This document shows positions 1-64,000 of a DNA stretch of 64,000 nucleotides, piece by piece. Position 1 is the first letter of the stretch. Each line of letters opens with the position of its first letter. A program made the position numbers and the translations under genes. The DNA is taken from NCBI RefSeq assembly GCF_030552475.1, contig NZ_JAUPED010000002.1, positions 124,001 to 188,000 on the forward strand, in the 5' to 3' direction. The notes beneath the pieces were generated by a model. That model saw only the letters and a list, made by a program, of their open reading frames with translations. It ran no database searches and had not been told where the DNA came from. This DNA comes from Mariniflexile sp. AS56. GTDB lineage: Bacteria > Bacteroidota > Bacteroidia > Flavobacteriales > Flavobacteriaceae.

Positions 1-1262
1 AAGAAGGTCGCGATTTGTGGTTGCAACCTCTGTTAGATGCCGCTTCAACAGAGTGTAAAGCAGAAATTATGGATGCGGAAGATCCGTTGTTTATTCTATA
101 TACATCTGGTTCTACAGGAAAACCAAAAGGGATGGTGCATACTACCGCAGGGTATATGGTGTACACCGCGTATACGTTTAAAAACGCGTTTCAGTACCGT
201 GAAAATGATGTGTACTGGTGTACCGCCGATATTGGTTGGATTACCGGGCACAGTTACATTGTTTACGGCCCTTTAGCAAACGGAGCTACAAGTGTTATGT
301 TTGAAGGCGTACCTAGTTATCCGGATTTCGGACGCTTTTGGCAAATAGTCGATAAACATAATGTAACTCAGTTTTATACCGCTCCAACGGCGATTCGTGC
401 CTTGGCAAAACAAGGTGTGGAATTGGTAGAGAAATACGATTTATCATCCTTAAAAGTATTAGGAAGTGTTGGCGAACCTATCAACGAAGAAGCTTGGCAC
501 TGGTACAATGATGTGGTTGGGAAAAATAAAAGCCCGATTATAGATTCGTGGTGGCAAACAGAAACGGGTGGTATCATGATTACACCAATTCCCTATGTAA
601 CGCCAACCAAACCAACCTATGCGACTTTACCTTTTATAGGTATTCAACCCGCATTAATGGATGAGGCTGGGAATGAACTTAAAGGCAATCAAATTGAAGG
701 CCGTTTGTGTATCAAATTCCCATGGCCGTCGATTGCGCGTACCATTTGGGGAAATCATGAGCGCTATAGAGAAACTTATTTTTCAACATATGAAAACAAA
801 TATTTTACGGGAGATGGTGCCTTACGTGATGAAGTAGGTTATTACCGTATTACAGGTAGGGTAGATGATGTTATTATTGTTTCAGGACATAACTTAGGAA
901 CAGCACCTATTGAAGATGCTATTAACGAGCATCCAGCTGTGGCAGAATCGGCCATTGTAGGGTTTCCACACGATATTAAAGGAAGTGCTTTGTATGGTTA
1001 TGTAACGCTTAAAGATACCGGCGAATCTCGAAACCATGATAATTTACGAAAAGAAATTAATCAACTTATTTCAGATCGAATCGGACCTATTGCAAAACTT
1101 GATAAAATTCAATTTACCAACGGATTACCTAAAACACGATCAGGAAAAATTATGCGTCGTATTTTACGTAAAATAGCGAGTAAAGACACCTCAAACTTAG
1201 GCGATACCAGCACCCTGTTAAACCCAGAAGTGGTTCAGGATATTATGGATGAAGCTCTTTAA
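1..1262 (+). CDS. acs: Acetyl-CoA synthetase, C-terminal part (5' end outside window)
   Basis: Activates acetate to acetyl-CoA through acetyl-AMP, in the cytoplasm. The reading frame is open from base 3, so the true start lies upstream; a full enzyme has about 640 residues and roughly 420 are present. Visible motifs are the P-loop-like [11 protein letters not shown] near the start, [13 protein letters not shown], the hinge ITGRVDD, and [11 protein letters not shown], which carries the catalytic lysine that is controlled by acetylation in characterised Acs. The gene ends in the usual DTSTL-containing tail. It is convergent with the exonuclease gene and separated from it by a perfect palindrome. 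Identification is very secure from motif order and near-continuous resemblance to Acs. Confidence 0.97.
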
Positions 1263-1271
1263 AAGAAATAA

Positions 1272-1307
1272 ATAATTGACAATTATCAATTGATAATTGT
1301 CAATTAT
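1272..1307. terminator. Perfect 36-nt palindrome, probable bidirectional terminator
   Basis: The bases form an uninterrupted perfect palindrome centred between 1289 and 1290. It starts 10 bases after the acs stop and overlaps the stop codon of the minus-strand exonuclease gene. As RNA it would fold into a long AT-rich hairpin from either strand. The position between two convergent 3' ends fits a shared terminator. There is no GC-rich core or long U-tract, so a protein-binding role cannot be excluded. Confidence 0.6.
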
Positions 1308-1972
1308 CTTTCTAACAAATACCCCCAATTTAAATGTTTGCGTTTGTCTAAGCGCGAAACTATCTTTAGAAATACTAAAGCCGTAATTAAAGCATCACCC
1401 GTAGCGGTGTGCCTATCTACCATAGGGACGTTTAGTTCTTTACACAAATCATCTAAGGAATACATTTTTTCTTTTTCCCTGTAAATAATGTGGATGGATT
1501 TTTTATATAAAACGCCCGTATCAATAAACTTGTTTTTTAATTTGCCTAAACCATGTCTTGAAAGCATTTCGTTCATCATGTTACGGTCAAAATTAGCATG
1601 GTGCGCAATTAAAACATCGTTTTTTATATAAGCTAAAAAGGTTTTTATAGCTTCTAATTCCGATACTTTTTCTCTGGAACCTGTTTTCATTAGGCCATGT
1701 ATTTTAACTGTTTCGGGTTTGAAAACATCTTGTTCTAAATACAGTTCTAAACTATTATTTACCTGAATGGTTTTTCCAACAAAAGATACAGCGCCTATAG
1801 ATAATACGCGGTCTTCTTTTTTATCGAAGCCTGTAGTTTCCGTATCAAAGGCTATAAAACGGGTATTTGGAATGGTGTCACCTTTGTTTTTCTTTTTACT
1901 AAAAGTCTCGAGGTAGACGTTCCAAAAATCGGGAAAGCTTTGTTTTTTCTTAAATAACCAATTAAAATTCAT
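1304..1972 (-). CDS. DnaQ-like 3'-5' exonuclease (DEDDh family)
   Basis: A predicted 222-residue single-domain exonuclease of the Pol III epsilon type. The DEDDh motifs are complete: FDTETTG (Asp43, Glu45), HHANFDR (Asp129), and HTATGDA (His188, Asp193). About 38 basic and aromatic residues precede the fold. It lacks any polymerase or helicase domain, so it is not obviously the replicative proofreading subunit. The gene lies 34 bases downstream of the cNMP/CBS/DUF294 gene on the same strand and is probably co-transcribed with it. Exonuclease plus DUF294 pairs are known near acetate activation genes in marine bacteria, but their joint function is not established. Confidence 0.9.
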   Translation of the reverse strand: MNFNWLFKKKQSFPDFWNVYLETFSKKKNKGDTIPNTRFIAFDTETTGFDKKEDRVLSIGAVSFVGKTIQVNNSLELYLEQDVFKPETVKIHGLMKTGSREKVSELEAIKTFLAYIKNDVLIAHHANFDRNMMNEMLSRHGLGKLKNKFIDTGVLYKKSIHIIYREKEKMYSLDDLCKELNVPMVDRHTATGDALITALVFLKIVSRLDKRKHLNWGYLLER

Positions 1973-2006
1973 GTGCTTATATGTTTAGTTTTAAGTTGGT
2001 TACCGT

Positions 2007-3926
2007 TTACATGAAATTCTTTAAATCGAATCGCATTTTTAAGGTTTCTTGAATCTCTTGAATGGGCTTAAAGCAGCGTTTTAATTTTAGTTTTTCTTCT
2101 TTGGTGAGCGTTTCCAATTCAATAAACTTTCCTGAGTTGTTATGCAACAAGCCTTGTTTTGTTTTAAACTTAGATAAGGCTTTAAATGCGTAAGAACAGG
2201 ATTGATACAATTCTTTGTTATTGGGTTCCATTTCGGCTAACTTCTCGAAGCGTTCTGCAGTATTGTTTATACCTTTTATATTGCTGCTTAAAATAAGTAA
2301 CCTGGCAGCATCAATTAAGGGCATTAAGGCTCTGCTTTTTATATTGAAAAGGTCTTTTTGGTCGCCGCTTTCTTCAACTAAAAACTGTTTAAAGAAACCA
2401 AAAGCAGGTGGGTTTTTAAGCGCATCCCTTCCTAAAAACTTAAAGAATAAAGAAGTCTTGCTTAAACTTGAATAAATAGAGTTAGATAATTCATCTACCA
2501 AATTATTATCGCCATAAACGCTGTTGTAATCAAAAAAGATAGACGATAGTAAAATGGCCTTTTCATCGGGGTTTAAAATCCAATTTTCAAACTGCAATTT
2601 CCAATTGGTAATAGATTTGCACCATTCCACATTACTCGCCATCATATTGGCTTCGCAATATTCAAAGCCTATTTTGTTTAAAGATTTCGTAACCAGTTTA
2701 GCTACTTCTAGAAAATAGGCTTGCGTTTCTTCGTATTTATCAGCTTCAACATCTTGAAACACAATGGCATTATCTTGGTCTGTGAAAAGTAATTGTTCTT
2801 TTCTACCTTGACTCCCAATGGCCATCCATGAAAAAGGGACTGGAGGTGGTGTAGGCATTTTTTTAATGGCCAATTCAATGGCACGAATGTTAATCGCATC
2901 ATTAATTTGAGAAATAATTTTTACGATGTGCGAAATAGGAATATTTTGTTCTAAATAACTTTTTAGTAAGGTATTGGCTTTAAGACGGGCTGTTCGTAAT
3001 TTTTTAGTGCGTTTGGCACGTTTTATTTCTTTTAAAATAACAGATGGGTTGTTACCCAAAGTTACCAAAACATCGTGTTGGGTTAGTACGCCAATAAGTT
3101 TAGAATTTACAGTACCATCTTTGGTAATACACAAATGCCCAATGGTATGTTTTATCATTTGTAATTGACCATCGGCAACTGTTAAATCCTTTTTATTGGT
3201 GATAACAGGCGAACTCATGATATTGGTCACCGAAGTCTCAATAGGAAATAAGCCAGTTGCTATCTTGTTTTTTATATCACTATTGGTAATAATACCAACA
3301 GGTTTTGAATCCTCATCAACCACAATTATACAGCCAATTTTATGGGCGCTCATAGTGATGGCAGCATCTTTTAACGAGGATTTAAAATCGCATGTAATGG
3401 GGTTTTTAGTATAATTAGCGGTTTGAAAACTCAGCACATCTTGCGAAGTACTAGGTAAATAATCAGAAAATATTTTACCTGTTTCTTCGGCCGTATAAGG
3501 ATCGTATGCGTTGGTTGCGAAAGCTGTAATTAAGAATTTATAAACACTGGCGTTGTTATTAGTAACCGCTTGGAAGGTGTCTATAGGAATGGCATACACG
3601 ATAGATTCTTCGTTGGCTATAGCTGTAAGTTTGTAATTCTCTTTAGCAATAAGCGGGCGAACCCCAAAAATATCACCAGCATCACTAATATTCACAATTT
3701 CCTGAGCGTTGGTCGCATTGGTGTGAAATGAGGTGATAGCCCCATTACGAACCATGTAAAAGTGCTCGTTAAAAGCATCGCCTTTTTTAAATAACGTATC
3801 GCCTTTTTCTAAATAAATAATGGAAACTTGTTTCGATATTTTCAACAAATCGTCATCTTTCAGAATATTAAAAGGTGGGTAGTTTTTTAAAAAATCGTAA
3901 ACACGTTCTGCAATAGAATTTTTCAT
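2007..3926 (-). CDS. cNMP-binding / CBS-pair / DUF294 nucleotidyltransferase-like protein
   Basis: A 639-residue cytoplasmic signalling-type protein. Order of domains: cyclic-nucleotide-binding fold (about 15-130), two CBS motifs (about 170-290), then a nucleotidyltransferase-like domain with IGSQGRKEQ and TDQDNAI (about 365-395) and a DUF294 C-terminal helical domain. The GS, RxE and TDxDN residues are kept, so nucleotidyl transfer to an unknown substrate is possible. CBS pairs usually sense adenine nucleotides, which would suit control by energy charge. It is the first gene of a two-gene unit with the DnaQ-like exonuclease, facing acs. The target is unknown; a regulatory role in acetate metabolism is inference from neighbourhood only. 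Confidence 0.88.
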   Translation of the reverse strand: MKNSIAERVYDFLKNYPPFNILKDDDLLKISKQVSIIYLEKGDTLFKKGDAFNEHFYMVRNGAITSFHTNATNAQEIVNISDAGDIFGVRPLIAKENYKLTAIANEESIVYAIPIDTFQAVTNNNASVYKFLITAFATNAYDPYTAEETGKIFSDYLPSTSQDVLSFQTANYTKNPITCDFKSSLKDAAITMSAHKIGCIIVVDEDSKPVGIITNSDIKNKIATGLFPIETSVTNIMSSPVITNKKDLTVADGQLQMIKHTIGHLCITKDGTVNSKLIGVLTQHDVLVTLGNNPSVILKEIKRAKRTKKLRTARLKANTLLKSYLEQNIPISHIVKIISQINDAINIRAIELAIKKMPTPPPVPFSWMAIGSQGRKEQLLFTDQDNAIVFQDVEADKYEETQAYFLEVAKLVTKSLNKIGFEYCEANMMASNVEWCKSITNWKLQFENWILNPDEKAILLSSIFFDYNSVYGDNNLVDELSNSIYSSLSKTSLFFKFLGRDALKNPPAFGFFKQFLVEESGDQKDLFNIKSRALMPLIDAARLLILSSNIKGINNTAERFEKLAEMEPNNKELYQSCSYAFKALSKFKTKQGLLHNNSGKFIELETLTKEEKLKLKRCFKPIQEIQETLKMRFDLKNFM

Positions 3927-3989
3927 TCAGTAAATTTATAATTCTTTTTTTAGAATGGTAAGCTTATTGTTGAAAGTGCTTGTTTTTAT

Positions 3990-4033
3990 GATAAAAAAAA
4001 ATACAACCTCGACAAAAAAGCGAGATTGTATTT
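3990..4033 (-). terminator. Rho-independent terminator of the FAH gene
   Basis: On the minus strand a 13-bp stem (arms 4021-4033 and 3999-4011, one G-U pair) with a 9-base loop is followed by a run of eight U residues (complement of 3993-3998 and onward). It lies about 65 bases past the stop of the FAH-family gene. Confidence 0.8.
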
Positions 4034-4098
4034 ATGTTGTTTTGCTTCATAATTCCATGGAATGGATAAAGCATATAATAAAAAAGTATCTTTTGGTA

Positions 4099-4713
4099 CT
4101 AAATCATTTTAAAATCTAAAAGCAATTCACCTTCAACAAAACACTGTAAATGGTCACCTTTATAAATTTCACCAGCACCAACAGCAGGTGTTCCTGTAAA
4201 AATTAAATCGCCAGGTTCTAGAGTCATGTATTGCGATGTAAATGCTATAATATCACTAAAGGTGTAAATCATTAAAGCGGTGTTTCCAACTTGTTTTTCA
4301 TCACCATTAATTACTAAATTAAAATTAATATCGTCCAATTTAGGAAAGTTAGCAACCGGTTTGAAGTTTGATATTGGTGCAGCACCATCAAAACCTTTAC
4401 CTAAATCCCAAGGGCCTTTAGTTTCTCTACAAGCATTAAAAACATCTTTAGCGGTATAATCGATCCCAACAGCAATTTCAGAAATATAAGAAGCAGCATC
4501 TTCTAGACTAATATCTTTACCTTTTTTACCAATTTTGATAACCAATTCAATCTCATAATTTAATTGATTGGTAAAGCTAGGATAAACCACATCCTTATTG
4601 TCTTTTACTAGACTTGATTCTGGCTTAGAAAATATAATTTGATTTCCTGTTTTGTTCGCACTAATTTCTTCTTTGTTACTTACGTAGTTTTTTCCGATGG
4701 CCAGAATTTTCAT
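4099..4713 (-). CDS. Fumarylacetoacetate hydrolase family protein
   Basis: A 204-residue protein of the short FAH family, whose members are metal-dependent acylpyruvate hydrolases or oxaloacetate decarboxylases. Family features include the IGKNY start, FSKPESSL, the metal-site region NYEIELVIKIGKK with two acidic residues, GIDYTAKD, KGFDGAAPI, and the ending LEPGDLIFTGTPAVGAG. It begins directly with the catalytic fold and has no extra domain. It is divergent from the alcohol dehydrogenase gene, with about 138 bases of shared promoter space. Which of the two activities it has cannot be read from sequence. Confidence 0.9.
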   Translation of the reverse strand: MKILAIGKNYVSNKEEISANKTGNQIIFSKPESSLVKDNKDVVYPSFTNQLNYEIELVIKIGKKGKDISLEDAASYISEIAVGIDYTAKDVFNACRETKGPWDLGKGFDGAAPISNFKPVANFPKLDDINFNLVINGDEKQVGNTALMIYTFSDIIAFTSQYMTLEPGDLIFTGTPAVGAGEIYKGDHLQCFVEGELLLDFKMI

Positions 4714-4851
4714 AATGTTTGATTTAGTTAAAATTTAGATGGTAAATTTAATAAAATAAGCAATTTAAAATCCAACTAATTTTAACTTCTTTATAAGCTG
4801 CCATTTAACGTTTTTTTTGTAACTTAAAATGCACTAAATAAACGGATTATT

Positions 4852-5859
4852 ATGAATAAAATTAACGCATACGCAGTAAAAGAAGCAGGCGCTTCCCTCG
4901 AAAAATTTCAATACGAATTGCCAGAAATAGGTAATGAAGAAGTAGATATTAAAGTCGCATATTGTGGTGTTTGTCATTCTGATATAAGTATGATTAACAA
5001 CGATTGGGGCATGAGCCAATACCCTTTAGTACCAGGACATGAAATTGTTGGGGAAGTCATGGGCTTAGGAAACGGCGTGAAAGGTCTTAAAATAGGTGAT
5101 AAAGTGGGTATGGGCTGGAGTTCTGGCGCTTGTATGCATTGTAACCAGTGTTTAGATGGAAAACAGCATTTATGTGGCAGTTCAGAATCTACTATTGTGG
5201 GACGTCATGGCGGATTTGCCGATGTGGTACGTGGCCATTGGTCGTGGGTAATTCCTTTACCAAAAGGTTTAGATATGGCAAAAGCGGGCCCTTTATTTTG
5301 TGGTGGAATTACTGTTTTCAGTCCCATTGTTCTATCTGGAGTAAAACCAACCGATAAAGTAGGCGTGATAGGTGTTGGTGGTTTAGGACATATGGCACTT
5401 AAGTTTTTAAGAGCTTGGGGTTGTGAGGTGACTGCTTTTAGTTCTAACCCTAGTAAAAAGGAAGGTATTTTAAAAATGGGGGCACACCATGTGGTAGATT
5501 CCACAAAACCAGAAGCTTTAGAGGGTATTGCGGGTACTTTAGATTTTATTTTAAATACTACCAATGTAACACTCGATTGGAATTCCTTTTTAACTACATT
5601 AGCACCACAAGGAAAGCTACACACTGTTGGTGCGGTTTTAGAACCTATGGCTATTCCTGCGTTTAGCTTAATTATGGGTGAAAAATCGGTAGGAGGGAGT
5701 CCGATAGGAAGTATTGCATTAACCAAAAAAATGTTGGAATTTTGTGTTAGACATTCTATTTATCCAACGGTTGAAGAATTTAAATTGGAGGACGTTAATA
5801 AAGCCATACAACATTTGGAAGATGGCAAAGCCCGATTTAGAATTGTACTAAAAGCATAA
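4852..5859 (+). CDS. Zinc-dependent alcohol dehydrogenase (YahK/CAD-like)
   Basis: A 335-residue medium-chain dehydrogenase that should interconvert aldehydes and alcohols with NAD(P)H. The catalytic zinc site is seen as CGVCHSD (Cys38, His42) and PGHE (His about 63); the structural zinc lobe has the cysteine set CMHCNQCLDGKQHLC; the Rossmann nucleotide loop is GVGGLGH near residue 177. The order and the NNDWG segment match the cinnamyl-alcohol-dehydrogenase-like group. Start ATG at 4852 gives the expected N-terminus. It is followed after 28 bases by a tiny basic ORF. Physiological substrate unknown. Confidence 0.93.
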   Translation: MNKINAYAVKEAGASLEKFQYELPEIGNEEVDIKVAYCGVCHSDISMINNDWGMSQYPLVPGHEIVGEVMGLGNGVKGLKIGDKVGMGWSSGACMHCNQCLDGKQHLCGSSESTIVGRHGGFADVVRGHWSWVIPLPKGLDMAKAGPLFCGGITVFSPIVLSGVKPTDKVGVIGVGGLGHMALKFLRAWGCEVTAFSSNPSKKEGILKMGAHHVVDSTKPEALEGIAGTLDFILNTTNVTLDWNSFLTTLAPQGKLHTVGAVLEPMAIPAFSLIMGEKSVGGSPIGSIALTKKMLEFCVRHSIYPTVEEFKLEDVNKAIQHLEDGKARFRIVLKA

Positions 5860-5887
5860 AAATTGTTTAATTAAAAAATTAATTACC

Positions 5888-5992
5888 ATGGCAAAATCAC
5901 AAGACGCTAAGAAAACCGTTAAAAAGGAGCCCCTTTTAACAGCAAAAGAAAAGAAAGCAGCAAAAATTGCTAAAAAGGCAAAACGCTCTTAA
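5888..5992 (+). CDS. Very small lysine-rich protein (34 aa)
   Basis: An ATG-started reading frame of 34 codons that begins MAKSQDAKKTVKKEP and ends in a KKAAKIAKKAKRS-like basic tail. Nearly half the residues are Lys or Arg, and there is no membrane segment or cysteine. It lies between the alcohol dehydrogenase stop and a strong terminator, so it is probably the last gene of that transcript. The composition suggests a nucleic-acid-associated or ribosome-associated peptide; that is inference. I recall similar short MAKSQ-type peptides in flavobacteria but cannot verify this here. Confidence 0.6.
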   Translation: MAKSQDAKKTVKKEPLLTAKEKKAAKIAKKAKRS

Positions 5993-6013
5993 AGTTTTAT
6001 AACTTTTAACATG

Positions 6014-6042
6014 AAAACCACTTTATTTAAGTGGTTTTTTTT
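6014..6042 (+). terminator. Rho-independent terminator
   Basis: A 10-bp stem (6014-6023 with 6029-6038), a 5-base loop and a T-rich run on the 3' side end the alcohol dehydrogenase / small basic peptide transcript. It overlaps an in-frame ATG at 6011 that opens the longest version of the next ORF, which argues against that start. Confidence 0.85.
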
Positions 6043-6080
6043 ATTTAATCTAATTCGTAGAATACACCATCTAGAATGGT

Positions 6081-6088
6081 TATTTTTG
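6081..6088 (+). promoter_or_regulatory. Flavobacterial -7 promoter box (TATTTTTG)
   Basis: Matches TAnnTTTG exactly and lies 30 bases before the ATG at 6119. It falls inside the N-terminal extension of the longest ORF, which supports 6119 as the real start. No clear -33 TTG is seen. Confidence 0.55.
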
Positions 6089-6118
6089 CATTTCATTTTT
6101 ATTACAAGCTATTTTATA

Positions 6119-7891
6119 ATGAGACACTTAAAAGCATCCTCAGAAACTACCAATAAATCAAAACCCAAAGTAACCATGGCGCAGGCCTTTAAAACCATTA
6201 TTTGGCCTAGGCGAAATCTGGTTTTTATTGGGTTGATTTTAATTGTGATTAAAAGTATATCAGGTTTAATTTTGCCTTGGCAGAGTAAGGTGTTGCTAGA
6301 CGAGGTGATACCCAATAAAGATTATTCGCAACTCTATACTTTAATTGCTATTGTACTATCTGCAATTTTAGTACAAGCGGTGACCTCCTTTTTATTAACC
6401 CGAGTTTTAAGTGTACAAGCACAGTTTTTAATTAGTGAATTACGTGCACAGGTTCAAAAAAAGATTTTGTCTTTACCTATTAGTTTTTTCGATAATACAA
6501 AATCGGGAGCCTTAGTATCGCGAATTATGAGTGATGTTGAAGGTGTTAGAAATCTTATTGGTACCGGTTTAGTGCAATTGGTAGGTGGTAGTTTTACGGC
6601 TATTGTGTCGCTGGTTATTTTAATAAAAATAAACCCTTGGATGACCCTTTTTGTATTCGTACCACTTTCAATTTTCGGATATATTGCGTTAAGAGCCTTT
6701 AAATACATTCGACCTATTTTTAGAACCAGAGGAAAAATTAATGCTGAAGTGACGGGGCGTTTAACAGAAACCTTAGCGGGTGTTCGTGTTATAAAAGCAT
6801 TTAATGCAGAAGAACAAGAACAAATTGTGTTTGAAAAAGGGGTAGATAAACTGTACCAAAACGTAAAAAAGAGTTTAACCGCTACGGCATTTATGACCAG
6901 TTCTTCAACCTTTTTAATAGGGGTTGCTACTACAGGTATTATGGGAATGGGTGGTTATTATATGATTCAAGGGGAAATGACTACGGGAGATTTTTTATTC
7001 TTCACCTTAATTCTAGGTTTTATGATTGCGCCTATAGTGCAAATGAGTAATATAGGTAGCCAACTTACTGAAGCATTAGCTGGTTTAGATAGAACCGAGG
7101 AGCTTATGAATATGACGGCAGAAGAAGATAACGAAGAACGCACTATTGAGCTAAAAGACTTAAAAGGTGAAATTACGTTTAAAGATGTCTCGTTTTCTTA
7201 TGATGAAGGTAAAGAAGTATTGCATAACATTAATTTTACAGCACCTGCAGGTTCTGTAACCGCCTTGGTTGGAAGCTCAGGATCTGGGAAATCGACGATG
7301 GCTGGTTTATCGGCTACTTTTTTAACTCCGAAGTCGGGGATGGTGACCATTGATAATCAAGATTTATCGAAAGTAAAATTAAGTACGTATCGCCAATATT
7401 TAGGGGTGGTATTGCAGGATGAATTTTTATTTGAAGGTAGCATTAGAGAGAACATAATGTTCCCAAGACCAAATGCTACGGAAGCCGAATTACAAAACGC
7501 GGTGAAAGCAGCCTATGTAAACGAATTTACCGACCGTTTTGATGATGGTTTGGAAACTTTAATTGGTGAGCGTGGTGTGAAATTATCAGGAGGGCAGCGT
7601 CAGCGTTTAGCTATTGCGCGTGCTATTCTTGCTAACCCAAAAATTATTATCTTAGATGAGGCTACTTCCAGTTTAGATACTGAAAGTGAAGCTTTAATTC
7701 AGAAAAGTTTATCTGAATTAATAAAAGACAGAACCACTATCGTGATTGCACACCGTTTGAGTACCATTAAAAAAGCAGACCAAATTTTAGTGATAGAAGC
7801 TGGTAATATCGTAGAACGTGGTACGCATCAAGAGTTGATTACTTTAGAGGGTAGGTATTACGATTTATACACGTATCAAGCGAAAATTTAA
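6119..7891 (+). CDS. ABC exporter, fused membrane and ATPase domains (MsbA-like)
   Basis: A 590-residue half-transporter expected to work as a homodimer in the inner membrane. The N-terminal half carries about six membrane helices. The C-terminal ATPase has Walker A GSSGSGKST, the Q-loop VVLQDEF, signature LSGGQRQRLAIARA, Walker B IIILDEATSSLD and the H-loop IAHRLST. Length and motifs fit lipid- or drug-exporting ABCB-type proteins. An in-frame ATG at 6011 would add 36 residues, but it lies inside a terminator and before a -7 box, so ATG 6119 is chosen. The DinB-like gene follows after 11 bases. The transported substrate cannot be told. Confidence 0.93.
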   Translation: MRHLKASSETTNKSKPKVTMAQAFKTIIWPRRNLVFIGLILIVIKSISGLILPWQSKVLLDEVIPNKDYSQLYTLIAIVLSAILVQAVTSFLLTRVLSVQAQFLISELRAQVQKKILSLPISFFDNTKSGALVSRIMSDVEGVRNLIGTGLVQLVGGSFTAIVSLVILIKINPWMTLFVFVPLSIFGYIALRAFKYIRPIFRTRGKINAEVTGRLTETLAGVRVIKAFNAEEQEQIVFEKGVDKLYQNVKKSLTATAFMTSSSTFLIGVATTGIMGMGGYYMIQGEMTTGDFLFFTLILGFMIAPIVQMSNIGSQLTEALAGLDRTEELMNMTAEEDNEERTIELKDLKGEITFKDVSFSYDEGKEVLHNINFTAPAGSVTALVGSSGSGKSTMAGLSATFLTPKSGMVTIDNQDLSKVKLSTYRQYLGVVLQDEFLFEGSIRENIMFPRPNATEAELQNAVKAAYVNEFTDRFDDGLETLIGERGVKLSGGQRQRLAIARAILANPKIIILDEATSSLDTESEALIQKSLSELIKDRTTIVIAHRLSTIKKADQILVIEAGNIVERGTHQELITLEGRYYDLYTYQAKI

Positions 7892-7902
7892 AAACAGGTA
7901 TT

Positions 7903-8421
7903 ATGACAATTTCAGACGTACAGCCCACCGAATATCATACGTTTTACAGTAATTACTTGGCATTAATACCCAAAGACAAGCTGTTGATTGATGGGTTTAA
8001 AGAAAGTGCTCAGGAGATTGTTGACTTTTTTCAAAACATGCCTATTGTAAAACTGAACTATGCCTATGCGAGCCAAAAGTGGAGCGTTAAAGAAGTGTTT
8101 CAGCATCTTATAGATACCGAACGAGTTTTTCAATACCGTTGTTTTTGTATTGCTCGACACGATAAAACGGCTTTACCAGGTTATGAGCAAGATGATTATA
8201 TAATGCCTTCAAAAGCAAAAAATAAAAGTATAGAATCGTTAGTGGAAGAGTTTAAAGCAGTGCATCACAGTTTTATAGTCTTACTTGACTCTTTAACAGA
8301 TGATGATTTACTATCTGTAGGTAATGCAAATGGAAACCCAATGTCTGCCAGAGCAGCTGCGTTCATTATTTTAGGCCATAATATATGGCACATTAATATT
8401 ATAAAAGAACGCTATTTGTAA
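7903..8421 (+). CDS. DinB-like (YfiT/DUF664-type) four-helix protein
   Basis: A 172-residue soluble protein of the DinB/YfiT superfamily, a four-helix bundle that usually holds a metal with three histidines. The expected histidines appear in VFQHLIDTER and in ILGHNIWHINII near the C-terminus. Members act as thiol-dependent S-transferases or hydrolases, often in stress or detoxification, though most are uncharacterised. It is 11 bases downstream of the ABC exporter and probably co-transcribed. It is convergent with the MFS gene. Confidence 0.85.
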   Translation: MTISDVQPTEYHTFYSNYLALIPKDKLLIDGFKESAQEIVDFFQNMPIVKLNYAYASQKWSVKEVFQHLIDTERVFQYRCFCIARHDKTALPGYEQDDYIMPSKAKNKSIESLVEEFKAVHHSFIVLLDSLTDDDLLSVGNANGNPMSARAAAFIILGHNIWHINIIKERYL

Positions 8422-8460
8422 ATAGTAGCTCGTTTTTAATAAGAAGCTAATACCATTATA

Positions 8461-9669
8461 TTAAGCCAAACTCACCATACGTTTTTGACTTATCAGGAAC
8501 AAAAACACCAATAAAGATAAGATTCCAAAAACTGAAAACCCTATAAACAACGGGAGCACAGAGGTTTCAACAAAGCCACCAATGTAATTAGCAATGGGTA
8601 CCGCTAAAACTGTGGAGATAAACCCGTTTATAGCAGCTCCAATACCTGCAATATGTCCTAAAGGTTGCATGGCTAATGCTCTTAAATTTCCAAATAAAAA
8701 TCCAACTGCAAAAAACTGCATGGCAAAAAAGCCAACCAAAACATAAATACTTGGGTTATTGCCAGACCAGAATATAATTACATATAAAATAGATATAATA
8801 CAATATGCAATTGTTGCTATATAGCCAATGCGCATCATACCAAACTTAACAACCAAGGTGCTATTTAAATAGGTTGCTAAACCAATTGAAATAGCTAAAC
8901 TAGCGAAGATATATGGGAACATTTCGGCTAACTGGTACTGACTTTCAAATATTTGTTGAGAGGTGCTTAAATACACCATAAAAGAGCCTGTTATAAAACC
9001 AGAAATTAAAGTGTAGGCAATGGCTTCTGGGTACTTGAAAAACTCCGTAATACCATTAGCAAATAAATCGGTCGAGAACTTAATACGTTTCTCTTTGGGG
9101 AGGGTTTCGGGTTGACGTTTCCAAAACCAAAACATGATGATGACACCAAAAACCAAATTAAAGTAAAAAATAGCTTCCCAATTAAAGAAGTAAAGAAAAA
9201 AGGTGCCTAAAGTGGGGGCTATTACGGGGATTAATATAAAGAACATCACCACAATAGATACTATTTTAGCCATATAATCACCACTATAAGAATCTCTAAC
9301 CATAGAAATACTTAAACTTCTAGGAGATGAAAGTCCGATGCCTTGCAAAACGCGCCCCACAAGCATCACTTCAAAACTGGTAGTCGTAACGCAAACAATA
9401 CTCGCTATTATAAACACAAGGAAACCAATAAATACAATCGGTTTTCTTCCAAAACTGTCTGATAACGGACCGAAAATAAGTTGACCAAAGCCTAAACCTA
9501 AAAAAATCATGGTTACCAGTAACTGGTTATCACTAGGGTTTGTAATGTTTAGGGAAGTTCCAATATCAGGTAAGGCAGGTAATAAAGCGTCAATAGATAG
9601 GGCAACAATAGACATTAAAGAAGCCATTAAGGCAACAAATTCAAATTTAAAGGTCTGTTCTTTTTGCAT
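8461..9669 (-). CDS. MFS multidrug efflux protein (Bcr/CflA type)
   Basis: A 402-residue integral membrane protein with about 12 hydrophobic segments, consistent with a proton-driven drug exporter. Features of the Bcr/CflA group are DALLPALPDIG in the first helix region, GQLIFGPLSDSFGRKP (MFS motif A after helix 2) and GRVLQGIGLSSPRSLS. It is transcribed toward the DinB-like gene, with 39 bases between the two stops. Substrate unknown. Confidence 0.92.
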   Translation of the reverse strand: MQKEQTFKFEFVALMASLMSIVALSIDALLPALPDIGTSLNITNPSDNQLLVTMIFLGLGFGQLIFGPLSDSFGRKPIVFIGFLVFIIASIVCVTTTSFEVMLVGRVLQGIGLSSPRSLSISMVRDSYSGDYMAKIVSIVVMFFILIPVIAPTLGTFFLYFFNWEAIFYFNLVFGVIIMFWFWKRQPETLPKEKRIKFSTDLFANGITEFFKYPEAIAYTLISGFITGSFMVYLSTSQQIFESQYQLAEMFPYIFASLAISIGLATYLNSTLVVKFGMMRIGYIATIAYCIISILYVIIFWSGNNPSIYVLVGFFAMQFFAVGFLFGNLRALAMQPLGHIAGIGAAINGFISTVLAVPIANYIGGFVETSVLPLFIGFSVFGILSLLVFLFLISQKRMVSLA

Positions 9670-9758
9670 GGTGCAAAAATACTTTATTATAATAGATAAG
9701 AAAGTGCTCTAGTCGTTAATATAATATTAAAAAACGGCAGTACTTCTGTTAAATAAAA

Positions 9759-9766
9759 TATATTTG
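9759..9766 (+). promoter_or_regulatory. -7 promoter box (TATATTTG)
   Basis: An exact TAnnTTTG match 35 bases before the FKBP lipoprotein start, in the divergent gap with the MFS gene. No clear -33 TTG. Confidence 0.5.
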
Positions 9767-9801
9767 TTAATTCATGTTAATCTAAAAATTGTAATTATAT
9801 T

Positions 9802-10248
9802 ATGAAGTACTTCCTGTATTCTTTAAGTTTATTCGTGTTTTTTTCTTGTAGTGAAAAAGAACCTGATTATGTTGCTTTGAATGAGCAACAAATTAGCGAT
9901 TATATTGCTGAATATAATATTGTAGCTCAAAGAAGTGATAGTGGCTTATATTATGTGATTGACGAACTAGGAACTGGTGTGCAACCTACAGCCGCTTCAA
10001 ACGTTACGGTGGCATATAAAGGCTATTTTTTAAATGGTTCTGTTTTTGACCAAAGTAATGCTGATGGTATTTCTTTTAACTTAAGACAGGTAATTAGTGG
10101 CTGGACAGAAGGGATTACTTATTTTAAAGAAGGAGGCAGCGGTATGTTGTTAATCCCAGCACATTTGGCTTATGGTAATTCAAATCGTGGAAGTATTCCA
10201 GGAGGTTCAGTCCTTCTTTTCGATATTGAACTCATTTCAGTAAACTAA
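9802..10248 (+). CDS. FKBP-type peptidyl-prolyl isomerase, lipoprotein
   Basis: A 148-residue protein beginning with a lipoprotein signal (about 15 hydrophobic residues, then lipobox FFSC). It should be anchored in the envelope, with an FKBP domain acting in the periplasm or outer-membrane space. The FKBP core is plain: AYKGYFLNGSVFDQS, VISGWTEGI, LLIPAHLAYGN and the end IPGGSVLLFDIELIS. It catalyses cis-trans proline isomerisation in secreted proteins. Length is typical of the single-domain flavobacterial form. The Crp-like gene starts 20 bases downstream. Confidence 0.95.
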   Translation: MKYFLYSLSLFVFFSCSEKEPDYVALNEQQISDYIAEYNIVAQRSDSGLYYVIDELGTGVQPTAASNVTVAYKGYFLNGSVFDQSNADGISFNLRQVISGWTEGITYFKEGGSGMLLIPAHLAYGNSNRGSIPGGSVLLFDIELISVN

Positions 10249-10268
10249 ATAGAAATTGTTTTAGAACT

Positions 10269-10853
10269 ATGAATTTTGCCCCCTTATTAAAATACATTGC
10301 TAATTATGTTAGTTTAACAGCTACTGAAATTGCTTTTTTAGAATCGAAACTAACAATTAGAACGTATTTAAAAGGACAATATATTGTGCAACAAGGCGAT
10401 ATTTGTAAGAATGTGGGTTTTGTATTGTCTGGTTGTACTAAAACATTTTATGTAGATAAAGAAGGGCAGGAGCATATACTTATGTTTTCAGTGGAAGATT
10501 GGTGGACTTCGGATATGGGCAGTTTTATAACCCAAACACCAGCTTATTTTAATGTGCAATGTCTGGAAAATACCGAGTTAGTGATGTTTTCCTATGAAGC
10601 TAATGAAGAGTTGTATGAGGCGATTCCGAAATTAGAACGCTTTTTCAGACTTATTATTCAAAAAGCTTTTGTGTCTTCACAAGAACGCATTGTTCGAAAT
10701 TTTAGTCTTTCAGCTAAAGAACAGTACCTTCATTTTAGAGATCAATACCCACTTATAGAGCAGCGCATTCCGCAGTACATGATCGCATCTTACCTAGGTA
10801 TCACCAAAGAATTTCTTAGTAAAATTAAAAGCCAGCTTATTCTGGAACAGTGA
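10269..10853 (+). CDS. Crp/Fnr-family transcriptional regulator
   Basis: A 194-residue one-component regulator. Residues about 30-120 form a cyclic-nucleotide-binding-like beta roll, including KGQYIVQQGDICKNVGFVLSG and a WWTSDMGSF segment common in Bacteroidota members. The C-terminal part ends in a helix-turn-helix (YLGITKEFLSKIKSQL). The cysteine set needed for an Fnr Fe-S cluster is not present, and the usual cAMP-contact residues are not obvious. The effector is therefore unknown. Its position just before the SnoaL-like and YceI genes makes them plausible targets, but this is inference. Confidence 0.88.
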   Translation: MNFAPLLKYIANYVSLTATEIAFLESKLTIRTYLKGQYIVQQGDICKNVGFVLSGCTKTFYVDKEGQEHILMFSVEDWWTSDMGSFITQTPAYFNVQCLENTELVMFSYEANEELYEAIPKLERFFRLIIQKAFVSSQERIVRNFSLSAKEQYLHFRDQYPLIEQRIPQYMIASYLGITKEFLSKIKSQLILEQ

Positions 10854-10939
10854 ATGTTAATCTAGTTTAACATCATTTAATAATCTATGTCATTTTTTGT
10901 AAGTTAGATGTTTCAGATATTTGTATCAGCAAAATAAGT

Positions 10940-11293
10940 ATGAATACACTCATTGAAAATATAAGCGCAGTTAACGATCTCATCCTTCAAGGAAAAGGTT
11001 TGGAAGCTTTTGAAATGTATTATCATGACGATGTAGAAATTCAGAAAAACGATCATCCTATTTCAGTCGGTAAAGACCTGAATAGAAAACATGAAGAAGC
11101 TTTTTTTGCAGCTATAACCGAATTTAGATGTGCAAAACCGTTAAAAATAGCTATTGGAGAAAAAACCACGATGGTAGAATGGCAATTGGACTATACACAC
11201 AGAGATTTAGGTTGTAAAAAATATACACAAGTGGCTATTCAAGAATGGCAAGACGGGAAAATTATTAAAGAAAAATTTTATTACGGATCATAA
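10940..11293 (+). CDS. SnoaL-like / NTF2-fold protein
   Basis: A 117-residue single-domain protein with the pattern of the NTF2/SnoaL-like fold: an N-terminal helix (LILQGKGLEAFEMYY), the segment HDDVEIQKND, and C-terminal strands ending FYYGS. Such domains can bind small hydrophobic molecules or act as isomerases; no reliable activity can be assigned. It is 23 bases upstream of the YceI gene and likely co-expressed with it. Both follow a Crp-like regulator. Confidence 0.8.
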   Translation: MNTLIENISAVNDLILQGKGLEAFEMYYHDDVEIQKNDHPISVGKDLNRKHEEAFFAAITEFRCAKPLKIAIGEKTTMVEWQLDYTHRDLGCKKYTQVAIQEWQDGKIIKEKFYYGS

Positions 11294-11316
11294 ACAATAA
11301 CAAAACAAAAACAAAA

Positions 11317-11895
11317 ATGAAAAAAACAATTAAAAATTTAGCAATCGTAGCTCTAGTAGCATTTACAACATTTTCTTTCACAAACATTGGTGGTGAGAAA
11401 AAAGAGATTAAAACAGATGAAAGTAAAGTCGTTTGGAAAGGTTATAAAGTAACAGGATCTCATGAAGGTACTATTGCCATCAAATCGGGTTCTTTAACGT
11501 TTGATGAAAATAAATTAGTAGGTGGGGAGTTTGTAATTGATATGACAACTATTAATTCTACAGACTTACAAGGTGAATACAAAGGAAAATTAGATGGTCA
11601 TTTAAAATCTGATGACTTTTTTGGAGTTGAAAAGCACCCAACAGCAACTTTAGTATTTAAAAAAGTAACAGCTTCAGGAAAGAATGCATACAACGTTACA
11701 GGCGATTTAACTATTAAAGGAAAAACAAACCCAATAACATTCACTATTTCAATCTACGGAAACAAAGCAACAGCATCGTTAAAAGTAGATAGAACAAAAT
11801 ATGGTGTTGAATATAATTCAACAAGTTTCTTTGAAAACTTAAAAGACAAAGCTATTTATGATGAATTTGATTTAATAGCAGATTTAGAGTTTTAA
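11317..11895 (+). CDS. YceI family periplasmic lipid-binding protein
   Basis: A 192-residue secreted protein. The N-terminus (KKTIKNLAIVALVAFTTFSF) is a Sec signal peptide. The mature part is a YceI beta-barrel of the lipocalin-like kind that holds long isoprenoids: WKGYKVTGSHEGTIAIKSG, DLQGEYKGKLDGHLKSDDFF, HPTATLVF and the ending YDEFDLIADLEF match the family. It should sit in the periplasm and bind a polyisoprenoid or similar lipid. A strong terminator follows 28 bases after the stop. Confidence 0.94.
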   Translation: MKKTIKNLAIVALVAFTTFSFTNIGGEKKEIKTDESKVVWKGYKVTGSHEGTIAIKSGSLTFDENKLVGGEFVIDMTTINSTDLQGEYKGKLDGHLKSDDFFGVEKHPTATLVFKKVTASGKNAYNVTGDLTIKGKTNPITFTISIYGNKATASLKVDRTKYGVEYNSTSFFENLKDKAIYDEFDLIADLEF

Positions 11896-11922
11896 TTAAA
11901 AAGTGACTAATAGTTATAAAGA

Positions 11923-11955
11923 AGAGAGCGTTCAGAAATGAACGCTCTTTTTAGT
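11923..11955 (+). terminator. Rho-independent terminator
   Basis: A perfect 10-bp stem (11925-11934 with 11939-11948), GAAA loop and following T-run end the SnoaL/YceI transcript. Confidence 0.9.
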
Positions 11956-11988
11956 TTAAATAATTTCGTACTATTTAAATTAAAATAC

Positions 11989-11996
11989 TACATTTG
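11989..11996 (+). promoter_or_regulatory. -7 promoter box (TACATTTG)
   Basis: An exact TAnnTTTG match directly after the YceI terminator, 62 bases before the metallopeptidase ATG. The -33 element is not clear. Confidence 0.45.
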
Positions 11997-12058
11997 GTTT
12001 AGACCAACCATTCTTAAATTAATGTGTTTTAGTATCGAACTTATCATCATATATTTCT

Positions 12059-13078
12059 ATGAAAATTTTTGAATGTCCAAATTGTAAATCTCCTGTTTTT
12101 TTTGAAAACACAATCTGTCAATATTGTAATACTGCGATAGGATACAATCCTTTTTTAGATACATTTGAAATCCCAAATAACAACCAGGATCAAGGTTCAA
12201 AGTTTTGTTCTAATTATGAATGGGGCGTTTGTAATTGGTTTGTTGACAACAACCAAAACTCAGACCTTTGTGTAGCTTGTAGTTTAAATCGAGTGGTTCC
12301 AGACAGGTCAAACGAAGATCATTTTGAAAAATGGATAAAATTAGAAACGGCTAAGCATCGTTTAATTTATCAGCTTTTGAAGCTGAAATTACCCATTAAG
12401 TCTAAAATGACACATCCTGATGGTATTGCTTTCGATTTTTTATCGGAAAACAATAGTGAAGATGTTCGAACAGGGCATGCGGATGGTGTCGTTACTATCA
12501 TACTTTCAGAAGCAGATTCTGTACATCGTGAGCAATTACGAAAGCAAATGAATGAGGTTTATCGAACACTTCTTGGACATTTTAGGCATGAAATAGGGCA
12601 TTATTATTGGGAGGTTTTGTTCGATGATTCTAATATAGAATCTTATAGGGAGTTATTTGGTGATGAGCGTTTAGATTATGGAGATGCTTTGGAAATCCAT
12701 TATAAAAATGGAGCTCCTAACAACTGGAATCAAAATTATATTAGCGCGTATGCTAGTTCGCATGCATGGGAAGATTGGGCCGAAACTTGGGCTCATTATT
12801 TACATTTAATGGATACTTTAGAAACAGCGAATAGTTTTGGTGTGTCTTTTTACCCTGAAAAAGAATATGTAAAACAACTATTGATTGATAGATGTCCAAA
12901 TCCTTACCTTACAGAAAACTTTAAGGACATTTTTGACGCAAGTGTAGCCCTAACGTGTACTGCAAATAGCTTGAACAGATCTATGGGGTTACCCGATATT
13001 TATCCATTTGTTGTCCCAATTAAAGTGATTCAAAAACTTACTTTTATTCATGATTTATTGCATAATAAAAATTTGTAA
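12059..13078 (+). CDS. Zinc-ribbon putative zinc metallopeptidase
   Basis: A 339-residue protein of the putative zinc-binding metallopeptidase family (Peptidase_Mx-like). The N-terminus is a zinc ribbon (CPNCKSP, CQYCN, residues 6-24), followed by a second cysteine group (C50, C58, C71, C74). The catalytic motif is HEIGH at 177-181, with acidic residues in the downstream helix region ASSHAWEDWAETWAHYLH, which could provide the third ligand. No signal peptide is seen, so it should be cytoplasmic. The natural substrate of this family is not established. It has its own promoter and no close operon partner. Confidence 0.85.
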   Translation: MKIFECPNCKSPVFFENTICQYCNTAIGYNPFLDTFEIPNNNQDQGSKFCSNYEWGVCNWFVDNNQNSDLCVACSLNRVVPDRSNEDHFEKWIKLETAKHRLIYQLLKLKLPIKSKMTHPDGIAFDFLSENNSEDVRTGHADGVVTIILSEADSVHREQLRKQMNEVYRTLLGHFRHEIGHYYWEVLFDDSNIESYRELFGDERLDYGDALEIHYKNGAPNNWNQNYISAYASSHAWEDWAETWAHYLHLMDTLETANSFGVSFYPEKEYVKQLLIDRCPNPYLTENFKDIFDASVALTCTANSLNRSMGLPDIYPFVVPIKVIQKLTFIHDLLHNKNL

Positions 13079-13150
13079 TTTAAGTTGTTGCATGTTTTTA
13101 AAACAATTTTATATTTTTTATAACTATTTCTAATTAAATTTTTAAAAGGT

Positions 13151-13158
13151 TACCTTTG
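13151..13158 (+). promoter_or_regulatory. -7 promoter box (TACCTTTG)
   Basis: An exact TAnnTTTG match 25 bases before the ATG of the single-domain DEAD-like gene. Confidence 0.55.
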
Positions 13159-13183
13159 TTTTTTATAAAAAAGAAATCCATAA

Positions 13184-13795
13184 ATGTCATTTAAAAAAAT
13201 AATAGAACCTCTTAAAGATAATTTACAACGCAACCAGATTGTAGAGCCTAATCCGCTTCAAGCGAAAATACTTTCTAAAATAAAGGGAGGTAAAAGCATG
13301 TTTGTAATAGCTCCAGATAATTCAGGAAAAACAACCAGTATTGTAATAAGCGTTATAAATAAACTAAAGGAAGCCTTTGAAGATGCACCGCGCGCTTTAA
13401 TTTTTGTGAAAGATAAAGAGGAATCTTTAAAACTTGCAGATCTATTTAATACTTACAAAAGAGGAACCGATTTACGTGTGTATTGTGCGTATGACGAGCA
13501 CAACCTTGAATTACAACGTGAAGAAATTTATTTAGGAACTGATATTGTTATTGCAACACCAAAAAGACTGAATAGAATATTTTATTTAAACGGGATCAAT
13601 TTAAACAAGCTGCAAATGTGTATTGTGGAAGATGCCGAATTTTTGTTTAGAAACAATAATTTTGCTGAGGTTACTAGAACACCAGAAAGCATAAGCAGAT
13701 GCCAATACCTTGTGTTTTCAGATAAGTTTGATGATCGTTTCGAACGTTGGCAAGAAACCTTCATGCACCTTGCTGAAACAGTTAAAATTAAATAA
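13184..13795 (+). CDS. Single-domain DEAD-box helicase-like protein
   Basis: A 203-residue protein matching only the first RecA domain of DEAD-box RNA helicases. It keeps NPLQAKIL (Q-motif region), APDNSGKTT (motif I with the GKT core), ALIFVKDKEES in the motif Ia area and IATPKRL (Ib). Motif II reads VEDAEF instead of DEAD, and the second RecA domain with motifs V and VI is absent. Autonomous unwinding is therefore unlikely; RNA binding or a regulatory role is possible. The ORF is intact and has a promoter, so it looks like a maintained gene rather than a fragment. The PagL-like gene follows after 12 bases. Confidence 0.8.
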   Translation: MSFKKIIEPLKDNLQRNQIVEPNPLQAKILSKIKGGKSMFVIAPDNSGKTTSIVISVINKLKEAFEDAPRALIFVKDKEESLKLADLFNTYKRGTDLRVYCAYDEHNLELQREEIYLGTDIVIATPKRLNRIFYLNGINLNKLQMCIVEDAEFLFRNNNFAEVTRTPESISRCQYLVFSDKFDDRFERWQETFMHLAETVKIK

Positions 13796-13807
13796 TAGGC
13801 TTGCTTA

Positions 13808-14458
13808 ATGGTAGTGAGGCTTGCTGTATTTAATCGCTTGTGCTGTGTGCTTATCTTGTTTGTAATGAGTTCTTTAATTGGTTACTCTCAAACTGAAACC
13901 GATCGTTTTAAAGTAGGGTTTAGCTATGGTAATGGTTCACAAAGTAAATTTCCTTTCAATTTAAAAGATTATACGCATACCGTAACCTTTTATAAAGCAC
14001 AGCTTAACTATTTAATAGGGAATAAAAAGCAATGGGCTTATGAAATTAATATAGAGCCAAGCTATAATATTGCAGAACACCAATTATTAAACGAATACTT
14101 TATAAAACCAGAAGACGGCGACGACTACCAGGAAAAACGCAATTTATATACTCAAAAAAGAACCATAAATGAGTATGTTTTAAATTTAGGTTTTTTAGTA
14201 CGGTATACAGTATGTACCCCGGTAAGTATTTATGCTGTTGGCAGTGTGGGCCCTATGATTTCTGATAAAGCGACTGAAAGGTTAGCAAAAGGCTACGCAT
14301 TTTCAGATATTTTTGGTGTAGGAACTTCGTATGCCATTGGCGATGTTCAATTAGACTTTCGGTATTCCTTAAGGCACACATCCAATCTTGAGTTTAAAAC
14401 GCCGAACAATGGGCACAATACAACCAACATGTCTTTTTCTGTCTTGTACTGCTTGTAA
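13808..14458 (+). CDS. PagL-like outer-membrane acyloxyacyl hydrolase
   Basis: A 216-residue predicted outer-membrane beta-barrel with a signal peptide of about 28 residues. The C-terminal RHTSNLEFKTPNNG carries the His-x-Ser-Asn and Pro-Asn-x-Gly pattern of lipid A 3-O-deacylases (PagL). In PagL the catalytic triad is His, Ser and a Glu two residues after the Gly; here that place is Asn, so activity is uncertain. Alternating hydrophobic strands and an aromatic end (SFSVLYCL) fit a small barrel. It starts 12 bases after the DEAD-like gene. A lipid A remodelling role is likely by family but unproven. Confidence 0.72.
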   Translation: MVVRLAVFNRLCCVLILFVMSSLIGYSQTETDRFKVGFSYGNGSQSKFPFNLKDYTHTVTFYKAQLNYLIGNKKQWAYEINIEPSYNIAEHQLLNEYFIKPEDGDDYQEKRNLYTQKRTINEYVLNLGFLVRYTVCTPVSIYAVGSVGPMISDKATERLAKGYAFSDIFGVGTSYAIGDVQLDFRYSLRHTSNLEFKTPNNGHNTTNMSFSVLYCL

Positions 14459-14527
14459 TTTCGCACCATTAGTATAGGTTAAGATATTAATAAAAACTAT
14501 TTTAGCTTTTATTTTTTGTTTTAAACT

Positions 14528-15526
14528 ATGACGTTAAAAGTTATTAAATTATACCTTATTGGTGTATTATATTTTGGATTAACGCTGTTTTCATGTGAAA
14601 GTGATTCAGATAGTCCAAAATCAGTTTCCACAGATCCTTGTGAGAACGTGATGCCTACTCCCGATAGTTTACGGTACTTTTCTAAATATGAAAAACCAGT
14701 TATTACTGCCCCAGAAACCGTAAATGCCCAGTTTTATTCAGACGAAGTCATAGAAATTAAATGGGATTTACCAGAAGGTCTATGGAATAGTCAACTTCAA
14801 ATTATAGAACTAGATACGCCTTATGATTGTCTTGATTATGAGAAGTTTCATGCCTTGAATAATAATTTTTCGGCAGGCTATGGCAATCAATTTAGTCATT
14901 ACTTTTTTTTGAGTCATTATAATGGTATTATTACAGATACCGTGTATGTTGCGTATAGAATAAGAACAACAGATAATGATTATCCTATTAAATATAGTAT
15001 ATGGAGTGACGTGAATACATTTACGATCATTCCTTTAGCTAGTTTGAAAAAAGAGGTAATTACCGTGTCTTATGACTTTGATTTCATTACTGAAGAAGCT
15101 TATAAAGATTATTATTCAGGTGTTTTAACAAAGAAAAATTATAAATTGAAAGACATTGCTCTTGATTATAATTTAGATTATGATCATATTCGGTTTGTGC
15201 GACCCATTAAATTTGAAACTCATTTTGTAACCAAATTTGACGATAACAAGACTCCGTTTTCACGAATTATGATTGGTTTTGATGAAGATTTTGAATATAA
15301 CAAAGAGTTTTATCCGTTTGAAGTGTTTGCAGATGTGTATCCAGGGTCTTATGAAGATAATCCTGTAAAGGGCAATCAATACCGAACAAATTCTGGAAAT
15401 TATGTTTCTGAAATGAATGCTTTTGATTTAAAGGTAGCTTATAAATTGGAAGATGTTATAGGAAGTCAACATAGACTTAAAATAGATTTAACATATGAAG
15501 TTTTTAGCGATGAAAACACCCCATAA
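14528..15526 (+). CDS. Hypothetical lipoprotein
   Basis: A 332-residue protein that I do not recognise. It starts with a lipoprotein signal (hydrophobic stretch ending LTLFSC, Cys about 23) and continues with an acidic Ser/Asp stretch typical of surface-exported Bacteroidota lipoproteins. The mature part is rich in Tyr, Asp and beta-type sequence, with no catalytic motif that I can name. A short linker-like region separates two probable beta domains (about 45-175 and 180-330). It lies between the PagL-like gene and the TPR-HTH regulator on the same strand, with its own gap of about 70 bases. Confidence 0.75.
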   Translation: MTLKVIKLYLIGVLYFGLTLFSCESDSDSPKSVSTDPCENVMPTPDSLRYFSKYEKPVITAPETVNAQFYSDEVIEIKWDLPEGLWNSQLQIIELDTPYDCLDYEKFHALNNNFSAGYGNQFSHYFFLSHYNGIITDTVYVAYRIRTTDNDYPIKYSIWSDVNTFTIIPLASLKKEVITVSYDFDFITEEAYKDYYSGVLTKKNYKLKDIALDYNLDYDHIRFVRPIKFETHFVTKFDDNKTPFSRIMIGFDEDFEYNKEFYPFEVFADVYPGSYEDNPVKGNQYRTNSGNYVSEMNAFDLKVAYKLEDVIGSQHRLKIDLTYEVFSDENTP

Positions 15527-15638
15527 ACCAAGGCTTAAGTTTCATTTAGTGCCATGTGATTCCCTTTAAAATCAAATGCCATATTAGTTTTCTACAGAAA
15601 ATTTCATTAAATTAAACCAATCTTTAAAAGACTAACTT

Positions 15639-17243
15639 TTGTTTATATTCTCCAACCATATTAACATTAAAGGATTCTTTCTTATATGCTTCATCGTATA
15701 TAATATGACATGTGATGCCCAAAACAGAAAGAGAGAAAATTACATTCGCTTTGTAGACTCTGCCGATTATTATATTAATGATTACCCCAGTATAGCCAAA
15801 GCCTTCTTAGATTCTATTCCTCAACCTATTGAAAAAAAAATTAAAGGACGTCTTGCCGATTATTACGCCATTCAAGCATTGATATTTGATGAAGAGAGCG
15901 AGTATGCCCAGTTATATCAAAGTAATGTTTTAGCTGTAAAATATGCTGAAGAAGAGAAAAATTATGAGGTGGCCGGGGATGCTAGTTTAGAACTCTTTGT
16001 AAACCTCTTTTTCGCAAAAAGAGATACGATAGCCTATAGGTATTTAAATAAGGCAAAAGCCTATTATGAGTTAGATAAAAATGCCCACGGTCTTGTAGAA
16101 GTGAAGCAAATGTATGCTTATGTTGAGTTTTCTAATAGGAATTATAAGAAAAGTAATGAATTATTATTAAAGCATTTAGCCTCTTATAAAGCGATTAAAG
16201 AAGATGCTTATTTTTACATGTTTGCGACCTATATGCTTACTTTAAATTATGTTGAATTAGGTAATTTAAAAAAGGCATATGTCTATTTAAAAGAATTTGA
16301 AAGTTTAAAAAGTAACCCAACTATAGTAACTTATAATTTTTCTTCTTTTAAAGCAGATATTAATTTAGAGTTAGCAGCCTATTATTTAGAGCATGATAGG
16401 TTGGATTCCGTAGCACTACATTTAGATAAAGCAGCTAATTTTCGAAGTTATATGAGTGACGATTTGGCTAGAAAATATTTCAATCTAAGGGCAGACGTTT
16501 ACAGGTTTACCGGTAAAATTGAAGCGGCCAAAACGTATTTGGATTCTTTGGCTTTATTTGAGCAGAAAATGTTTAATAAAAACCTTGAAGCCAGTTTTAA
16601 TTTAAGTAATAATTTGGTTCAAGCAGAGAATCAATTAGATCAAGAAAGTGATAAGAAATTTAGAAACGGACTTTTGGCGGTTCTTTTATTTGGTTTGTTA
16701 GGGCTTTTAAGTGTTTGTTATCTGTTTTATTACAAAAGGCATCAATATAAATTAAACAACACTCTTAATAAGGTTAATAATTTAGCTTATTTAAAAGCAA
16801 ACAATGAAAAACTTACGGGTAAGGTTCTTGGCTTAGAAGAATATATCTTTAATTTAAAAAAGGAAGTTAAAGAAATCACCATGGAACGTGAAGCTCCTGT
16901 TCAGCGCGATAAAATAAAAGATTTATACAAAAACTTGTTGCATAATTCATCCACGCTTTTAGATAAAAGTGAAAACCATTTAGAGTTGGTTAATGATCTT
17001 AATGTTGATTTTTTCAATCATTTACAACCAAAATACCCTCAACTAAATGATTCAGAATTAATTATATGCTATTATTTATTTATGGATTTTAAAAGTAAAG
17101 AAATTGCCTTGTTTTTAAATAGCTCTGTAAGAGCATTAGAAAGCAAACGATACAGAATCTCCAAGAAAATTAAATTAAATACTAAGGAAACCTCTTTGGT
17201 AGACCATCTTAAAGAAACTTTTAAAGATGTTGAAATCGCATAA
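15639..17243 (+). CDS. TPR-containing membrane-anchored HTH regulator
   Basis: A 534-residue protein of a type common in flavobacteria. It has an N-terminal signal-like hydrophobic segment, a long stretch of TPR-like helices (about 60-310), one membrane helix (about 343-365, LLAVLLFGLLGLLSVCYLFY), a coiled-coil linker, and a C-terminal LuxR-like helix-turn-helix (about 465-515, ELIICYYLFMDFKSKEIALF). The layout suggests periplasmic TPRs that sense a partner, with DNA binding in the cytoplasm. No ATG precedes the signal segment; the frame starts at a TTG at 15639, so the start is uncertain. Targets unknown; the upstream lipoprotein and barrel genes are possible. Confidence 0.82.
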   Translation: MFIFSNHINIKGFFLICFIVYNMTCDAQNRKRENYIRFVDSADYYINDYPSIAKAFLDSIPQPIEKKIKGRLADYYAIQALIFDEESEYAQLYQSNVLAVKYAEEEKNYEVAGDASLELFVNLFFAKRDTIAYRYLNKAKAYYELDKNAHGLVEVKQMYAYVEFSNRNYKKSNELLLKHLASYKAIKEDAYFYMFATYMLTLNYVELGNLKKAYVYLKEFESLKSNPTIVTYNFSSFKADINLELAAYYLEHDRLDSVALHLDKAANFRSYMSDDLARKYFNLRADVYRFTGKIEAAKTYLDSLALFEQKMFNKNLEASFNLSNNLVQAENQLDQESDKKFRNGLLAVLLFGLLGLLSVCYLFYYKRHQYKLNNTLNKVNNLAYLKANNEKLTGKVLGLEEYIFNLKKEVKEITMEREAPVQRDKIKDLYKNLLHNSSTLLDKSENHLELVNDLNVDFFNHLQPKYPQLNDSELIICYYLFMDFKSKEIALFLNSSVRALESKRYRISKKIKLNTKETSLVDHLKETFKDVEIA

Positions 17244-17520
17244 ATCATACGATTTTTCTATTTATTTATAATTAAAGTAGGAAAAAAAATATAAAAATAA
17301 CAAATTTGAGGTGTGCGTAGTGAATGCGTAGTAGAAATACGCCTACAATTAAGAAGAATTCGCAATATTTGTATTGCTATTAATTAAATGACTGATTTAT
17401 CAGTAACCTTCAGACTTTTGTTTTTAAATGGTTGGAATTTGGTTAAATTATAAAGCTTTACACTTAGTAGTTTTACCAAAAAAGCAAAAGTCGTTATTGA
17501 CAAAAAAGTTTTAGGGATTT

Positions 17521-17550
17521 AAAAAGGAGCCTTCTTTGGGCTCCTTTTTT
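17521..17550 (+). terminator. Rho-independent terminator
   Basis: Stem of at least 10 bp (arm AAAAGGAGCC with GGCTCCTTTT), 7-base loop and T-tract. It would end either the TPR-HTH transcript (about 280 bases of 3' UTR) or a small RNA. Confidence 0.85.
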
Positions 17551-17670
17551 GTTTTTAATAAAGATTGCTAACTCCTATGGAATAGTATATATACACTTCT
17601 TAAAAGAGTTATGCCATTAAAGATAATGTAGAGAGTGAAGTATAAATACGGAATTGACTTTAAGTTAGGG

Positions 17671-17761
17671 TAAATTTGGTTGGTTAATTATTCTGTAATA
17701 GGAAAAACTCTCTACAGGTTTATAATCCCTTTTCATTTGTTTGAAAGGGGATTATTTTTTG
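17671..17761 (+). ncRNA. Candidate small RNA (about 75-80 nt)
   Basis: TAAATTTG at 17671-17678 is an exact TAnnTTTG box, with TTGAC at 17654-17658 upstream (spacing 14, shorter than usual). A 13-bp hairpin (17722-17734 with 17743-17755, one G-U pair) and T-run follow. A transcript starting near 17685 would be about 75 bases and has no coding frame. It is a prediction from signals only. Confidence 0.35.
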
Positions 17762-17875
17762 AATGGTTTGGGACTAATAAATACAGTGAAATTTGATAGC
17801 TACTTTTTATGAGTCTTAAAAGCTACGTTATAAGTAAATTGAATTGATTATATTTCAGTAGTTTAAAAGAATATA

Positions 17876-18259
17876 ATGACTAGAAAAATAATTGCTAAGC
17901 GCTATATAGATCACTTAGAAAGAGGAGATGTCAAAAAAATAATTGATTTGTTTAATGAAAACGGAGTTGTTCACTCGCCACTGTACGGAGTTAAAACAGC
18001 AAATGCGTTTTATAACGATTTGAGCAGGGATACTACAAATTCTGAACTTCGTCTTTTAGGAATTTTTGAAGACGACGATTCTAATCATTTAGCTTTATAT
18101 TTCACTTATATATGGACTTTAAAAAACAATAAAAAAGTAGAGTTTGATGTTGTTGATATTATTGAATTTGATATTCATAATAAAATCAATAAACTAAAGA
18201 TAATTTACGATACCGTTATTACTCGCGAGTTGGTAGGCCAATTATCAAATCAAATCTAG
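17876..18259 (+). CDS. NTF2/SnoaL-like protein
   Basis: A 127-residue small soluble protein of the nuclear-transport-factor-2-like fold. The N-terminus (AKRYIDHLERGDVKKIIDLF) and FNENGVVHSPLYGVKTA are typical of SnoaL-like domains, and the C-terminus has the expected strands (DVVDIIEFDIHNKINKLKII). No catalytic function can be assigned. It stands alone, with a long upstream gap, and is convergent with the DEAD-box helicase gene. Confidence 0.78.
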   Translation: MTRKIIAKRYIDHLERGDVKKIIDLFNENGVVHSPLYGVKTANAFYNDLSRDTTNSELRLLGIFEDDDSNHLALYFTYIWTLKNNKKVEFDVVDIIEFDIHNKINKLKIIYDTVITRELVGQLSNQI

Positions 18260-18299
18260 TAAACGAACAACGTTCCTAATAAATTATTAAAAGTTGTAA

Positions 18300-19649
18300 T
18301 TACTTCTTATTTCGTTTGTTATAGTTTTTATCACCGCGTGTTTTTGGCTTTTTGTATTTAGCCGCGATTTTAAATTTATAAGAACCACCTAAATTTTCTT
18401 TGGAGTTTTTTTCCGATTTATCGTGAAATGCAGGACCAGGTGCATGTTCATCTGTACGTTTTATTGGGTTATAATGTTCCCTTATTTTTGGACGTTCTTC
18501 TTCAATAAGTTCTGTAGATACTTCAACTTCTTCAGGAAGTTCTACTAATTGAATAGACATGTTCATTAAAGTTTCAATATTACTAACCGATTCCTGTTCG
18601 GTTTCCGTAGAAAGTAAAATAGCCGTTCCTTCACGTTCTGCTCTACCTGTTCTACCAATACGGTGCATGTAGTTTTCTGGGTAATCTGGAGTATCAAAAT
18701 TAATAACATGACTCACGTTATCAATATCCAAACCACGCGCCATGACATCGGTAGCTACCAAAACACGGTTATCACCATTTCTAAATTGCTCGATACTACG
18801 CAAACGGTAATTTTGTGTTTTGTTGGAGTGAATTACGCATAATTCATCATGAAACAACTCGTCTAAATTTTCAAATAACAGGTCGGCCATTTTTTTGTAA
18901 GACACAAAAATTAAAACCTTATTAAATGATTCCGTATCTCGTAATAGGTGCTTTAATAAATTAACTTTAGTGTTAAAATTGGCAACATTATAACGCGATT
19001 GTCTAATATTTTCAAGTGGTGTACCCGAAACAGCTATAGAAACACGTTCTGGCGTCTTAAAGAAGTCGTTAATTAACACATCGACATCTTCGGTCATAGT
19101 TGCCGAAAACATGATGTTTTGGCGCTTCTCTGGCAGTAAATCGAAAATATTAATAAGTTGGTGTCTAAACCCTAAATCGAGCATCACATCAACTTCATCA
19201 ATCACCAATTTTTGAATGGATTTTAATTGTAGCACGCGGCTTAACGCCAAATCGTACATTCTACCTGGTGTTGCAACCAAGATATCAATACCTTGCGCAA
19301 TGGCGTGCTTTTGCGTATTGATGTTGGTACCACCATAAACACCTAAAACACGGGTATTCATGTATTTGGTTAGGTTTTCAATATCATTAACCACCTGTAC
19401 AACGAGTTCTCGTGTTGGTACTAAAACCAAAACACGTGGGTTTTCTTGTGTTGAAAATTTTAATTGTTTTAAAATTGGCAACATATACCCATAGGTTTTA
19501 CCAGTACCTGTTTGTGCAATACCAACAATGTCGGTACCAGAACAAACCACATTAAAAGCCTCAGCTTGTATAGGTGTTGGGGTCGTAAAGCCTAAATCGT
19601 TTAAGGCGTTGTATAAAGGGGTGTTTAAATTTAAATCTTCGAAAGTCAC
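18300..19649 (-). CDS. DEAD-box type RNA helicase (RhlE-like)
   Basis: A 449-residue RNA helicase with both RecA domains. Motifs: TPTPIQ (Q), AQTGTGKT (I), PTRELVVQ (Ia), ATPGR (Ib), DEVD (II, in place of DEAD), SATMT (III), ATDVMARGLDID (V) and HRIGRTGR (VI). The last 75 residues are a basic low-complexity tail (KYKKPKTRGDKNYNKRNKK), a common RNA-binding extension. It should remodel structured RNA in the cytoplasm, for example in ribosome assembly or mRNA decay. DEVD keeps the two acidic residues needed for ATP hydrolysis. It is separate from the short DEAD-like gene at 13.2 kb. Confidence 0.94.
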   Translation of the reverse strand: MTFEDLNLNTPLYNALNDLGFTTPTPIQAEAFNVVCSGTDIVGIAQTGTGKTYGYMLPILKQLKFSTQENPRVLVLVPTRELVVQVVNDIENLTKYMNTRVLGVYGGTNINTQKHAIAQGIDILVATPGRMYDLALSRVLQLKSIQKLVIDEVDVMLDLGFRHQLINIFDLLPEKRQNIMFSATMTEDVDVLINDFFKTPERVSIAVSGTPLENIRQSRYNVANFNTKVNLLKHLLRDTESFNKVLIFVSYKKMADLLFENLDELFHDELCVIHSNKTQNYRLRSIEQFRNGDNRVLVATDVMARGLDIDNVSHVINFDTPDYPENYMHRIGRTGRAEREGTAILLSTETEQESVSNIETLMNMSIQLVELPEEVEVSTELIEEERPKIREHYNPIKRTDEHAPGPAFHDKSEKNSKENLGGSYKFKIAAKYKKPKTRGDKNYNKRNKK

Positions 19650-19667
19650 GGTGTGCTATTTAGCTGG

Positions 19668-19675
19668 CAAAGTTA
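19668..19675 (-). promoter_or_regulatory. -7 promoter box for the helicase (TAACTTTG)
   Basis: An exact TAnnTTTG match on the minus strand, ending 18 bases before the helicase ATG, in the gap after the epimerase stop. Confidence 0.6.
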
Positions 19676-19691
19676 CGTTTATTATTCAATA

Positions 19692-20579
19692 TTAAACCAA
19701 ACTGTTATGTATTTCAATCGTATAGCTAGCTTTAAAGCTGTTACCAGCACTTAGTTTTAAAATACCTTCTTTAGTTTTAAAGTCTTGATTGGTGGTATCG
19801 CTATCGGCAATTCCAAGCCAAGGCTCTATACAAACATAGTCGCCGGTTGGTTTTGCCCAAATACCTAAATAAGAGAAATCTTTATATGAAACAGAGAGTA
19901 TTTCTCCATGTGTTTTACTTTTTAGAGCTACTTTCTTGGACTTTAAATCTTTAAAAATTAGCGCATCTTCGTTAAATAAATCGTGTGTTAGTGGCAAGGT
20001 GTCTGAATTATTAAAAACAGCCTTGGTACCTGCGGAAATTAACCCGTTAGCCATATTTATAAGATGGGTTTTAGACGTCTCCACCTGTTCAAATTCTAAA
20101 ACATAATCTTCGTAAGCTTCATTTTCAAACACGGGGCATTTAAAAGCTGGGTGTCCACCAACCGAGAAATATAGAGGTTTATCATCTACATTCTTAACCG
20201 TATGGCGCACTTCAATGCTATTATTAAGTAGTGTGTAGCTTATGTAGAGCTCAAATTTAAAAGGATATACTTCTAAAGTATCTTCACTGTAAATTAATTT
20301 AAAGGTGATACTATCAGCTGTTTGTTCGTGTAAAGCAACGGCGGCATTATTTCTAACCATACCATGTTTGGGAAGTTTGTATGCTTTATCTTCAAAAATA
20401 TAGGTATCATTTTTTAAAGCGCCAATAATTGGGAATAGGTTAGGGGCAAAACCAGCCCACACGTTGGGGTTGGCATCCCACATAAATTCGGTGTTATTTT
20501 TTACCGAGGTAATTTGGCATAATTCAGCACCAATTTTTTTAACTGCTATTCTAAGTTGCTTGTTTTCTAATGTAACCAT
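19692..20579 (-). CDS. Aldose 1-epimerase family protein (GalM-like)
   Basis: A 295-residue beta-sandwich sugar mutarotase of the YeaD/LacX-like group. Family positions are VGGHPAF, with the catalytic-type His, a preceding MVRNNAAV-containing region and the acidic YVCIEPWLGIADS near the C-terminus. It would interconvert alpha and beta anomers of an aldose or aldose phosphate. It ends 42 bases before the helicase start, on the same strand, but the helicase has its own -7 box. Exact sugar unknown. Confidence 0.9.
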   Translation of the reverse strand: MVTLENKQLRIAVKKIGAELCQITSVKNNTEFMWDANPNVWAGFAPNLFPIIGALKNDTYIFEDKAYKLPKHGMVRNNAAVALHEQTADSITFKLIYSEDTLEVYPFKFELYISYTLLNNSIEVRHTVKNVDDKPLYFSVGGHPAFKCPVFENEAYEDYVLEFEQVETSKTHLINMANGLISAGTKAVFNNSDTLPLTHDLFNEDALIFKDLKSKKVALKSKTHGEILSVSYKDFSYLGIWAKPTGDYVCIEPWLGIADSDTTNQDFKTKEGILKLSAGNSFKASYTIEIHNSLV

Positions 20580-20658
20580 CTAATTGAAATTTAAACTAAA
20601 GTACAAAACTTGTAATTTTTTAAGGAATCTAACTAACTTTACAGCTTAAATTTTAGAA

Positions 20659-21951
20659 TTGAGAACAAATTATACACATACGGTTAAAAACATAGTATTG
20701 TTTAAACAACAATTGTTGCATTGGGCGCAACAGTTTGATGATGTTGTATGGTTAGATTCTAATAATTATGAACAAAATTATTCCAATTACGATGCGGTTT
20801 TGGCAGTTGATGCTTTTACCTGTATTCAAACGGATTACCTAGATGCTTTTGGTAAATTAAAAGAATATCAAACACTTGTAAACGATTGGATTTTTGGTTA
20901 TTTAACCTACGATTTGAAGAATGCTGTCGAAGATTTAAAATCAAAAAATGGTGATGGCTTAGAATTTCCCGATTTATACTTTTTTCAACCTAAAAAAATA
21001 TTCTTTTTTAAAGGAAATCAAGTGGAGATGCGTTATTTAAATATGGTTGATGATGAATTGGAGCCTGATTTGGAGGCCATCCGTAATGTTGAAGAAGATC
21101 ATCATGGCAATCTGCCAAATGAAATCAAAATTAAACTCCGCATCCCAAAAGACCAATACTTTGAAAAAATAAACACAATGTTGGCTCACATTCACCGTGG
21201 TGATATTTATGAAGCTAATTTTTGTCAAGAGTTTTATGCTGAAAACACACAAATAAACCCTTTAGAGACTTATACTAAACTGAATACCATTTCAAATCCG
21301 CCATTTGCGAGCTTTTTAAAAATTCAGGATAAGTATTTATTATCGGCATCACCAGAGCGTTATTTGAAGAAACAAGGAGATACCATCATTTCACAACCTA
21401 TAAAAGGGACAGCGAAACGGTCGCAGAATATAGAAGAAGATGCGCAGTTAAAAGAAGCGTTGTTAGCGAATGAAAAGGAGCGTAGTGAGAATATTATGAT
21501 TGTAGATTTGGTACGTAACGATTTATCTAAAACCGCCATAAAAGGCAGTGTAGAAGTAGAAGAATTATGTAAAATTTACACCTTCGATCAAGTACATCAA
21601 ATGATTTCTACGGTAAAATCTAGAATAGAACCAACAACACATGCGGTAGATGTTATAAAAAGTACCTTCCCAATGGGAAGTATGACGGGGGCTCCAAAAA
21701 TATCAGCCATGAAAATTATGGAAGATTTGGAGGAAACAAAGCGTGGACTCTATTCTGGAGCTGTTGGGTATTTTTCGCCAACGGGCGATTTCGATTTTAA
21801 TGTGGTAATTCGCAGTATTTTATATAATGAAACCAAGCAATATGTGTCTTATTCAGTTGGTGGTGCTATCACATCGAAAAGCGACCCTTTAAAAGAATAT
21901 GAAGAGTGTTTAGTCAAGGCTAAAGCGATGCGCCAAGTTTTAGAAGACTAA
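20659..21951 (+). CDS. pabB: Aminodeoxychorismate synthase component I
   Basis: A 430-residue chorismate-using enzyme that makes 4-amino-4-deoxychorismate for folate synthesis, in the cytoplasm. Core motifs are SASPERYLK, QPIKGTAKRS, ENIMIVDLVRNDLSK, GSMTGAPK and YSGAVGYFSP. These define the anthranilate synthase / PabB family. PabB is favoured over TrpE by PIKGTAKRS, which has the lysine used by PabB and lacks the PIAGTR of TrpE. No glutamine amidotransferase partner is seen nearby. The start is a TTG at 20659; no upstream in-frame ATG was used. Its 3' end overlaps the convergent hypothetical gene by 4 bases. Confidence 0.92.
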   Translation: MRTNYTHTVKNIVLFKQQLLHWAQQFDDVVWLDSNNYEQNYSNYDAVLAVDAFTCIQTDYLDAFGKLKEYQTLVNDWIFGYLTYDLKNAVEDLKSKNGDGLEFPDLYFFQPKKIFFFKGNQVEMRYLNMVDDELEPDLEAIRNVEEDHHGNLPNEIKIKLRIPKDQYFEKINTMLAHIHRGDIYEANFCQEFYAENTQINPLETYTKLNTISNPPFASFLKIQDKYLLSASPERYLKKQGDTIISQPIKGTAKRSQNIEEDAQLKEALLANEKERSENIMIVDLVRNDLSKTAIKGSVEVEELCKIYTFDQVHQMISTVKSRIEPTTHAVDVIKSTFPMGSMTGAPKISAMKIMEDLEETKRGLYSGAVGYFSPTGDFDFNVVIRSILYNETKQYVSYSVGGAITSKSDPLKEYEECLVKAKAMRQVLED

Positions 21952-22637
21952 TCTAAATTCGTGTCAAAGGTTTTTTTAACGGTTTCAATAATACGGTTAA
22001 TGCGTTTAATTTCAATAGTTTTAATGCTTGAAATATCTTCAACTTTTAATTTTCCAAAAACATACAAGTCAATAATATTCGACACGTTTAAAGGGAGTCG
22101 GCTATAAATATTTCCTATAAGTTCGTTGGATTTATTTGAGGTTGTAGTAGCTTCAAAAGCTTTTAAAACAGAATTGTTATTATCATCATATAAAAATAAA
22201 TGCTTGAAATGGCCATTTTGCTGATACGAAATATCATCTAAATCTTCATTCATTATATAATCGAAACCATCATCAATGGTGTATTTTTCTTCTAAAGCAT
22301 CGAGTTCTTCTTCTAAAATAGAATGGGTACTTATGGTCTTTTTATGGAATGCTTCTTTCTTGAATATCAATTCCAAATCCGCGTCAACTATTTTAAAAAA
22401 TTTTAACTTTAAGGTGTTTGTATCCACATCAATATCGTAACCGTTTTCATAAAATTTAGCAATGCTTTCATCTATAATACCGTTTGATGCATACATTTTT
22501 TTAGGAATAATACCCGTAGACTCTGCAATGTAAAGTCTGTGTTTAACATAAGCATGTAATTGTTGTGAAGCAGAAACTACCTTTTTGTTAAAAGCAGTTT
22601 GAGTGGCTTTTTCATTTAGTTTTTCTAGTGTACTCAT
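21948..22637 (-). CDS. Conserved hypothetical protein, soluble, acidic
   Basis: A 229-residue protein that I do not recognise as a named family. It has an N-terminal helical, charged segment (about 1-45), an acidic middle (EEELDALEEKYTIDDGF) and a C-terminal helical part (RLPLNVSNIIDLYVFGKLKVED) that vaguely resembles sigma-type region 4. That resemblance is too weak to name. There is no signal peptide or membrane helix. It overlaps the pabB stop by 4 bases and is divergent from tilS across about 155 bases. Such pabB-adjacent genes seem usual in flavobacteria, but I cannot confirm this here. Confidence 0.7.
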   Translation of the reverse strand: MSTLEKLNEKATQTAFNKKVVSASQQLHAYVKHRLYIAESTGIIPKKMYASNGIIDESIAKFYENGYDIDVDTNTLKLKFFKIVDADLELIFKKEAFHKKTISTHSILEEELDALEEKYTIDDGFDYIMNEDLDDISYQQNGHFKHLFLYDDNNNSVLKAFEATTTSNKSNELIGNIYSRLPLNVSNIIDLYVFGKLKVEDISSIKTIEIKRINRIIETVKKTFDTNLD

Positions 22638-22782
22638 AACGCCTGTATTAATTATGTATTCCTAAATTTACGAAATTCTAAAGAATATACGACGTAGAAA
22701 TTCAGTTTTTAGTTTAGGTATTATAAATGTGTAAAGGGCCAAACTTTGTGCTCTTGCTTCTTTGCGAGATTAAAATAAACCT

Positions 22783-22790
22783 TAACTTTG
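22783..22790 (+). promoter_or_regulatory. -7 promoter box (TAACTTTG) close to tilS
   Basis: An exact TAnnTTTG match only 4 bases before the tilS ATG, so transcription would start at or next to the start codon. A leaderless mRNA is possible; chance match cannot be excluded. Confidence 0.35.
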
Positions 22791-22794
22791 AGCT

Positions 22795-24108
22795 ATGATA
22801 AACAGCTTTCAAAACCATATAGACTCCAAGCTTTCATTTTTAAAAAGCAGTAAGCTACTCATTGCTATTTCTGGCGGTGTAGACAGTGTGGTTTTAACTT
22901 ATTTGTGCCATAAATTGGGATTAAATATCGCTTTAGCACATTGTAATTTTAATTTACGCGGTAAGGAAAGTGATGGGGACGAGGATTTTGTGCTACAATT
23001 AGCAGAAGATTTAGATTTAGAGGTTTTTGTAGAAAGTTTTGACACCAAAGACTATGCAGAAACTAACAAACGCTCCATACAAATGGCGGCGCGAGAGTTG
23101 CGTTATAATTGGTTTGAAGCCTTGGCAGAACAACTTCATTTCGACTATGTTTTAACAGCACACCATGCCGATGATAATTTGGAAACGTTTTTAATAAATT
23201 TTACCAGAGGTACAGGTTTAGAGGGTTTAACGGGAATTCCGGAAGTGAATGGTGTTTTTGTTCGTCCGTTATTGCCTTTTTCAAGAGAGATTATAGAAGC
23301 ATATGCCAAAGAAAACAAAATTGCATGGGTTGAAGATAGCGGAAACAAAACAACCAAATACCTGCGCAATAAGTTAAGACACGATGTGATTCCTATTTTA
23401 AAGGAAATCAACCCGAGTTTATTGAATAGTTTTCAAAATACCATGAGTCATTTACAGGGTTCTTCAGATATTGTTGATGATAGAATTGAAGATTTAATTA
23501 AAAATGGTATCATTAAATTAACACCCACAGGTTTTAAATTAGATATTTCTGAAATACAAAAATTTCACAATCCCAAAGCATATTTGTACCGGTTTTTAAA
23601 TGGGTATGGTTTTACCGAATGGGACGATGTGACTAACCTGTTGGATGCCCAATCTGGGAAACAGATTTTTTCTAAAAAGTGGCGTTTGGTAAAAGACAGA
23701 GCGTATTTATTGTTGAGTGAAATAGATGAAGAGGAGCATGCCGAAATCACGATTTCAGAAACTGATAATCAAATGAAAACACCTTTAGGAAGCTTGTTTT
23801 TTGATGAAGCGGCTGCTATTTCGGAAACAACAAAAAACACCATTTATATAGACTCATTAGCCGTAACTTTTCCCTTAACCATGAGGAAATGGGAGGAAGG
23901 CGATGTGTTTTATCCCATAGGCATGCAGGGGAAAAAGAAAAAAGTGAGCAAGTATTTGAAAGATGAAAAACAATCGCTTTTAGAAAAAGAACAAACCTAT
24001 GTGTTGTGTTCTCAGGATGCTATTGTTTGGGTGGTTGGTATGCGAGCCGATAACCGGTTTCGAGTTACCGAGGGTACAAAGCAGATATTAAAAATTGAAT
24101 TGAAATAA
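22795..24108 (+). CDS. tilS: tRNA(Ile)-lysidine synthetase
   Basis: A 437-residue enzyme that changes C34 of the minor tRNA(Ile) (CAU anticodon) to lysidine, letting it read AUA. It is essential in most bacteria. The N-type ATP pyrophosphatase P-loop SGGVDSVVL is at about 26-34, and the family LAHCNFNLRG and THHADDNLET-like segments (here LTAHHADDNLETFL) are present. The C-terminal part has the tRNA-binding region with KWEEGDVFYPIGMQGKKKK. Length agrees with other Bacteroidota TilS. It is followed by a repeat remnant and ade. Confidence 0.96.
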   Translation: MINSFQNHIDSKLSFLKSSKLLIAISGGVDSVVLTYLCHKLGLNIALAHCNFNLRGKESDGDEDFVLQLAEDLDLEVFVESFDTKDYAETNKRSIQMAARELRYNWFEALAEQLHFDYVLTAHHADDNLETFLINFTRGTGLEGLTGIPEVNGVFVRPLLPFSREIIEAYAKENKIAWVEDSGNKTTKYLRNKLRHDVIPILKEINPSLLNSFQNTMSHLQGSSDIVDDRIEDLIKNGIIKLTPTGFKLDISEIQKFHNPKAYLYRFLNGYGFTEWDDVTNLLDAQSGKQIFSKKWRLVKDRAYLLLSEIDEEEHAEITISETDNQMKTPLGSLFFDEAAAISETTKNTIYIDSLAVTFPLTMRKWEEGDVFYPIGMQGKKKKVSKYLKDEKQSLLEKEQTYVLCSQDAIVWVVGMRADNRFRVTEGTKQILKIELK

Positions 24109-24110
24109 TT

Positions 24111-24138
24111 GGTCACACCAAGTGAGGTCGAAGTGTCT
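24111..24138 (+). repeat. Short repeat remnant
   Basis: The 28 bases contain GTGAGGTCGAAGTGTC, like the gag(t/c)-gagTCGAAGTGTCT repeats I recall from flavobacterial intergenic regions. It sits between tilS and ade. Only one copy is present here, so the assignment is weak. Confidence 0.3.
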
Positions 24139-24158
24139 TATTAACTAAAAAGCATAAT

Positions 24159-25784
24159 TTGAAATTACAAGGAAACATTGTCGATATAAAAAACAAACGC
24201 ATTTTTAAAGGGGAAATCACTATTAAGAATGGATTTATTTTTTCTATTGAAGAAAAACAACACGCAAGTGAAACTTACATCCTTCCGGGGTTTGTAGATG
24301 CGCACATTCACATAGAAAGTTCCATGTTGGTGCCTAGTGAATTTGCACGTTTGGCGGTGATGCATGGCACGGTTTCTACCGTTTCAGATCCGCATGAAAT
24401 AGCGAATGTTTTAGGTGTTGAAGGTGTTGAATTTATGATTGAAAATGGCAAAAAAGTGCCCTTTAAATTTAATTTTGGAGCACCTTCTTGTGTGCCTGCA
24501 ACCATGTTTGAATCGGCTGGTGCGGTTATAGATTCTGATGCTATAAAAACACTTCTAGAAAATCCAGATATCAAGTATTTGGCAGAAATGATGAATTACC
24601 CTGGTGTGTTGTTTGATGATGCCGAAGTGATGAAAAAAATAGCTTGGGCTAAACATTATAATAAACCGGTAGATGGGCATGCACCTGGTTTACGAGGAAA
24701 GGACGTTAGTAAATATATTAGTGCCGGAATTTATACAGATCATGAATGTTTTACTTATGATGAAGCTTTAGAAAAATTACAAAAGGGCATGAAAATCCTA
24801 ATTCGTGAAGGAAGTGCCGCTAAAAATTTTGAAGCTTTAATAGGTTTGGCTTCAGAACATTTTGAAAATATGATGTTTTGTAGTGATGATAAACATCCAG
24901 ACGATTTAATGGTGGACCATATAAACAAGTTGTGCGCCAGAGCTGTTGCAAAGGGCGTAGACGTGTTTAAAGTACTGCAAATGGCATGCATCAACCCTGT
25001 GAAACATTATAATTTAGAGGTGGGTTTACTACAAGTTGGGAATACTGCCGATTGTATTGTGGTTGAAGATTTAGTTGATTTTAAAGCCCTTCAAACCTAC
25101 ATAAATGGTGCGTTGGTGTTTGATAATGGTATGTCTTTGATTCCCCCTGTTTCATTTGAAAATCTGAATAATTTCAACTGCAATAGAAAAGAAGTTTCTG
25201 ATTTTAAAATAGAATCTTCAGCAGAAAAAATAAGAGTTATTGAGGCTTTAGAAGGTCAATTGGTAACCAATGAATTGATTGAAGATGCTTTAATTGTTGA
25301 TGGGAATTTAGTGTCGAATATCGATAAAGATATTTTAAAAATGACAGTGGTTAACCGGTATAAAAACCAAGAGCCAACGATGGCTTTTATTAAAAATTTT
25401 GGCCTTAAAGAAGGCGCTATTGCATCATCTGTTGGTCACGATTCACATAATATTATTGCCGTTGGTGTGTCCGATGCCGCTATTTGTAAAGCCGTAAATT
25501 TACTTATTGAAAACAAAGGTGGCGTCTGTGCAGTTTCAAATTCTGAAGAAAAAATAGTGCCACTTCCTGTTGCTGGTATTATGAGCGATCAAGATGGTGC
25601 AACCGTTGGAAGGCAGTATGCCGAACTCGATGCCATGGCAAAAAAAATGGGGAGCCGCTTGCACGCACCTTATATGACGCTGTCTTTTATGGCGCTGTTG
25701 GTAATTCCATCATTAAAATTAAGCGACAAAGGATTGTTTAATGGGACGGATTTTAAATTCACCTCTTTGACGGTTAACAATTAA
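24159..25784 (+). CDS. ade: Adenine deaminase
   Basis: A 541-residue amidohydrolase that converts adenine to hypoxanthine and ammonia in purine salvage. The metal site is seen in [14 protein letters not shown], and the family [21 protein letters not shown] and [11 protein letters not shown] are all present. The C-terminal Ade domain includes [12 protein letters not shown] and GGVCAVSN. Start is TTG at 24159; an ATG would not fit the conserved N-terminus. It stands between tilS and a YheT-like hydrolase gene, with 49 bases to the latter. Confidence 0.95.
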
Positions 25785-25833
25785 TATAAGTAATAATCAT
25801 TTGAAAACTGAGACTGCGACTGTCCACTAAATT

Positions 25834-26790
25834 ATGCCTGTACTAGAATCTACTTATAAACCATCTTTCTTTTTTAAACAAGGCTTTGTTGCCACGGTCT
25901 ATTCTGGCTTAGTGCGTCGTGTGGCGTTAGTGCAAGAACGGGAACGCATCACCCTAAACGACGGTGATTTCATGGATTTAGATTGGAGTTTTTCAAAAGA
26001 AAAAAGCAATAAACTTATCATTTTACTGCACGGATTGGAGGGGCATGCCCAACGTCCCTACGTAACGGGAGCCGCAAAATTATTTAATGATTATGGTGTG
26101 GATGCCGTTTGTGTAAATTTTAGAGGCTGCAGTGGGGAAGATAATTTAAAGTACCGAAGTTACCATTCTGGAGCGACTGAGGATTTGGAAGCCGTTATTA
26201 ATCATGCCATTGGCAACAAAAAATATGCGGAAATATATTTGAAGGGCATCAGTTTAGGTGCTAATATCATTCTAAAATATCTGGGTGAAGGCGTGTCTGT
26301 TCCGCAGGAAGTAAAAGCCGCAATTGCCATATCGGCCCCTTGCTATTTATACGGTTCTGCTAAAGAGTTACATACATTTAAAAATATTTTATACCACCAA
26401 AGGTTTAAAAAACATTTGGTTGATAAATTGAAAATTAAACAAAAACGATTCGTAGATGTTTTAAGTGAAGACGAGATTCATTCCATTAAAACCCTTATGG
26501 ATTTCGATACGGTGTACACATCTAAAGCCCACGGTTTTAAAGATGCTTTAGATTATTATGAGCAATGCAGCAGTTTGCAGTTTTTACCAAATATAAAAAC
26601 CCCAACACTTATAATTAACGCCCTTAACGATTCGTTTTTATCTTCGGAATGTTACCCCGTTAAAGAAGCAAAACAAAACCCGTATTTATACTTAGAAATG
26701 CCGCAATTTGGTGGCCATGTGGGTTTTATTGATAAAAAGAATGTGTATTATAATGAAAAACGGGCCTTGGAGTTTATAAAAAGTATTTAA
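25834..26790 (+). CDS. Alpha/beta hydrolase (YheT-like)
   Basis: A 318-residue cytoplasmic alpha/beta hydrolase. The oxyanion segment LLHGLEGHAQRPY, VCVNFRGCSGE, the nucleophile elbow KGISLGANI (Ser within G-x-S-x-G) and the late His in GGHVGFID fit the YheT/AB-hydrolase-4 group. An Asp in NALNDSFL can complete the triad. Natural ester substrate unknown. It follows ade closely and may be in the same transcript. Confidence 0.9.
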   Translation: MPVLESTYKPSFFFKQGFVATVYSGLVRRVALVQERERITLNDGDFMDLDWSFSKEKSNKLIILLHGLEGHAQRPYVTGAAKLFNDYGVDAVCVNFRGCSGEDNLKYRSYHSGATEDLEAVINHAIGNKKYAEIYLKGISLGANIILKYLGEGVSVPQEVKAAIAISAPCYLYGSAKELHTFKNILYHQRFKKHLVDKLKIKQKRFVDVLSEDEIHSIKTLMDFDTVYTSKAHGFKDALDYYEQCSSLQFLPNIKTPTLIINALNDSFLSSECYPVKEAKQNPYLYLEMPQFGGHVGFIDKKNVYYNEKRALEFIKSI

Positions 26791-26912
26791 AACCCTGTGA
26801 GGGCTAATAATTAGAAATACAGATTATTTTAAGTTGTATTTAATCTTCGGTAGGAAATCATTTTTAAGGTTTCAGAAATAGCTCTATATTTAATTATAAT
26901 TTAGATTTTATT

Positions 26913-29207
26913 ATGAGTTCATCCCCGCAAGATAAAGCCAAAATACCCGAAAGTTTTTCAAATTTAAAAACGAAAACACCTCCTAAAAATAGTGTGGGTA
27001 TTCCAGCTATCAAAGCGGCTATTGGTCATGCTGTAAAATACATGAATCCTGCGGATGCCTTAAAAATTTCATTAAAACTAAACCAAAAAGGCGGGTTTGA
27101 CTGCCCTGGTTGTGCATGGCCAGATCCAGACGATGAGCGCTCTGCCTTGGGTGAATATTGCGAAAATGGTATGAAAGCCATGGCGGAAGAGGCTCAAAAT
27201 AAAACCATTGGCGCTGAATTTTTTGCAAAACATTCAGTGGATGAACTGGCTAGTTGGTCTGATTTTGAAATAGGAAAATCGGGACGTTTATCAGAGCCCA
27301 TGTTTTTACCAGAAGGCGCCACACATTACCAACCGATTTCTTGGGATGATGCTTTTAAAAAAGTAGGAACCCATTTAAATGCATTAAAATCTCCGGATGA
27401 AGCGGTGTTTTATACTTCGGGAAGAACAACAAATGAAGCTGCTTTTTTGTACCAGTTATTTGTACGAGAGTTTGGAACATCGAACTTGCCAGATTGCTCA
27501 AATATGTGTCATGAAGCGAGTGGAAGCGCCCTTTCTGAAACTTTAGGTATTGGTAAAGGTTCGGTGACTTTAGATGATTTATATAAAGCCGAAGTGGTGA
27601 TGGTGATTGGGCAAAACCCAGCAACGAACCACCCCAGAATGCTAACAGCCTTAGAGAAATGTAAAAAGAATGGCGGTAAAATTATCGCTATTAACCCCTT
27701 ACCTGAAGCTGGATTGGTGAAATTTGTTAATCCGCAAAGTCCTCTTAAAATTATTACAGGTGGTACCAAAATGGCAGACGTTTTTGTACCCATTACTATA
27801 AACGGCGATGTGGCTTTTGTAAAAGCATTACTAATAAAATTACTTGAAAAAGAAGAGCGATACGGAGGTGTGTTTGATACAGATTTTATAGCGGAGTTTA
27901 CACATGGTTACGATACGTTTGTTTCAGATTTAAAAACCTACCATTTCGAAACTTGTTTAGAAGCTTCAGGGGTTACAAAAGCTATTTTTGATGATGTTTT
28001 CAACTTAATCCTAAATAATAATAAAATCATTATTTGTTGGGCGATGGGCTTAACCCAACACGAAAATGCGGTCGATAATATTCGGGAGTTGGTCAATTTG
28101 CTATTATTAAAAGGGAGTATAGGAAAAGAAGGCGCAGGTACTTGTCCGGTTCGTGGTCATTCCAACGTGCAAGGTGATAGAACGGTGGGCATTTGGGAAT
28201 CTGCACCACAAGCCTTTTTAGATAAAATTGAAGCGAAATATGGCTTTAAACCAAGCACAAAACATGGTTTTTCTGTTATAGATGCCATCAAAGCGATGTA
28301 CCAGAAAAAGGCGCATGTGTTTTTTGGCATGGGTGGTAATTTTATTTCAGCAGTTCCAGATACCTCATATGCAGCTCAGGCTTTGGCTAATTGTAGTTTA
28401 ACGGTACATGTAAGCACAAAAATGAATCGCTCCCATTTAGTTACAGGAAACGAAGCCTTGATTTTACCATGTTTGGGACGTTCAGAAAAAGATTATCAAA
28501 AATCGGGGGTTCAAGTACAGAGTGTCGAAAACTCTATGGGTATTGTGTCTTCCACCAAAGGCATTTTAGAACCCTGTTCAGAGGCTTTAATTAGTGAGGT
28601 TGCTGTGGTTTGTGGGGTGGCGCATGCGACTTTACAAGATCGGACTAAAATTAACTGGCTTCAATATAAAGATGACTATAATTTGGTGCGTGATGATATT
28701 CAAGAGGTTATAGAGGGTTTTGAAGATTTTAACACAAAACTGAAACAACCTTCTGGGTTTTACTTGCCAAATGGTGCGCGTGTGCGTCAATTCAAAACCG
28801 AAACAGGAAAAGCCAATTTTTCAGTGAATAAACTACCGGAATGGAAGCTTAAAACAGGAGAATTAGTAATGATGACGATACGTAGCCACGACCAATTCAA
28901 TACCACCATTTATGGTTTAAATGATAGATATCGGGGTGTTTTTGACGAACGCCGAATCATTTTTATGAACCGAGAAGATATGGCTAGTCGCGGTTTGAAG
29001 GAACACCAAGTGGTGAATTTAAAATCAGAATTTAAAGGTGTGGTTCGTGAAGCGCATCAATTTAAAGTAGTCGGTTATGAGATTCCTAGAAACTGTTGTG
29101 CTACGTATTTTCCAGAAACCAATGTGCTGGTGCCTCTAGATAGTTTTGCGCATACGGCGAAAACTCCTGCTTCAAAAAGTGTGATTATTACCGTTGAAGC
29201 CGATTAG
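26913..29207 (+). CDS. Molybdopterin oxidoreductase, FdhF/YdeP family
   Basis: A 764-residue molybdopterin-binding oxidoreductase of the YdeP group. It begins with the family CPGCAWPDP segment and GRLSEPM, has the molybdopterin core (SGRTTNEAAFLYQLFVREFG, NMCHEASGSALSETLG, VIGQNPATNHPRML) and the C-terminal dinucleotide domain with RSHDQFNTTIYG. The classical N-terminal 4Fe-4S CxxCxxxC of formate dehydrogenase is absent, as in YdeP. Electron partner and substrate are unknown; E. coli YdeP is linked to acid resistance. It sits upstream of nirB and separated from it by a regulatory gap, so a link to nitrogen oxide metabolism is only positional. Confidence 0.9.
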   Translation: MSSSPQDKAKIPESFSNLKTKTPPKNSVGIPAIKAAIGHAVKYMNPADALKISLKLNQKGGFDCPGCAWPDPDDERSALGEYCENGMKAMAEEAQNKTIGAEFFAKHSVDELASWSDFEIGKSGRLSEPMFLPEGATHYQPISWDDAFKKVGTHLNALKSPDEAVFYTSGRTTNEAAFLYQLFVREFGTSNLPDCSNMCHEASGSALSETLGIGKGSVTLDDLYKAEVVMVIGQNPATNHPRMLTALEKCKKNGGKIIAINPLPEAGLVKFVNPQSPLKIITGGTKMADVFVPITINGDVAFVKALLIKLLEKEERYGGVFDTDFIAEFTHGYDTFVSDLKTYHFETCLEASGVTKAIFDDVFNLILNNNKIIICWAMGLTQHENAVDNIRELVNLLLLKGSIGKEGAGTCPVRGHSNVQGDRTVGIWESAPQAFLDKIEAKYGFKPSTKHGFSVIDAIKAMYQKKAHVFFGMGGNFISAVPDTSYAAQALANCSLTVHVSTKMNRSHLVTGNEALILPCLGRSEKDYQKSGVQVQSVENSMGIVSSTKGILEPCSEALISEVAVVCGVAHATLQDRTKINWLQYKDDYNLVRDDIQEVIEGFEDFNTKLKQPSGFYLPNGARVRQFKTETGKANFSVNKLPEWKLKTGELVMMTIRSHDQFNTTIYGLNDRYRGVFDERRIIFMNREDMASRGLKEHQVVNLKSEFKGVVREAHQFKVVGYEIPRNCCATYFPETNVLVPLDSFAHTAKTPASKSVIITVEAD

Positions 29208-29251
29208 AATTATTCAAACTTTCCTAATTCTAACATCAATATTTTATATAA

Positions 29252-29439
29252 TACGTAGTTTTACTCATTTCAATTTGTGAAATCTCTAATAATACGCGTT
29301 AGTTAAAAATTAATTGGACACCTATACTTAGTAGTAAGTAAAAATACTTAGATTTGCAATTAAATTACGTAGTTGTATTATGCAGCTCATTCTAAACAAT
29401 TAATATTTAACTGATGAAACATTCATTATTATACTTAGT
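29252..29439 (+). promoter_or_regulatory. Cluster of TACKTAGT-like sites upstream of nirB
   Basis: Five related octamers occur in 190 bases: TACGTAGT at 29252 and 29366, TACTTAGT at 29325 and 29432, and TACTTAGA at 29345. The one at 29325 is followed by its inverted arm (TAAGTA at 29335). TAGATTTG at 29349-29356 is an exact -7 box inside the cluster. The same octamers recur before the NarL-like gene and narK, so they are good operator candidates for the nitrate regulon. Confidence 0.55.
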
Positions 29440-29501
29440 CCACCGACGATATGTTAGTATGAATGTAGCATCTGACCAGTAAAAACAATAAAACCAGACA
29501 G

Positions 29502-32021
29502 ATGAAAAAAATTATTGTTGTAGGTAACGGCATGGTAGGGTATAAGTTTTGTGAAAAATTTGTAGCCCTCGCAAAAGACAAAAAATTTCAATTAACTGTT
29601 TTTGGTGAAGAGCCTAGACCAGCGTACGATCGTGTTCATTTAAGCGAGTTTTTTCAAAGTAAAGACGCAAAAGCTTTAGAAATGGCACCTAGAGAATGGT
29701 ACGAGGAGCATGGTATTGAATTAGTAACAGATGAACGTGTTACTGCCATTCATAGGGTTTCTAAAAAAGTAACCACGTCCAAAGATATAAATTATAAGTA
29801 CGATTACTTAGTACTGGCAACGGGGTCTGCGCCCTTTGTGCCAAATATTCCTGGTGTAGAGAAAAAAGGGGTATTTGTTTACAGAACTATTGAAGATTTA
29901 GAAGCCATGCTTTCTTATGCAGCGAAGCTTAAAAAAGGTAGAAAAAAAGAGACTATAAAAGCAGCAGTGCTTGGTGGTGGTTTGCTTGGTTTAGAGGCCG
30001 CAAAAGCGGTTATGGATATGGGCTTTGAGCCTCATGTGGTGGAGTTTGCATCTAAGTTAATGCCACGTCAGTTAGATACCAGAGCTAGTAATGTATTGCA
30101 AGAAAAACTTGAATCTTTAGGTATTAATATACATTTATCAAAAGCGACCAATAAAATTCTAGGTGATAAAAATATCACAGGGATGGAGTTTGGTGAGTAT
30201 GATAAAATTGATGTTGAAATGTTAGTGATTTCAGCAGGAATTAGACCGCGTGATGAGTTAGGGAAAACCTGTTTCTTAGAAATGGGAACCCGTGGTGGTA
30301 TTGTGGTTAGTGATAAAATGCAAACATCAGACCCTGAAATTTTCGCCATTGGTGAAGTTGCTTTATATAACCAAATGATTTACGGTTTGGTGGCTCCTGG
30401 GTATGATATGGCAGGTGTTGCTGTGAACCAAATTATAGGAAATACCGATGTGTTGATGGAGAGTGATATCGATATGTCTACCAAATTGAAATTAATTGGT
30501 GTAGACGTAGCGAGTTACGGTGAGCCTTTTATGCCAGTAGAAAAAGGGTATTCTATTATTTATGAAAACAAAACGAAAAATTTATATAAGCGTATCAACA
30601 TCAGTCATGATGGTAAAAACCTGTTAGGGGGTATTTTAGTGGGTGATGCGACCGATTATAATATGTTCCATCAAATATATTTAAATGGCTTACCAATTCC
30701 TGAAGATGCGGAAGAGTTAATTTTAGGAAGTAGAGGAGAAGGTGGTTCATCCTTTGGTAGTGTGATGGATATTCCAGATGCTGCGCAAGTATGTTCTTGT
30801 GAGAGTATTACAAAAGGAGATATTTGCTGTTCTATCACCGAAGGCGATTGCCAAAACTTAGGCGATGTAATCGCTAAAACCAAGGCAACAACAGGTTGTG
30901 GTGGTTGTAAACCTATGGTAGCCGATTTGGTAAATGAAACCCTTAAATCTTTAGGAAAAGAGGTTAAAGAAACCATTTGCGAGCACTTTAGTTTTAACAG
31001 ACAAGAGTTGTACGACCTTATCAAAGTAAATCAAGTAAAAGATTATGACGAAACACTCAATTTGTTTGGTGAAGGTCATGGTTGCGAAACCTGTAAGCCT
31101 CTAGTAGCTTCTATTTTTGCGACTATTACCATGGAAACTCCAAATAAACAAGTGGGGATTCAAGATACAAACGATCGTTTCTTAGCAAATATTCAACGTA
31201 ACGGAACCTATTCCGTAGTACCAAGAATTGCTGGTGGTGAAATTACACCTGATAAGTTAATTGTTATTGGTGAAGTTGCTAAAAAATACGATTTATATAC
31301 GAAGATTACTGGTGGACAACGTATCGATTTATTCGGTGCTCAATTACACGAATTACCACTTATTTGGAAAGAATTAATTGATGCAGGTTTTGAAAGTGGC
31401 CATGCCTACGGAAAATCGTTAAGAACCGTAAAAAGTTGTGTCGGTTCTACCTGGTGTCGTTTCGGAATGCACGAAAGTGTGACTTTTGCAATTGAAATTG
31501 AAGACCGCTACAAAGGCCTGCGTTCACCGCATAAATTAAAAGGTGGTGTTTCAGGATGTATTAGAGAATGTGCTGAAGCCCGTGGAAAAGATTTCGGATT
31601 AATTGCTGTAGATGGTGGTTGGAACTTATATGTATGTGGAAACGGTGGAGCAACTCCAAAACATGCGGTTCTTTTTGCAGAACAGTTAGATGATGCCACA
31701 GCTATTAAATACTTAGATCGATTTTTAATGTTCTACATACGCACTGCCGGACCATTAGTAAGAACAGCACCTTGGTTAGATAAATTAGAAGGTGGTATTG
31801 AATACTTGAAGAAAGTGGTTATTGAAGATTCTTTAGGTATTGCTGAAGAGTTAGATGCAGAAATGCAAGGACTTGTAAATAAATACGAGTGTGAATGGAA
31901 GCAAGCTATTGAAGACCCAAATATGGCAAAACGTTTCAAGCATTTTGTGAATTCTGATGATACAGATGATAACTTGGTGTTTGTACCGATGCGTGACCAA
32001 AAGATGCCGAAGGCGTGGTAG
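29502..32021 (+). CDS. nirB: Nitrite reductase [NAD(P)H], large subunit
   Basis: An 839-residue cytoplasmic assimilatory nitrite reductase that makes ammonium using NAD(P)H, with NirD. Domains: FAD/NAD part with GNGMVG (about 7-12) and VLGGGLLGLEAA (about 155), two BFD-like 2Fe-2S segments (CSCES...GCGGCKP at about 431-475, and GCETCKP at about 525), the ferredoxin-like half domain, then siroheme/4Fe-4S cysteines SCVGSTWCRFG (about 644) and GCIRECAEARGK (about 685). All cofactor ligands are present. It is the first gene of nirB-nirD-DUF4202-kinase. The 5' leader of its mRNA resembles that of the NarL-like gene. Confidence 0.96.
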   Translation: MKKIIVVGNGMVGYKFCEKFVALAKDKKFQLTVFGEEPRPAYDRVHLSEFFQSKDAKALEMAPREWYEEHGIELVTDERVTAIHRVSKKVTTSKDINYKYDYLVLATGSAPFVPNIPGVEKKGVFVYRTIEDLEAMLSYAAKLKKGRKKETIKAAVLGGGLLGLEAAKAVMDMGFEPHVVEFASKLMPRQLDTRASNVLQEKLESLGINIHLSKATNKILGDKNITGMEFGEYDKIDVEMLVISAGIRPRDELGKTCFLEMGTRGGIVVSDKMQTSDPEIFAIGEVALYNQMIYGLVAPGYDMAGVAVNQIIGNTDVLMESDIDMSTKLKLIGVDVASYGEPFMPVEKGYSIIYENKTKNLYKRINISHDGKNLLGGILVGDATDYNMFHQIYLNGLPIPEDAEELILGSRGEGGSSFGSVMDIPDAAQVCSCESITKGDICCSITEGDCQNLGDVIAKTKATTGCGGCKPMVADLVNETLKSLGKEVKETICEHFSFNRQELYDLIKVNQVKDYDETLNLFGEGHGCETCKPLVASIFATITMETPNKQVGIQDTNDRFLANIQRNGTYSVVPRIAGGEITPDKLIVIGEVAKKYDLYTKITGGQRIDLFGAQLHELPLIWKELIDAGFESGHAYGKSLRTVKSCVGSTWCRFGMHESVTFAIEIEDRYKGLRSPHKLKGGVSGCIRECAEARGKDFGLIAVDGGWNLYVCGNGGATPKHAVLFAEQLDDATAIKYLDRFLMFYIRTAGPLVRTAPWLDKLEGGIEYLKKVVIEDSLGIAEELDAEMQGLVNKYECEWKQAIEDPNMAKRFKHFVNSDDTDDNLVFVPMRDQKMPKAW

Positions 32022-32030
32022 ATGTTTTTG

Positions 32031-32114
32031 CTTCATTACGAGGAGGTACGACGAAGTAATCTCTTTAAATTGAAAAGATTGCCACAGCAAATAAAAGTTT
32101 GCCTCGCAATGACG
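32031..32114. repeat. Imperfect palindromic intergenic repeat
   Basis: About 84 bases with an imperfect inverted repeat: CTTCATTACGAGGAGG on the left and CCTCGCAATGACG on the right. I recall similar CATTGCGAGGAGG/CGACGAAG repeats at many sites in flavobacterial genomes. It lies between nirB and nirD, inside what should be one operon. It may act as an mRNA-stabilising or attenuating hairpin. Confidence 0.55.
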
Positions 32115-32238
32115 TAGATAGTAAAAGGTAACGCCCAAATAATAAATGGAATTAAATTAAGTGAATTTGTTTAATTGTTTATGCGTCTAATCGATAGTAA
32201 CAGTTACACAAATCAACAGATACACAAAAATAAAAGAT

Positions 32239-32616
32239 ATGCAAGATATTTTAAATCAATACAATACAGTAAGTGATGCCGATGTAACCACCTGGTTTGA
32301 AGTGGGTACGGTAAGCGATTTTCCTGAGAATAGTGGTGCTTGTATTAAGTATAAAACCAAACAAATTGCCGTGTATAACTTTACGAGAACAGACAAATGG
32401 TATGCCTGCCAAAATTTATGTCCGCATAAAATGGAAATGGTATTATCGTTAGGGATGATAGGCGATAAAGATGGCGTTGCTAAAGTGGCTTGCCCCATGC
32501 ATAAAAAGAATTTTTCATTAGAAGATGGTTCTAATTTAGCGGGCGACGATTTGAAAATTGCCGTATATCCTGTTAAAATTGAAGCCGGAAATGTGTATAT
32601 TGGCTTTTCAGATTAA
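32239..32616 (+). CDS. nirD: Nitrite reductase small subunit
   Basis: A 125-residue Rieske-like small subunit that partners NirB. The fold is kept (VGTVSDFPENSGACIKYK start, CQNLCPHKMEM, VACPMHKKNFSLEDG). The four usual Fe-S ligands are reduced to CPHK and CPMH pairs; whether a 2Fe-2S cluster binds is unclear, as for many NirD. It is about 220 bases after nirB, across a palindromic repeat. Confidence 0.93.
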   Translation: MQDILNQYNTVSDADVTTWFEVGTVSDFPENSGACIKYKTKQIAVYNFTRTDKWYACQNLCPHKMEMVLSLGMIGDKDGVAKVACPMHKKNFSLEDGSNLAGDDLKIAVYPVKIEAGNVYIGFSD

Positions 32617-32634
32617 CACATATACACTAAAAAA

Positions 32635-33219
32635 ATGAAGCCTACCCGATTTGAAATTGCCATAGCATTAATAGATAAAAAAAATTCCGAAGATCCTAAC
32701 ACGTATCAAAGTCATGGATTGGATTTTCCAAAGGAATTATTATATGCGCAACGCATGTCTCAAAAACTGTTGCAATTTAAACCAGACGCTTCTAGAGCAC
32801 TTCAAATTGCAGCACGTGCACAACATATTTGCCGTTGGAAAATAGCTAGAGATGAATACCCAATGGATCGCGTGGGCTATTTAAAATGGCGCGAAACACT
32901 TAAAAAAATGCATGCTGAAATTACAGTAGATATTCTAAAAGAAGTAGGCTATGAAGGTGAGTTTGTAGAACGTGTCGCTTTTTTGATAAATAAGAAACTG
33001 ATTAAAAAGAATCAAGAAAGCCAAACGATTGAAGATGTGATCTGTTTGGTGTTTTTAGATTACTATTTTGAAGAATTTGCGGCGAAACATGAAGATGAAA
33101 AGCTGATTGATATTCTTCAAAAAACATGGGTTAAAATGTCTGAAGAAGGACATGCCGAAGCTTTAAAAATTAAATATTCAGAAAAAAGCCTAGCGCTTAT
33201 TAAGCAGGCTATTTCTTAA
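32635..33219 (+). CDS. DUF4202 protein
   Basis: A 194-residue helical protein of the DUF4202 family. Typical segments are FEIAIALIDKKNSEDPN, ARAQHICRWKIARDEYPMDRVGYLKWR and VFLDYYFEEFAAKHEDEK. The conserved His and Asp residues in QHICRW and DYYFEEF suggest a metal site like HD hydrolases, which is inference. The family commonly sits with nirBD in Bacteroidota, and here it starts 18 bases after nirD. Role unproven. Confidence 0.88.
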   Translation: MKPTRFEIAIALIDKKNSEDPNTYQSHGLDFPKELLYAQRMSQKLLQFKPDASRALQIAARAQHICRWKIARDEYPMDRVGYLKWRETLKKMHAEITVDILKEVGYEGEFVERVAFLINKKLIKKNQESQTIEDVICLVFLDYYFEEFAAKHEDEKLIDILQKTWVKMSEEGHAEALKIKYSEKSLALIKQAIS

Positions 33220-33233
33220 AACTATAAAGAATA

Positions 33234-35048
33234 ATGACGAAAAACGGTAATTCATTAGACCAACGCACTTTTGATAGATTAAGCCGTTTGTACATTATTG
33301 CATTAAGTACCATTGCCGTTTCTGTGCTTGTGAGTCAAATGTTGGTACGCAAGCACTTAAACGATCAACAAAGTGATTCTTCGGTTATAAACGTGGCAGG
33401 AAGGCAGCGTATGTTAAGCCAAAAATTAACCAAGGAAATAGTATCACTTTCTACTGAAAATACGTCTACGGAACGTCTCCTTCTTAAAAATAAAATCAAA
33501 CAAACTCTAAAAGTTTGGGAACGCTCACACCAAGCGCTTCAAAATGGGAATGATAGTTTGGGTTTGCCTGGTAACAACAGTGAGGTTGTTAAAGCGAAGT
33601 TTGAAGTTTTAAACCCCACATTTCAAACCATTAGTGACGCTTCAAAATCCATCATAGAGAAAATTGAAAAGGTGCCACCCTTACCACTTTCGGTATTTAT
33701 GGATGATATTGAGCGTGTAAAAGAAAACGAAGGGCATTTTCTGTTGGTTATGGATCATATCGTGAATCAATACGATTTGGAAGCCGATGCCAAAGTAAGT
33801 TGGTTGCGAACCTTAGAATTATTACTAACAGCACTTACTATTTTGATATTATTGGCGGAGTTCTTGTTTATATTTTGGCCCACGGCAAAATCGGTTAGAG
33901 CGACGTTATCAGACTTATTAATTGCAGAAAAGAAAGCTAAAAAAATGGCTTTTGATGCAGATGAGTTAAGTATTTCTAAAGAAAAATCGATTAAAGAATT
34001 GAGGGCATTAAGTCATGCAATGGATGAAACCCTGCTATTCGCTAGAATATCTCCCAATGGTACTTTGGTGCACATGGGGAAAAAGTTTTCTCGCCTTTTT
34101 AAGTTTACTAATTTTAGTAGAGCTTCTAATTTTTCTGAAGTACTTTCTATTAATGAAAAAGAACAATTAGAACTAGAGAATTTAATTGCAAAACATAAAA
34201 AAACAGGTTGGCAAGGTGAAGTCAAGGCAACAACTAAAGATAAGCACGATGTTTGGTTAGAAATGGCGATTATTCCTTTCAATCCGACAGATGATAAATC
34301 GGAACTACTTATTATAGCCTCGGAAATAACAGCCCGTAAAACGGCACAAATTGAAATAGCACGCTTAACCAAGGAAAGTTTTGAAGAAAAAATGGACCAA
34401 CAAAAGGTGATTTCAAGCAAGATTATTGAAAACCAAGAAAAGGAGCAAAACCGCATAGCGAAAGATGTTCACGATGGTATTGGGCAAATGCTTACTGGTT
34501 TAAAATACAATTTAGAAAGTATTGATATTAAGGATATTGATAAAACAGCTTCTAAAATAGAACACCTTAAAGAACTTACAACCAATATTATAAAAGGGGT
34601 AAGAACAGCCACTTTTAATTTAACACCACCCGAATTATCCGATCATGGTATTGTCCCAGCCATTTCTAAATTAACTTTGGAATTAGGCAAGCTTACCGCA
34701 AAAGAGATTGTACTTTTTAATAAAACCGATTTTAACCAACGTTTAGATTCTTTAGTTGAAATAAATATTTATCGTATTGTACAAGAAGCCATTAATAACG
34801 CCATTAAATACGCAAATTCTACGCACATTTTGGTGTCTTTATCGCATAGCGAAAATATACTAAGTATTGTGGTAGATGATAATGGTAAAGGTTTTGATCC
34901 CGATAAAGTTAAAAATGTGAAAAATGGCGATGGAGGCATGGGCATGACCTTTATGCGCGAGCGTATTAAGTACATTGATGGCCGTTTGTTTTTAAATTCT
35001 GAAATAGATAAAGGTACCCGCGTTACTTTAAATATTCCCTTGTCTTAA
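33234..35048 (+). CDS. NarX-like sensor histidine kinase
   Basis: A 604-residue membrane histidine kinase. The N-terminus has a first membrane helix (about 15-37), a PilJ/NarX-type periplasmic domain including a nitrate P-box-like INVAGRQRMLSQKLTKE (about 50-65), then a second helix (about 190-213). A PAS domain (about 265-375) precedes the HisKA_3 dimerisation helix with the phosphorylated His in AKDVHDGIGQML (about 411) and an HATPase domain (NNAIKYA, DDNGKGFD). Resemblance to NarX is in P-box and kinase type. It is directly followed by its response regulator gene across a short regulatory gap. Confidence 0.93.
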   Translation: MTKNGNSLDQRTFDRLSRLYIIALSTIAVSVLVSQMLVRKHLNDQQSDSSVINVAGRQRMLSQKLTKEIVSLSTENTSTERLLLKNKIKQTLKVWERSHQALQNGNDSLGLPGNNSEVVKAKFEVLNPTFQTISDASKSIIEKIEKVPPLPLSVFMDDIERVKENEGHFLLVMDHIVNQYDLEADAKVSWLRTLELLLTALTILILLAEFLFIFWPTAKSVRATLSDLLIAEKKAKKMAFDADELSISKEKSIKELRALSHAMDETLLFARISPNGTLVHMGKKFSRLFKFTNFSRASNFSEVLSINEKEQLELENLIAKHKKTGWQGEVKATTKDKHDVWLEMAIIPFNPTDDKSELLIIASEITARKTAQIEIARLTKESFEEKMDQQKVISSKIIENQEKEQNRIAKDVHDGIGQMLTGLKYNLESIDIKDIDKTASKIEHLKELTTNIIKGVRTATFNLTPPELSDHGIVPAISKLTLELGKLTAKEIVLFNKTDFNQRLDSLVEINIYRIVQEAINNAIKYANSTHILVSLSHSENILSIVVDDNGKGFDPDKVKNVKNGDGGMGMTFMRERIKYIDGRLFLNSEIDKGTRVTLNIPLS

Positions 35049-35052
35049 ATTT

Positions 35053-35075
35053 AAAAACAGACTGTTTTTATCTTA
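35053..35075 (+). terminator. Possible hairpin after the kinase gene
   Basis: AAAAACAG (35053) and CTGTTTTT (35062) are exact inverse complements with a single base between them, so a loop of 3 bases remains after opening one pair. It follows the kinase stop by 5 bases. The loop is small and the T-run short, so termination is doubtful. Confidence 0.3.
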
Positions 35076-35155
35076 CAGATTAGACAAAATTGTGCATCAC
35101 ATCCCTCTTTAAATAAACAATCTTGAATATGAATGGGTTACTATGTAAATCAAAT

Positions 35156-35193
35156 TACGTAGTATTACTTAAAATTCCTATTTTTGTACTTAT
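35156..35193 (+). promoter_or_regulatory. TACGTAGT site and promoter of the response regulator gene
   Basis: TACGTAGT at 35156, TACTTAAA at 35166, -7 box TATTTTTG at 35179-35186 and TACTTAT at 35187. The TACGTAGT lies 141 bases before the gene, much as the 29366 copy lies 136 bases before nirB. The gene therefore has its own promoter, probably in the same regulon. Confidence 0.55.
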
Positions 35194-35296
35194 AAACATA
35201 AGCAGATGAATCATCCATACCAAAAACACCTTTAGTAAATTGAAGTATTGATTATGGATACAGCATCTAACATTGAAAAACAAATAATATAAGCAG

Positions 35297-35962
35297 ATGA
35301 ATATTATAAATGTAGTTTTAGCAGACGACCACGTATTGGTAAGAGACGGTATTAAAGCCCTTTTGGAAGATCAAGAAGGTATTTGCGTGTTAGATGAAGC
35401 TTCTAACGGTAGAGAAGCCTTGGAAGTTGTTAAAAAACACCAACCGCATTTATTAATTGTAGATATACGTATGCCTGAACTTAATGGCATTGAAGTGGTT
35501 GGGGAAATAAGTAAATCGTACCCGAATGTGAGAACTTTGGTGCTTTCTATGCACGACTCCGAAGAATACGTAGTAAAAGCGATTCAGGCGGGGGCAGATG
35601 GCTACTTACTTAAAGGTGCTAGTAAAGACGAGTTTTTAAAAGCCATACATAAAGTGGCATCGGGAGGAAAGTATTTTACGGGTGATATTTCTGCCATTAT
35701 CATGAATAATTTTGTGAATGGCACCACGACTTCTACAACAACTCAAGAGGAAAAACCAGTAGAAGACCCTTTCAATCTTACCAAACGCGAAAAACAGATT
35801 CTAAACCTGGTATTGCAACTTAAAAACAACAAAGACATTGCCGAAGAACTTCAAATAAGCAAACGAACTGCTGAAGTGCACCGCTTTAACTTAATGAAAA
35901 AACTAGATGTTAAAAACCTTATGGAATTAAGTAATAAGGCTAAGGAGTTTGAGTTGGTTTAA
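35297..35962 (+). CDS. NarL/FixJ-type response regulator
   Basis: A 221-residue response regulator. The receiver holds ADDHVLVRDG (acidic pocket), LLIVDIRMPE (phospho-Asp about 55), SMHDSE and LLKGA (Lys). The C-terminal LuxR-type HTH starts LTKREKQILNLV and includes NNKDIAEELQISKRTAEVH. It is partner of the NarX-like kinase just upstream. It probably activates nirBD and the narK-nasA genes, since the same octamer motif occurs at all three, but no site assay backs this. Confidence 0.94.
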   Translation: MNIINVVLADDHVLVRDGIKALLEDQEGICVLDEASNGREALEVVKKHQPHLLIVDIRMPELNGIEVVGEISKSYPNVRTLVLSMHDSEEYVVKAIQAGADGYLLKGASKDEFLKAIHKVASGGKYFTGDISAIIMNNFVNGTTTSTTTQEEKPVEDPFNLTKREKQILNLVLQLKNNKDIAEELQISKRTAEVHRFNLMKKLDVKNLMELSNKAKEFELV

Positions 35963-36085
35963 ATTCAATCTAAAATAAACATATCTTTAATAATTAGAAG
36001 TTTAACGCGATGGTCATTGCGAATTTTACTTTTTTTTTAAGTAAAATGTGGCTATCGGGCTATAGATAAATAGATTTCTTCAGTC

Positions 36086-36233
36086 GTGTCTCCTTCGCAG
36101 TGACGAAAAGTTTAATGTATATCGTCATGTCGAGGAACGAAGCCACCTCATGATGCAGCGATCAAAATTAATAATAAATTGCTCTCCGAAGTTTTCTTGA
36201 AACTGCCGTTATTAGTGTGCACGCTGTGGGAAG
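36086..36233 (+). repeat. 148-bp direct repeat, copy A
   Basis: Nearly identical to 37303-37450 (offset 1217), with only a few differences. It contains TTAATGTATATCGTCAT and GCCACCTCATGATGCAGCGA. It flanks the RAYT gene on the downstream side of its 3' end. Confidence 0.85.
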
Positions 36234-36260
36234 TGTATATTGTTTGTTTATGTTGTTTAT

Positions 36261-36288
36261 GCTGTGCGAAGTCTCTCGACTTCGTACC
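36261..36288 (+). repeat. REP hairpin 1
   Basis: A GCTGTGCGAAGTC...GACTTCGTAC unit with an 8-bp arm (CGAAGTC) and 4-base loop (here TCTC). It lies 44 bases beyond the RAYT stop. Confidence 0.85.
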
Positions 36289-36331
36289 GAACTAGTACCC
36301 ATTCCAATAAGTAGTTACAACTTTGTCAGCC

Positions 36332-36931
36332 TCAATACTCATTATATTTAGTGAAATTATTTAAATTTAAAACATCAACAATAGGAATATCAGCTTTCTC
36401 TATTTTTATTAAACCTGAATCAGAGACATAATTACTAGCACTGGAATAAATATATTGTGATGCTTTTTGAACAATGCCGGCACGAACAGGATTAAGATGA
36501 ATATAATCTAACTTTGACCACATGAATTTATTACTATAAATTTCTTCAGGATGATTACCATACTGCCAAAATTGATAGTTTTTGTTTCTGGAATGACTTT
36601 CGGTTGCTAATTTAAATCGTTGCAGCATCCATTCTCTTCTGCTCTCTGGTTCCGATTTTATCTTCTCTAGAATTTTTGTAGCCGTAAATTTCTTGAAATC
36701 TCGCAATAAATCAGATAATTTCCCATCGCCAGATTGCATTATTATATGTATGTGATTACTCATAATTACATAACCATATACAATCATTCCTTTATTTTTA
36801 ATGCAATAATCTAAACATTCAATAACGGTGTCTCTGTAGCTTTTTCTTGTAAAAACATCAACCCAATCCACGACGGTTGCTGTTATATAATAAGGCAAAG
36901 TTTGATCTCTTATTTTATATCCCTCTGACAT
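36332..36931 (-). CDS. REP-associated tyrosine transposase (RAYT, Y1 family)
   Basis: A 199-residue HUH-type single-strand transposase. The HUH motif is NHIHII (about 58-63) and the catalytic Tyr lies in KLDYIHLNPVRAG near residue 140. It is flanked by REP hairpins in both orientations, as expected for RAYT genes, which are thought to spread REP sequences. The last codons (KYNEY) and stop lie beside a REP. Two further copies of the tail-plus-REP sequence occur at 37.1 and 37.5 kb. The ORF is intact, so activity is possible. Confidence 0.92.
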   Translation of the reverse strand: MSEGYKIRDQTLPYYITATVVDWVDVFTRKSYRDTVIECLDYCIKNKGMIVYGYVIMSNHIHIIMQSGDGKLSDLLRDFKKFTATKILEKIKSEPESRREWMLQRFKLATESHSRNKNYQFWQYGNHPEEIYSNKFMWSKLDYIHLNPVRAGIVQKASQYIYSSASNYVSDSGLIKIEKADIPIVDVLNLNNFTKYNEY

Positions 36932-37031
36932 ATTTTTTTTACTCTAAAATAATATTTTTTTACTACGAATAAATACATGATTTGAATTTGTTACCTATGC
37001 GATACGAAGTTCCTATGTTGTGAGTCCTTAT

Positions 37032-37058
37032 GCTGTGCGAAGTCTCCCGACTTCGTAC
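37032..37058 (+). repeat. REP hairpin 2
   Basis: GCTGTGCGAAGTC-TCCC-GACTTCGTAC form, same orientation as REP 1. Confidence 0.85.
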
Positions 37059-37223
37059 TTATTCCAACAAGACCTTAAAACTTTATCAGACTCAATACTC
37101 ATTATATTTAACGTAATTAGTCATTAATGCTTTTTAGTAAAACACAAAAACCAAGCAAATGGACTTCGTTATTGGGTTTATTAATTTGTTTTGGTTGTTA
37201 TTATTTATATCTCAATTTTGTGG

Positions 37224-37250
37224 GTACGAAGTCGGGAGACTTCGCACAGC
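37224..37250 (-). repeat. REP hairpin 3 (inverted)
   Basis: GTACGAAGTC-GGGA-GACTTCGCACAGC, the exact reverse complement of the REP 2 unit. Together they form a REP pair of opposite orientation, 165 bases apart. Confidence 0.85.
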
Positions 37251-37302
37251 AATTGTGACTTTTGATAATGTTTGGTTTTATAGAATACTTCGTAGAGCGA
37301 GC

Positions 37303-37450
37303 GTGTCTCCTTCACAATGACGAAAAGTTTAATGTATATCGTCATGGCCAGGAACGAAGCCACCTCATGATGCAGCGATCAAAATTAATAATAAATTGCT
37401 CTCCGAAGTTTTCTTGAAACTGCCGTTATTAGCGTGTATGCTGTACGAAG
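37303..37450 (+). repeat. 148-bp direct repeat, copy B
   Basis: Second copy of 36086-36233. Its end overlaps REP 4. Confidence 0.85.
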
Positions 37451-37466
37451 TCTCCCGACTTCATAC
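37440..37466 (+). repeat. REP hairpin 4
   Basis: GCTGTACGAAGTC-TCCC-GACTTCATAC, slightly diverged, same orientation as REP 1 and 2. Confidence 0.8.
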
Positions 37467-37623
37467 CCATTCCCACAAGTCCTTACAGTTTTTCGTCAGA
37501 CTCAATATTCATTATATTTAGCGTAATTAGTCATTAACGTCTTCTAGTAAATTGCAAAAATCAAGTAAAAGGACTTCGTTATTGCGTTTATTTATTTCCC
37601 TATTTTGGGTTTTAATTTTGTGG

Positions 37624-37650
37624 GTACGAAGTCGGGAGACTTCGCACAGC
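37624..37650 (-). repeat. REP hairpin 5 (inverted)
   Basis: Identical in sequence and orientation to REP 3, with about 70 bases of conserved flank on its 3' side (AATTGTGACTTTTAATAATG and so on). Confidence 0.85.
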
Positions 37651-37755
37651 AATTGTGACTTTTAATAATGTTTAATTTTTATAGAATACTTTGTAGAGCA
37701 GGGTACTTTAGTGATAGTTTTTACCACAGTACTTTGTTGAAAAACGTTTTTTATT

Positions 37756-38496
37756 TCAATCAATGATATTTCTTAAAATAGGTTCAGTTTCAAATCTATT
37801 CAATCCAGTTTTCATTTTTTCATTATATAATAATTCAATTATTTTTTTATCAAATTCGGAGTATTTTAAGGTTGCAGATGTTTGAATATATTTATTTTGG
37901 TTAAACATACTATCATAATATATTTCTGTATCATTTCCGAAGCCTAGTGATTGAGTAATCTCTTCAATTATTGCTGATTTTTGAAACTCAAGAGGTTTTG
38001 TTGTATTGATGAATATTGATGTCTTAAATATATTATAATCCTTATTAGTTTTAAGACTAAAATAGCCGAAAAAATTCTCATTTACATTTTTAAAAATTTC
38101 GTTATAAGGCTTTGAGAACATTTTTATTTTATCGTGAGAACATAAAAAAAGATGACCATTTGCATTAATGGAATCACTAGTTATTGAAATACTAAAATTA
38201 TTACCTACTAGCTTATTAATTTTTTCAATCGTCTTTTTTATATATAAGGTTTGTTCTTTGTAAATGCTGTCTTTTATTATAAATAATTTTAAAGGCTCAT
38301 TCCATTTTCTAGTTACTTTTTTAGAATTACCATATTCAAAACCTAAACTTATTTCATTAAAAAAAGATATTAATTCTTCTTTTGACTTATCTGCATATAT
38401 TATTTTTTTATCAAATTGATATTTATAATAATGATTTCCAAAAAAAGCTAGTAATAGAAGGGAAACTATAAAATAGATAGTTCTTAATATTTTCAT
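37756..38496 (-). CDS. DUF2927-like hypothetical membrane-anchored protein
   Basis: A 246-residue protein with one N-terminal membrane helix (KILRTIYFIVSLLLLAFF) and a soluble, probably periplasmic part. The segment IIEEITQSLGFGND, followed by YYDSMFNQ, resembles the DUF2927 family, whose function is not known. The longer frame from 38532 adds 12 residues, but a -7 box lies in it, so ATG 38496 is chosen. It lies between the REP island and narK, is AT-richer than its neighbours and looks like an insertion into the nitrate cluster. Confidence 0.72.
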   Translation of the reverse strand: MKILRTIYFIVSLLLLAFFGNHYYKYQFDKKIIYADKSKEELISFFNEISLGFEYGNSKKVTRKWNEPLKLFIIKDSIYKEQTLYIKKTIEKINKLVGNNFSISITSDSINANGHLFLCSHDKIKMFSKPYNEIFKNVNENFFGYFSLKTNKDYNIFKTSIFINTTKPLEFQKSAIIEEITQSLGFGNDTEIYYDSMFNQNKYIQTSATLKYSEFDKKIIELLYNEKMKTGLNRFETEPILRNIID

Positions 38497-38515
38497 TCGC
38501 TCAAATGTTTTACAA

Positions 38516-38523
38516 CAAATATA
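38516..38523 (-). promoter_or_regulatory. -7 promoter box (TATATTTG) for the DUF2927-like gene
   Basis: An exact TAnnTTTG on the minus strand, about 20 bases before the chosen ATG; it lies inside the longer reading frame and so argues for the shorter start. Confidence 0.5.
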
Positions 38524-38725
38524 TAACCACAATAAAGTATAATTTGCTAGCCAATAAATATAAAAAATTCCGACAGAAAAAACCTATTTAAAAATTATTT
38601 TACTTATAAATCTTTTTACCGTAATCTACCTATTCCATAATTTCCAAACCATATCAATCCCTTTTTTATCAAATCCTCAAAATCCATATTCTATAATTAA
38701 CAACTTCATATTAATTATCACATAA

Positions 38726-38788
38726 TACGTATTTATAATGCTTAATTAAGTAAATATACTTAGTTTTGTACGTATAAATATACTTATT
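38726..38788 (+). promoter_or_regulatory. TACKTA-rich operator and promoter of narK
   Basis: TACGTATT at 38726, TACTTAGT at 38757, -7 box TAGTTTTG at 38761-38768, TACGTAT at 38769 and TACTTATT at 38781, which touches the ATG. These are the same motifs as before nirB and the response regulator gene. The mRNA leader would be only about 15 bases. Confidence 0.6.
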
Positions 38789-40204
38789 ATGGAAACGACA
38801 CAATCACTTAAGGCTACCAAACTAAATTTATTTAATTTTAAATCGATCCCAACACGTACGTTTTGGATAACATCTATATCATTTTTCATGTGTTTCTTCG
38901 CATGGTTTGGTATTGTGCCCTTTATGCCCGATGTTGTTAAAGATTTAGGTTTAACACCTACTCAAAAATGGAACTCTATTATTTTAGCGGTTACAGGTAC
39001 GGTGTTTGCGCGTTTACTTGTTGGTAAATTGTGCGATAAATACGGACCACGTTTATGTTACACCGCACTTTTAATTCTGGGTTCTATTCCTGTTATAGCA
39101 TCTGGATTGGTGCAAACGCCGCTACAGTTTTTAGTTTGTAGATTGTTTATAGGTTTTATTGGAGCGTCGTTTGTAATTACACAAGTGCATACCTCTTTAA
39201 TGTTTGCATCCAATGTGGTAGGAACCGCGAATGCGACCTCTGCTGGCTGGGGTAATTTAGGTGGCGGCGCCAACCGTTTAGGGATGCCATTAATTGCTGC
39301 ATTAGTGGTAAGTTTAGGTGTTTCTGATGGGGATGCTTGGAGATATTCTATGGTCATTGCTGGTGCCATTTGTTTTTTAATGGGCTTAGTGTATTACTTT
39401 TTTACACAAGATACGCCAGAAGGTAACTTTAAAGACTTAAGAGCATCGGGTGAAGAAGTAACTACTAAAAAAGATGAAGTTGGTTTTTTAACCGTAATTA
39501 AAGATTATAGAACATGGATACTTTTTATCGTGTACGCGGCTTGTTTCGGTATCGAGCTAACCGTGTATGGTACGATGGACGATTACTTACAAAACACCTT
39601 TCAACTAGAAAGAGCAACGGCGGGTAACATTGTATTGTCCTTTGCTTTAATGAATATTTTTGCACGTACCTTGGGTGGTTACTTTGGAGATAAATTCGGG
39701 AAACTAAAAGGTTTGAGAGGGCGTGTTTTGTTTCTTGCTGCTATTCTGTCTTTGGAAGGGATAATGTTAGTAACCTTCTCAACCACCACAAGTATCGTGA
39801 TAGGTGTGGGCTTTTTAATCTTGTTTAGTTTAACAGTTCAAATGGCAGAAGGGGCTACTTTCTCTGTGGTGCCTTTTATAAATAAAAAAGCCATTGGTTC
39901 GGTATCAGGAATTGTAGGTGCAGGTGGAAATGTAGGTGCTTTTTTAGCGGCTATGTTGCTAAAATCGAAATCGGCCGTTGCAGAAAAAGCGGCTCTAGTT
40001 GCCAACGAAGGTATGGGAGAGGAGATGGCGAAAGCAGCACAATCTGCCGCTGCGTCTAGTGCGGTGTCTAGCGGCTATTTTGTAATTGGTTTTGTAGTGG
40101 TGGTAACGGGTGTTTTAGCACTTGCTATTCGTTTTTCAACTAGTGATGAGAAAGTGGCGGAGAAAGATTTAAAGCAATCTACAAACGATTTGATTACTAC
40201 ATAA
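38789..40204 (+). CDS. narK: Nitrate/nitrite transporter (NNP family)
   Basis: A 471-residue inner-membrane transporter of the NarK/NasA nitrate-nitrite porter family, with about 12 helices. The nitrate signature occurs twice: GWGNLGGGANRLGMP (helix 5 area) and SGIVGAGGNVGAFLA (helix 11 area). A longer loop rich in charged residues lies after helix 6. The C-terminal loop has an Ala/Lys-rich stretch (about 400-440). It feeds nitrate to the adjacent reductase. It has its own promoter with the octamer motif. Confidence 0.95.
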   Translation: METTQSLKATKLNLFNFKSIPTRTFWITSISFFMCFFAWFGIVPFMPDVVKDLGLTPTQKWNSIILAVTGTVFARLLVGKLCDKYGPRLCYTALLILGSIPVIASGLVQTPLQFLVCRLFIGFIGASFVITQVHTSLMFASNVVGTANATSAGWGNLGGGANRLGMPLIAALVVSLGVSDGDAWRYSMVIAGAICFLMGLVYYFFTQDTPEGNFKDLRASGEEVTTKKDEVGFLTVIKDYRTWILFIVYAACFGIELTVYGTMDDYLQNTFQLERATAGNIVLSFALMNIFARTLGGYFGDKFGKLKGLRGRVLFLAAILSLEGIMLVTFSTTTSIVIGVGFLILFSLTVQMAEGATFSVVPFINKKAIGSVSGIVGAGGNVGAFLAAMLLKSKSAVAEKAALVANEGMGEEMAKAAQSAAASSAVSSGYFVIGFVVVVTGVLALAIRFSTSDEKVAEKDLKQSTNDLITT

Positions 40205-40334
40205 GTAGATTAACAGTATATTATTTATATATTTTAAAAAATTAAACAGGCATTTTACCGTATTTGTAATAATAGATAGGCAGCTTGTTTGGTGTTGGTA
40301 AATTACCTTAATTCGTATTAAAACGCAGGTGTAA

Positions 40335-43300
40335 ATGTTTAAGAAGGAAGTTAAAACAACGTGTTCATATTGTGGGGTTGGTTGCGGTATTATTGTTAAA
40401 AAGGATGCTAACAATAAGGTACTTGTTGAAGGCGATAAAGACCACCCGGTAAACCGAGGCATGCTGTGTTCCAAAGGTATGAACTTACATTATGTGGCGA
40501 ATGATACTTCCGATAGAATTTTATATCCTGAAATGCGTTGGAGCCGTTCTCACCCACGTGAGCGTGTGAGTTGGGACGATGCTTTAGATCGTGCCGCCAG
40601 CGTATTTAAATCCATTATAAAAAAACACGGTCCAGACAGTGTCGCGTTTTATGTGTCCGGGCAAAGTTTAACCGAAGAATATTATATTGCCAATAAACTT
40701 ACTAAAGGCTTTTTAGGCACGAATAACATCGATACGAATTCTCGTTTGTGTATGAGTTCGGCAGTTGTAGGTTATAAGAAAACCTTTGGGGAAGATAGTG
40801 TACCCGTTTCTTATGAAGATATTGAGTTAGCGGATTGTTTCTTAATTACAGGGGCAAACCCAGCCTGGTGTCACCCCATTCTTTTCAGACGTATCGAGCA
40901 ACATAAAGAGAAAAATCCCGATGTTAATATTATTGTGGTCGATCCTCGTAAAACAGATTCTGCTAATTTTGCCGATTTACACCTTCAGTTAATTCCGGGA
41001 ACCGATGTGATTCTTTACAATGCTATTGGTCGTTGTTTATTTAAGCGCGGTTTAATTGATGATGATTTCATTAAAAACCATACCGAAGGATTTACAGATT
41101 ATAAAGAACAAATTTTTGGAACATCTCTAAAAGAAGCGTCAAAAATATGTGGAGTCCCAGAATCGGACATTCGCAAAGCAGCTGATATGATAGGCCTTTC
41201 AAAAGGGTTTATAAGTATGTGGGCCATGGGGCTTAACCAAAGTGTGGTGGGCACCGATAAAAATACCGCTTTACTAAACTTATCCTTGATTACTGGACAA
41301 GTAGGGAAACCAGGTGCGGGTCCGTTTTCACTAACAGGTCAGCCGAATGCGATGGGAGGCCGTGAAGTAGGAGGTATGGCGAACCTTTTGGCGGTTCATA
41401 AGGATTTACAGAATGAAGAACACCGTAGGGAAGTAGCACAGTTTTGGGGTGTGGATAAAATTTCACCAAAACCAGGTTTAACAGCTACCGAAATGTTTGA
41501 TGCTTTAGAATCTGGAAAACTAAAAGCCATTTGGATTGCGTGCACCAACCCCTTGGTAAGTTTACCAAATACACACCGCATTGAACGTGCCATGAAAAAC
41601 GCGAAGTTTGTAGTGGTTCAAGAGATTTCTCATAAATCGGATACGGTCGCTTACGCGGATTTAGTGCTTCCTGCAGCTGCTTGGTTGGAAAAAGAAGGTA
41701 CGATGACGAATTCGGAGCGTCGTATTTCCTATTTACCAAAAGAAATTAATGCACCAGGAGAAGCCAGACCCGATGTGGATATTTTCTGTGACTTTGCACA
41801 GCGTATGGGCTTCCGCGGCTTTAATTTCAACAGTGCCGAAGAGATTTATGATGAGTATGCTTCCATGACGAAGGGTACAAAAATTGATGTTTCTTTTTTA
41901 AATTATGATAGATTAAAGAATGAAGGCACCTTCCAATGGCCCGTACCAGAGTACAGGCATGTGGGGACGCCTCGACTTTTTGAAGATAAAAAATTCTATA
42001 CGCCATCGCAAAAAGCGATTTTCAATGTGGCGAAAAGTATTGTAAACACATCGCTCCTACCTAATGAAAACTATCCTTTGGTTTTAACAACGGGCAGAGT
42101 GCGCGACCAATGGCACACCATGACTAAAACCGGTAAAGTATCGCGTTTAAAAACGCACTACCCAACCCCTGTTTTAGAAATAAACCCGGTAGACGCTTAT
42201 TTGAATAAACTTAAAGACGGTGATATTACCGAGATTAAAAGTGAAAATGGGGTGGTTCGGGTACGTGCAAAAGTCACCGAAAACATTGTAAAAGGCTGTG
42301 TGTTTTTACCCATGCACTGGGGAAAACAATTGCAAAGCGATTTAAATAGAGCCAACAATTTAACCAACACACATGTAGATCCTATTTCTAAGGAACCCGA
42401 TTTCAAATTCACCCGAGTTTCGGTTTCAAAATATAAAAAACCAGTCGAAAAAATAATTATTGTAGGCGCAGGAGCTGCTGCATTTCGGTTTGTTCAAAAT
42501 TATAGAGAATCAAACGAGGTTGATGAAATACATGTATTTTCAAAAGAACCTAATTTATTCTATAACAGGGTCTTATTGCCTGAGTATGTTACCGAAGAAT
42601 TAAGTTGGGAGCAACTTCTTAAAATAAAACAAAAGGAGTTAAGCAAGTTAAATATCAAAGTATACCCTGAAACCTCTATTAAGAATATAGATTCTGATAC
42701 TAAAATAGTTACAGATACCAATGGGGACGAACACAGCTTCAATAAACTTATTTTAGCTACGGGAAGCCGTTCTTTTATTCCTAAAGATGTTCAAATAGAC
42801 TTGCCGGGACGCTTTACCATGCGTAATAAAAATGATGCTGATAAGTTTAAAGCCTATTTAGAGGCTACAGGTTTACCGCCAGAAGAGCAACATGTGGTTA
42901 TTGTTGGTGGTGGTTTATTGGGCTTGGAATTGGCAGCAGCCATGAAGCATAAAAATGTGAAAATCACGATTATTCAGCGTGCTTCTCGACTCATGGAACG
43001 TCAATTAGATAAGATTTCTAGTAAATTACTAGCTTTAGATGTGCAAGAACGTGGGATTCAAATTTACTTTGATAATGAAGTTAGCACCGTGTTTGATGAT
43101 GAAGATACGGGTGAACTAAACATTACTCTAAAGAGTGGTAAATTCATAAATGCCAATGCAATAGTGTATGCTATTGGAACCATTCCAAATATAGAAATTG
43201 CTAGAGAAAATGGTATTGTGTGTAGTCGTGGGGTGAAGGTGAATCAGCATTTACAATCTTCGAACCCCGATATTTTTGCCATTGGTGAAATTGCGGAATT

Positions 43301-43856
43301 TAACAATCAGTTATTCGGAATTACATCGGCTGCGGAAGAGCAAGCGTCCATCTTAGCCAACTTTATTGCAGGCGATATTAGTTGTGCGTATAACGGTTCG
43401 GTTTTAATGAATATTTTAAAATTCAACGATCTGAATTTGTGTAGTATTGGAGAGATTAATGTCCCTGAAAATGACGATTCTTATGAAGAAATCATTTTTA
43501 CAGATATATCTAAACGCTATTATAAAAAGTGTATTGTTAAAGACGATTTGTTGATTGGGGCGGTTTTAATGGGCGACAAAAACGAGTTTGCCGAATTTAA
43601 AACCATGATTGAAAGTAAAATCGAAATGTCTGATAAGCGAAACACCTTGCTACGAGGCGCTTCCAACGATGTACCGGTTATTGGTAAATTAGTTTGTTCT
43701 TGCAGTCAAGTTGGCGCAGGGAATATTGAAGAAGCCATAAAAGATGGTTGTACCAATTTTACCGAGCTGTGTAATAAAACAGGCGCTGGTTTAGGCTGCG
43801 GAAGTTGTAAAACAGAGGTAAAGGAAATTCTAAATAACACAAAGGTAATAGCATGA
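40335..43856 (+). CDS. Assimilatory nitrate reductase, fused to NAD(P)/FAD and BFD domains
   Basis: A 1173-residue fusion. The N-terminal part is a molybdopterin bis-MGD nitrate reductase with a 4Fe-4S motif (TTCSYCGVGCG, then GMLCSKG), followed by NSRLCMSSAV, TGANPAWCHP and a dinucleotide-binding domain near 590-690. After about residue 700 an NirB-type FAD/NAD oxidoreductase follows (VGAGAAAF, LATGSRSF, VGGGLLGLEL), and the C-terminus has a BFD-like 2Fe-2S site (LVCSCSQ...GCGSCKTE). This suggests reduction of nitrate with NAD(P)H on one chain. Its stop overlaps the next gene (ATGA). Classical NasA is about 700-900 residues, so this is an unusual architecture. Confidence 0.9.
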   Translation: MFKKEVKTTCSYCGVGCGIIVKKDANNKVLVEGDKDHPVNRGMLCSKGMNLHYVANDTSDRILYPEMRWSRSHPRERVSWDDALDRAASVFKSIIKKHGPDSVAFYVSGQSLTEEYYIANKLTKGFLGTNNIDTNSRLCMSSAVVGYKKTFGEDSVPVSYEDIELADCFLITGANPAWCHPILFRRIEQHKEKNPDVNIIVVDPRKTDSANFADLHLQLIPGTDVILYNAIGRCLFKRGLIDDDFIKNHTEGFTDYKEQIFGTSLKEASKICGVPESDIRKAADMIGLSKGFISMWAMGLNQSVVGTDKNTALLNLSLITGQVGKPGAGPFSLTGQPNAMGGREVGGMANLLAVHKDLQNEEHRREVAQFWGVDKISPKPGLTATEMFDALESGKLKAIWIACTNPLVSLPNTHRIERAMKNAKFVVVQEISHKSDTVAYADLVLPAAAWLEKEGTMTNSERRISYLPKEINAPGEARPDVDIFCDFAQRMGFRGFNFNSAEEIYDEYASMTKGTKIDVSFLNYDRLKNEGTFQWPVPEYRHVGTPRLFEDKKFYTPSQKAIFNVAKSIVNTSLLPNENYPLVLTTGRVRDQWHTMTKTGKVSRLKTHYPTPVLEINPVDAYLNKLKDGDITEIKSENGVVRVRAKVTENIVKGCVFLPMHWGKQLQSDLNRANNLTNTHVDPISKEPDFKFTRVSVSKYKKPVEKIIIVGAGAAAFRFVQNYRESNEVDEIHVFSKEPNLFYNRVLLPEYVTEELSWEQLLKIKQKELSKLNIKVYPETSIKNIDSDTKIVTDTNGDEHSFNKLILATGSRSFIPKDVQIDLPGRFTMRNKNDADKFKAYLEATGLPPEEQHVVIVGGGLLGLELAAAMKHKNVKITIIQRASRLMERQLDKISSKLLALDVQERGIQIYFDNEVSTVFDDEDTGELNITLKSGKFINANAIVYAIGTIPNIEIARENGIVCSRGVKVNQHLQSSNPDIFAIGEIAEFNNQLFGITSAAEEQASILANFIAGDISCAYNGSVLMNILKFNDLNLCSIGEINVPENDDSYEEIIFTDISKRYYKKCIVKDDLLIGAVLMGDKNEFAEFKTMIESKIEMSDKRNTLLRGASNDVPVIGKLVCSCSQVGAGNIEEAIKDGCTNFTELCNKTGAGLGCGSCKTEVKEILNNTKVIA

Positions 43857-45280
43857 GCGAATCATATAGATTATTAGTTAATGGCGGTGTACTATCTCCA
43901 GGTGAGTTAAAATACATTTGTGAAGCGGCCGAAAGTTTAGGTTTAGATAGTATTTCTTTTGGTTCTCGTCAGGATATTATTTTTCCAGAACCCGTAGACG
44001 TCGAAAAATTAAAGGCTTTTGATAAGCTTCAAATAGTGGTTCCCAATCACGAGCGCAGTGAAAATATGGTTTCGTCTTATGTATCGTCTGATATTTTTCC
44101 TAGTACTTCATGGCTTACCGGCGATCGGTATTTATATATATTAGAACAGTTTAAACACGAATTAAAGTTACGTGTTAACGTCACAGATCCCAAACAACGT
44201 TTGGTGCCTTTATTTACGGGCCATATTAATTTTATAGCTTCGGAACATGAAGATTATTGGTATTTGTATATCCGCTTACCTGATTGGAAAAAAACAGTCA
44301 TGTATCCAGCGCTTATTTATAGCTGGGATTTGGATAAGGTAGAATTGGCTATTGAAAATATGCTACAGGAAGAACCTGAAACTGTAGAAATGATTTTTGA
44401 ATTGGTTAGTGATGCGATTGACACGAACAACAGAACCGTTGATAAACCTTTAGAAGTACCTTTTTACCCATTTCCTTATTATGAAGGGATGAACCGAATT
44501 GGCGATAAATATTGGTTGGGTTTATATTGGCGTAATAACCGTTATGACCTTACTTTTTTGAAAGCTATGTGCGACTTGTGTGCCGAAAATAAAATTGGTA
44601 AAATATCCATCACCCCTTGGAAATCCTTTATTGTTAAGGGTATTCCGTTGAAATCTAAATTACAGTGGGAGAAGTTTTTGGGTAAATTTGGTATCAACGT
44701 ACGCCACTCGATGTTGGAGTTGAATTGGCATTTACCAGTGAATGACACCGCTGCCTTAAGTTTGAAAAAATACTTGGTAACCAATTTCGATCAGAACGAT
44801 ATTAGTACTTATGGTTTAACCTTTGGGTTGACCAATTATGCGAGTAGCGCCTATTATTTCACTTCGGTGGTGATTGAAAAGAATAAGCAACCAGAGGTTT
44901 TGGGCGATTTTGTAATTCGAGATACTTACAATTTATTATACGCTAAAAATTTCGATCCTAATACGCGCGATTATATCATGCATGTGCAAGATATTGATAA
45001 AGTGGAATTACCAGGCTTATTAATGGAGTTGAGTCAGTTGTATTTTGAGCAGTTAGGAACCGAACGCGAAGAAGCCCCTGTTAAGAATGAAAAGACTGAA
45101 AGTACGGAGAAAAAAATCTATCAATGTAAAGATTGCTTAACGGTTTATAACGAGGTTTATGGAGATATCACTCAAAACATTCCACCCGAAACTACTTTTG
45201 AAAGTCTTCCAGAAACTTATGAATGCTCCCTCTGTGAAGCACCAAAAACTAGTTTTGAAAAGAAAGTATTGGTGAAATAA
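43853..45280 (+). CDS. Nitrite/sulphite reductase-like protein with C-terminal rubredoxin
   Basis: A 475-residue protein translationally coupled to the nitrate reductase (4-base overlap). Residues about 1-400 resemble the ferredoxin-like half domains and siroheme-domain fold of nitrite/sulphite reductases (for example LLVNGGVLSPGELKYICEAAESLGL). I do not find the two cysteine pairs that bind siroheme and 4Fe-4S, so catalysis is unlikely. From about 423 a rubredoxin-like domain begins (YQCKDCLTVYNEVYGD and CSLCEAPK), with four Cys able to hold one iron. It is a plausible electron-transfer partner of the reductase. Identification is by fold-like segments only, so moderately sure. Confidence 0.78.
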   Translation: MSESYRLLVNGGVLSPGELKYICEAAESLGLDSISFGSRQDIIFPEPVDVEKLKAFDKLQIVVPNHERSENMVSSYVSSDIFPSTSWLTGDRYLYILEQFKHELKLRVNVTDPKQRLVPLFTGHINFIASEHEDYWYLYIRLPDWKKTVMYPALIYSWDLDKVELAIENMLQEEPETVEMIFELVSDAIDTNNRTVDKPLEVPFYPFPYYEGMNRIGDKYWLGLYWRNNRYDLTFLKAMCDLCAENKIGKISITPWKSFIVKGIPLKSKLQWEKFLGKFGINVRHSMLELNWHLPVNDTAALSLKKYLVTNFDQNDISTYGLTFGLTNYASSAYYFTSVVIEKNKQPEVLGDFVIRDTYNLLYAKNFDPNTRDYIMHVQDIDKVELPGLLMELSQLYFEQLGTEREEAPVKNEKTESTEKKIYQCKDCLTVYNEVYGDITQNIPPETTFESLPETYECSLCEAPKTSFEKKVLVK

Positions 45281-45296
45281 AATCTGTTTTTTCAGA

Positions 45297-45371
45297 AGCT
45301 ATTTCCTGCTATCCGCTATATCTTTTTTGAAGAAAAATCAAAAAAGGATGCCGCTACTATCAGGGCTATAC
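45297..45371. repeat. Imperfect palindromic repeat between convergent genes
   Basis: A left arm with TTTCCTGCTATCCGC and a right arm with GCCGCTACTATCAGGGCTA flank CTTTTTT and AAAAAAGG. I recall such elements widely in flavobacterial intergenic space. It ends in the last codons of the minus-strand TrmH gene and may be a bidirectional terminator. Confidence 0.6.
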
Positions 45372-45866
45372 TAGCTGCTTTGTAATTTCATACAAGGCAA
45401 TGTTGGTGGCTTGCACCACATTCATACTACTGTTTTGTCCGAACATATCAATATGCATCACAACCTCCGAATTATTTAAAATAGCTTCCGAAACGCCAAA
45501 ATTCTCATCACCAATTACTAAAACAATCGGTTTTTCAGCTGAAAATTTTAAGGTATGAATAGGTTTGCTAGTAGACGTTATTTCCAAGGCTATAATCTGA
45601 TAGTTTTGGGCTTTAAAACCTGCAACAACCTCTGTAGCCGATTCACAAATTTCATAGTCCACCACTTTTTCAGTTGCACGTGACGTTTTTGTGATTTTCC
45701 GTCCTATAGACATATTGGCACCACAAAGCACTAGTTTTTCAATACCAAAAGCATCTGCCATTCGGAATAAACTTCCAATATTTGGCGCATTCGCTACGTT
45801 ATCACATACTAATATAATGGGGAAGCTGCGTTTATTAAAGTTGGTGGTGTAGTGGGTGAGTTGCAA
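45366..45866 (-). CDS. TrmH/SpoU-family RNA 2'-O-methyltransferase
   Basis: A 166-residue SPOUT methylase that transfers methyl from S-adenosylmethionine to a ribose in tRNA or rRNA. The three motifs are NVANAPNIGSLFRMADAFG, LVIGDENFGVSE and NSSMNVVQATNIALYE. The length is minimal, without an extra RNA-binding domain. Its final codons and stop fall in the palindromic repeat at 45.3 kb. Target base unknown. Confidence 0.92.
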   Translation of the reverse strand: MQLTHYTTNFNKRSFPIILVCDNVANAPNIGSLFRMADAFGIEKLVLCGANMSIGRKITKTSRATEKVVDYEICESATEVVAGFKAQNYQIIALEITSTSKPIHTLKFSAEKPIVLVIGDENFGVSEAILNNSEVVMHIDMFGQNSSMNVVQATNIALYEITKQLV

Positions 45867-45927
45867 TTTTGTTTATGTGTTGAGTTGTTTATTTGTTATT
45901 TGGTTTTGCCACGAATTCAAAAATGTC

Positions 45928-46086
45928 TTATTTTTTTAACTTTAAGGCAATCCAAATTCCTAAAGAAATTATGACGATAAATAGAATAACTTTTATAGCT
46001 ACAACTAAAAGGTTTTTAAATGTATAATCCTCGTCATTGCCATTATTAAAAAAAGCTTCAACTAAAGAAAGTAATAAATCTTTCAT
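45928..46086 (-). CDS. Small single-helix membrane protein (52 aa)
   Basis: An ATG-started 52-codon ORF: a short amphipathic start with an acidic stretch (NNGNDEDY), one long hydrophobic helix (LLVVAIKVILFIVIISLGIW) and a basic end (LKLKK). The charge pattern suits a single-pass inner-membrane protein. It starts 24 bases after the DUF4159 stop on the same strand, so it may be its operon partner. Small size leaves the gene call tentative. Confidence 0.6.
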   Translation of the reverse strand: MKDLLLSLVEAFFNNGNDEDYTFKNLLVVAIKVILFIVIISLGIWIALKLKK

Positions 46087-46110
46087 CTAAATTTCTGAAT
46101 TGGTAACGAC

Positions 46111-46755
46111 TTAATGTTCAAAAGCATATTTAACAATATTAGCGCCCATTTTCAAAGCTTTTTCTCTAACATCAGCAGGGTCGTTGTGTACTTCGGGATC
46201 TTCCCAGCCATCACCTAAATCGCTCTCAAAAGTAAATAATAACACCAATCGGTCTTCATAATAGATTCCAAAAGCTTGTGGTCGTTTGCCATCATGCTCA
46301 TGAATTTTAGGTAAACCATTCGGGAATTTAAAAGCGTTATTAAGAATGTCGTGGGTTAACGGAAGTTCTAGTAAGTCTTTGTCAGGAAATACTTTTTTAA
46401 GTTCCTTAGTGATATAAGGCTGCATCCCGTAATTATCATCAATATGTAAAAAGCCACCAGAGATTAAATAATTACGAAGGTTCTCAGCATCGGTTTCGCT
46501 AAAAAACACGTAGCCATGTCCCGTCATGTGTAAAAAAGGAAACTGAAAAATGTCTGTACTTCCTACTTCAACATCCTGGGGTTTTGGGTTTATTTTAGTG
46601 TTAATATTGGTATTACAAAAAGTAATTAAATTAGGTAAAGCTGTTGGGTTGGCATACCAGTCGCCACCACCTTTGTATTTTACCACCGCCAGTTCTTGAG
46701 CAGATCCTGTAAAAAGTAGCAAGTTAAATGTAAAAAGTAAAATGGCTTTTTTCAT
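46111..46755 (-). CDS. DUF4159 domain protein, exported
   Basis: A 214-residue secreted protein. An N-terminal Sec signal (KKAILLFTFNLLLFTGSAQ) precedes a DUF4159-like domain: VKYKGGGDWYANPTALPNLI, FLHMTGHGYVFFS, GGFLHIDDNYGMQPYI and the acidic EHDGKRPQAFGIY. It resembles a glutamine amidotransferase-like fold without a catalytic Cys. An upstream ATG at 46776 overlaps the rsmE stop; 46755 lies directly after that stop and gives the proper signal start. Function unknown. Confidence 0.85.
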   Translation of the reverse strand: MKKAILLFTFNLLLFTGSAQELAVVKYKGGGDWYANPTALPNLITFCNTNINTKINPKPQDVEVGSTDIFQFPFLHMTGHGYVFFSETDAENLRNYLISGGFLHIDDNYGMQPYITKELKKVFPDKDLLELPLTHDILNNAFKFPNGLPKIHEHDGKRPQAFGIYYEDRLVLLFTFESDLGDGWEDPEVHNDPADVREKALKMGANIVKYAFEH

Positions 46756-46756
46756 G

Positions 46757-47461
46757 TTATTCGTTTGTAAAGGCAACGCTGTGACAGGCCACTATAGCCG
46801 CTGTTTCGGTACGCAATCTGGTTTCTCCCAAAGTTACGGGTATAAACTTGTTTTTAAGCGCTAATTCAATTTCTTTAGTACTAAAATCACCTTCGGGCCC
46901 AATTAAAATGGTAATATCTTGTTTGGGTTTTATTTGGTGTTTTAGAGATTTTCTATCGGTTTCTTCACAGTGGGCAATAAATAAATCACCACTCAATTCT
47001 TCTATTATAAAATCTTTAAAGGCGATGGCTTCATTCAGTTTTGGCATATAATAACTCAGAGATTGTTTCATAGCCGACTGTAATATCTTTTCAAAGCGTT
47101 CAGGTTTTATTATTTTGCGTTCGCTGTGGTCGCAAATAATAGGGGTGATACTATCTATACCAATCTCGGTCGCTTTTTCTAAAAACCATTCGTAGCGATC
47201 ATTCATTTTAGTAGGTGCTACCGCTAAATGTACTTGGTAGCTTCGTGCCGCTTGCTTTGTTTTTGAAATAACCGTCACCACACATTTATTGATATTGGGA
47301 ATGCTAACTTCAGCAGTAAATAACCAGCCACTACCATTGGTAATATGCAGGGTGTCGCCTATATTTTTTCTTAGCACTTTTACAATATGCTTGCTTTCCT
47401 CTTTTTCAAAAGTAAATTGCGTGGTACTTTCCGTGATGTTTGGGTTATAAAAAAGTTGCAT
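46757..47461 (-). CDS. rsmE: 16S rRNA m3U1498 methyltransferase
   Basis: A 234-residue SPOUT methylase modifying U1498 of 16S rRNA. The N-terminal PUA-like domain (ESKHIVKVLRKNIGDTLHITNG) and the C-terminal knot (ILIGPEGDFSTKEIELAL and LGETRLRTETAAIVAC) are both present and full length. Its ATG overlaps the stop of the parvulin gene by one base, and DUF4159 follows directly, so these genes should be one operon. Confidence 0.95.
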   Translation of the reverse strand: MQLFYNPNITESTTQFTFEKEESKHIVKVLRKNIGDTLHITNGSGWLFTAEVSIPNINKCVVTVISKTKQAARSYQVHLAVAPTKMNDRYEWFLEKATEIGIDSITPIICDHSERKIIKPERFEKILQSAMKQSLSYYMPKLNEAIAFKDFIIEELSGDLFIAHCEETDRKSLKHQIKPKQDITILIGPEGDFSTKEIELALKNKFIPVTLGETRLRTETAAIVACHSVAFTNE

Positions 47462-48099
47462 TAATCGATGGCTTCTACAATTTTTAATACTTTAATTTCT
47501 GAAATATCTTTAGGCTGATGGGTTTTTAAAACCACATAATACCAGTTTTTATCAGGTACATCAAGCATAAATATCTCATTAATATAATGGTTTCCGTTTA
47601 TAATCTCATTTTCAAAATCTGGGTACATATCACCTTGAGTAAACCAGCCTAAATCGCCGCCTCTATTGGCATTTTCATCCATAGAATGGCGTTGTGCTAG
47701 AAAATCGAAAGGAGCGCCACTTTTGTACTCTTTTATGATTTTTGTTCTTAAGGTATTCAAATCGGTTAAACTGTATTTTGTACCATCTAAATAAATATAA
47801 GCAGCTCTGTAATACGTTGTTTGTGTTTTTTCTACAACCTTATAGACGGTTTTGTCATAATCGGTTTTTATGGTTTTAATGCCTCCTTTAGAAAGTCCAA
47901 AAAGTTCTTTTGCAAGCGTCGTTTTGTGCTTTTCTTCATTAAAAGTTATCAATTTATTATCTCTAGAATTTTTCAACTCTAAATAGTTCTCTATTTGCTC
48001 GGGTGTTTCAAGTAATTCTAATTCCTTTTCAGTGGAATCTTGAGCATGTAACAGAGCAGAACCACAAAGGATTGCTGCGAAAAGTAGGTTTCTTGTCAT
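47461..48099 (-). CDS. Parvulin-type peptidyl-prolyl isomerase, exported
   Basis: A 212-residue periplasmic protein with a Sec signal (NLLFAAILCGSALLHAQ) and a PpiC/parvulin-like domain: SGAPFDFLAQRHSMDE, NRGGDLGWFTQGDMYPDFE and YYVVLKTHQP. The order LAQRHS...GGDLGWF is the family core. It should assist folding of envelope proteins. It overlaps the rsmE start by one base (TAATG), giving translational coupling. Confidence 0.9.
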   Translation of the reverse strand: MTRNLLFAAILCGSALLHAQDSTEKELELLETPEQIENYLELKNSRDNKLITFNEEKHKTTLAKELFGLSKGGIKTIKTDYDKTVYKVVEKTQTTYYRAAYIYLDGTKYSLTDLNTLRTKIIKEYKSGAPFDFLAQRHSMDENANRGGDLGWFTQGDMYPDFENEIINGNHYINEIFMLDVPDKNWYYVVLKTHQPKDISEIKVLKIVEAID

Positions 48100-48200
48100 T
48101 GTTTGGAGGTTTTATTTAACTTCAAATTTAAAGTTATTCTTCAAAAAAAAATAGCGAATGCATTACGAATTCAAAATCATTTGTGCATTACTAGCTAAAA

Positions 48201-49223
48201 TTAAATTTTCAACCTAGCTGAAGCTGCTACATTTTGTTCAGCAAAATCACCATCTAAATATTTTAAATAGCCTACTATGGCAATCATTGCGGCATTATCG
48301 GTTGTAAATTCAAATTTAGGGACGTAGGTAGTCCAGCCAAATTTTTGTTCACCATCTTTTAAAGCTTGACGGATACCTGAATTTGCCGACACACCACCAC
48401 CAATAGCTATATGCGTGATACCGGTTTGTTTTGTGGCCAGTTTCAATTTATCAATTAAAATACCAATGATGGTATATTGAATGGAAGCACAAATATCGTT
48501 TAGGTTTTCTTCAATAAAATTCGGATTTGCTTTTGTTTGATTCTGAATGAAATACAGAATAGCCGTTTTTAAGCCCGAAAAACTAAAATTCAAACCATCA
48601 ACCCTAGGTTTGGTGAATTTAAAGGCTTTTGGATTTCCTAGTTTCGCACGTTTATCAATTTCAGGTCCGGCAGGATAGCCTAAACCAAGAATTTTTCCAC
48701 TTTTATCAAAGGCTTCACCAACAGCATCATCTATCGTTTCACCAATAACGGTCATGTCAAAATAATTATCAACTTGAACAATTTGGGTGTGTCCGCCAGA
48801 AATAGTCATCGCTAAAAACGGAAAAGGTGGTTTATTAAAACCTTCTTCATCAATAAAATGTGCTAAAATATGCCCTTGCATGTGGTTGACATCAACAAGT
48901 GGAATATCCAAACCATAAGCCAACGATTTGGCAAATGAGGTGCCCACCAATAGCGATCCCATAAGTCCAGGGCCGCGTGTAAAGGCAATAGCATGTAATT
49001 GGTCTTTCGTAATGTTAGCTTTTTTCAAAGCCTGTGCCACTACCGGCACTATGTTTTGCTGGTGTGCTCTAGAAGCGAGTTCGGGTACCACACCACCGTA
49101 TTCTTCGTGTATTTTTTGGTTGGCAACAATATTGCTTAAAATGCGCCCGTTTTCTATTACAGAAGCTGCTGTATCGTCGCAAGAAGACTCAATTCCTAGA
49201 ATATAAATATTTTGTTCAGCCAT
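48201..49223 (-). CDS. tsaD: tRNA N6-threonylcarbamoyladenosine transferase subunit
   Basis: A 340-residue ASKHA-fold enzyme that adds threonylcarbamoyl to A37 of tRNAs. GIESSCDDTAA, the metal pair in HQQN and HMQGH, GPGLMGSLLVG, SGGHTQIV and the GGVSANSGIRQ end are all kept. Divergent from tamB, an arrangement typical for Bacteroidota. Confidence 0.97.
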   Translation of the reverse strand: MAEQNIYILGIESSCDDTAASVIENGRILSNIVANQKIHEEYGGVVPELASRAHQQNIVPVVAQALKKANITKDQLHAIAFTRGPGLMGSLLVGTSFAKSLAYGLDIPLVDVNHMQGHILAHFIDEEGFNKPPFPFLAMTISGGHTQIVQVDNYFDMTVIGETIDDAVGEAFDKSGKILGLGYPAGPEIDKRAKLGNPKAFKFTKPRVDGLNFSFSGLKTAILYFIQNQTKANPNFIEENLNDICASIQYTIIGILIDKLKLATKQTGITHIAIGGGVSANSGIRQALKDGEQKFGWTTYVPKFEFTTDNAAMIAIVGYLKYLDGDFAEQNVAASARLKI

Positions 49224-49249
49224 TACTTAAAATTAGGCATAATAATTGT

Positions 49250-49257
49250 TAATTTTG
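49250..49257 (+). promoter_or_regulatory. -7 promoter box (TAATTTTG) upstream of tamB
   Basis: An exact TAnnTTTG match in the tsaD-tamB divergent gap. It would start a transcript near 49264, about 100 bases before the in-frame open region of tamB. Confidence 0.45.
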
Positions 49258-49480
49258 AAACAGAATAAAAGTCCAATGCATTGCTTTCATTCGTAATTGC
49301 AAAACTACTTAAATATATTTTTTAATTGAAACGAAAAGTGGTTTATGTAGTTTTCAGTAGCTGTACCACTTAAAAAGGGAATTACAACGAAAGTATAGTA
49401 CATTCATAAATAAATTAATAACTTTAAAGAGTATCAAAAAAGCGTTTAAAATAGCATACAAATTAGTAGGGATTCTGCTA

Positions 49481-52400
49481 TTGCTTTTCATCATTTTGGT
49501 GTTGGTGCTCTCTATTCCTGCAGTTCAAACAAGTCTTGGTAAGTACGCTACAAAGCGCCTTAATGATGAGTTTAAAACCAACATAAATATAAGCAGAGTT
49601 AGTTTACAATTTAATGGCGATGTAGAGCTTAAAAACATTTACATTGAAGATTATAAGAAAGACACGCTGATAGGTATTGCCGAATTAAACACCTCCATTA
49701 TTAGTATAAATAATTTAATTAATGGAAAATTAACTTTTGGAGATATTGATATTCAAGATCTTATTTTTAATATTAAAACCTACGAAGGGGAAACAGAAAC
49801 TAACTTAGATGTTTTTGTGCATAAGTTTGAAGACGATAACCCAAGAAAAAGCCCAAGCACCTTTTTACTCTCGTCTAGCGATGTGTCTATTTACAATGGG
49901 GTTTTTAGATTGCTTGACGACAACCGGGAAACTAAAAAATTACTAGAGTTTAGCAAGCTGAATATTAACGCCACCAACTTTTTAATTAACGGTAGTGATG
50001 TAAGTGCTCGAATAAATACCTTGGCTTTTAAAGACAGTCGGGGTTTGGTTATGAAAAACATGACCACCAATTTTAGTTACTCGATTTCAGATATGACTTT
50101 TGCTAATATCGATGCTAAAACAGAGCAATCGGTATTAAAGGGCGATTTAAAGTTTTCATACAATAGAGAAGATTTACAGTATTTTGTCGATAAGGTTTTG
50201 GTTACCGCTAGTTTTAAAGATTCTAACATTGATTTAGATGAAATTAATGTGTTTTATAACGAGTTTGGAATAAACCAATCGGTTAAACTAAGTGTCGATT
50301 TATCTGGAACTTTAAATAAGTTGCAAACAACGAACCTAATGTTACGCACTAATAATAACACGGTTGTTGATGGTAATATATTTTTCAAAAACCTATTTAA
50401 TAGGGAGGGAGGTAATTTCTATATGAATGGCAAATTCAGAAACTTATCTTCCACATATACAGAACTAAAAACCTTGTTACCCAATATTTTAGGCGATGCG
50501 ATACCAACATCTTTTAGTAAGTTGGGCAAATTCACTATTGTTGGTAATTCGCAAGTTACAGCGGCATCTGTAGATGCTAATATTCAAATTGATACAGAAT
50601 TGGGGTATGTAGATACCAATTTACAAATTTCAAAAATTAATGATATTGACAATGCCTCGTATAGCGGTAAAGTGGCTTTCGAGAGTTTTGATATTGGTGC
50701 CTTTCTTAACGACCCAACCGTTGGAAAAGCATCCTTAAATTTCGATGTAAAGGGTTCTGGTTTTACAGCAAAAAACGTAAACACGCAGGTTAAAGGAGAT
50801 GTTTTTGAAATTGAATATAACAAATACAACTACTCGGGTATTAAAGTGATAGGAAACGTTAGGAACCGAATTTTTGACGGAAACTTAATTGCAAACGATA
50901 AAAATTTACGCTTAAACTTTTTAGGACTTGTAGATTTTTCAGAAGGTGTGAAGAAATACGATTTTGAGGCCAAAGTGGATTATGCCGATTTAAATGCCTT
51001 GAATTTTATAAAGAAAGATAGCTTATCACAATTTAGTAGCAACGTTAAAATGAATATGAATAGTAGCACCTTGGATGATGCCTATGGAAAAATTTCATTT
51101 AAAAACACGGTTTATAGAAACCAAAACGACACCTATTATTTTGATAAACTAGATTTAACCTCAAGGTTTGAAGACGATATTCGTTTTATAGAAATTAATT
51201 CGCCTGATATAATTGAAGGGGAGCTTAAAGGGCGTTTTATATTTAGAGATATTAAAAAGCTTTTCGAAAACTCTTTAGGTCATATTTACACCAATTACAT
51301 TCCGCATAAAATTAAAACGAATCAGAATATCGATTTCAATTTTAAAATTTATAATAAAATAGTGGATGTTTTTTATCCTGAAATTGAACTAGGGAAAAAC
51401 ACGTATATAAAAGGACGTGTGGAGAATGACCAACGTCAATTTAAGTTGACCTTTAAATCACCTCAAATTAAATTACTCGATTATTTCGCGAATAATATTG
51501 AACTTCAAGTTGATAATAGCAATCCGCTTTTTAACACCTATGTCGAGGTAGATAGTTTAAAAACAAAGTATTACAACGTTTCTAAGTTTAGTTTAATTAA
51601 TGTGACGGTAAACGATACCCTGTTTATGCGTTCAGAGTTTAAAGGCGGAAAACGCAATACCGATATTTATAACTTAAGTTTTTACCACACGATAAATAAG
51701 GATAAAGAATCGGTTATCGGTTTTAAAAAATCGGATGTCACTATTAAGGATAACACGTGGTATATTAATGAGAATAAAGACAAGTTTAATAAAATTTCAT
51801 TCAATAATACCTTTACCAAGTTTAATATTGATAAGTTGGCAATTAATCATGGGAATGAGCAAATTAAGTTTTCTGGTTTTATTAAAGATTCCACACAGAA
51901 AGATTTAAAACTCGATTTTAAAAATGTCGATCTCGCTAAAATAGTACCCGAGTTAGATAGTTTAAGGTTTGCGGGAAATGTAAATGGTAAGCTGGATATT
52001 TTGCAAAAAAACGGTGCGTATTTACCAAATTCCTCCATCGTTATCAACGATTTTAAGGTGAACGATGTCGAATTCGGTTCGTTTGATGCCAATATAAAAG
52101 GAAATCAGAACTTAACCAATTACAATGTAGATATTACTATTAAGGACGATATTAAAAAATCGTTTAGAGCCATTGGTGATATTAATGTGAATGGAAAACA
52201 GTCTAAAATTGATGTCGATTTAGAGTTTAATGATTTTAATTTAAAGCCATTAAACCCTTTATTGCAAGATGTTTTAAGCAATATAAGAGGCTTAGCGACG
52301 GGTAAAGTAAATGTAATAGGGAATTTAAGGCAGCCCGATATTAATGGAAGCCTGAACCTAAATAGCGCGGGTATGGGCATTCCGTATCTTAATGTAGATT

Positions 52401-53875
52401 ATCAGTTTTCAGAAAATTCGTCGGTAACACTTGAAAACCAGAGTTTTATTTTTAATAGAATTCAATTAACGGATACCAAACACAAATCGAAAGGGCAATT
52501 AAATGGTTCTTTAAGTCATGTTAATTTTTCAAAATGGCGTTTAGATCTTAATTTAAACACCCCAAGACTTTTGGTTTTAGATACTAAAGATGCTGAAGAT
52601 GCCTTGTATTATGGTACTGGTTTTATTGGTGGCCGTGCTAGTATTTATGGACCTACTGAACAATTGGTTATTAGTGTTGTAGGTGAAACAAAGGCAGGAA
52701 CCGTGTTTAAAATACCATTAAGCGACACGGAATCTTTTGGTGATAACTCCTATATACATTTCATAACGAAAGAAGAAAAACTAGCAAGAAAACTAGGGGT
52801 CGATTATACTTTTAATGAAATACGAGGTCTTGAATTGGACTTCGATTTAGATGTGACGGAAGATGCTGAAGTTGAAATTATCATCGATAAAAGTTCGGGA
52901 CATTCCTTAAAAGGGCGTGGACGTGGCGGCTTATTAGTTGAAATTAATACCAACGGGAAGTTTAATATGTGGGGCGATTTCTCGGTATTCGAAGGGGTTT
53001 ATAATTTCGCTTATGGTGGCTTAATTCAAAAAGAATTTTATGTGCAACCCGGTGGTACCATTGCCTGGGAGGGCGATCCGCTAAAAGCGCAAATAAATAT
53101 GCTTGCTGTTTATAGAACCCAAGCCAATCCATCACCACTGTTAGACAATCCTATTAATAGAAACATTCCTGTAGAATTAAATATTAGCTTGAAAGGCGAC
53201 TTGGAGCGTCCAGACCCTATTTACGATTTTAAATTCCCAACAGTAAGTTCTACCATCAAATCAGAATTACAATACAGGTTAGAGTCAGATAATGATAAAC
53301 AAAATCAAGCCCTATATTTATTATCAACAGGGTCGTTTTCACGGGGGTTAAGCGAATTAAGTTTCTCAGGTACCATTGCAGAACGTTTAAATGGTATTAT
53401 TAATGGCATATTCACGTCGGGCGATAGTAAACTTAATATTGGGTTAAATTACGAAGCAGGTGCCAATAGACCTGATTACCAAACAGACGATCGTTTTGGT
53501 TTAACCGTGCAAACACAAATTAGCGACCGTGTGCTTATAAATGGTAAAGTAGGGGTGCCGGTAGGTGGCGCAGGAGCTTCAGAAACTGTTATTGCTGGAG
53601 ATGTGGAGATAAATTTTCTATTAAATGAAGAAGGAACTTTAACTGCTAATGTGTTCAATAGAGAAAATAGTATTCAAAATTTTGGTGAAAAAGTAGGGTA
53701 CACCCAAGGGGTGGGACTTTCCTATAGTGTCGACTTTGATACATTTAAAGAACTGATTAAAAACTTTTTTAGAAACGCCAAGAAAGAAGAAGAAATTACC
53801 ATACAAAAAGAAGCCGAAAAAGAGGCCGCTTTACTCCCCGGGTACATACAAATGAAGCCTACTTCAGAGAAATAA
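49481..53875 (+). CDS. tamB: TamB-like translocation/assembly module (DUF490)
   Basis: A protein of at least 1464 residues: an inner-membrane anchor, a very long beta-rich periplasmic groove, and a C-terminal DUF490/TamB domain (about 1020-1460, GRGRGGLLVEINTNGKFNMWG and GLNYEAGANRPDY). It probably moves phospholipids or barrel proteins toward the outer membrane. The start given (TTG 49481) cuts into the hydrophobic helix. The frame stays open back to 49361 and encodes a basic KKAFKIAYKLVGILLLL stretch, but offers no ATG, GTG or TTG before 49481. The true start is therefore likely upstream, with an unusual codon or a small error. Confidence 0.9.
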   Translation: MLFIILVLVLSIPAVQTSLGKYATKRLNDEFKTNINISRVSLQFNGDVELKNIYIEDYKKDTLIGIAELNTSIISINNLINGKLTFGDIDIQDLIFNIKTYEGETETNLDVFVHKFEDDNPRKSPSTFLLSSSDVSIYNGVFRLLDDNRETKKLLEFSKLNINATNFLINGSDVSARINTLAFKDSRGLVMKNMTTNFSYSISDMTFANIDAKTEQSVLKGDLKFSYNREDLQYFVDKVLVTASFKDSNIDLDEINVFYNEFGINQSVKLSVDLSGTLNKLQTTNLMLRTNNNTVVDGNIFFKNLFNREGGNFYMNGKFRNLSSTYTELKTLLPNILGDAIPTSFSKLGKFTIVGNSQVTAASVDANIQIDTELGYVDTNLQISKINDIDNASYSGKVAFESFDIGAFLNDPTVGKASLNFDVKGSGFTAKNVNTQVKGDVFEIEYNKYNYSGIKVIGNVRNRIFDGNLIANDKNLRLNFLGLVDFSEGVKKYDFEAKVDYADLNALNFIKKDSLSQFSSNVKMNMNSSTLDDAYGKISFKNTVYRNQNDTYYFDKLDLTSRFEDDIRFIEINSPDIIEGELKGRFIFRDIKKLFENSLGHIYTNYIPHKIKTNQNIDFNFKIYNKIVDVFYPEIELGKNTYIKGRVENDQRQFKLTFKSPQIKLLDYFANNIELQVDNSNPLFNTYVEVDSLKTKYYNVSKFSLINVTVNDTLFMRSEFKGGKRNTDIYNLSFYHTINKDKESVIGFKKSDVTIKDNTWYINENKDKFNKISFNNTFTKFNIDKLAINHGNEQIKFSGFIKDSTQKDLKLDFKNVDLAKIVPELDSLRFAGNVNGKLDILQKNGAYLPNSSIVINDFKVNDVEFGSFDANIKGNQNLTNYNVDITIKDDIKKSFRAIGDINVNGKQSKIDVDLEFNDFNLKPLNPLLQDVLSNIRGLATGKVNVIGNLRQPDINGSLNLNSAGMGIPYLNVDYQFSENSSVTLENQSFIFNRIQLTDTKHKSKGQLNGSLSHVNFSKWRLDLNLNTPRLLVLDTKDAEDALYYGTGFIGGRASIYGPTEQLVISVVGETKAGTVFKIPLSDTESFGDNSYIHFITKEEKLARKLGVDYTFNEIRGLELDFDLDVTEDAEVEIIIDKSSGHSLKGRGRGGLLVEINTNGKFNMWGDFSVFEGVYNFAYGGLIQKEFYVQPGGTIAWEGDPLKAQINMLAVYRTQANPSPLLDNPINRNIPVELNISLKGDLERPDPIYDFKFPTVSSTIKSELQYRLESDNDKQNQALYLLSTGSFSRGLSELSFSGTIAERLNGIINGIFTSGDSKLNIGLNYEAGANRPDYQTDDRFGLTVQTQISDRVLINGKVGVPVGGAGASETVIAGDVEINFLLNEEGTLTANVFNRENSIQNFGEKVGYTQGVGLSYSVDFDTFKELIKNFFRNAKKEEEITIQKEAEKEAALLPGYIQMKPTSEK

Positions 53876-54010
53876 CTTATGCAATTCCTTACAGAACCTG
53901 CTAAGTTTTAAAATTCTAACTTTTTTTAATGTTTACTAAAACGTTATAGTGTTATATGTGTCATAAAATAGAATAAATGCTATAGATATATGGTTTTTGT
54001 TTAGTAATTT

Positions 54011-54018
54011 TACCTTTG
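54011..54018 (+). promoter_or_regulatory. -7 promoter box (TACCTTTG) of pfkA
   Basis: An exact TAnnTTTG match 15 bases before the pfkA ATG; TTG at 53997 is a possible but too-close upstream element. Confidence 0.55.
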
Positions 54019-54033
54019 AAAAATTGAAATTTA

Positions 54034-56042
<2,009 letters not shown>

Positions 56043-56066
56043 TTTAAGAAAATAATATTAATTATG

Positions 56067-56117
56067 AACTCCACAGATTTATTGTATTAGTACAAAGTCT
56101 GTGGAGTTTTTTTATTT
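56067..56117 (+). terminator. Rho-independent terminator after gap
   Basis: An 11-bp stem (56067-56077 with 56098-56108), 20-base loop with a short inner pairing, and a T-run. Confidence 0.85.
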
Positions 56118-56125
56118 AAAAGCAC

Positions 56126-56986
56126 ATGATTTTAATTGTTGATAGTGGCTCCACAAAAAGTGATTGGATTGCAGTAGATAATACCGGTAAACAACTTTTA
56201 GAGAAGTTACGAACTAAAGGTCTTAATCCTGAAATTTTAAAACAGGAAAAACTAAAAAAACTAATTAAAAAGAATCCAGATTTAAAAGCACACAGAAAAG
56301 AGGTGACTCACGTGTTTTTTTATGGAGCAGGCTGTGGTACAGATCGCGGTAAAGACATAGTAAACAGTGCTTTGGTAGAAGTGTTTCCAAATGCAATTGT
56401 AAAGGTAGAAGAAGATACCTTGGCTGCTGTTTATGGAACGATTAGCCACGATACAGAAGCTGCTGTGGTTTGTATTTTAGGTACAGGCTCTAACTGTAGT
56501 TATTATGATGGTACTAAGTTACACCAACGTGTACAGTCTTTAGGCTATATTTTAATGGATGATGCTTCTGGTAACTATTACGGGAAGCAGTTAATAAGAG
56601 ATTACTATTTTAATTTAATGCCAGAAGCTATAAAAGTAGCCTTTGGTAGTAAATTCAATATGGAAGCCGATTATGTTAAATACAACATTTACAAACAGCC
56701 AAATCCCAACGCATATTTAGCAAACTTTGCCGAGTTTATGTTTTTAAATAAAGACTCAGAGTACATTGTTGCGCTTATTAAAGAAGGGATTCGCATTTTT
56801 GTGAAAAACTACATCATGCAATATAAGGAAGAGCTTAAAACGGTTCCTGTACATTTTGCAGGTTCTATAGCTTATTTTGCACAAGAAGAAATTAAAGCAG
56901 TTGCTGAAGAAATGGGCTTTACAGTTGGTAATTTTGAACGCCGACCTATTGAAGGTTTGGTTGCTTTTCATACCAAAAACTTGTAA
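56126..56986 (+). CDS. BadF/BadG-type ATPase, probable N-acetylglucosamine kinase-like
   Basis: A 286-residue ASKHA-fold protein. The phosphate-1 loop is VDSGSTKSDWIAVD, with GAGCG and LGTGSNCSYY later, matching the BadF/BcrA family that includes N-acetylglucosamine kinases of Bacteroidota. The Asp in DTLAAVYG may be catalytic. Substrate is inferred from family and from the glycolytic neighbours. It has its own terminator. Confidence 0.88.
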   Translation: MILIVDSGSTKSDWIAVDNTGKQLLEKLRTKGLNPEILKQEKLKKLIKKNPDLKAHRKEVTHVFFYGAGCGTDRGKDIVNSALVEVFPNAIVKVEEDTLAAVYGTISHDTEAAVVCILGTGSNCSYYDGTKLHQRVQSLGYILMDDASGNYYGKQLIRDYYFNLMPEAIKVAFGSKFNMEADYVKYNIYKQPNPNAYLANFAEFMFLNKDSEYIVALIKEGIRIFVKNYIMQYKEELKTVPVHFAGSIAYFAQEEIKAVAEEMGFTVGNFERRPIEGLVAFHTKNL

Positions 56987-57040
56987 AAAACTATAAATCA
57001 TAACTTTTAAATCGGGAATGAATGTTTCGATTTTGAAATG

Positions 57041-57080
57041 AGACCTCACAGGTATGTAAAACCTGTGAGGTCTTTTTTTA
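57041..57080 (+). terminator. Rho-independent terminator
   Basis: A perfect 13-bp stem (57041-57053 with 57061-57073), 7-base loop and T-run after the sugar kinase-like gene. Confidence 0.92.
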
Positions 57081-57136
57081 TGAAGTCCTGTTTTTTATAT
57101 TAAAATGTATTAGTTTAGAACCCAAAACCAAACACA

Positions 57137-58363
57137 TTGAAAAATCACATAGCCATTTACATCACTAATAACGACGATAAACTTCAATTGATAGAACGCA
57201 TTCGTTCTGGTATGACTTTTGAAGATTTGAAACACTTAAAACATGCACTTTTTTCTGAAATTACGCTGAATAAGTTTATCGAAGAAGAAATGATTCATGG
57301 GCATTTTGATGTGCTTACCGAAACAAAAAACAGTTTGCTGCATTCATCGGAAGGCGAGCGTAAAAAGGCTTTGTTAAATCACATCATAGCACAAAAGCCC
57401 GATTATATTATTGCAGATAATGTGTTTGGTAATTTAGATGTCGAAAAACAAGCTGCTATTCAAAAAACACTCACAGATTTAAGCAGTAGCACCCGCATCA
57501 TTCAAATTACAAATAGAAAAGAAGAGATTTTACCATTTATAGAAACTACTTATAAATTACAAGACGCTGCGCTTGTTGTGTTTAACAGAACAGAAACTGC
57601 AAGTACAAACGAAGCCATAAACTTTGTTGAAGCCTTACCGCAACCCTATAGACCCATTTCAGAACACATCAACCCTTTAGTTAAATTCAATAAAGTGTCT
57701 GTAAGTTACCAGGAACGTGGCATTTTAAACGGTATTACATGGGAAATTAAACGCGGAGAGTTTTGGCAGTTACTCGGTGCCAATGGTTCGGGTAAAAGCA
57801 CCATGTTAAGCATGATTTATGGTGACAATCCCAAAGCATACGGGCAAGATATTACCTTGTTTGGTGTGAAAAAGGGGAGTGGAGAGAGTGTTTGGGATAT
57901 TAAAAGGAACATAGGCTATTTTTCATCGGAGATGTTACGCGGTTTTAAACGCTTAGATTCTATAGGGAATATGGTCGTGTCTGGGTTTTTCGATACCGTA
58001 GGCTTATATAAAACGCCCACCAACGAGCAAATTAAAATAACCGAACAATGGTTGCATGTGTTGCACATGTACGATATTAGGAAGCAAAGTTTCTTAGACC
58101 TATCAAAAGGACACCAACGTTTGGTATTAATAGCCAGAGCCATGGTAAAACACCCACCATTACTTATTTTAGACGAACCTACTAACGGACTAGACGATTT
58201 CGATGCCAAACTATTCTCCGAACTTATAAATAAAATAGCTAAAGAAACCGATACCGCTATTTTGTATGTCTCTCACCGCAAAGAAGCCGGTTTAAACCCA
58301 AGTTTTATTTACCAACTCACGCCAAACCCAACTGGTTCTACAGGAAAACAAGTAAATATTTAG
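57137..58363 (+). CDS. ABC ATPase of the ModF/PhrA type, first half degenerate
   Basis: A 408-residue soluble ATPase with two ABC halves. The second half is intact: Walker A GANGSGKST (about 213-221), signature DLSKGHQRLVL (in place of LSGGQ), Walker B LLILDEPTNGLD and the H-loop SHRKE. The first half has no Walker A but keeps SSEGERKKALL and a Walker-B-like YIIADNVFGNLD, so it is a decayed ABC domain. No membrane partner is nearby. Start is TTG at 57137. Role unknown; the ModF/PhrA label is by architecture. Confidence 0.85.
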   Translation: MKNHIAIYITNNDDKLQLIERIRSGMTFEDLKHLKHALFSEITLNKFIEEEMIHGHFDVLTETKNSLLHSSEGERKKALLNHIIAQKPDYIIADNVFGNLDVEKQAAIQKTLTDLSSSTRIIQITNRKEEILPFIETTYKLQDAALVVFNRTETASTNEAINFVEALPQPYRPISEHINPLVKFNKVSVSYQERGILNGITWEIKRGEFWQLLGANGSGKSTMLSMIYGDNPKAYGQDITLFGVKKGSGESVWDIKRNIGYFSSEMLRGFKRLDSIGNMVVSGFFDTVGLYKTPTNEQIKITEQWLHVLHMYDIRKQSFLDLSKGHQRLVLIARAMVKHPPLLILDEPTNGLDDFDAKLFSELINKIAKETDTAILYVSHRKEAGLNPSFIYQLTPNPTGSTGKQVNI

Positions 58364-58546
58364 TAGTATTTATATCTTATTGGTGTAGCGTAATTTTTTA
58401 CAGATTTAATTTTTATATTTACGGACGATGGTAATTTTAAACTAATTGTATCCTGATATGTTTATGGGGTGTGAGGGGGTGAAGTTACTATATAATATTG
58501 TTGTGCAACATTTAAGAAAAAAACTAACTTATAAAATATTTCAATT

Positions 58547-58813
58547 ATGCCAAAAGAATTAACTATACAAGATGTTGAAAGATTAGTTGATAAGTTTAAA
58601 ATTGAAAGATATACTTATCTCATTTTAATTGCTGCGTGTGCAATAATTATTTTAGTTGTAGCTGTAATTTCATTCATAAACGGAGACTGGAAAACTGCTC
58701 TATCACTAATGGCTCCAGGTGGTACGATTTTTTTCTGCCTTTCCCGTGTATTTAAAATTTGGGATGATATTATGAATGCTTTTTTCAATTTAAATAAAAA
58801 AAATGATGAGTAA
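58547..58813 (+). CDS. Small two-helix membrane protein of unknown function
   Basis: An 88-residue protein that I do not recognise. It has an N-terminal amphipathic segment, a long hydrophobic helix (YLILIAACAIIILVVAVISF), a loop with NGDWKTAL, a second shorter hydrophobic region (LMAPGGTIFFCLSRVF) and a basic/polar tail. Its end overlaps the next gene by 11 bases, so the two are coupled. A TAT-rich, poorly defined promoter and a TGTTG-TG-CAACA hairpin precede it. Confidence 0.65.
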   Translation: MPKELTIQDVERLVDKFKIERYTYLILIAACAIIILVVAVISFINGDWKTALSLMAPGGTIFFCLSRVFKIWDDIMNAFFNLNKKNDE

Positions 58814-59393
58814 AATAAATAAACAAATTCGTCAATTTACAGCAATCGGTATCTTCGCTACGTTAATTGGATATATGTTCTTAATATATCAATCTTATAA
58901 TTTACGCGATGATATAAATACAAAAAAGAATGAAGTACAACAACTTGAATCTTTAAGGGTAGAAAAAATCAAAGAATTGACTGAAATACAAAATCAAATT
59001 TTAGAAATCACATCAACATCTCAAGATACAAATACCGTAAAAAAGGGAGAAAAATTAGCAGAAGAAAGAGGAATCCCAATAGTAAATAGCTTTAAAGTTA
59101 CAACTAAACAAGAATCGAGTTTGTCTAAAGCGGAAGAATATGAAAAATTGGGCTTTCAATCAATTTTGGATAAGGATATAAACTCGTCTATTGATGCTTT
59201 TATAAAGAGTGAAAACGCATATAATGGTCGCAATGCGGTTTATGAAATTGCAAGATATTTAGTAAAAAACAAAAGTAAATTATCTGATAAAAATTCTGAT
59301 TACTGGCCAATTGTCTTCCAGACCATTCTCTCAAATTATAGTTGGAAAATGCCAGATAATTACAAAATAGAATTTAAAAATAGAGCGGAATAA
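58803..59393 (+). CDS. Membrane-anchored coiled-coil/TPR-like protein
   Basis: A 196-residue protein of unknown family: a basic N-terminus, one membrane helix (about 14-30, IGIFATLIGYMFLIYQS), a predicted coiled coil (about 32-72, many Glu, Gln and Leu), a linker, and a helical part resembling one or two TPRs (AEEYEKLGFQSILDKDINSSID). It is translated with the small membrane protein before it. The pair may form one membrane complex; function unknown. It ends directly in the cassette-type element. Confidence 0.68.
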   Translation: MMSKINKQIRQFTAIGIFATLIGYMFLIYQSYNLRDDINTKKNEVQQLESLRVEKIKELTEIQNQILEITSTSQDTNTVKKGEKLAEERGIPIVNSFKVTTKQESSLSKAEEYEKLGFQSILDKDINSSIDAFIKSENAYNGRNAVYEIARYLVKNKSKLSDKNSDYWPIVFQTILSNYSWKMPDNYKIEFKNRAE

Positions 59394-59603
59394 ACGTAGC
59401 ACAAGAACGTATAAAATAATAGGGCAATGAGTGCTTAACCCAATGGAAAAGGAACATTTTCGAAGTCGCCAAATTTTTAAATTTGGTTTTTTGAGAAAAA
59501 AAAGGATAATAAGAAAAATTTAAAAATTCGGCTTGTGTTTAACCTAATAGTAACTGTCTATTTTTAGTACTACTATTCTTATGCAAAAGCGTACCTACAA
59601 ACA
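59394..59603. repeat. Complex palindromic element, cassette-type (copy 1)
   Basis: Begins at the stop of the membrane gene with CGTAGCAC and GTATAAAATAATAGGG, holds a direct pair GTGCTTAACC (59431) / GTGTTTAACC (59535), an inner 17-base inverted repeat (59468-59484 with 59516-59532, one mismatch) and ends CTACTATTCTTATGC...GCGTACCTAC, roughly inverse to the beginning. A similar beginning follows the gajB stop at 62738. Confidence 0.6.
59469..59492 (+). terminator. Hairpin with T-run inside the element
   Basis: An 8-bp stem (59469-59476 with 59479-59486), 2-base loop and TTTTTT. It could end the membrane-module transcript, but it is also part of the larger palindrome. Confidence 0.45.
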
Positions 59604-59628
59604 ATAAAAAACAACCTCGACTAAACTT

Positions 59629-61311
59629 ATGGCAAAGATTTATAGTTTAAAAATCAAAAACTACAGAGGAATTGAAAAACTTGAGCAAGTTTTTGGTATT
59701 ACAGATTTCATCTGTTTAATCGGGCGAGGAGATTCAGGAAAATCAACTATTCTTGACGCTATTTCTAAAGTTCTATCTCCAATGTGGAATCAAACATTTT
59801 ATGATACAGATTTCTATAATGGAAATATTTCTAATCCAATTGAAATTGAGGCTTCACTATATGATTTACCAATTAGTTTGACTAATGAAAACAAATATGG
59901 GCTTTATATAAGAGGCTTAGATAAGGATACCAATATTATACATGATGACATAAAAGATGGTTGCGAAGAAATACTTACAATAAAATTAATAGTTGATAAA
60001 AATTTAGAGCCGAAATGGTCAATTGTTAATAACCGAGAAAATCAAGAAGCAATTGAAGTCAGAGCAAGCGATAGAGCTAAATTGAACGTGTTTTTAGTTT
60101 CAGATTATATAGATAAACACTTTTCTTGGAATAAAGGCAATCCATTGTATTCATTATTAAAACAAAATGATTCTAGTGATGAAAAAAATAATATAATACT
60201 TGATGCGTTTAGAGAAGCAAAACAAGAAATTGACACAAATTCATTCAATCATTTAGATGATACTGTAAAGAAAGTAGTAGATTCAGCCTCAAAATTGGGG
60301 GCAGATATTAAAGACACCACCACTACAACTATTGACTTTAAGGATATATCTATTAATGATCAAAGAATTAGTTTACATGATGATAAAATTCCTTTTAGAT
60401 TAAAAGGTAAAGGTTCTAAAAGAATAATTTCAATGGCTATCCAAACCGAATTATCAAAATTCGGAGGGATTTTGTTAATTGATGAAATAGAACAAGGGTT
60501 AGAACCGGATAGAGCACAGCATTTAGCCCAAACTTTAAAAAGAGATAATAAAGGCCAAATTTTTATAACAACACATTCTAGAGACGTATTAGTAGAATTG
60601 ACTACAACTGATTTATTCAGAGTAAAAAATAACTACAGTAAACTTTATGAATTTGACTCAACTTTACAAGGGTGCATTCGTAGTAATCCAGAGGCTTTCT
60701 TTAGTAATAAGGTTTTAGTCTGTGAAGGACCAACCGAAATAGGGTTTTGCAGAGGTTTAAATAATTATTTAATTACTGAAAAAGGTATTAATTCCGCTAT
60801 TAAAGGTGTTCGATTCGCTAACGGTGGAGGTTCAACTCAAATTGACTATACTAAAGCGTTTCTTAATGCAGGGTATAAAGTTTGTTTATTCTGTGACTCT
60901 GACGTACAGAAAATAAATGATGAAAAGAGTTCTCTCTCTTCTTTAGGTGTGACGATTATCGATAGTGATGACAAAAAAGCTATGGAAAATCACATTTTTG
61001 AAGATTTACCTTGGGATGCTATCAAAGAATTGATAGAATATAGAATAGAAGAAAAGGATGAGGATAGTGTTAAAGCATCAATAAATTCAAAATATAGATC
61101 AGAGTTAGGTGAAAACTGGAAAGATATAGATTCTAATGATTTAAGAGATGCAATTTATAAATCTTCAATTGTAAAAAATAAAGAGTGGTTTAAACGAACT
61201 GACCATGGAGAAGTTATTGGTAACATTAGCCTGAAATATAAACAGAAATTCCTTGATAAAAAATTGGGGAAACAAATTGACCAATTAATAAATTGGATTG
61301 AAAATGATTGA
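59629..61311 (+). CDS. gajA: GajA-like OLD-family ATPase/TOPRIM nuclease (Gabija)
   Basis: A 560-residue protein matching GajA of Gabija anti-phage systems in order and length (GajA about 578). Residues 31-40 hold Walker A (GRGDSGKST), 260-264 a signature-like KGKGSK, 282-286 Walker B (LLIDE), His316 the H-loop (TTHS). The TOPRIM part has VCEGPTE (Glu366) and CDSD (Asp423, Asp425) and a later DSDD. In Gabija this subunit nicks or cuts DNA when nucleotide levels fall. It overlaps gajB by 14 bases. Sequence is more AT-rich than nearby core genes. Confidence 0.9.
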   Translation: MAKIYSLKIKNYRGIEKLEQVFGITDFICLIGRGDSGKSTILDAISKVLSPMWNQTFYDTDFYNGNISNPIEIEASLYDLPISLTNENKYGLYIRGLDKDTNIIHDDIKDGCEEILTIKLIVDKNLEPKWSIVNNRENQEAIEVRASDRAKLNVFLVSDYIDKHFSWNKGNPLYSLLKQNDSSDEKNNIILDAFREAKQEIDTNSFNHLDDTVKKVVDSASKLGADIKDTTTTTIDFKDISINDQRISLHDDKIPFRLKGKGSKRIISMAIQTELSKFGGILLIDEIEQGLEPDRAQHLAQTLKRDNKGQIFITTHSRDVLVELTTTDLFRVKNNYSKLYEFDSTLQGCIRSNPEAFFSNKVLVCEGPTEIGFCRGLNNYLITEKGINSAIKGVRFANGGGSTQIDYTKAFLNAGYKVCLFCDSDVQKINDEKSSLSSLGVTIIDSDDKKAMENHIFEDLPWDAIKELIEYRIEEKDEDSVKASINSKYRSELGENWKDIDSNDLRDAIYKSSIVKNKEWFKRTDHGEVIGNISLKYKQKFLDKKLGKQIDQLINWIEND

Positions 61312-62737
61312 TTACAAAGAATTTGTTTCCAAAGAAAAAAGTATGTTAATTGCACCAGCTGGATTTGGTAAAACATATACTATATCAGAATGTTTAATTC
61401 ATCTAGAAGGGAAAGGAAAACAACTAATACTTACTCACACTCATGCAGGCGTAGCTTCTTTGAAGGAAAAATTCAAACAAAAAAAAATACATTCTTCTAA
61501 TTATAATATTGAAACTATAACGAGTTTTGCTCAAAAGTATGTACTTTCATTTTATACAGGAATAGACATACCTTCTCAGGAGAATAGTAAAGAATATTAT
61601 CCTTTCATAATAAATAAAGCTAATGAAATATTTAAATTAAAACTTATTAAGAATGTTATTTCAAGAACATACTCTGGCTTATTTGTAGACGAATATCAAG
61701 ACTGTACAACTCAACAGCATGAGTTAATCTCATCATTAGCTGATTTATTCCCGACTCATATTCTTGGTGATTACTTACAAGGAATCTTTGGTTTCAACGG
61801 TGAAGAACTTGTTGATATGCAAGCTGAGAATGATATGCTTGAATTTGCTAATAATCAGTATTCTTTAAATCAACCCCAACGTTGGCTAAGAGGAAATAAT
61901 AATAACTTAGGATTAGATCTAAAAAAAATCAGAGAATCTTTAATTAAGCAAGAAGAAGTTAATTTAGCTGAGTTTCCATCAATTGAAACATTTACTTTTG
62001 ATGAACGAGATTTATACATACCGTATAAGGACTATTATAAAGAAATAACGAAACTCTTGCAAGAAGAAAATTTATTGATTTTACATCCTGATTCCACAAG
62101 TATTTACCCAAGACTTAAATTAGTTAAGCAATTTAATAATCGTATAAAGTTAATTGAATCAATAGATGATAAAGACTTTTATAAAATAGCAAAAACAGCT
62201 GATGAAATTACAAATGAAAATATATTTTCTAAGTTAAAAGAGTTAAGCTATAAACTTTTTAATAAAACTGAGCTTGATAAGTGGTTTAATGAAAAAGGAT
62301 TTAAAAAGAAAAGAGAAGAAAAAGATCGTACATCTGTTAAGCATCTTGAGTCACTGATAAAAGAATTAAAAAATGATATTTCTTATAGTAAAATTTCTTG
62401 TTTTTTAATTGGAGTAAAAGAACTTCAAGGTATAAAATCCCACAGGAGAGAATTGTTTAGTTCATTTGTTAAATCTTTAAGAGAAGCAGATGAGAATAAA
62501 ATTTTAGTGTCATCTGCTATGTCAAATAATCGTAATTTAATCCGTAGAACTGGTCGTAAAGTATTTGGCAGATGTATCGGAACAACCTTATTAACAAAAG
62601 GGTTAGAGTTTGATACTGTTGCTATAATAAATGCCCATAAATTTAAGTGTCCTAAACATCTTTATGTTGCTTTAACAAGAGCGTCAAAAAAACTTTTAAT
62701 ATTCACGAATAAAATTGAGTTATTACCCTATAAATAA
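61298..62737 (+). CDS. gajB: GajB-like UvrD-type helicase (Gabija)
   Basis: A 479-residue superfamily 1 helicase, close in size to GajB (about 494). Walker A is APAGFGKTYT (about 19-28), the Walker B FVDEYQDCT (about 129-137), motif III LGDYLQGIFG, motif V LTKGLEFD and motif VI YVALTRASKK (about 455). It lacks UvrD's extra C-terminal domains. With GajA directly upstream and overlapping, a Gabija operon is the simplest reading; the ATPase probably senses DNA ends or nucleotide state. Start may also be ATG 61304. Confidence 0.88.
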   Translation: MKMIDYKEFVSKEKSMLIAPAGFGKTYTISECLIHLEGKGKQLILTHTHAGVASLKEKFKQKKIHSSNYNIETITSFAQKYVLSFYTGIDIPSQENSKEYYPFIINKANEIFKLKLIKNVISRTYSGLFVDEYQDCTTQQHELISSLADLFPTHILGDYLQGIFGFNGEELVDMQAENDMLEFANNQYSLNQPQRWLRGNNNNLGLDLKKIRESLIKQEEVNLAEFPSIETFTFDERDLYIPYKDYYKEITKLLQEENLLILHPDSTSIYPRLKLVKQFNNRIKLIESIDDKDFYKIAKTADEITNENIFSKLKELSYKLFNKTELDKWFNEKGFKKKREEKDRTSVKHLESLIKELKNDISYSKISCFLIGVKELQGIKSHRRELFSSFVKSLREADENKILVSSAMSNNRNLIRRTGRKVFGRCIGTTLLTKGLEFDTVAIINAHKFKCPKHLYVALTRASKKLLIFTNKIELLPYK

Positions 62738-62880
62738 AGCAAGCAAGTAACTATGTATAAAAAATATAGGGTGTTTGGAGCTAAATTCAAAGCCTGTGCA
62801 TATTAACAAAGTCTGCTAAATATAGATAATTCGTTTTTAATCGTGACGCTTTTCTTACATTGATCATAATCCATTAAAGA
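62738..62880. repeat. Cassette-type element, copy 2 (after gajB)
   Basis: GTATAAAAAATATAGGG at 62755-62771 matches GTATAAAATAATAGGG at 59409 with one indel, followed by GCTAAATTCAAAG (like GCTTAACCCAATGG) and CTGTGCATATTAAC (like CTTGTGTTTAACC). It starts right after the gajB stop, as copy 1 does after the membrane gene. The end is poorly defined. Confidence 0.5.
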
Positions 62881-62923
62881 AACTATAAGTCAACATCATA
62901 ATATAAATCTTAAAATTATAATC

Positions 62924-63348
62924 ATAAAATCTTTAATAACCATTCTATTTACAATCCTTTTATCTCTTCTTTATACATGTTGTGATAACAAAAAATCAAA
63001 AAAAAATAGTGAAAGAAATTTTATGAGTAATGAATTAATAGGAAAGTGGAATTAAGTGAGTACGGACAAATCATTAAATGATAATGGCTCTAAAATTGAA
63101 TCGATATAATTTGTTAACGCTTCAATTGCAGAAATTCAACTAATCCATTCTATCGAGAAAAGAGTTGTGATTGGGAAATGGACTAACGGATTTAATAAAG
63201 AATTAGGAAGTTTAAATTTAGACTTTGAACCTAATATTAAAATAACTTATAATATAGACAAAAATAATAGGACCATTATACTGTTAGATATATCAGAAGA
63301 AAAAAAATAGTCATGAATGGAGGTGAATTAAGGTTTGAAAAAGAATAA
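62924..63348 (+). pseudogene. Decayed lipoprotein gene
   Basis: A reading frame of 129 codons encodes a lipoprotein-like protein: hydrophobic start (KSLITILFTILLSLLYTCC, with a lipobox-like Cys), an SNELIGKW start of the mature part, and a later WTNGFNKELGSLNLDFE. It resembles lipocalin-like lipoproteins. The expected start ATG reads ATA (62924), and stops occur in frame at 63053, 63107 and 63308, with a frame change after that (GGELRFEKE ends at 63348). It is clearly a broken gene. Parent family is uncertain. Confidence 0.75.
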
Positions 63349-63530
63349 AAAAAACGGGCTATAATACAGTATATAAAAAATGACTAGTTTTATCTTAACA
63401 AATGTGAGTTACTTTGTTTGCTAGCATCTGATTTTCTTTAGGAAAATCCTCGCACATAAACACACAACTTGCCATATATAAACGTTGCAAAACATTATGC
63501 CCCGTCCTAAAAATAAACAACAAAACAATC
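63349..63530. other. Intergenic, possible third cassette-type element
   Basis: Contains GTATATAAAAAATGA (63369-63383), partly like the GTATAAAA starts of the other elements, and a perfect 7-bp hairpin GATTTTC-TTTAG-GAAAATC near 63429-63447. Ends with CGTTGCAAAACATTATGC before the lipoprotein ATG. No gene. Confidence 0.35.
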
Positions 63531-64000
63531 ATGAATAAAACCCTAAAGCAAGCTTGTATCCTCCTTATATTCTCCTGTGTTTTGGTCAGTTGCAATAGCA
63601 ATCAAAAAACCAATATTTTTGAATTAGAACAAGGGGATTTACTGTTTCAAAATACGGGAACAGGAGAAATAGATAATGCGATTAAAGATGTAACAGCTAC
63701 GTCTTTTTCTAAAAACTATTCGCATGTAGGGATGGCAATGCAAAAAGATGACAAATGGTTTGTCGTGGAGGCGATTCCAAAACAAGGCATTTGCCAAACG
63801 CCTTTAATAAAGTTTTTGAACAGGAATAAAAATAAATTCAATAAATCTCAAACCACGGTTGCAAGACTGGATAGCTATTACCAGCCCTATATTTCTAAAG
63901 CAATAGCGTATGGAATGGAAAGAATCAATACACCTTATGATGAGATTTTTCTATGGAATGACGATTCTTATTATTGCTCTGAATTAGTTTATAAAATGTT
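63531..64000 (+). CDS. YiiX/YebB-like lipoprotein hydrolase (3' end outside window)
   Basis: A partial protein, 156 codons to the window edge. The start is ATG 63531 with a lipoprotein signal (KQACILLIFSCVLVSC). The mature part is a permuted papain-fold (YiiX/NlpC-P60 like) hydrolase: LEQGDLLFQNTG, then SKNYSHVGMA with the active His, and YYCSELVYK with the active Cys, at the edge. It may cut peptidoglycan peptides or a lipid at the cell envelope. It is preceded by a broken lipoprotein gene, so it may be the next cassette of the accessory region. Confidence 0.88.
   Translation, partial: MNKTLKQACILLIFSCVLVSCNSNQKTNIFELEQGDLLFQNTGTGEIDNAIKDVTATSFSKNYSHVGMAMQKDDKWFVVEAIPKQGICQTPLIKFLNRNKNKFNKSQTTVARLDSYYQPYISKAIAYGMERINTPYDEIFLWNDDSYYCSELVYKM

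Follow-up and report, generated by a model that had tools for sequence, protein, structure and literature searches.

The window, a stretch of 64,000 nucleotides from the genome of Mariniflexile sp. AS56, carries a divergent two-gene Gabija operon which, on a reading to which we give a probability of about 0.8, arrived as an integron-like gene cassette and is now probably stranded in this genome. Judged from sequence comparison, the region 59629-62737 encodes a Gabija system with a presumed anti-phage function. By itself this operon is ordinary; the larger interest lies in its carrier, which looks like an unrecognised variant of the integron. With less assurance, we lean towards the wider view that Flavobacteriaceae-type bacteria possess a widespread, overlooked integron-like system, in which arrays can reach some 70 cassettes, attC-like hairpins fold from the bottom strand, a Xer-like integrase does without the I2 helix regarded as a requirement for attC recombination (and perhaps never acquired it), and some cassettes hold anti-phage genes such as Gabija. 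Such a system would account for the passage of the operon from one marine bacterium to another as its two genes and nothing more.

The gajA gene (59629..61311, plus strand, 560 aa from an ATG start) encodes a protein with the domains of a class 2 OLD ATPase and TOPRIM nuclease. Directly downstream lies gajB (61304..62737, plus strand), a UvrD-like helicase gene of 477 aa from the ATG at 61304 or 479 aa from the TTG at 61298. The initial annotation had described a pair of overlapping reading frames, and both are in place, but its overlap of 14 bases needs the TTG. The ATG is the likelier start and gives 8 bases, an overlap annotated also in three plasmid relatives.

The assignment of the two genes to GajA and GajB, proposed earlier from the letters alone, has gained support from PADLOC, from PDB profile searches, and from the predicted GajA fold, all of which point to Gabija. 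GajA scored 600 bits with the PADLOC GajA model PDLC04168 (E 9.3e-181, residues 1-559), and GajB scored 433 bits with PDLC04173 (E 4.4e-130). The best non-Gabija models for GajA were AriA (82.5 bits) and Old (75.8 bits), so no other OLD system scored better; a better score for one had been named as grounds for giving up the assignment. We rejected both PARIS and a stand-alone OLD nuclease as the identity of gajA. Pfam places AAA_21/AAA_15 ahead of OLD-like_TOPRIM in GajA, the Gabija order of OLD-type ABC ATPase and then TOPRIM, and UvrD-helicase in GajB; no NCBIfam model passed its cut-off with either protein. A profile of 11 GajA relatives had B. cereus GajA as its top PDB match (E 2e-19), followed by the class 1 OLD nuclease 6p74 (E 2e-18); the corresponding profile for GajB, from 9 relatives, matched B. 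cereus GajB (E 1.2e-13). These Gabija matches come from the family profiles only, since with single sequences the window GajA gave no B. cereus GajA, and the window GajB no GajB chain, at E <=10. GajA as modelled by AlphaFold (mean pLDDT 80.6) had GajA 8x5i as its top Foldseek match (E 1.5e-17); the model of GajB (mean pLDDT 83.8) was matched better by UvrD/Rep structures, GajB appearing only at rank 21.

Residues E366, E370, D423, D425, E453, and K522 of GajA are invariant across the aligned relatives, which includes the three (Glu366, Asp423, Asp425) that had been singled out earlier. The catalytic residues of B. cereus GajA are given in passages of two papers as E379/E383/D432/D434/K541 (PMC10781630, PMC10822852), and by order and motif we read them as E366/E370/D423/D425/K522 of the window protein. 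Between D425 and K522 the model has helices at 462-475, 478-486, and 503-513, by their position candidates for the class 2 helical insert of TOPRIM.

The window operon is like Gabija of Bacillus cereus VD045 in gene order, gene lengths, the pairing of an OLD ATPase-TOPRIM protein with a UvrD-like helicase, and catalytic residues, but it falls in a separate PADLOC lineage, and the structural alignment of the GajA model with B. cereus GajA has 16% identity. With the class 1 OLD nuclease of T. scotoductus (6P74), GajA shares the ATPase-TOPRIM fold; 6P74 is nevertheless matched slightly more weakly than GajA, and the window gajA has a helicase partner, whereas the class 1 enzyme stands alone without one according to part of the text of PMC10568477. 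If the proteins work as in B. cereus VD045, GajA, an ATPase and TOPRIM endonuclease, would form a tetramer, the SF1 helicase GajB would join it in a 4:4 complex, and this complex would cut the DNA of phages when nucleotide control is lifted.

Two plasmid-borne GajA proteins of the B. cereus type, retrieved with a fragment of B. cereus sequence, scored 795 and 761 bits with PDLC00081 and 64 and 81 bits with PDLC04168. The window GajA and three plasmid relatives behaved in the opposite way, with 511-679 bits to PDLC04168 and PDLC00081 absent among the models shown. These opposite scores support a separate Gabija lineage (PDLC04168/04173), distinct from the Bacillus cereus type and already modelled in PADLOC; the earlier suggestion of a divergent subtype thus holds at the level of lineage. 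The operon adds a divergent lineage of Gabija, for which no solved structure appears among the matches listed.

This lineage is rare among the relatives of the window genome. Its GajA was found in one of 99 relatives (E 1e-20) and in one of 395 genomes of the phylum (E 1e-60), each time the window's own genome. The nearest GajA relatives come from Winogradskyella undariae (94%), Mucilaginibacter (56%), Pontibacter (51%), and a Planctomycetota MAG (50%), and an open gajB adjoins gajA in all four. Plasmids yielded 314 records. At five of the six plasmid loci inspected an annotated helicase or ATPase gene, in L009 a truncated one, overlaps the end of gajA, and at the sixth (L013), where the gene table is incomplete, only a smaller ATP-binding gene lies further on. 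On viral contigs the gajA/gajB pair is open in L015 and L017, and gajB is split in L016. The partner gene is therefore retained in most relatives examined. Carriage of the window operon by phage was considered and rejected: 50,697 phage records contained no match, and a scan of viral contigs with the window GajA gave no confirmed one. Scans with the families gave two distant relatives for GajA and 80 loci for GajB, one of which (L017) was a near full-length match.

The W. undariae relative delimits the unit that moved. The block common to the window and its contig NZ_JABTEL010000033.1 (locus L004) covers 59622..62764 on the plus strand, 3143 bp at 94.1% DNA identity, beginning 7 nt 5' of gajA and ending 27 nt 3' of gajB. 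It comprises gajA and gajB and next to nothing else, and it is taken here as the mobile unit. Because the block holds these two genes alone, no accessory gene appears to accompany gajAB.

Integron cassettes follow a rule: the bases opening the attC site of a cassette (R'') are the reverse complement of the first bases of that cassette. The genes at L004 lie between repeated palindromic sites, and in three site-bounded cassettes, the last of which is gajAB, the matches anchored on GTT were 10, 9, and 9 nt long. Twelve swapped pairs from the same locus reached at most 4 nt, and at least 9 nt was found in 4 of 1640 mismatched pairs. Since the ends of gajAB in W. undariae obey this rule, with its own R'' the reverse complement of its first bases, we propose that the operon came to flavobacteria as one cassette of an integron-like system, a context absent from the initial annotation. 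The rule does not hold for the fourth gene of L004, near the contig end, for an array of a congener (L113), or at the window locus: GTT anchoring separated three of the four L004 genes clearly and failed in L113 and in the window region, where the failure is read as decay.

How general is this rule? Both surveys counted only cassettes of 250-6000 nt between neighbouring sites. In array stretches from W. undariae and the window genome, a complementarity of at least 8 nt between the first 8-10 bases of the cassette and the bases opening its own attC-like site was found in 67 of 86 cassettes, against 150 of 7310 mismatched pairs (2.1%). The single L004 pair in this count scored 4, since its R'' is offset by one base, and it was kept. 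Five array contigs of the window's own genome gave 17 of 21 cassettes at >=7 nt, and one array stretch (L145) was poor, with 2/9. In genomes of other genera the rule was also found, in 41/52 cassettes of G045 (89/2652 mismatched) and 8/12 of G019 (8/132 mismatched). The start of the cassette is thus complementary to its own R'' in arrays of the relatives and of the window genome alike. Longest-match scoring without the GTT anchor is noisy in AT-rich DNA, with at least 8 nt in 5/31 own pairs and 72/874 mismatched ones.

The sites themselves resemble attC. With up to 3 mismatches the 5' arm matched the W. undariae genome 114 times and the genome of the window 25 times, and the reversed-arm control had 0 matches in each. 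Seventy-four sites have both arms, AACACCGTGTATAATTAATTGCT and CCACGCAACTAACCATACACAA.CACGTT, at a median arm-to-arm length of 125 nt. The bottom strand folds more stably in 73 of these 74 elements, compared with 22 of 69 stretches of control DNA, and in 55 of 56 two-armed sites of G045 and G019, so that the preference of attC for folding as the bottom strand is present here. This comparison of strand with strand is the informative folding test, and not single top-strand folds: among the five elements folded in that way, one z-score was strong (-2.84) and the other four were weak. Each array has one orientation of sites, and the ORF runs along the site in 73 of the 78 cassettes that have one of at least 50 aa; 7 further cassettes have none of that length. 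The site arm was found in 69 of 100 genomes of the family (2 control hits in all), 11 of which have at least 20 copies.

Among 75 cassette proteins scanned with PADLOC (E 1e-10), three short ones of the 78 being left out, one each resembled bSEFIR, PDC-M50B, Thoeris ThsB-like, and RT-associated SLATT; Pfam added two ParE-type toxins and one Mrr-type nuclease. A few cassettes therefore resemble defence genes, and the arrays may be a defence reservoir.

If the operon arrived as a cassette, then we can ask: Which enzyme moved it? In the single-contig genome G045 both detected integrases head arrays of the same orientation, one with 68 sites over about 69 kb, and in the single-contig genome G019 the sole detected integrase heads an array across a gap of 2 kb; hence all three detected integrases of these genomes head an array. 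A second array of G019 has no integrase of the same search beside it. An integrase also adjoins attC-like arms in W. undariae (G486), G004, and G005, and the window's genome has none of the array-head type at E 1e-60. The co-occurrence of enzyme and sites is in loose agreement: at E 1e-60 the integrase is present in 7 of 11 genomes with at least 20 arm matches and in 9 of 31 with none. If only strong matches count (E at most 1e-120, a threshold picked after viewing the match list), the arm is present in 16/17 genomes versus 53/83 (Fisher p 0.019).

The best model for the W. undariae integrase is NCBIfam NF040815 XerA (229 bits, above cut-off), and its top PDB match is the probable XerC-like recombinase 4a8e. 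From XerA/XerC/XerD it differs by about 90-130 extra N-terminal residues and by its place at the head of a cassette array. In the region where IntI4 has 68 residues it has 25, and none of six aligned array-adjacent integrases contains the IntI-specific insertion (I2), so on alignment these six are Xer-like and lack I2. By position and architecture, such an enzyme would cut and join the folded bottom-strand hairpins.

A classical integron, in which a true IntI with I2 acts on the sites and the Xer-like neighbour is incidental, is doubtful in our opinion. Integrons have been reported from Bacteroidota in the portions cited of PMC8618304 and PMC9668308, and NF040815, titled site-specific tyrosine recombinase/integron integrase, was passed by L142, L118, and L125 out of six recombinases scanned, and attC-like arms adjoin the first two of these three. 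Against this, the missing insertion is joined by the scores with the IntI model TIGR02249 (cut-off 265 bits), which L142 (the W. undariae integrase), L118, and L117 missed with 201.6, 205.0, and 186.9 bits. Six of six genomes of the genus, the window's included, and the W. undariae genome had no match above the IntI cut-off; these genome scans score matched stretches apart, so a split match could be missed, and G045 and G019 lay outside them.

The integron-like cassette system that we prefer shares with integrons, as part of PMC9024848 describes them (IntI, attC), the cassette arrays, bottom-strand-biased attC-like hairpins, the R''/cassette-start rule, and an integrase heading the array. It departs from them in the absent IntI insertion, in the long conserved arms, and in the direction of the integrase, which is that of the cassettes. 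The additional domain I2 is regarded in PMC9668308 and PMC7790495 as defining IntI and as the step that gave integrases single-strand recombination. If a Xer-like enzyme without I2 does recombine these sites, the view that single-strand recombination came with I2 would have to be revised, and a naturally occurring relative that stands between Xer and IntI would be open to direct study. In the 2022 IntegronFinder 2.0 survey the complete integron in Bacteroidetes is that of Salinibacter ruber M1, and the survey before it is noted as having Bacteroidetes integrases without sites only (PMC9024848); the site arm in 69 of 100 family genomes stands in contrast to this. Flavobacterial attC arrays and I2-less integrases at arrays do not appear in the titles and abstract openings listed from the open-access literature, a scope that leaves aside most subscription journals and preprints and does not establish priority.

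It is improbable that an ordinary Gabija came by generic horizontal transfer, with the repeats as unrelated flavobacterial intergenic elements and the end match as chance. Relatives of this lineage occur on plasmids too, and the window has no intact attC-like site flanking gajAB: a search for the 5' arm with up to 5 mismatches gave only a minus-strand match inside a gene at 58554, and the 3' arm with up to 8 mismatches gave none. However, the ends of gajAB in W. undariae fit the rule followed by 67 of 86 cassettes, and on either side of the operon in the window a weak homology to L004 extends into the attC-like arm.

Upstream, 59572..59631 (plus strand) aligns with L004 just 5' of gajA and is probably a decayed cassette start with a remnant of the upstream attC-like 3' arm; the GTT core in these approximately 60 nt has lost a T relative to L004, and 5 of 500 shuffles scored as high as a 52-nt segment of the alignment. 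Downstream, 27 nt at 62738..62764 (plus strand) align to L004 as what is left of the attC-like site belonging to the cassette itself (R'' and the start of the 5' arm). Farther on, 63415..63491 (plus strand) matches the attC-like element with which L004 opens (79 columns, 79.7%) and also resembles elements of congeners. Both cassette ends would then have decayed, and we infer that the window gajAB is probably a stranded former cassette, no longer mobile.

That the repeats are mobile palindromes or transcription terminators inserting behind genes, and not recombination sites, is very improbable, for although they are palindromic, intergenic, and widespread, with related elements that have other loops, this leaves unexplained the own-cassette reverse complementarity, far commoner than in mismatched pairs, the uniform orientation of each array, which 73 of 78 cassette ORFs share, and the integrase heading the array, and Rfam had no family match in four loci.

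The surroundings of the operon are variable. Two overlapping genes for small membrane proteins of 88 and 196 aa (58547..59393, plus strand) neighbour the Gabija unit and belong to no family above the curated cut-off. The initial annotation had raised accessory proteins, an idea we rejected for this pair: it lies outside the 94% block, nothing like it was seen among the ORFs listed for the four nearest relatives, and the 196-aa protein was found in one of 60 genomes, the window's own. As a cassette the pair is also a weak candidate, with a match of 6 nt only and 3 nt once GTT-anchored. The intergenic element behind it (59414..59542, plus strand), 71% similar to elements of the congener array L113, is a possible decayed cassette site. 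The AT-rich setting noticed at the outset is real, with G+C of 0.282-0.301 at 58001-64000 and 0.314-0.405 in the rest of the window, except for one bin of 0.284 at 16001-18000. A decayed gene beside the operon is plausible as well, as the window ORF list has no plus-strand ORF of at least 60 aa in 62738-63530. No clean empty site was found after the conserved ABC gene among five congeners, about 18 kb being inspected in each. All five have other genes 3' of it, and one returns to the shared gene order after 2.3 kb, against about 13 kb in the window genome, which shows that this position is variable in the genus.

In several genomes, a small cysteine-rich gene coding for 119-127 aa is set divergently next to an integrase of the Xer-like type described for the arrays (L142, L117, L116, L118, L122, and L123). 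It occupies L142:6170-6553 in Winogradskyella undariae and 722-1081 in locus L117, and the proteins of these two loci had no matches in Pfam or NCBIfam. This gene is possibly a partner or regulator of the adjoining integrase.

For the second attC-like array of the single-contig genome G019 (C1:2215221-2261034), the genome search at E 1e-60 detected no integrase of the searched type alongside. Genome G050, from the family of the window's genome, had 81 matches to the site arm, and an integrase search at E 1e-60 gave none. Either the integrase of G050 is more distant, or its arrays lack one.

The ABC gene located ahead of Gabija in the window also occurs in the congener G005, where the region behind it has 18 small ORFs, 17 of them on one strand (L113:8388-19390). 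Degenerate attC-like repeats lie among these ORFs, and the region looks like a decayed cassette array.

A small ORF, HNH-like by its sequence, lies 3′ of gajB in two relatives (W. undariae, L004:5425-5721, and L006:11148-11636) and is absent from the window. Downstream of Gabija, the window (63531-64000) and locus L003 (6532-7209) have a gene for a C92-type (YiiX-like) peptidase lipoprotein, which was found in one of the six genomes of the genus. On plasmids, the neighbours of relatives from this Gabija lineage include Shedu (L014:1792-3231), type I restriction-modification (L012:7287-9716), and a DNA methyltransferase gene (L011:7712-8812).
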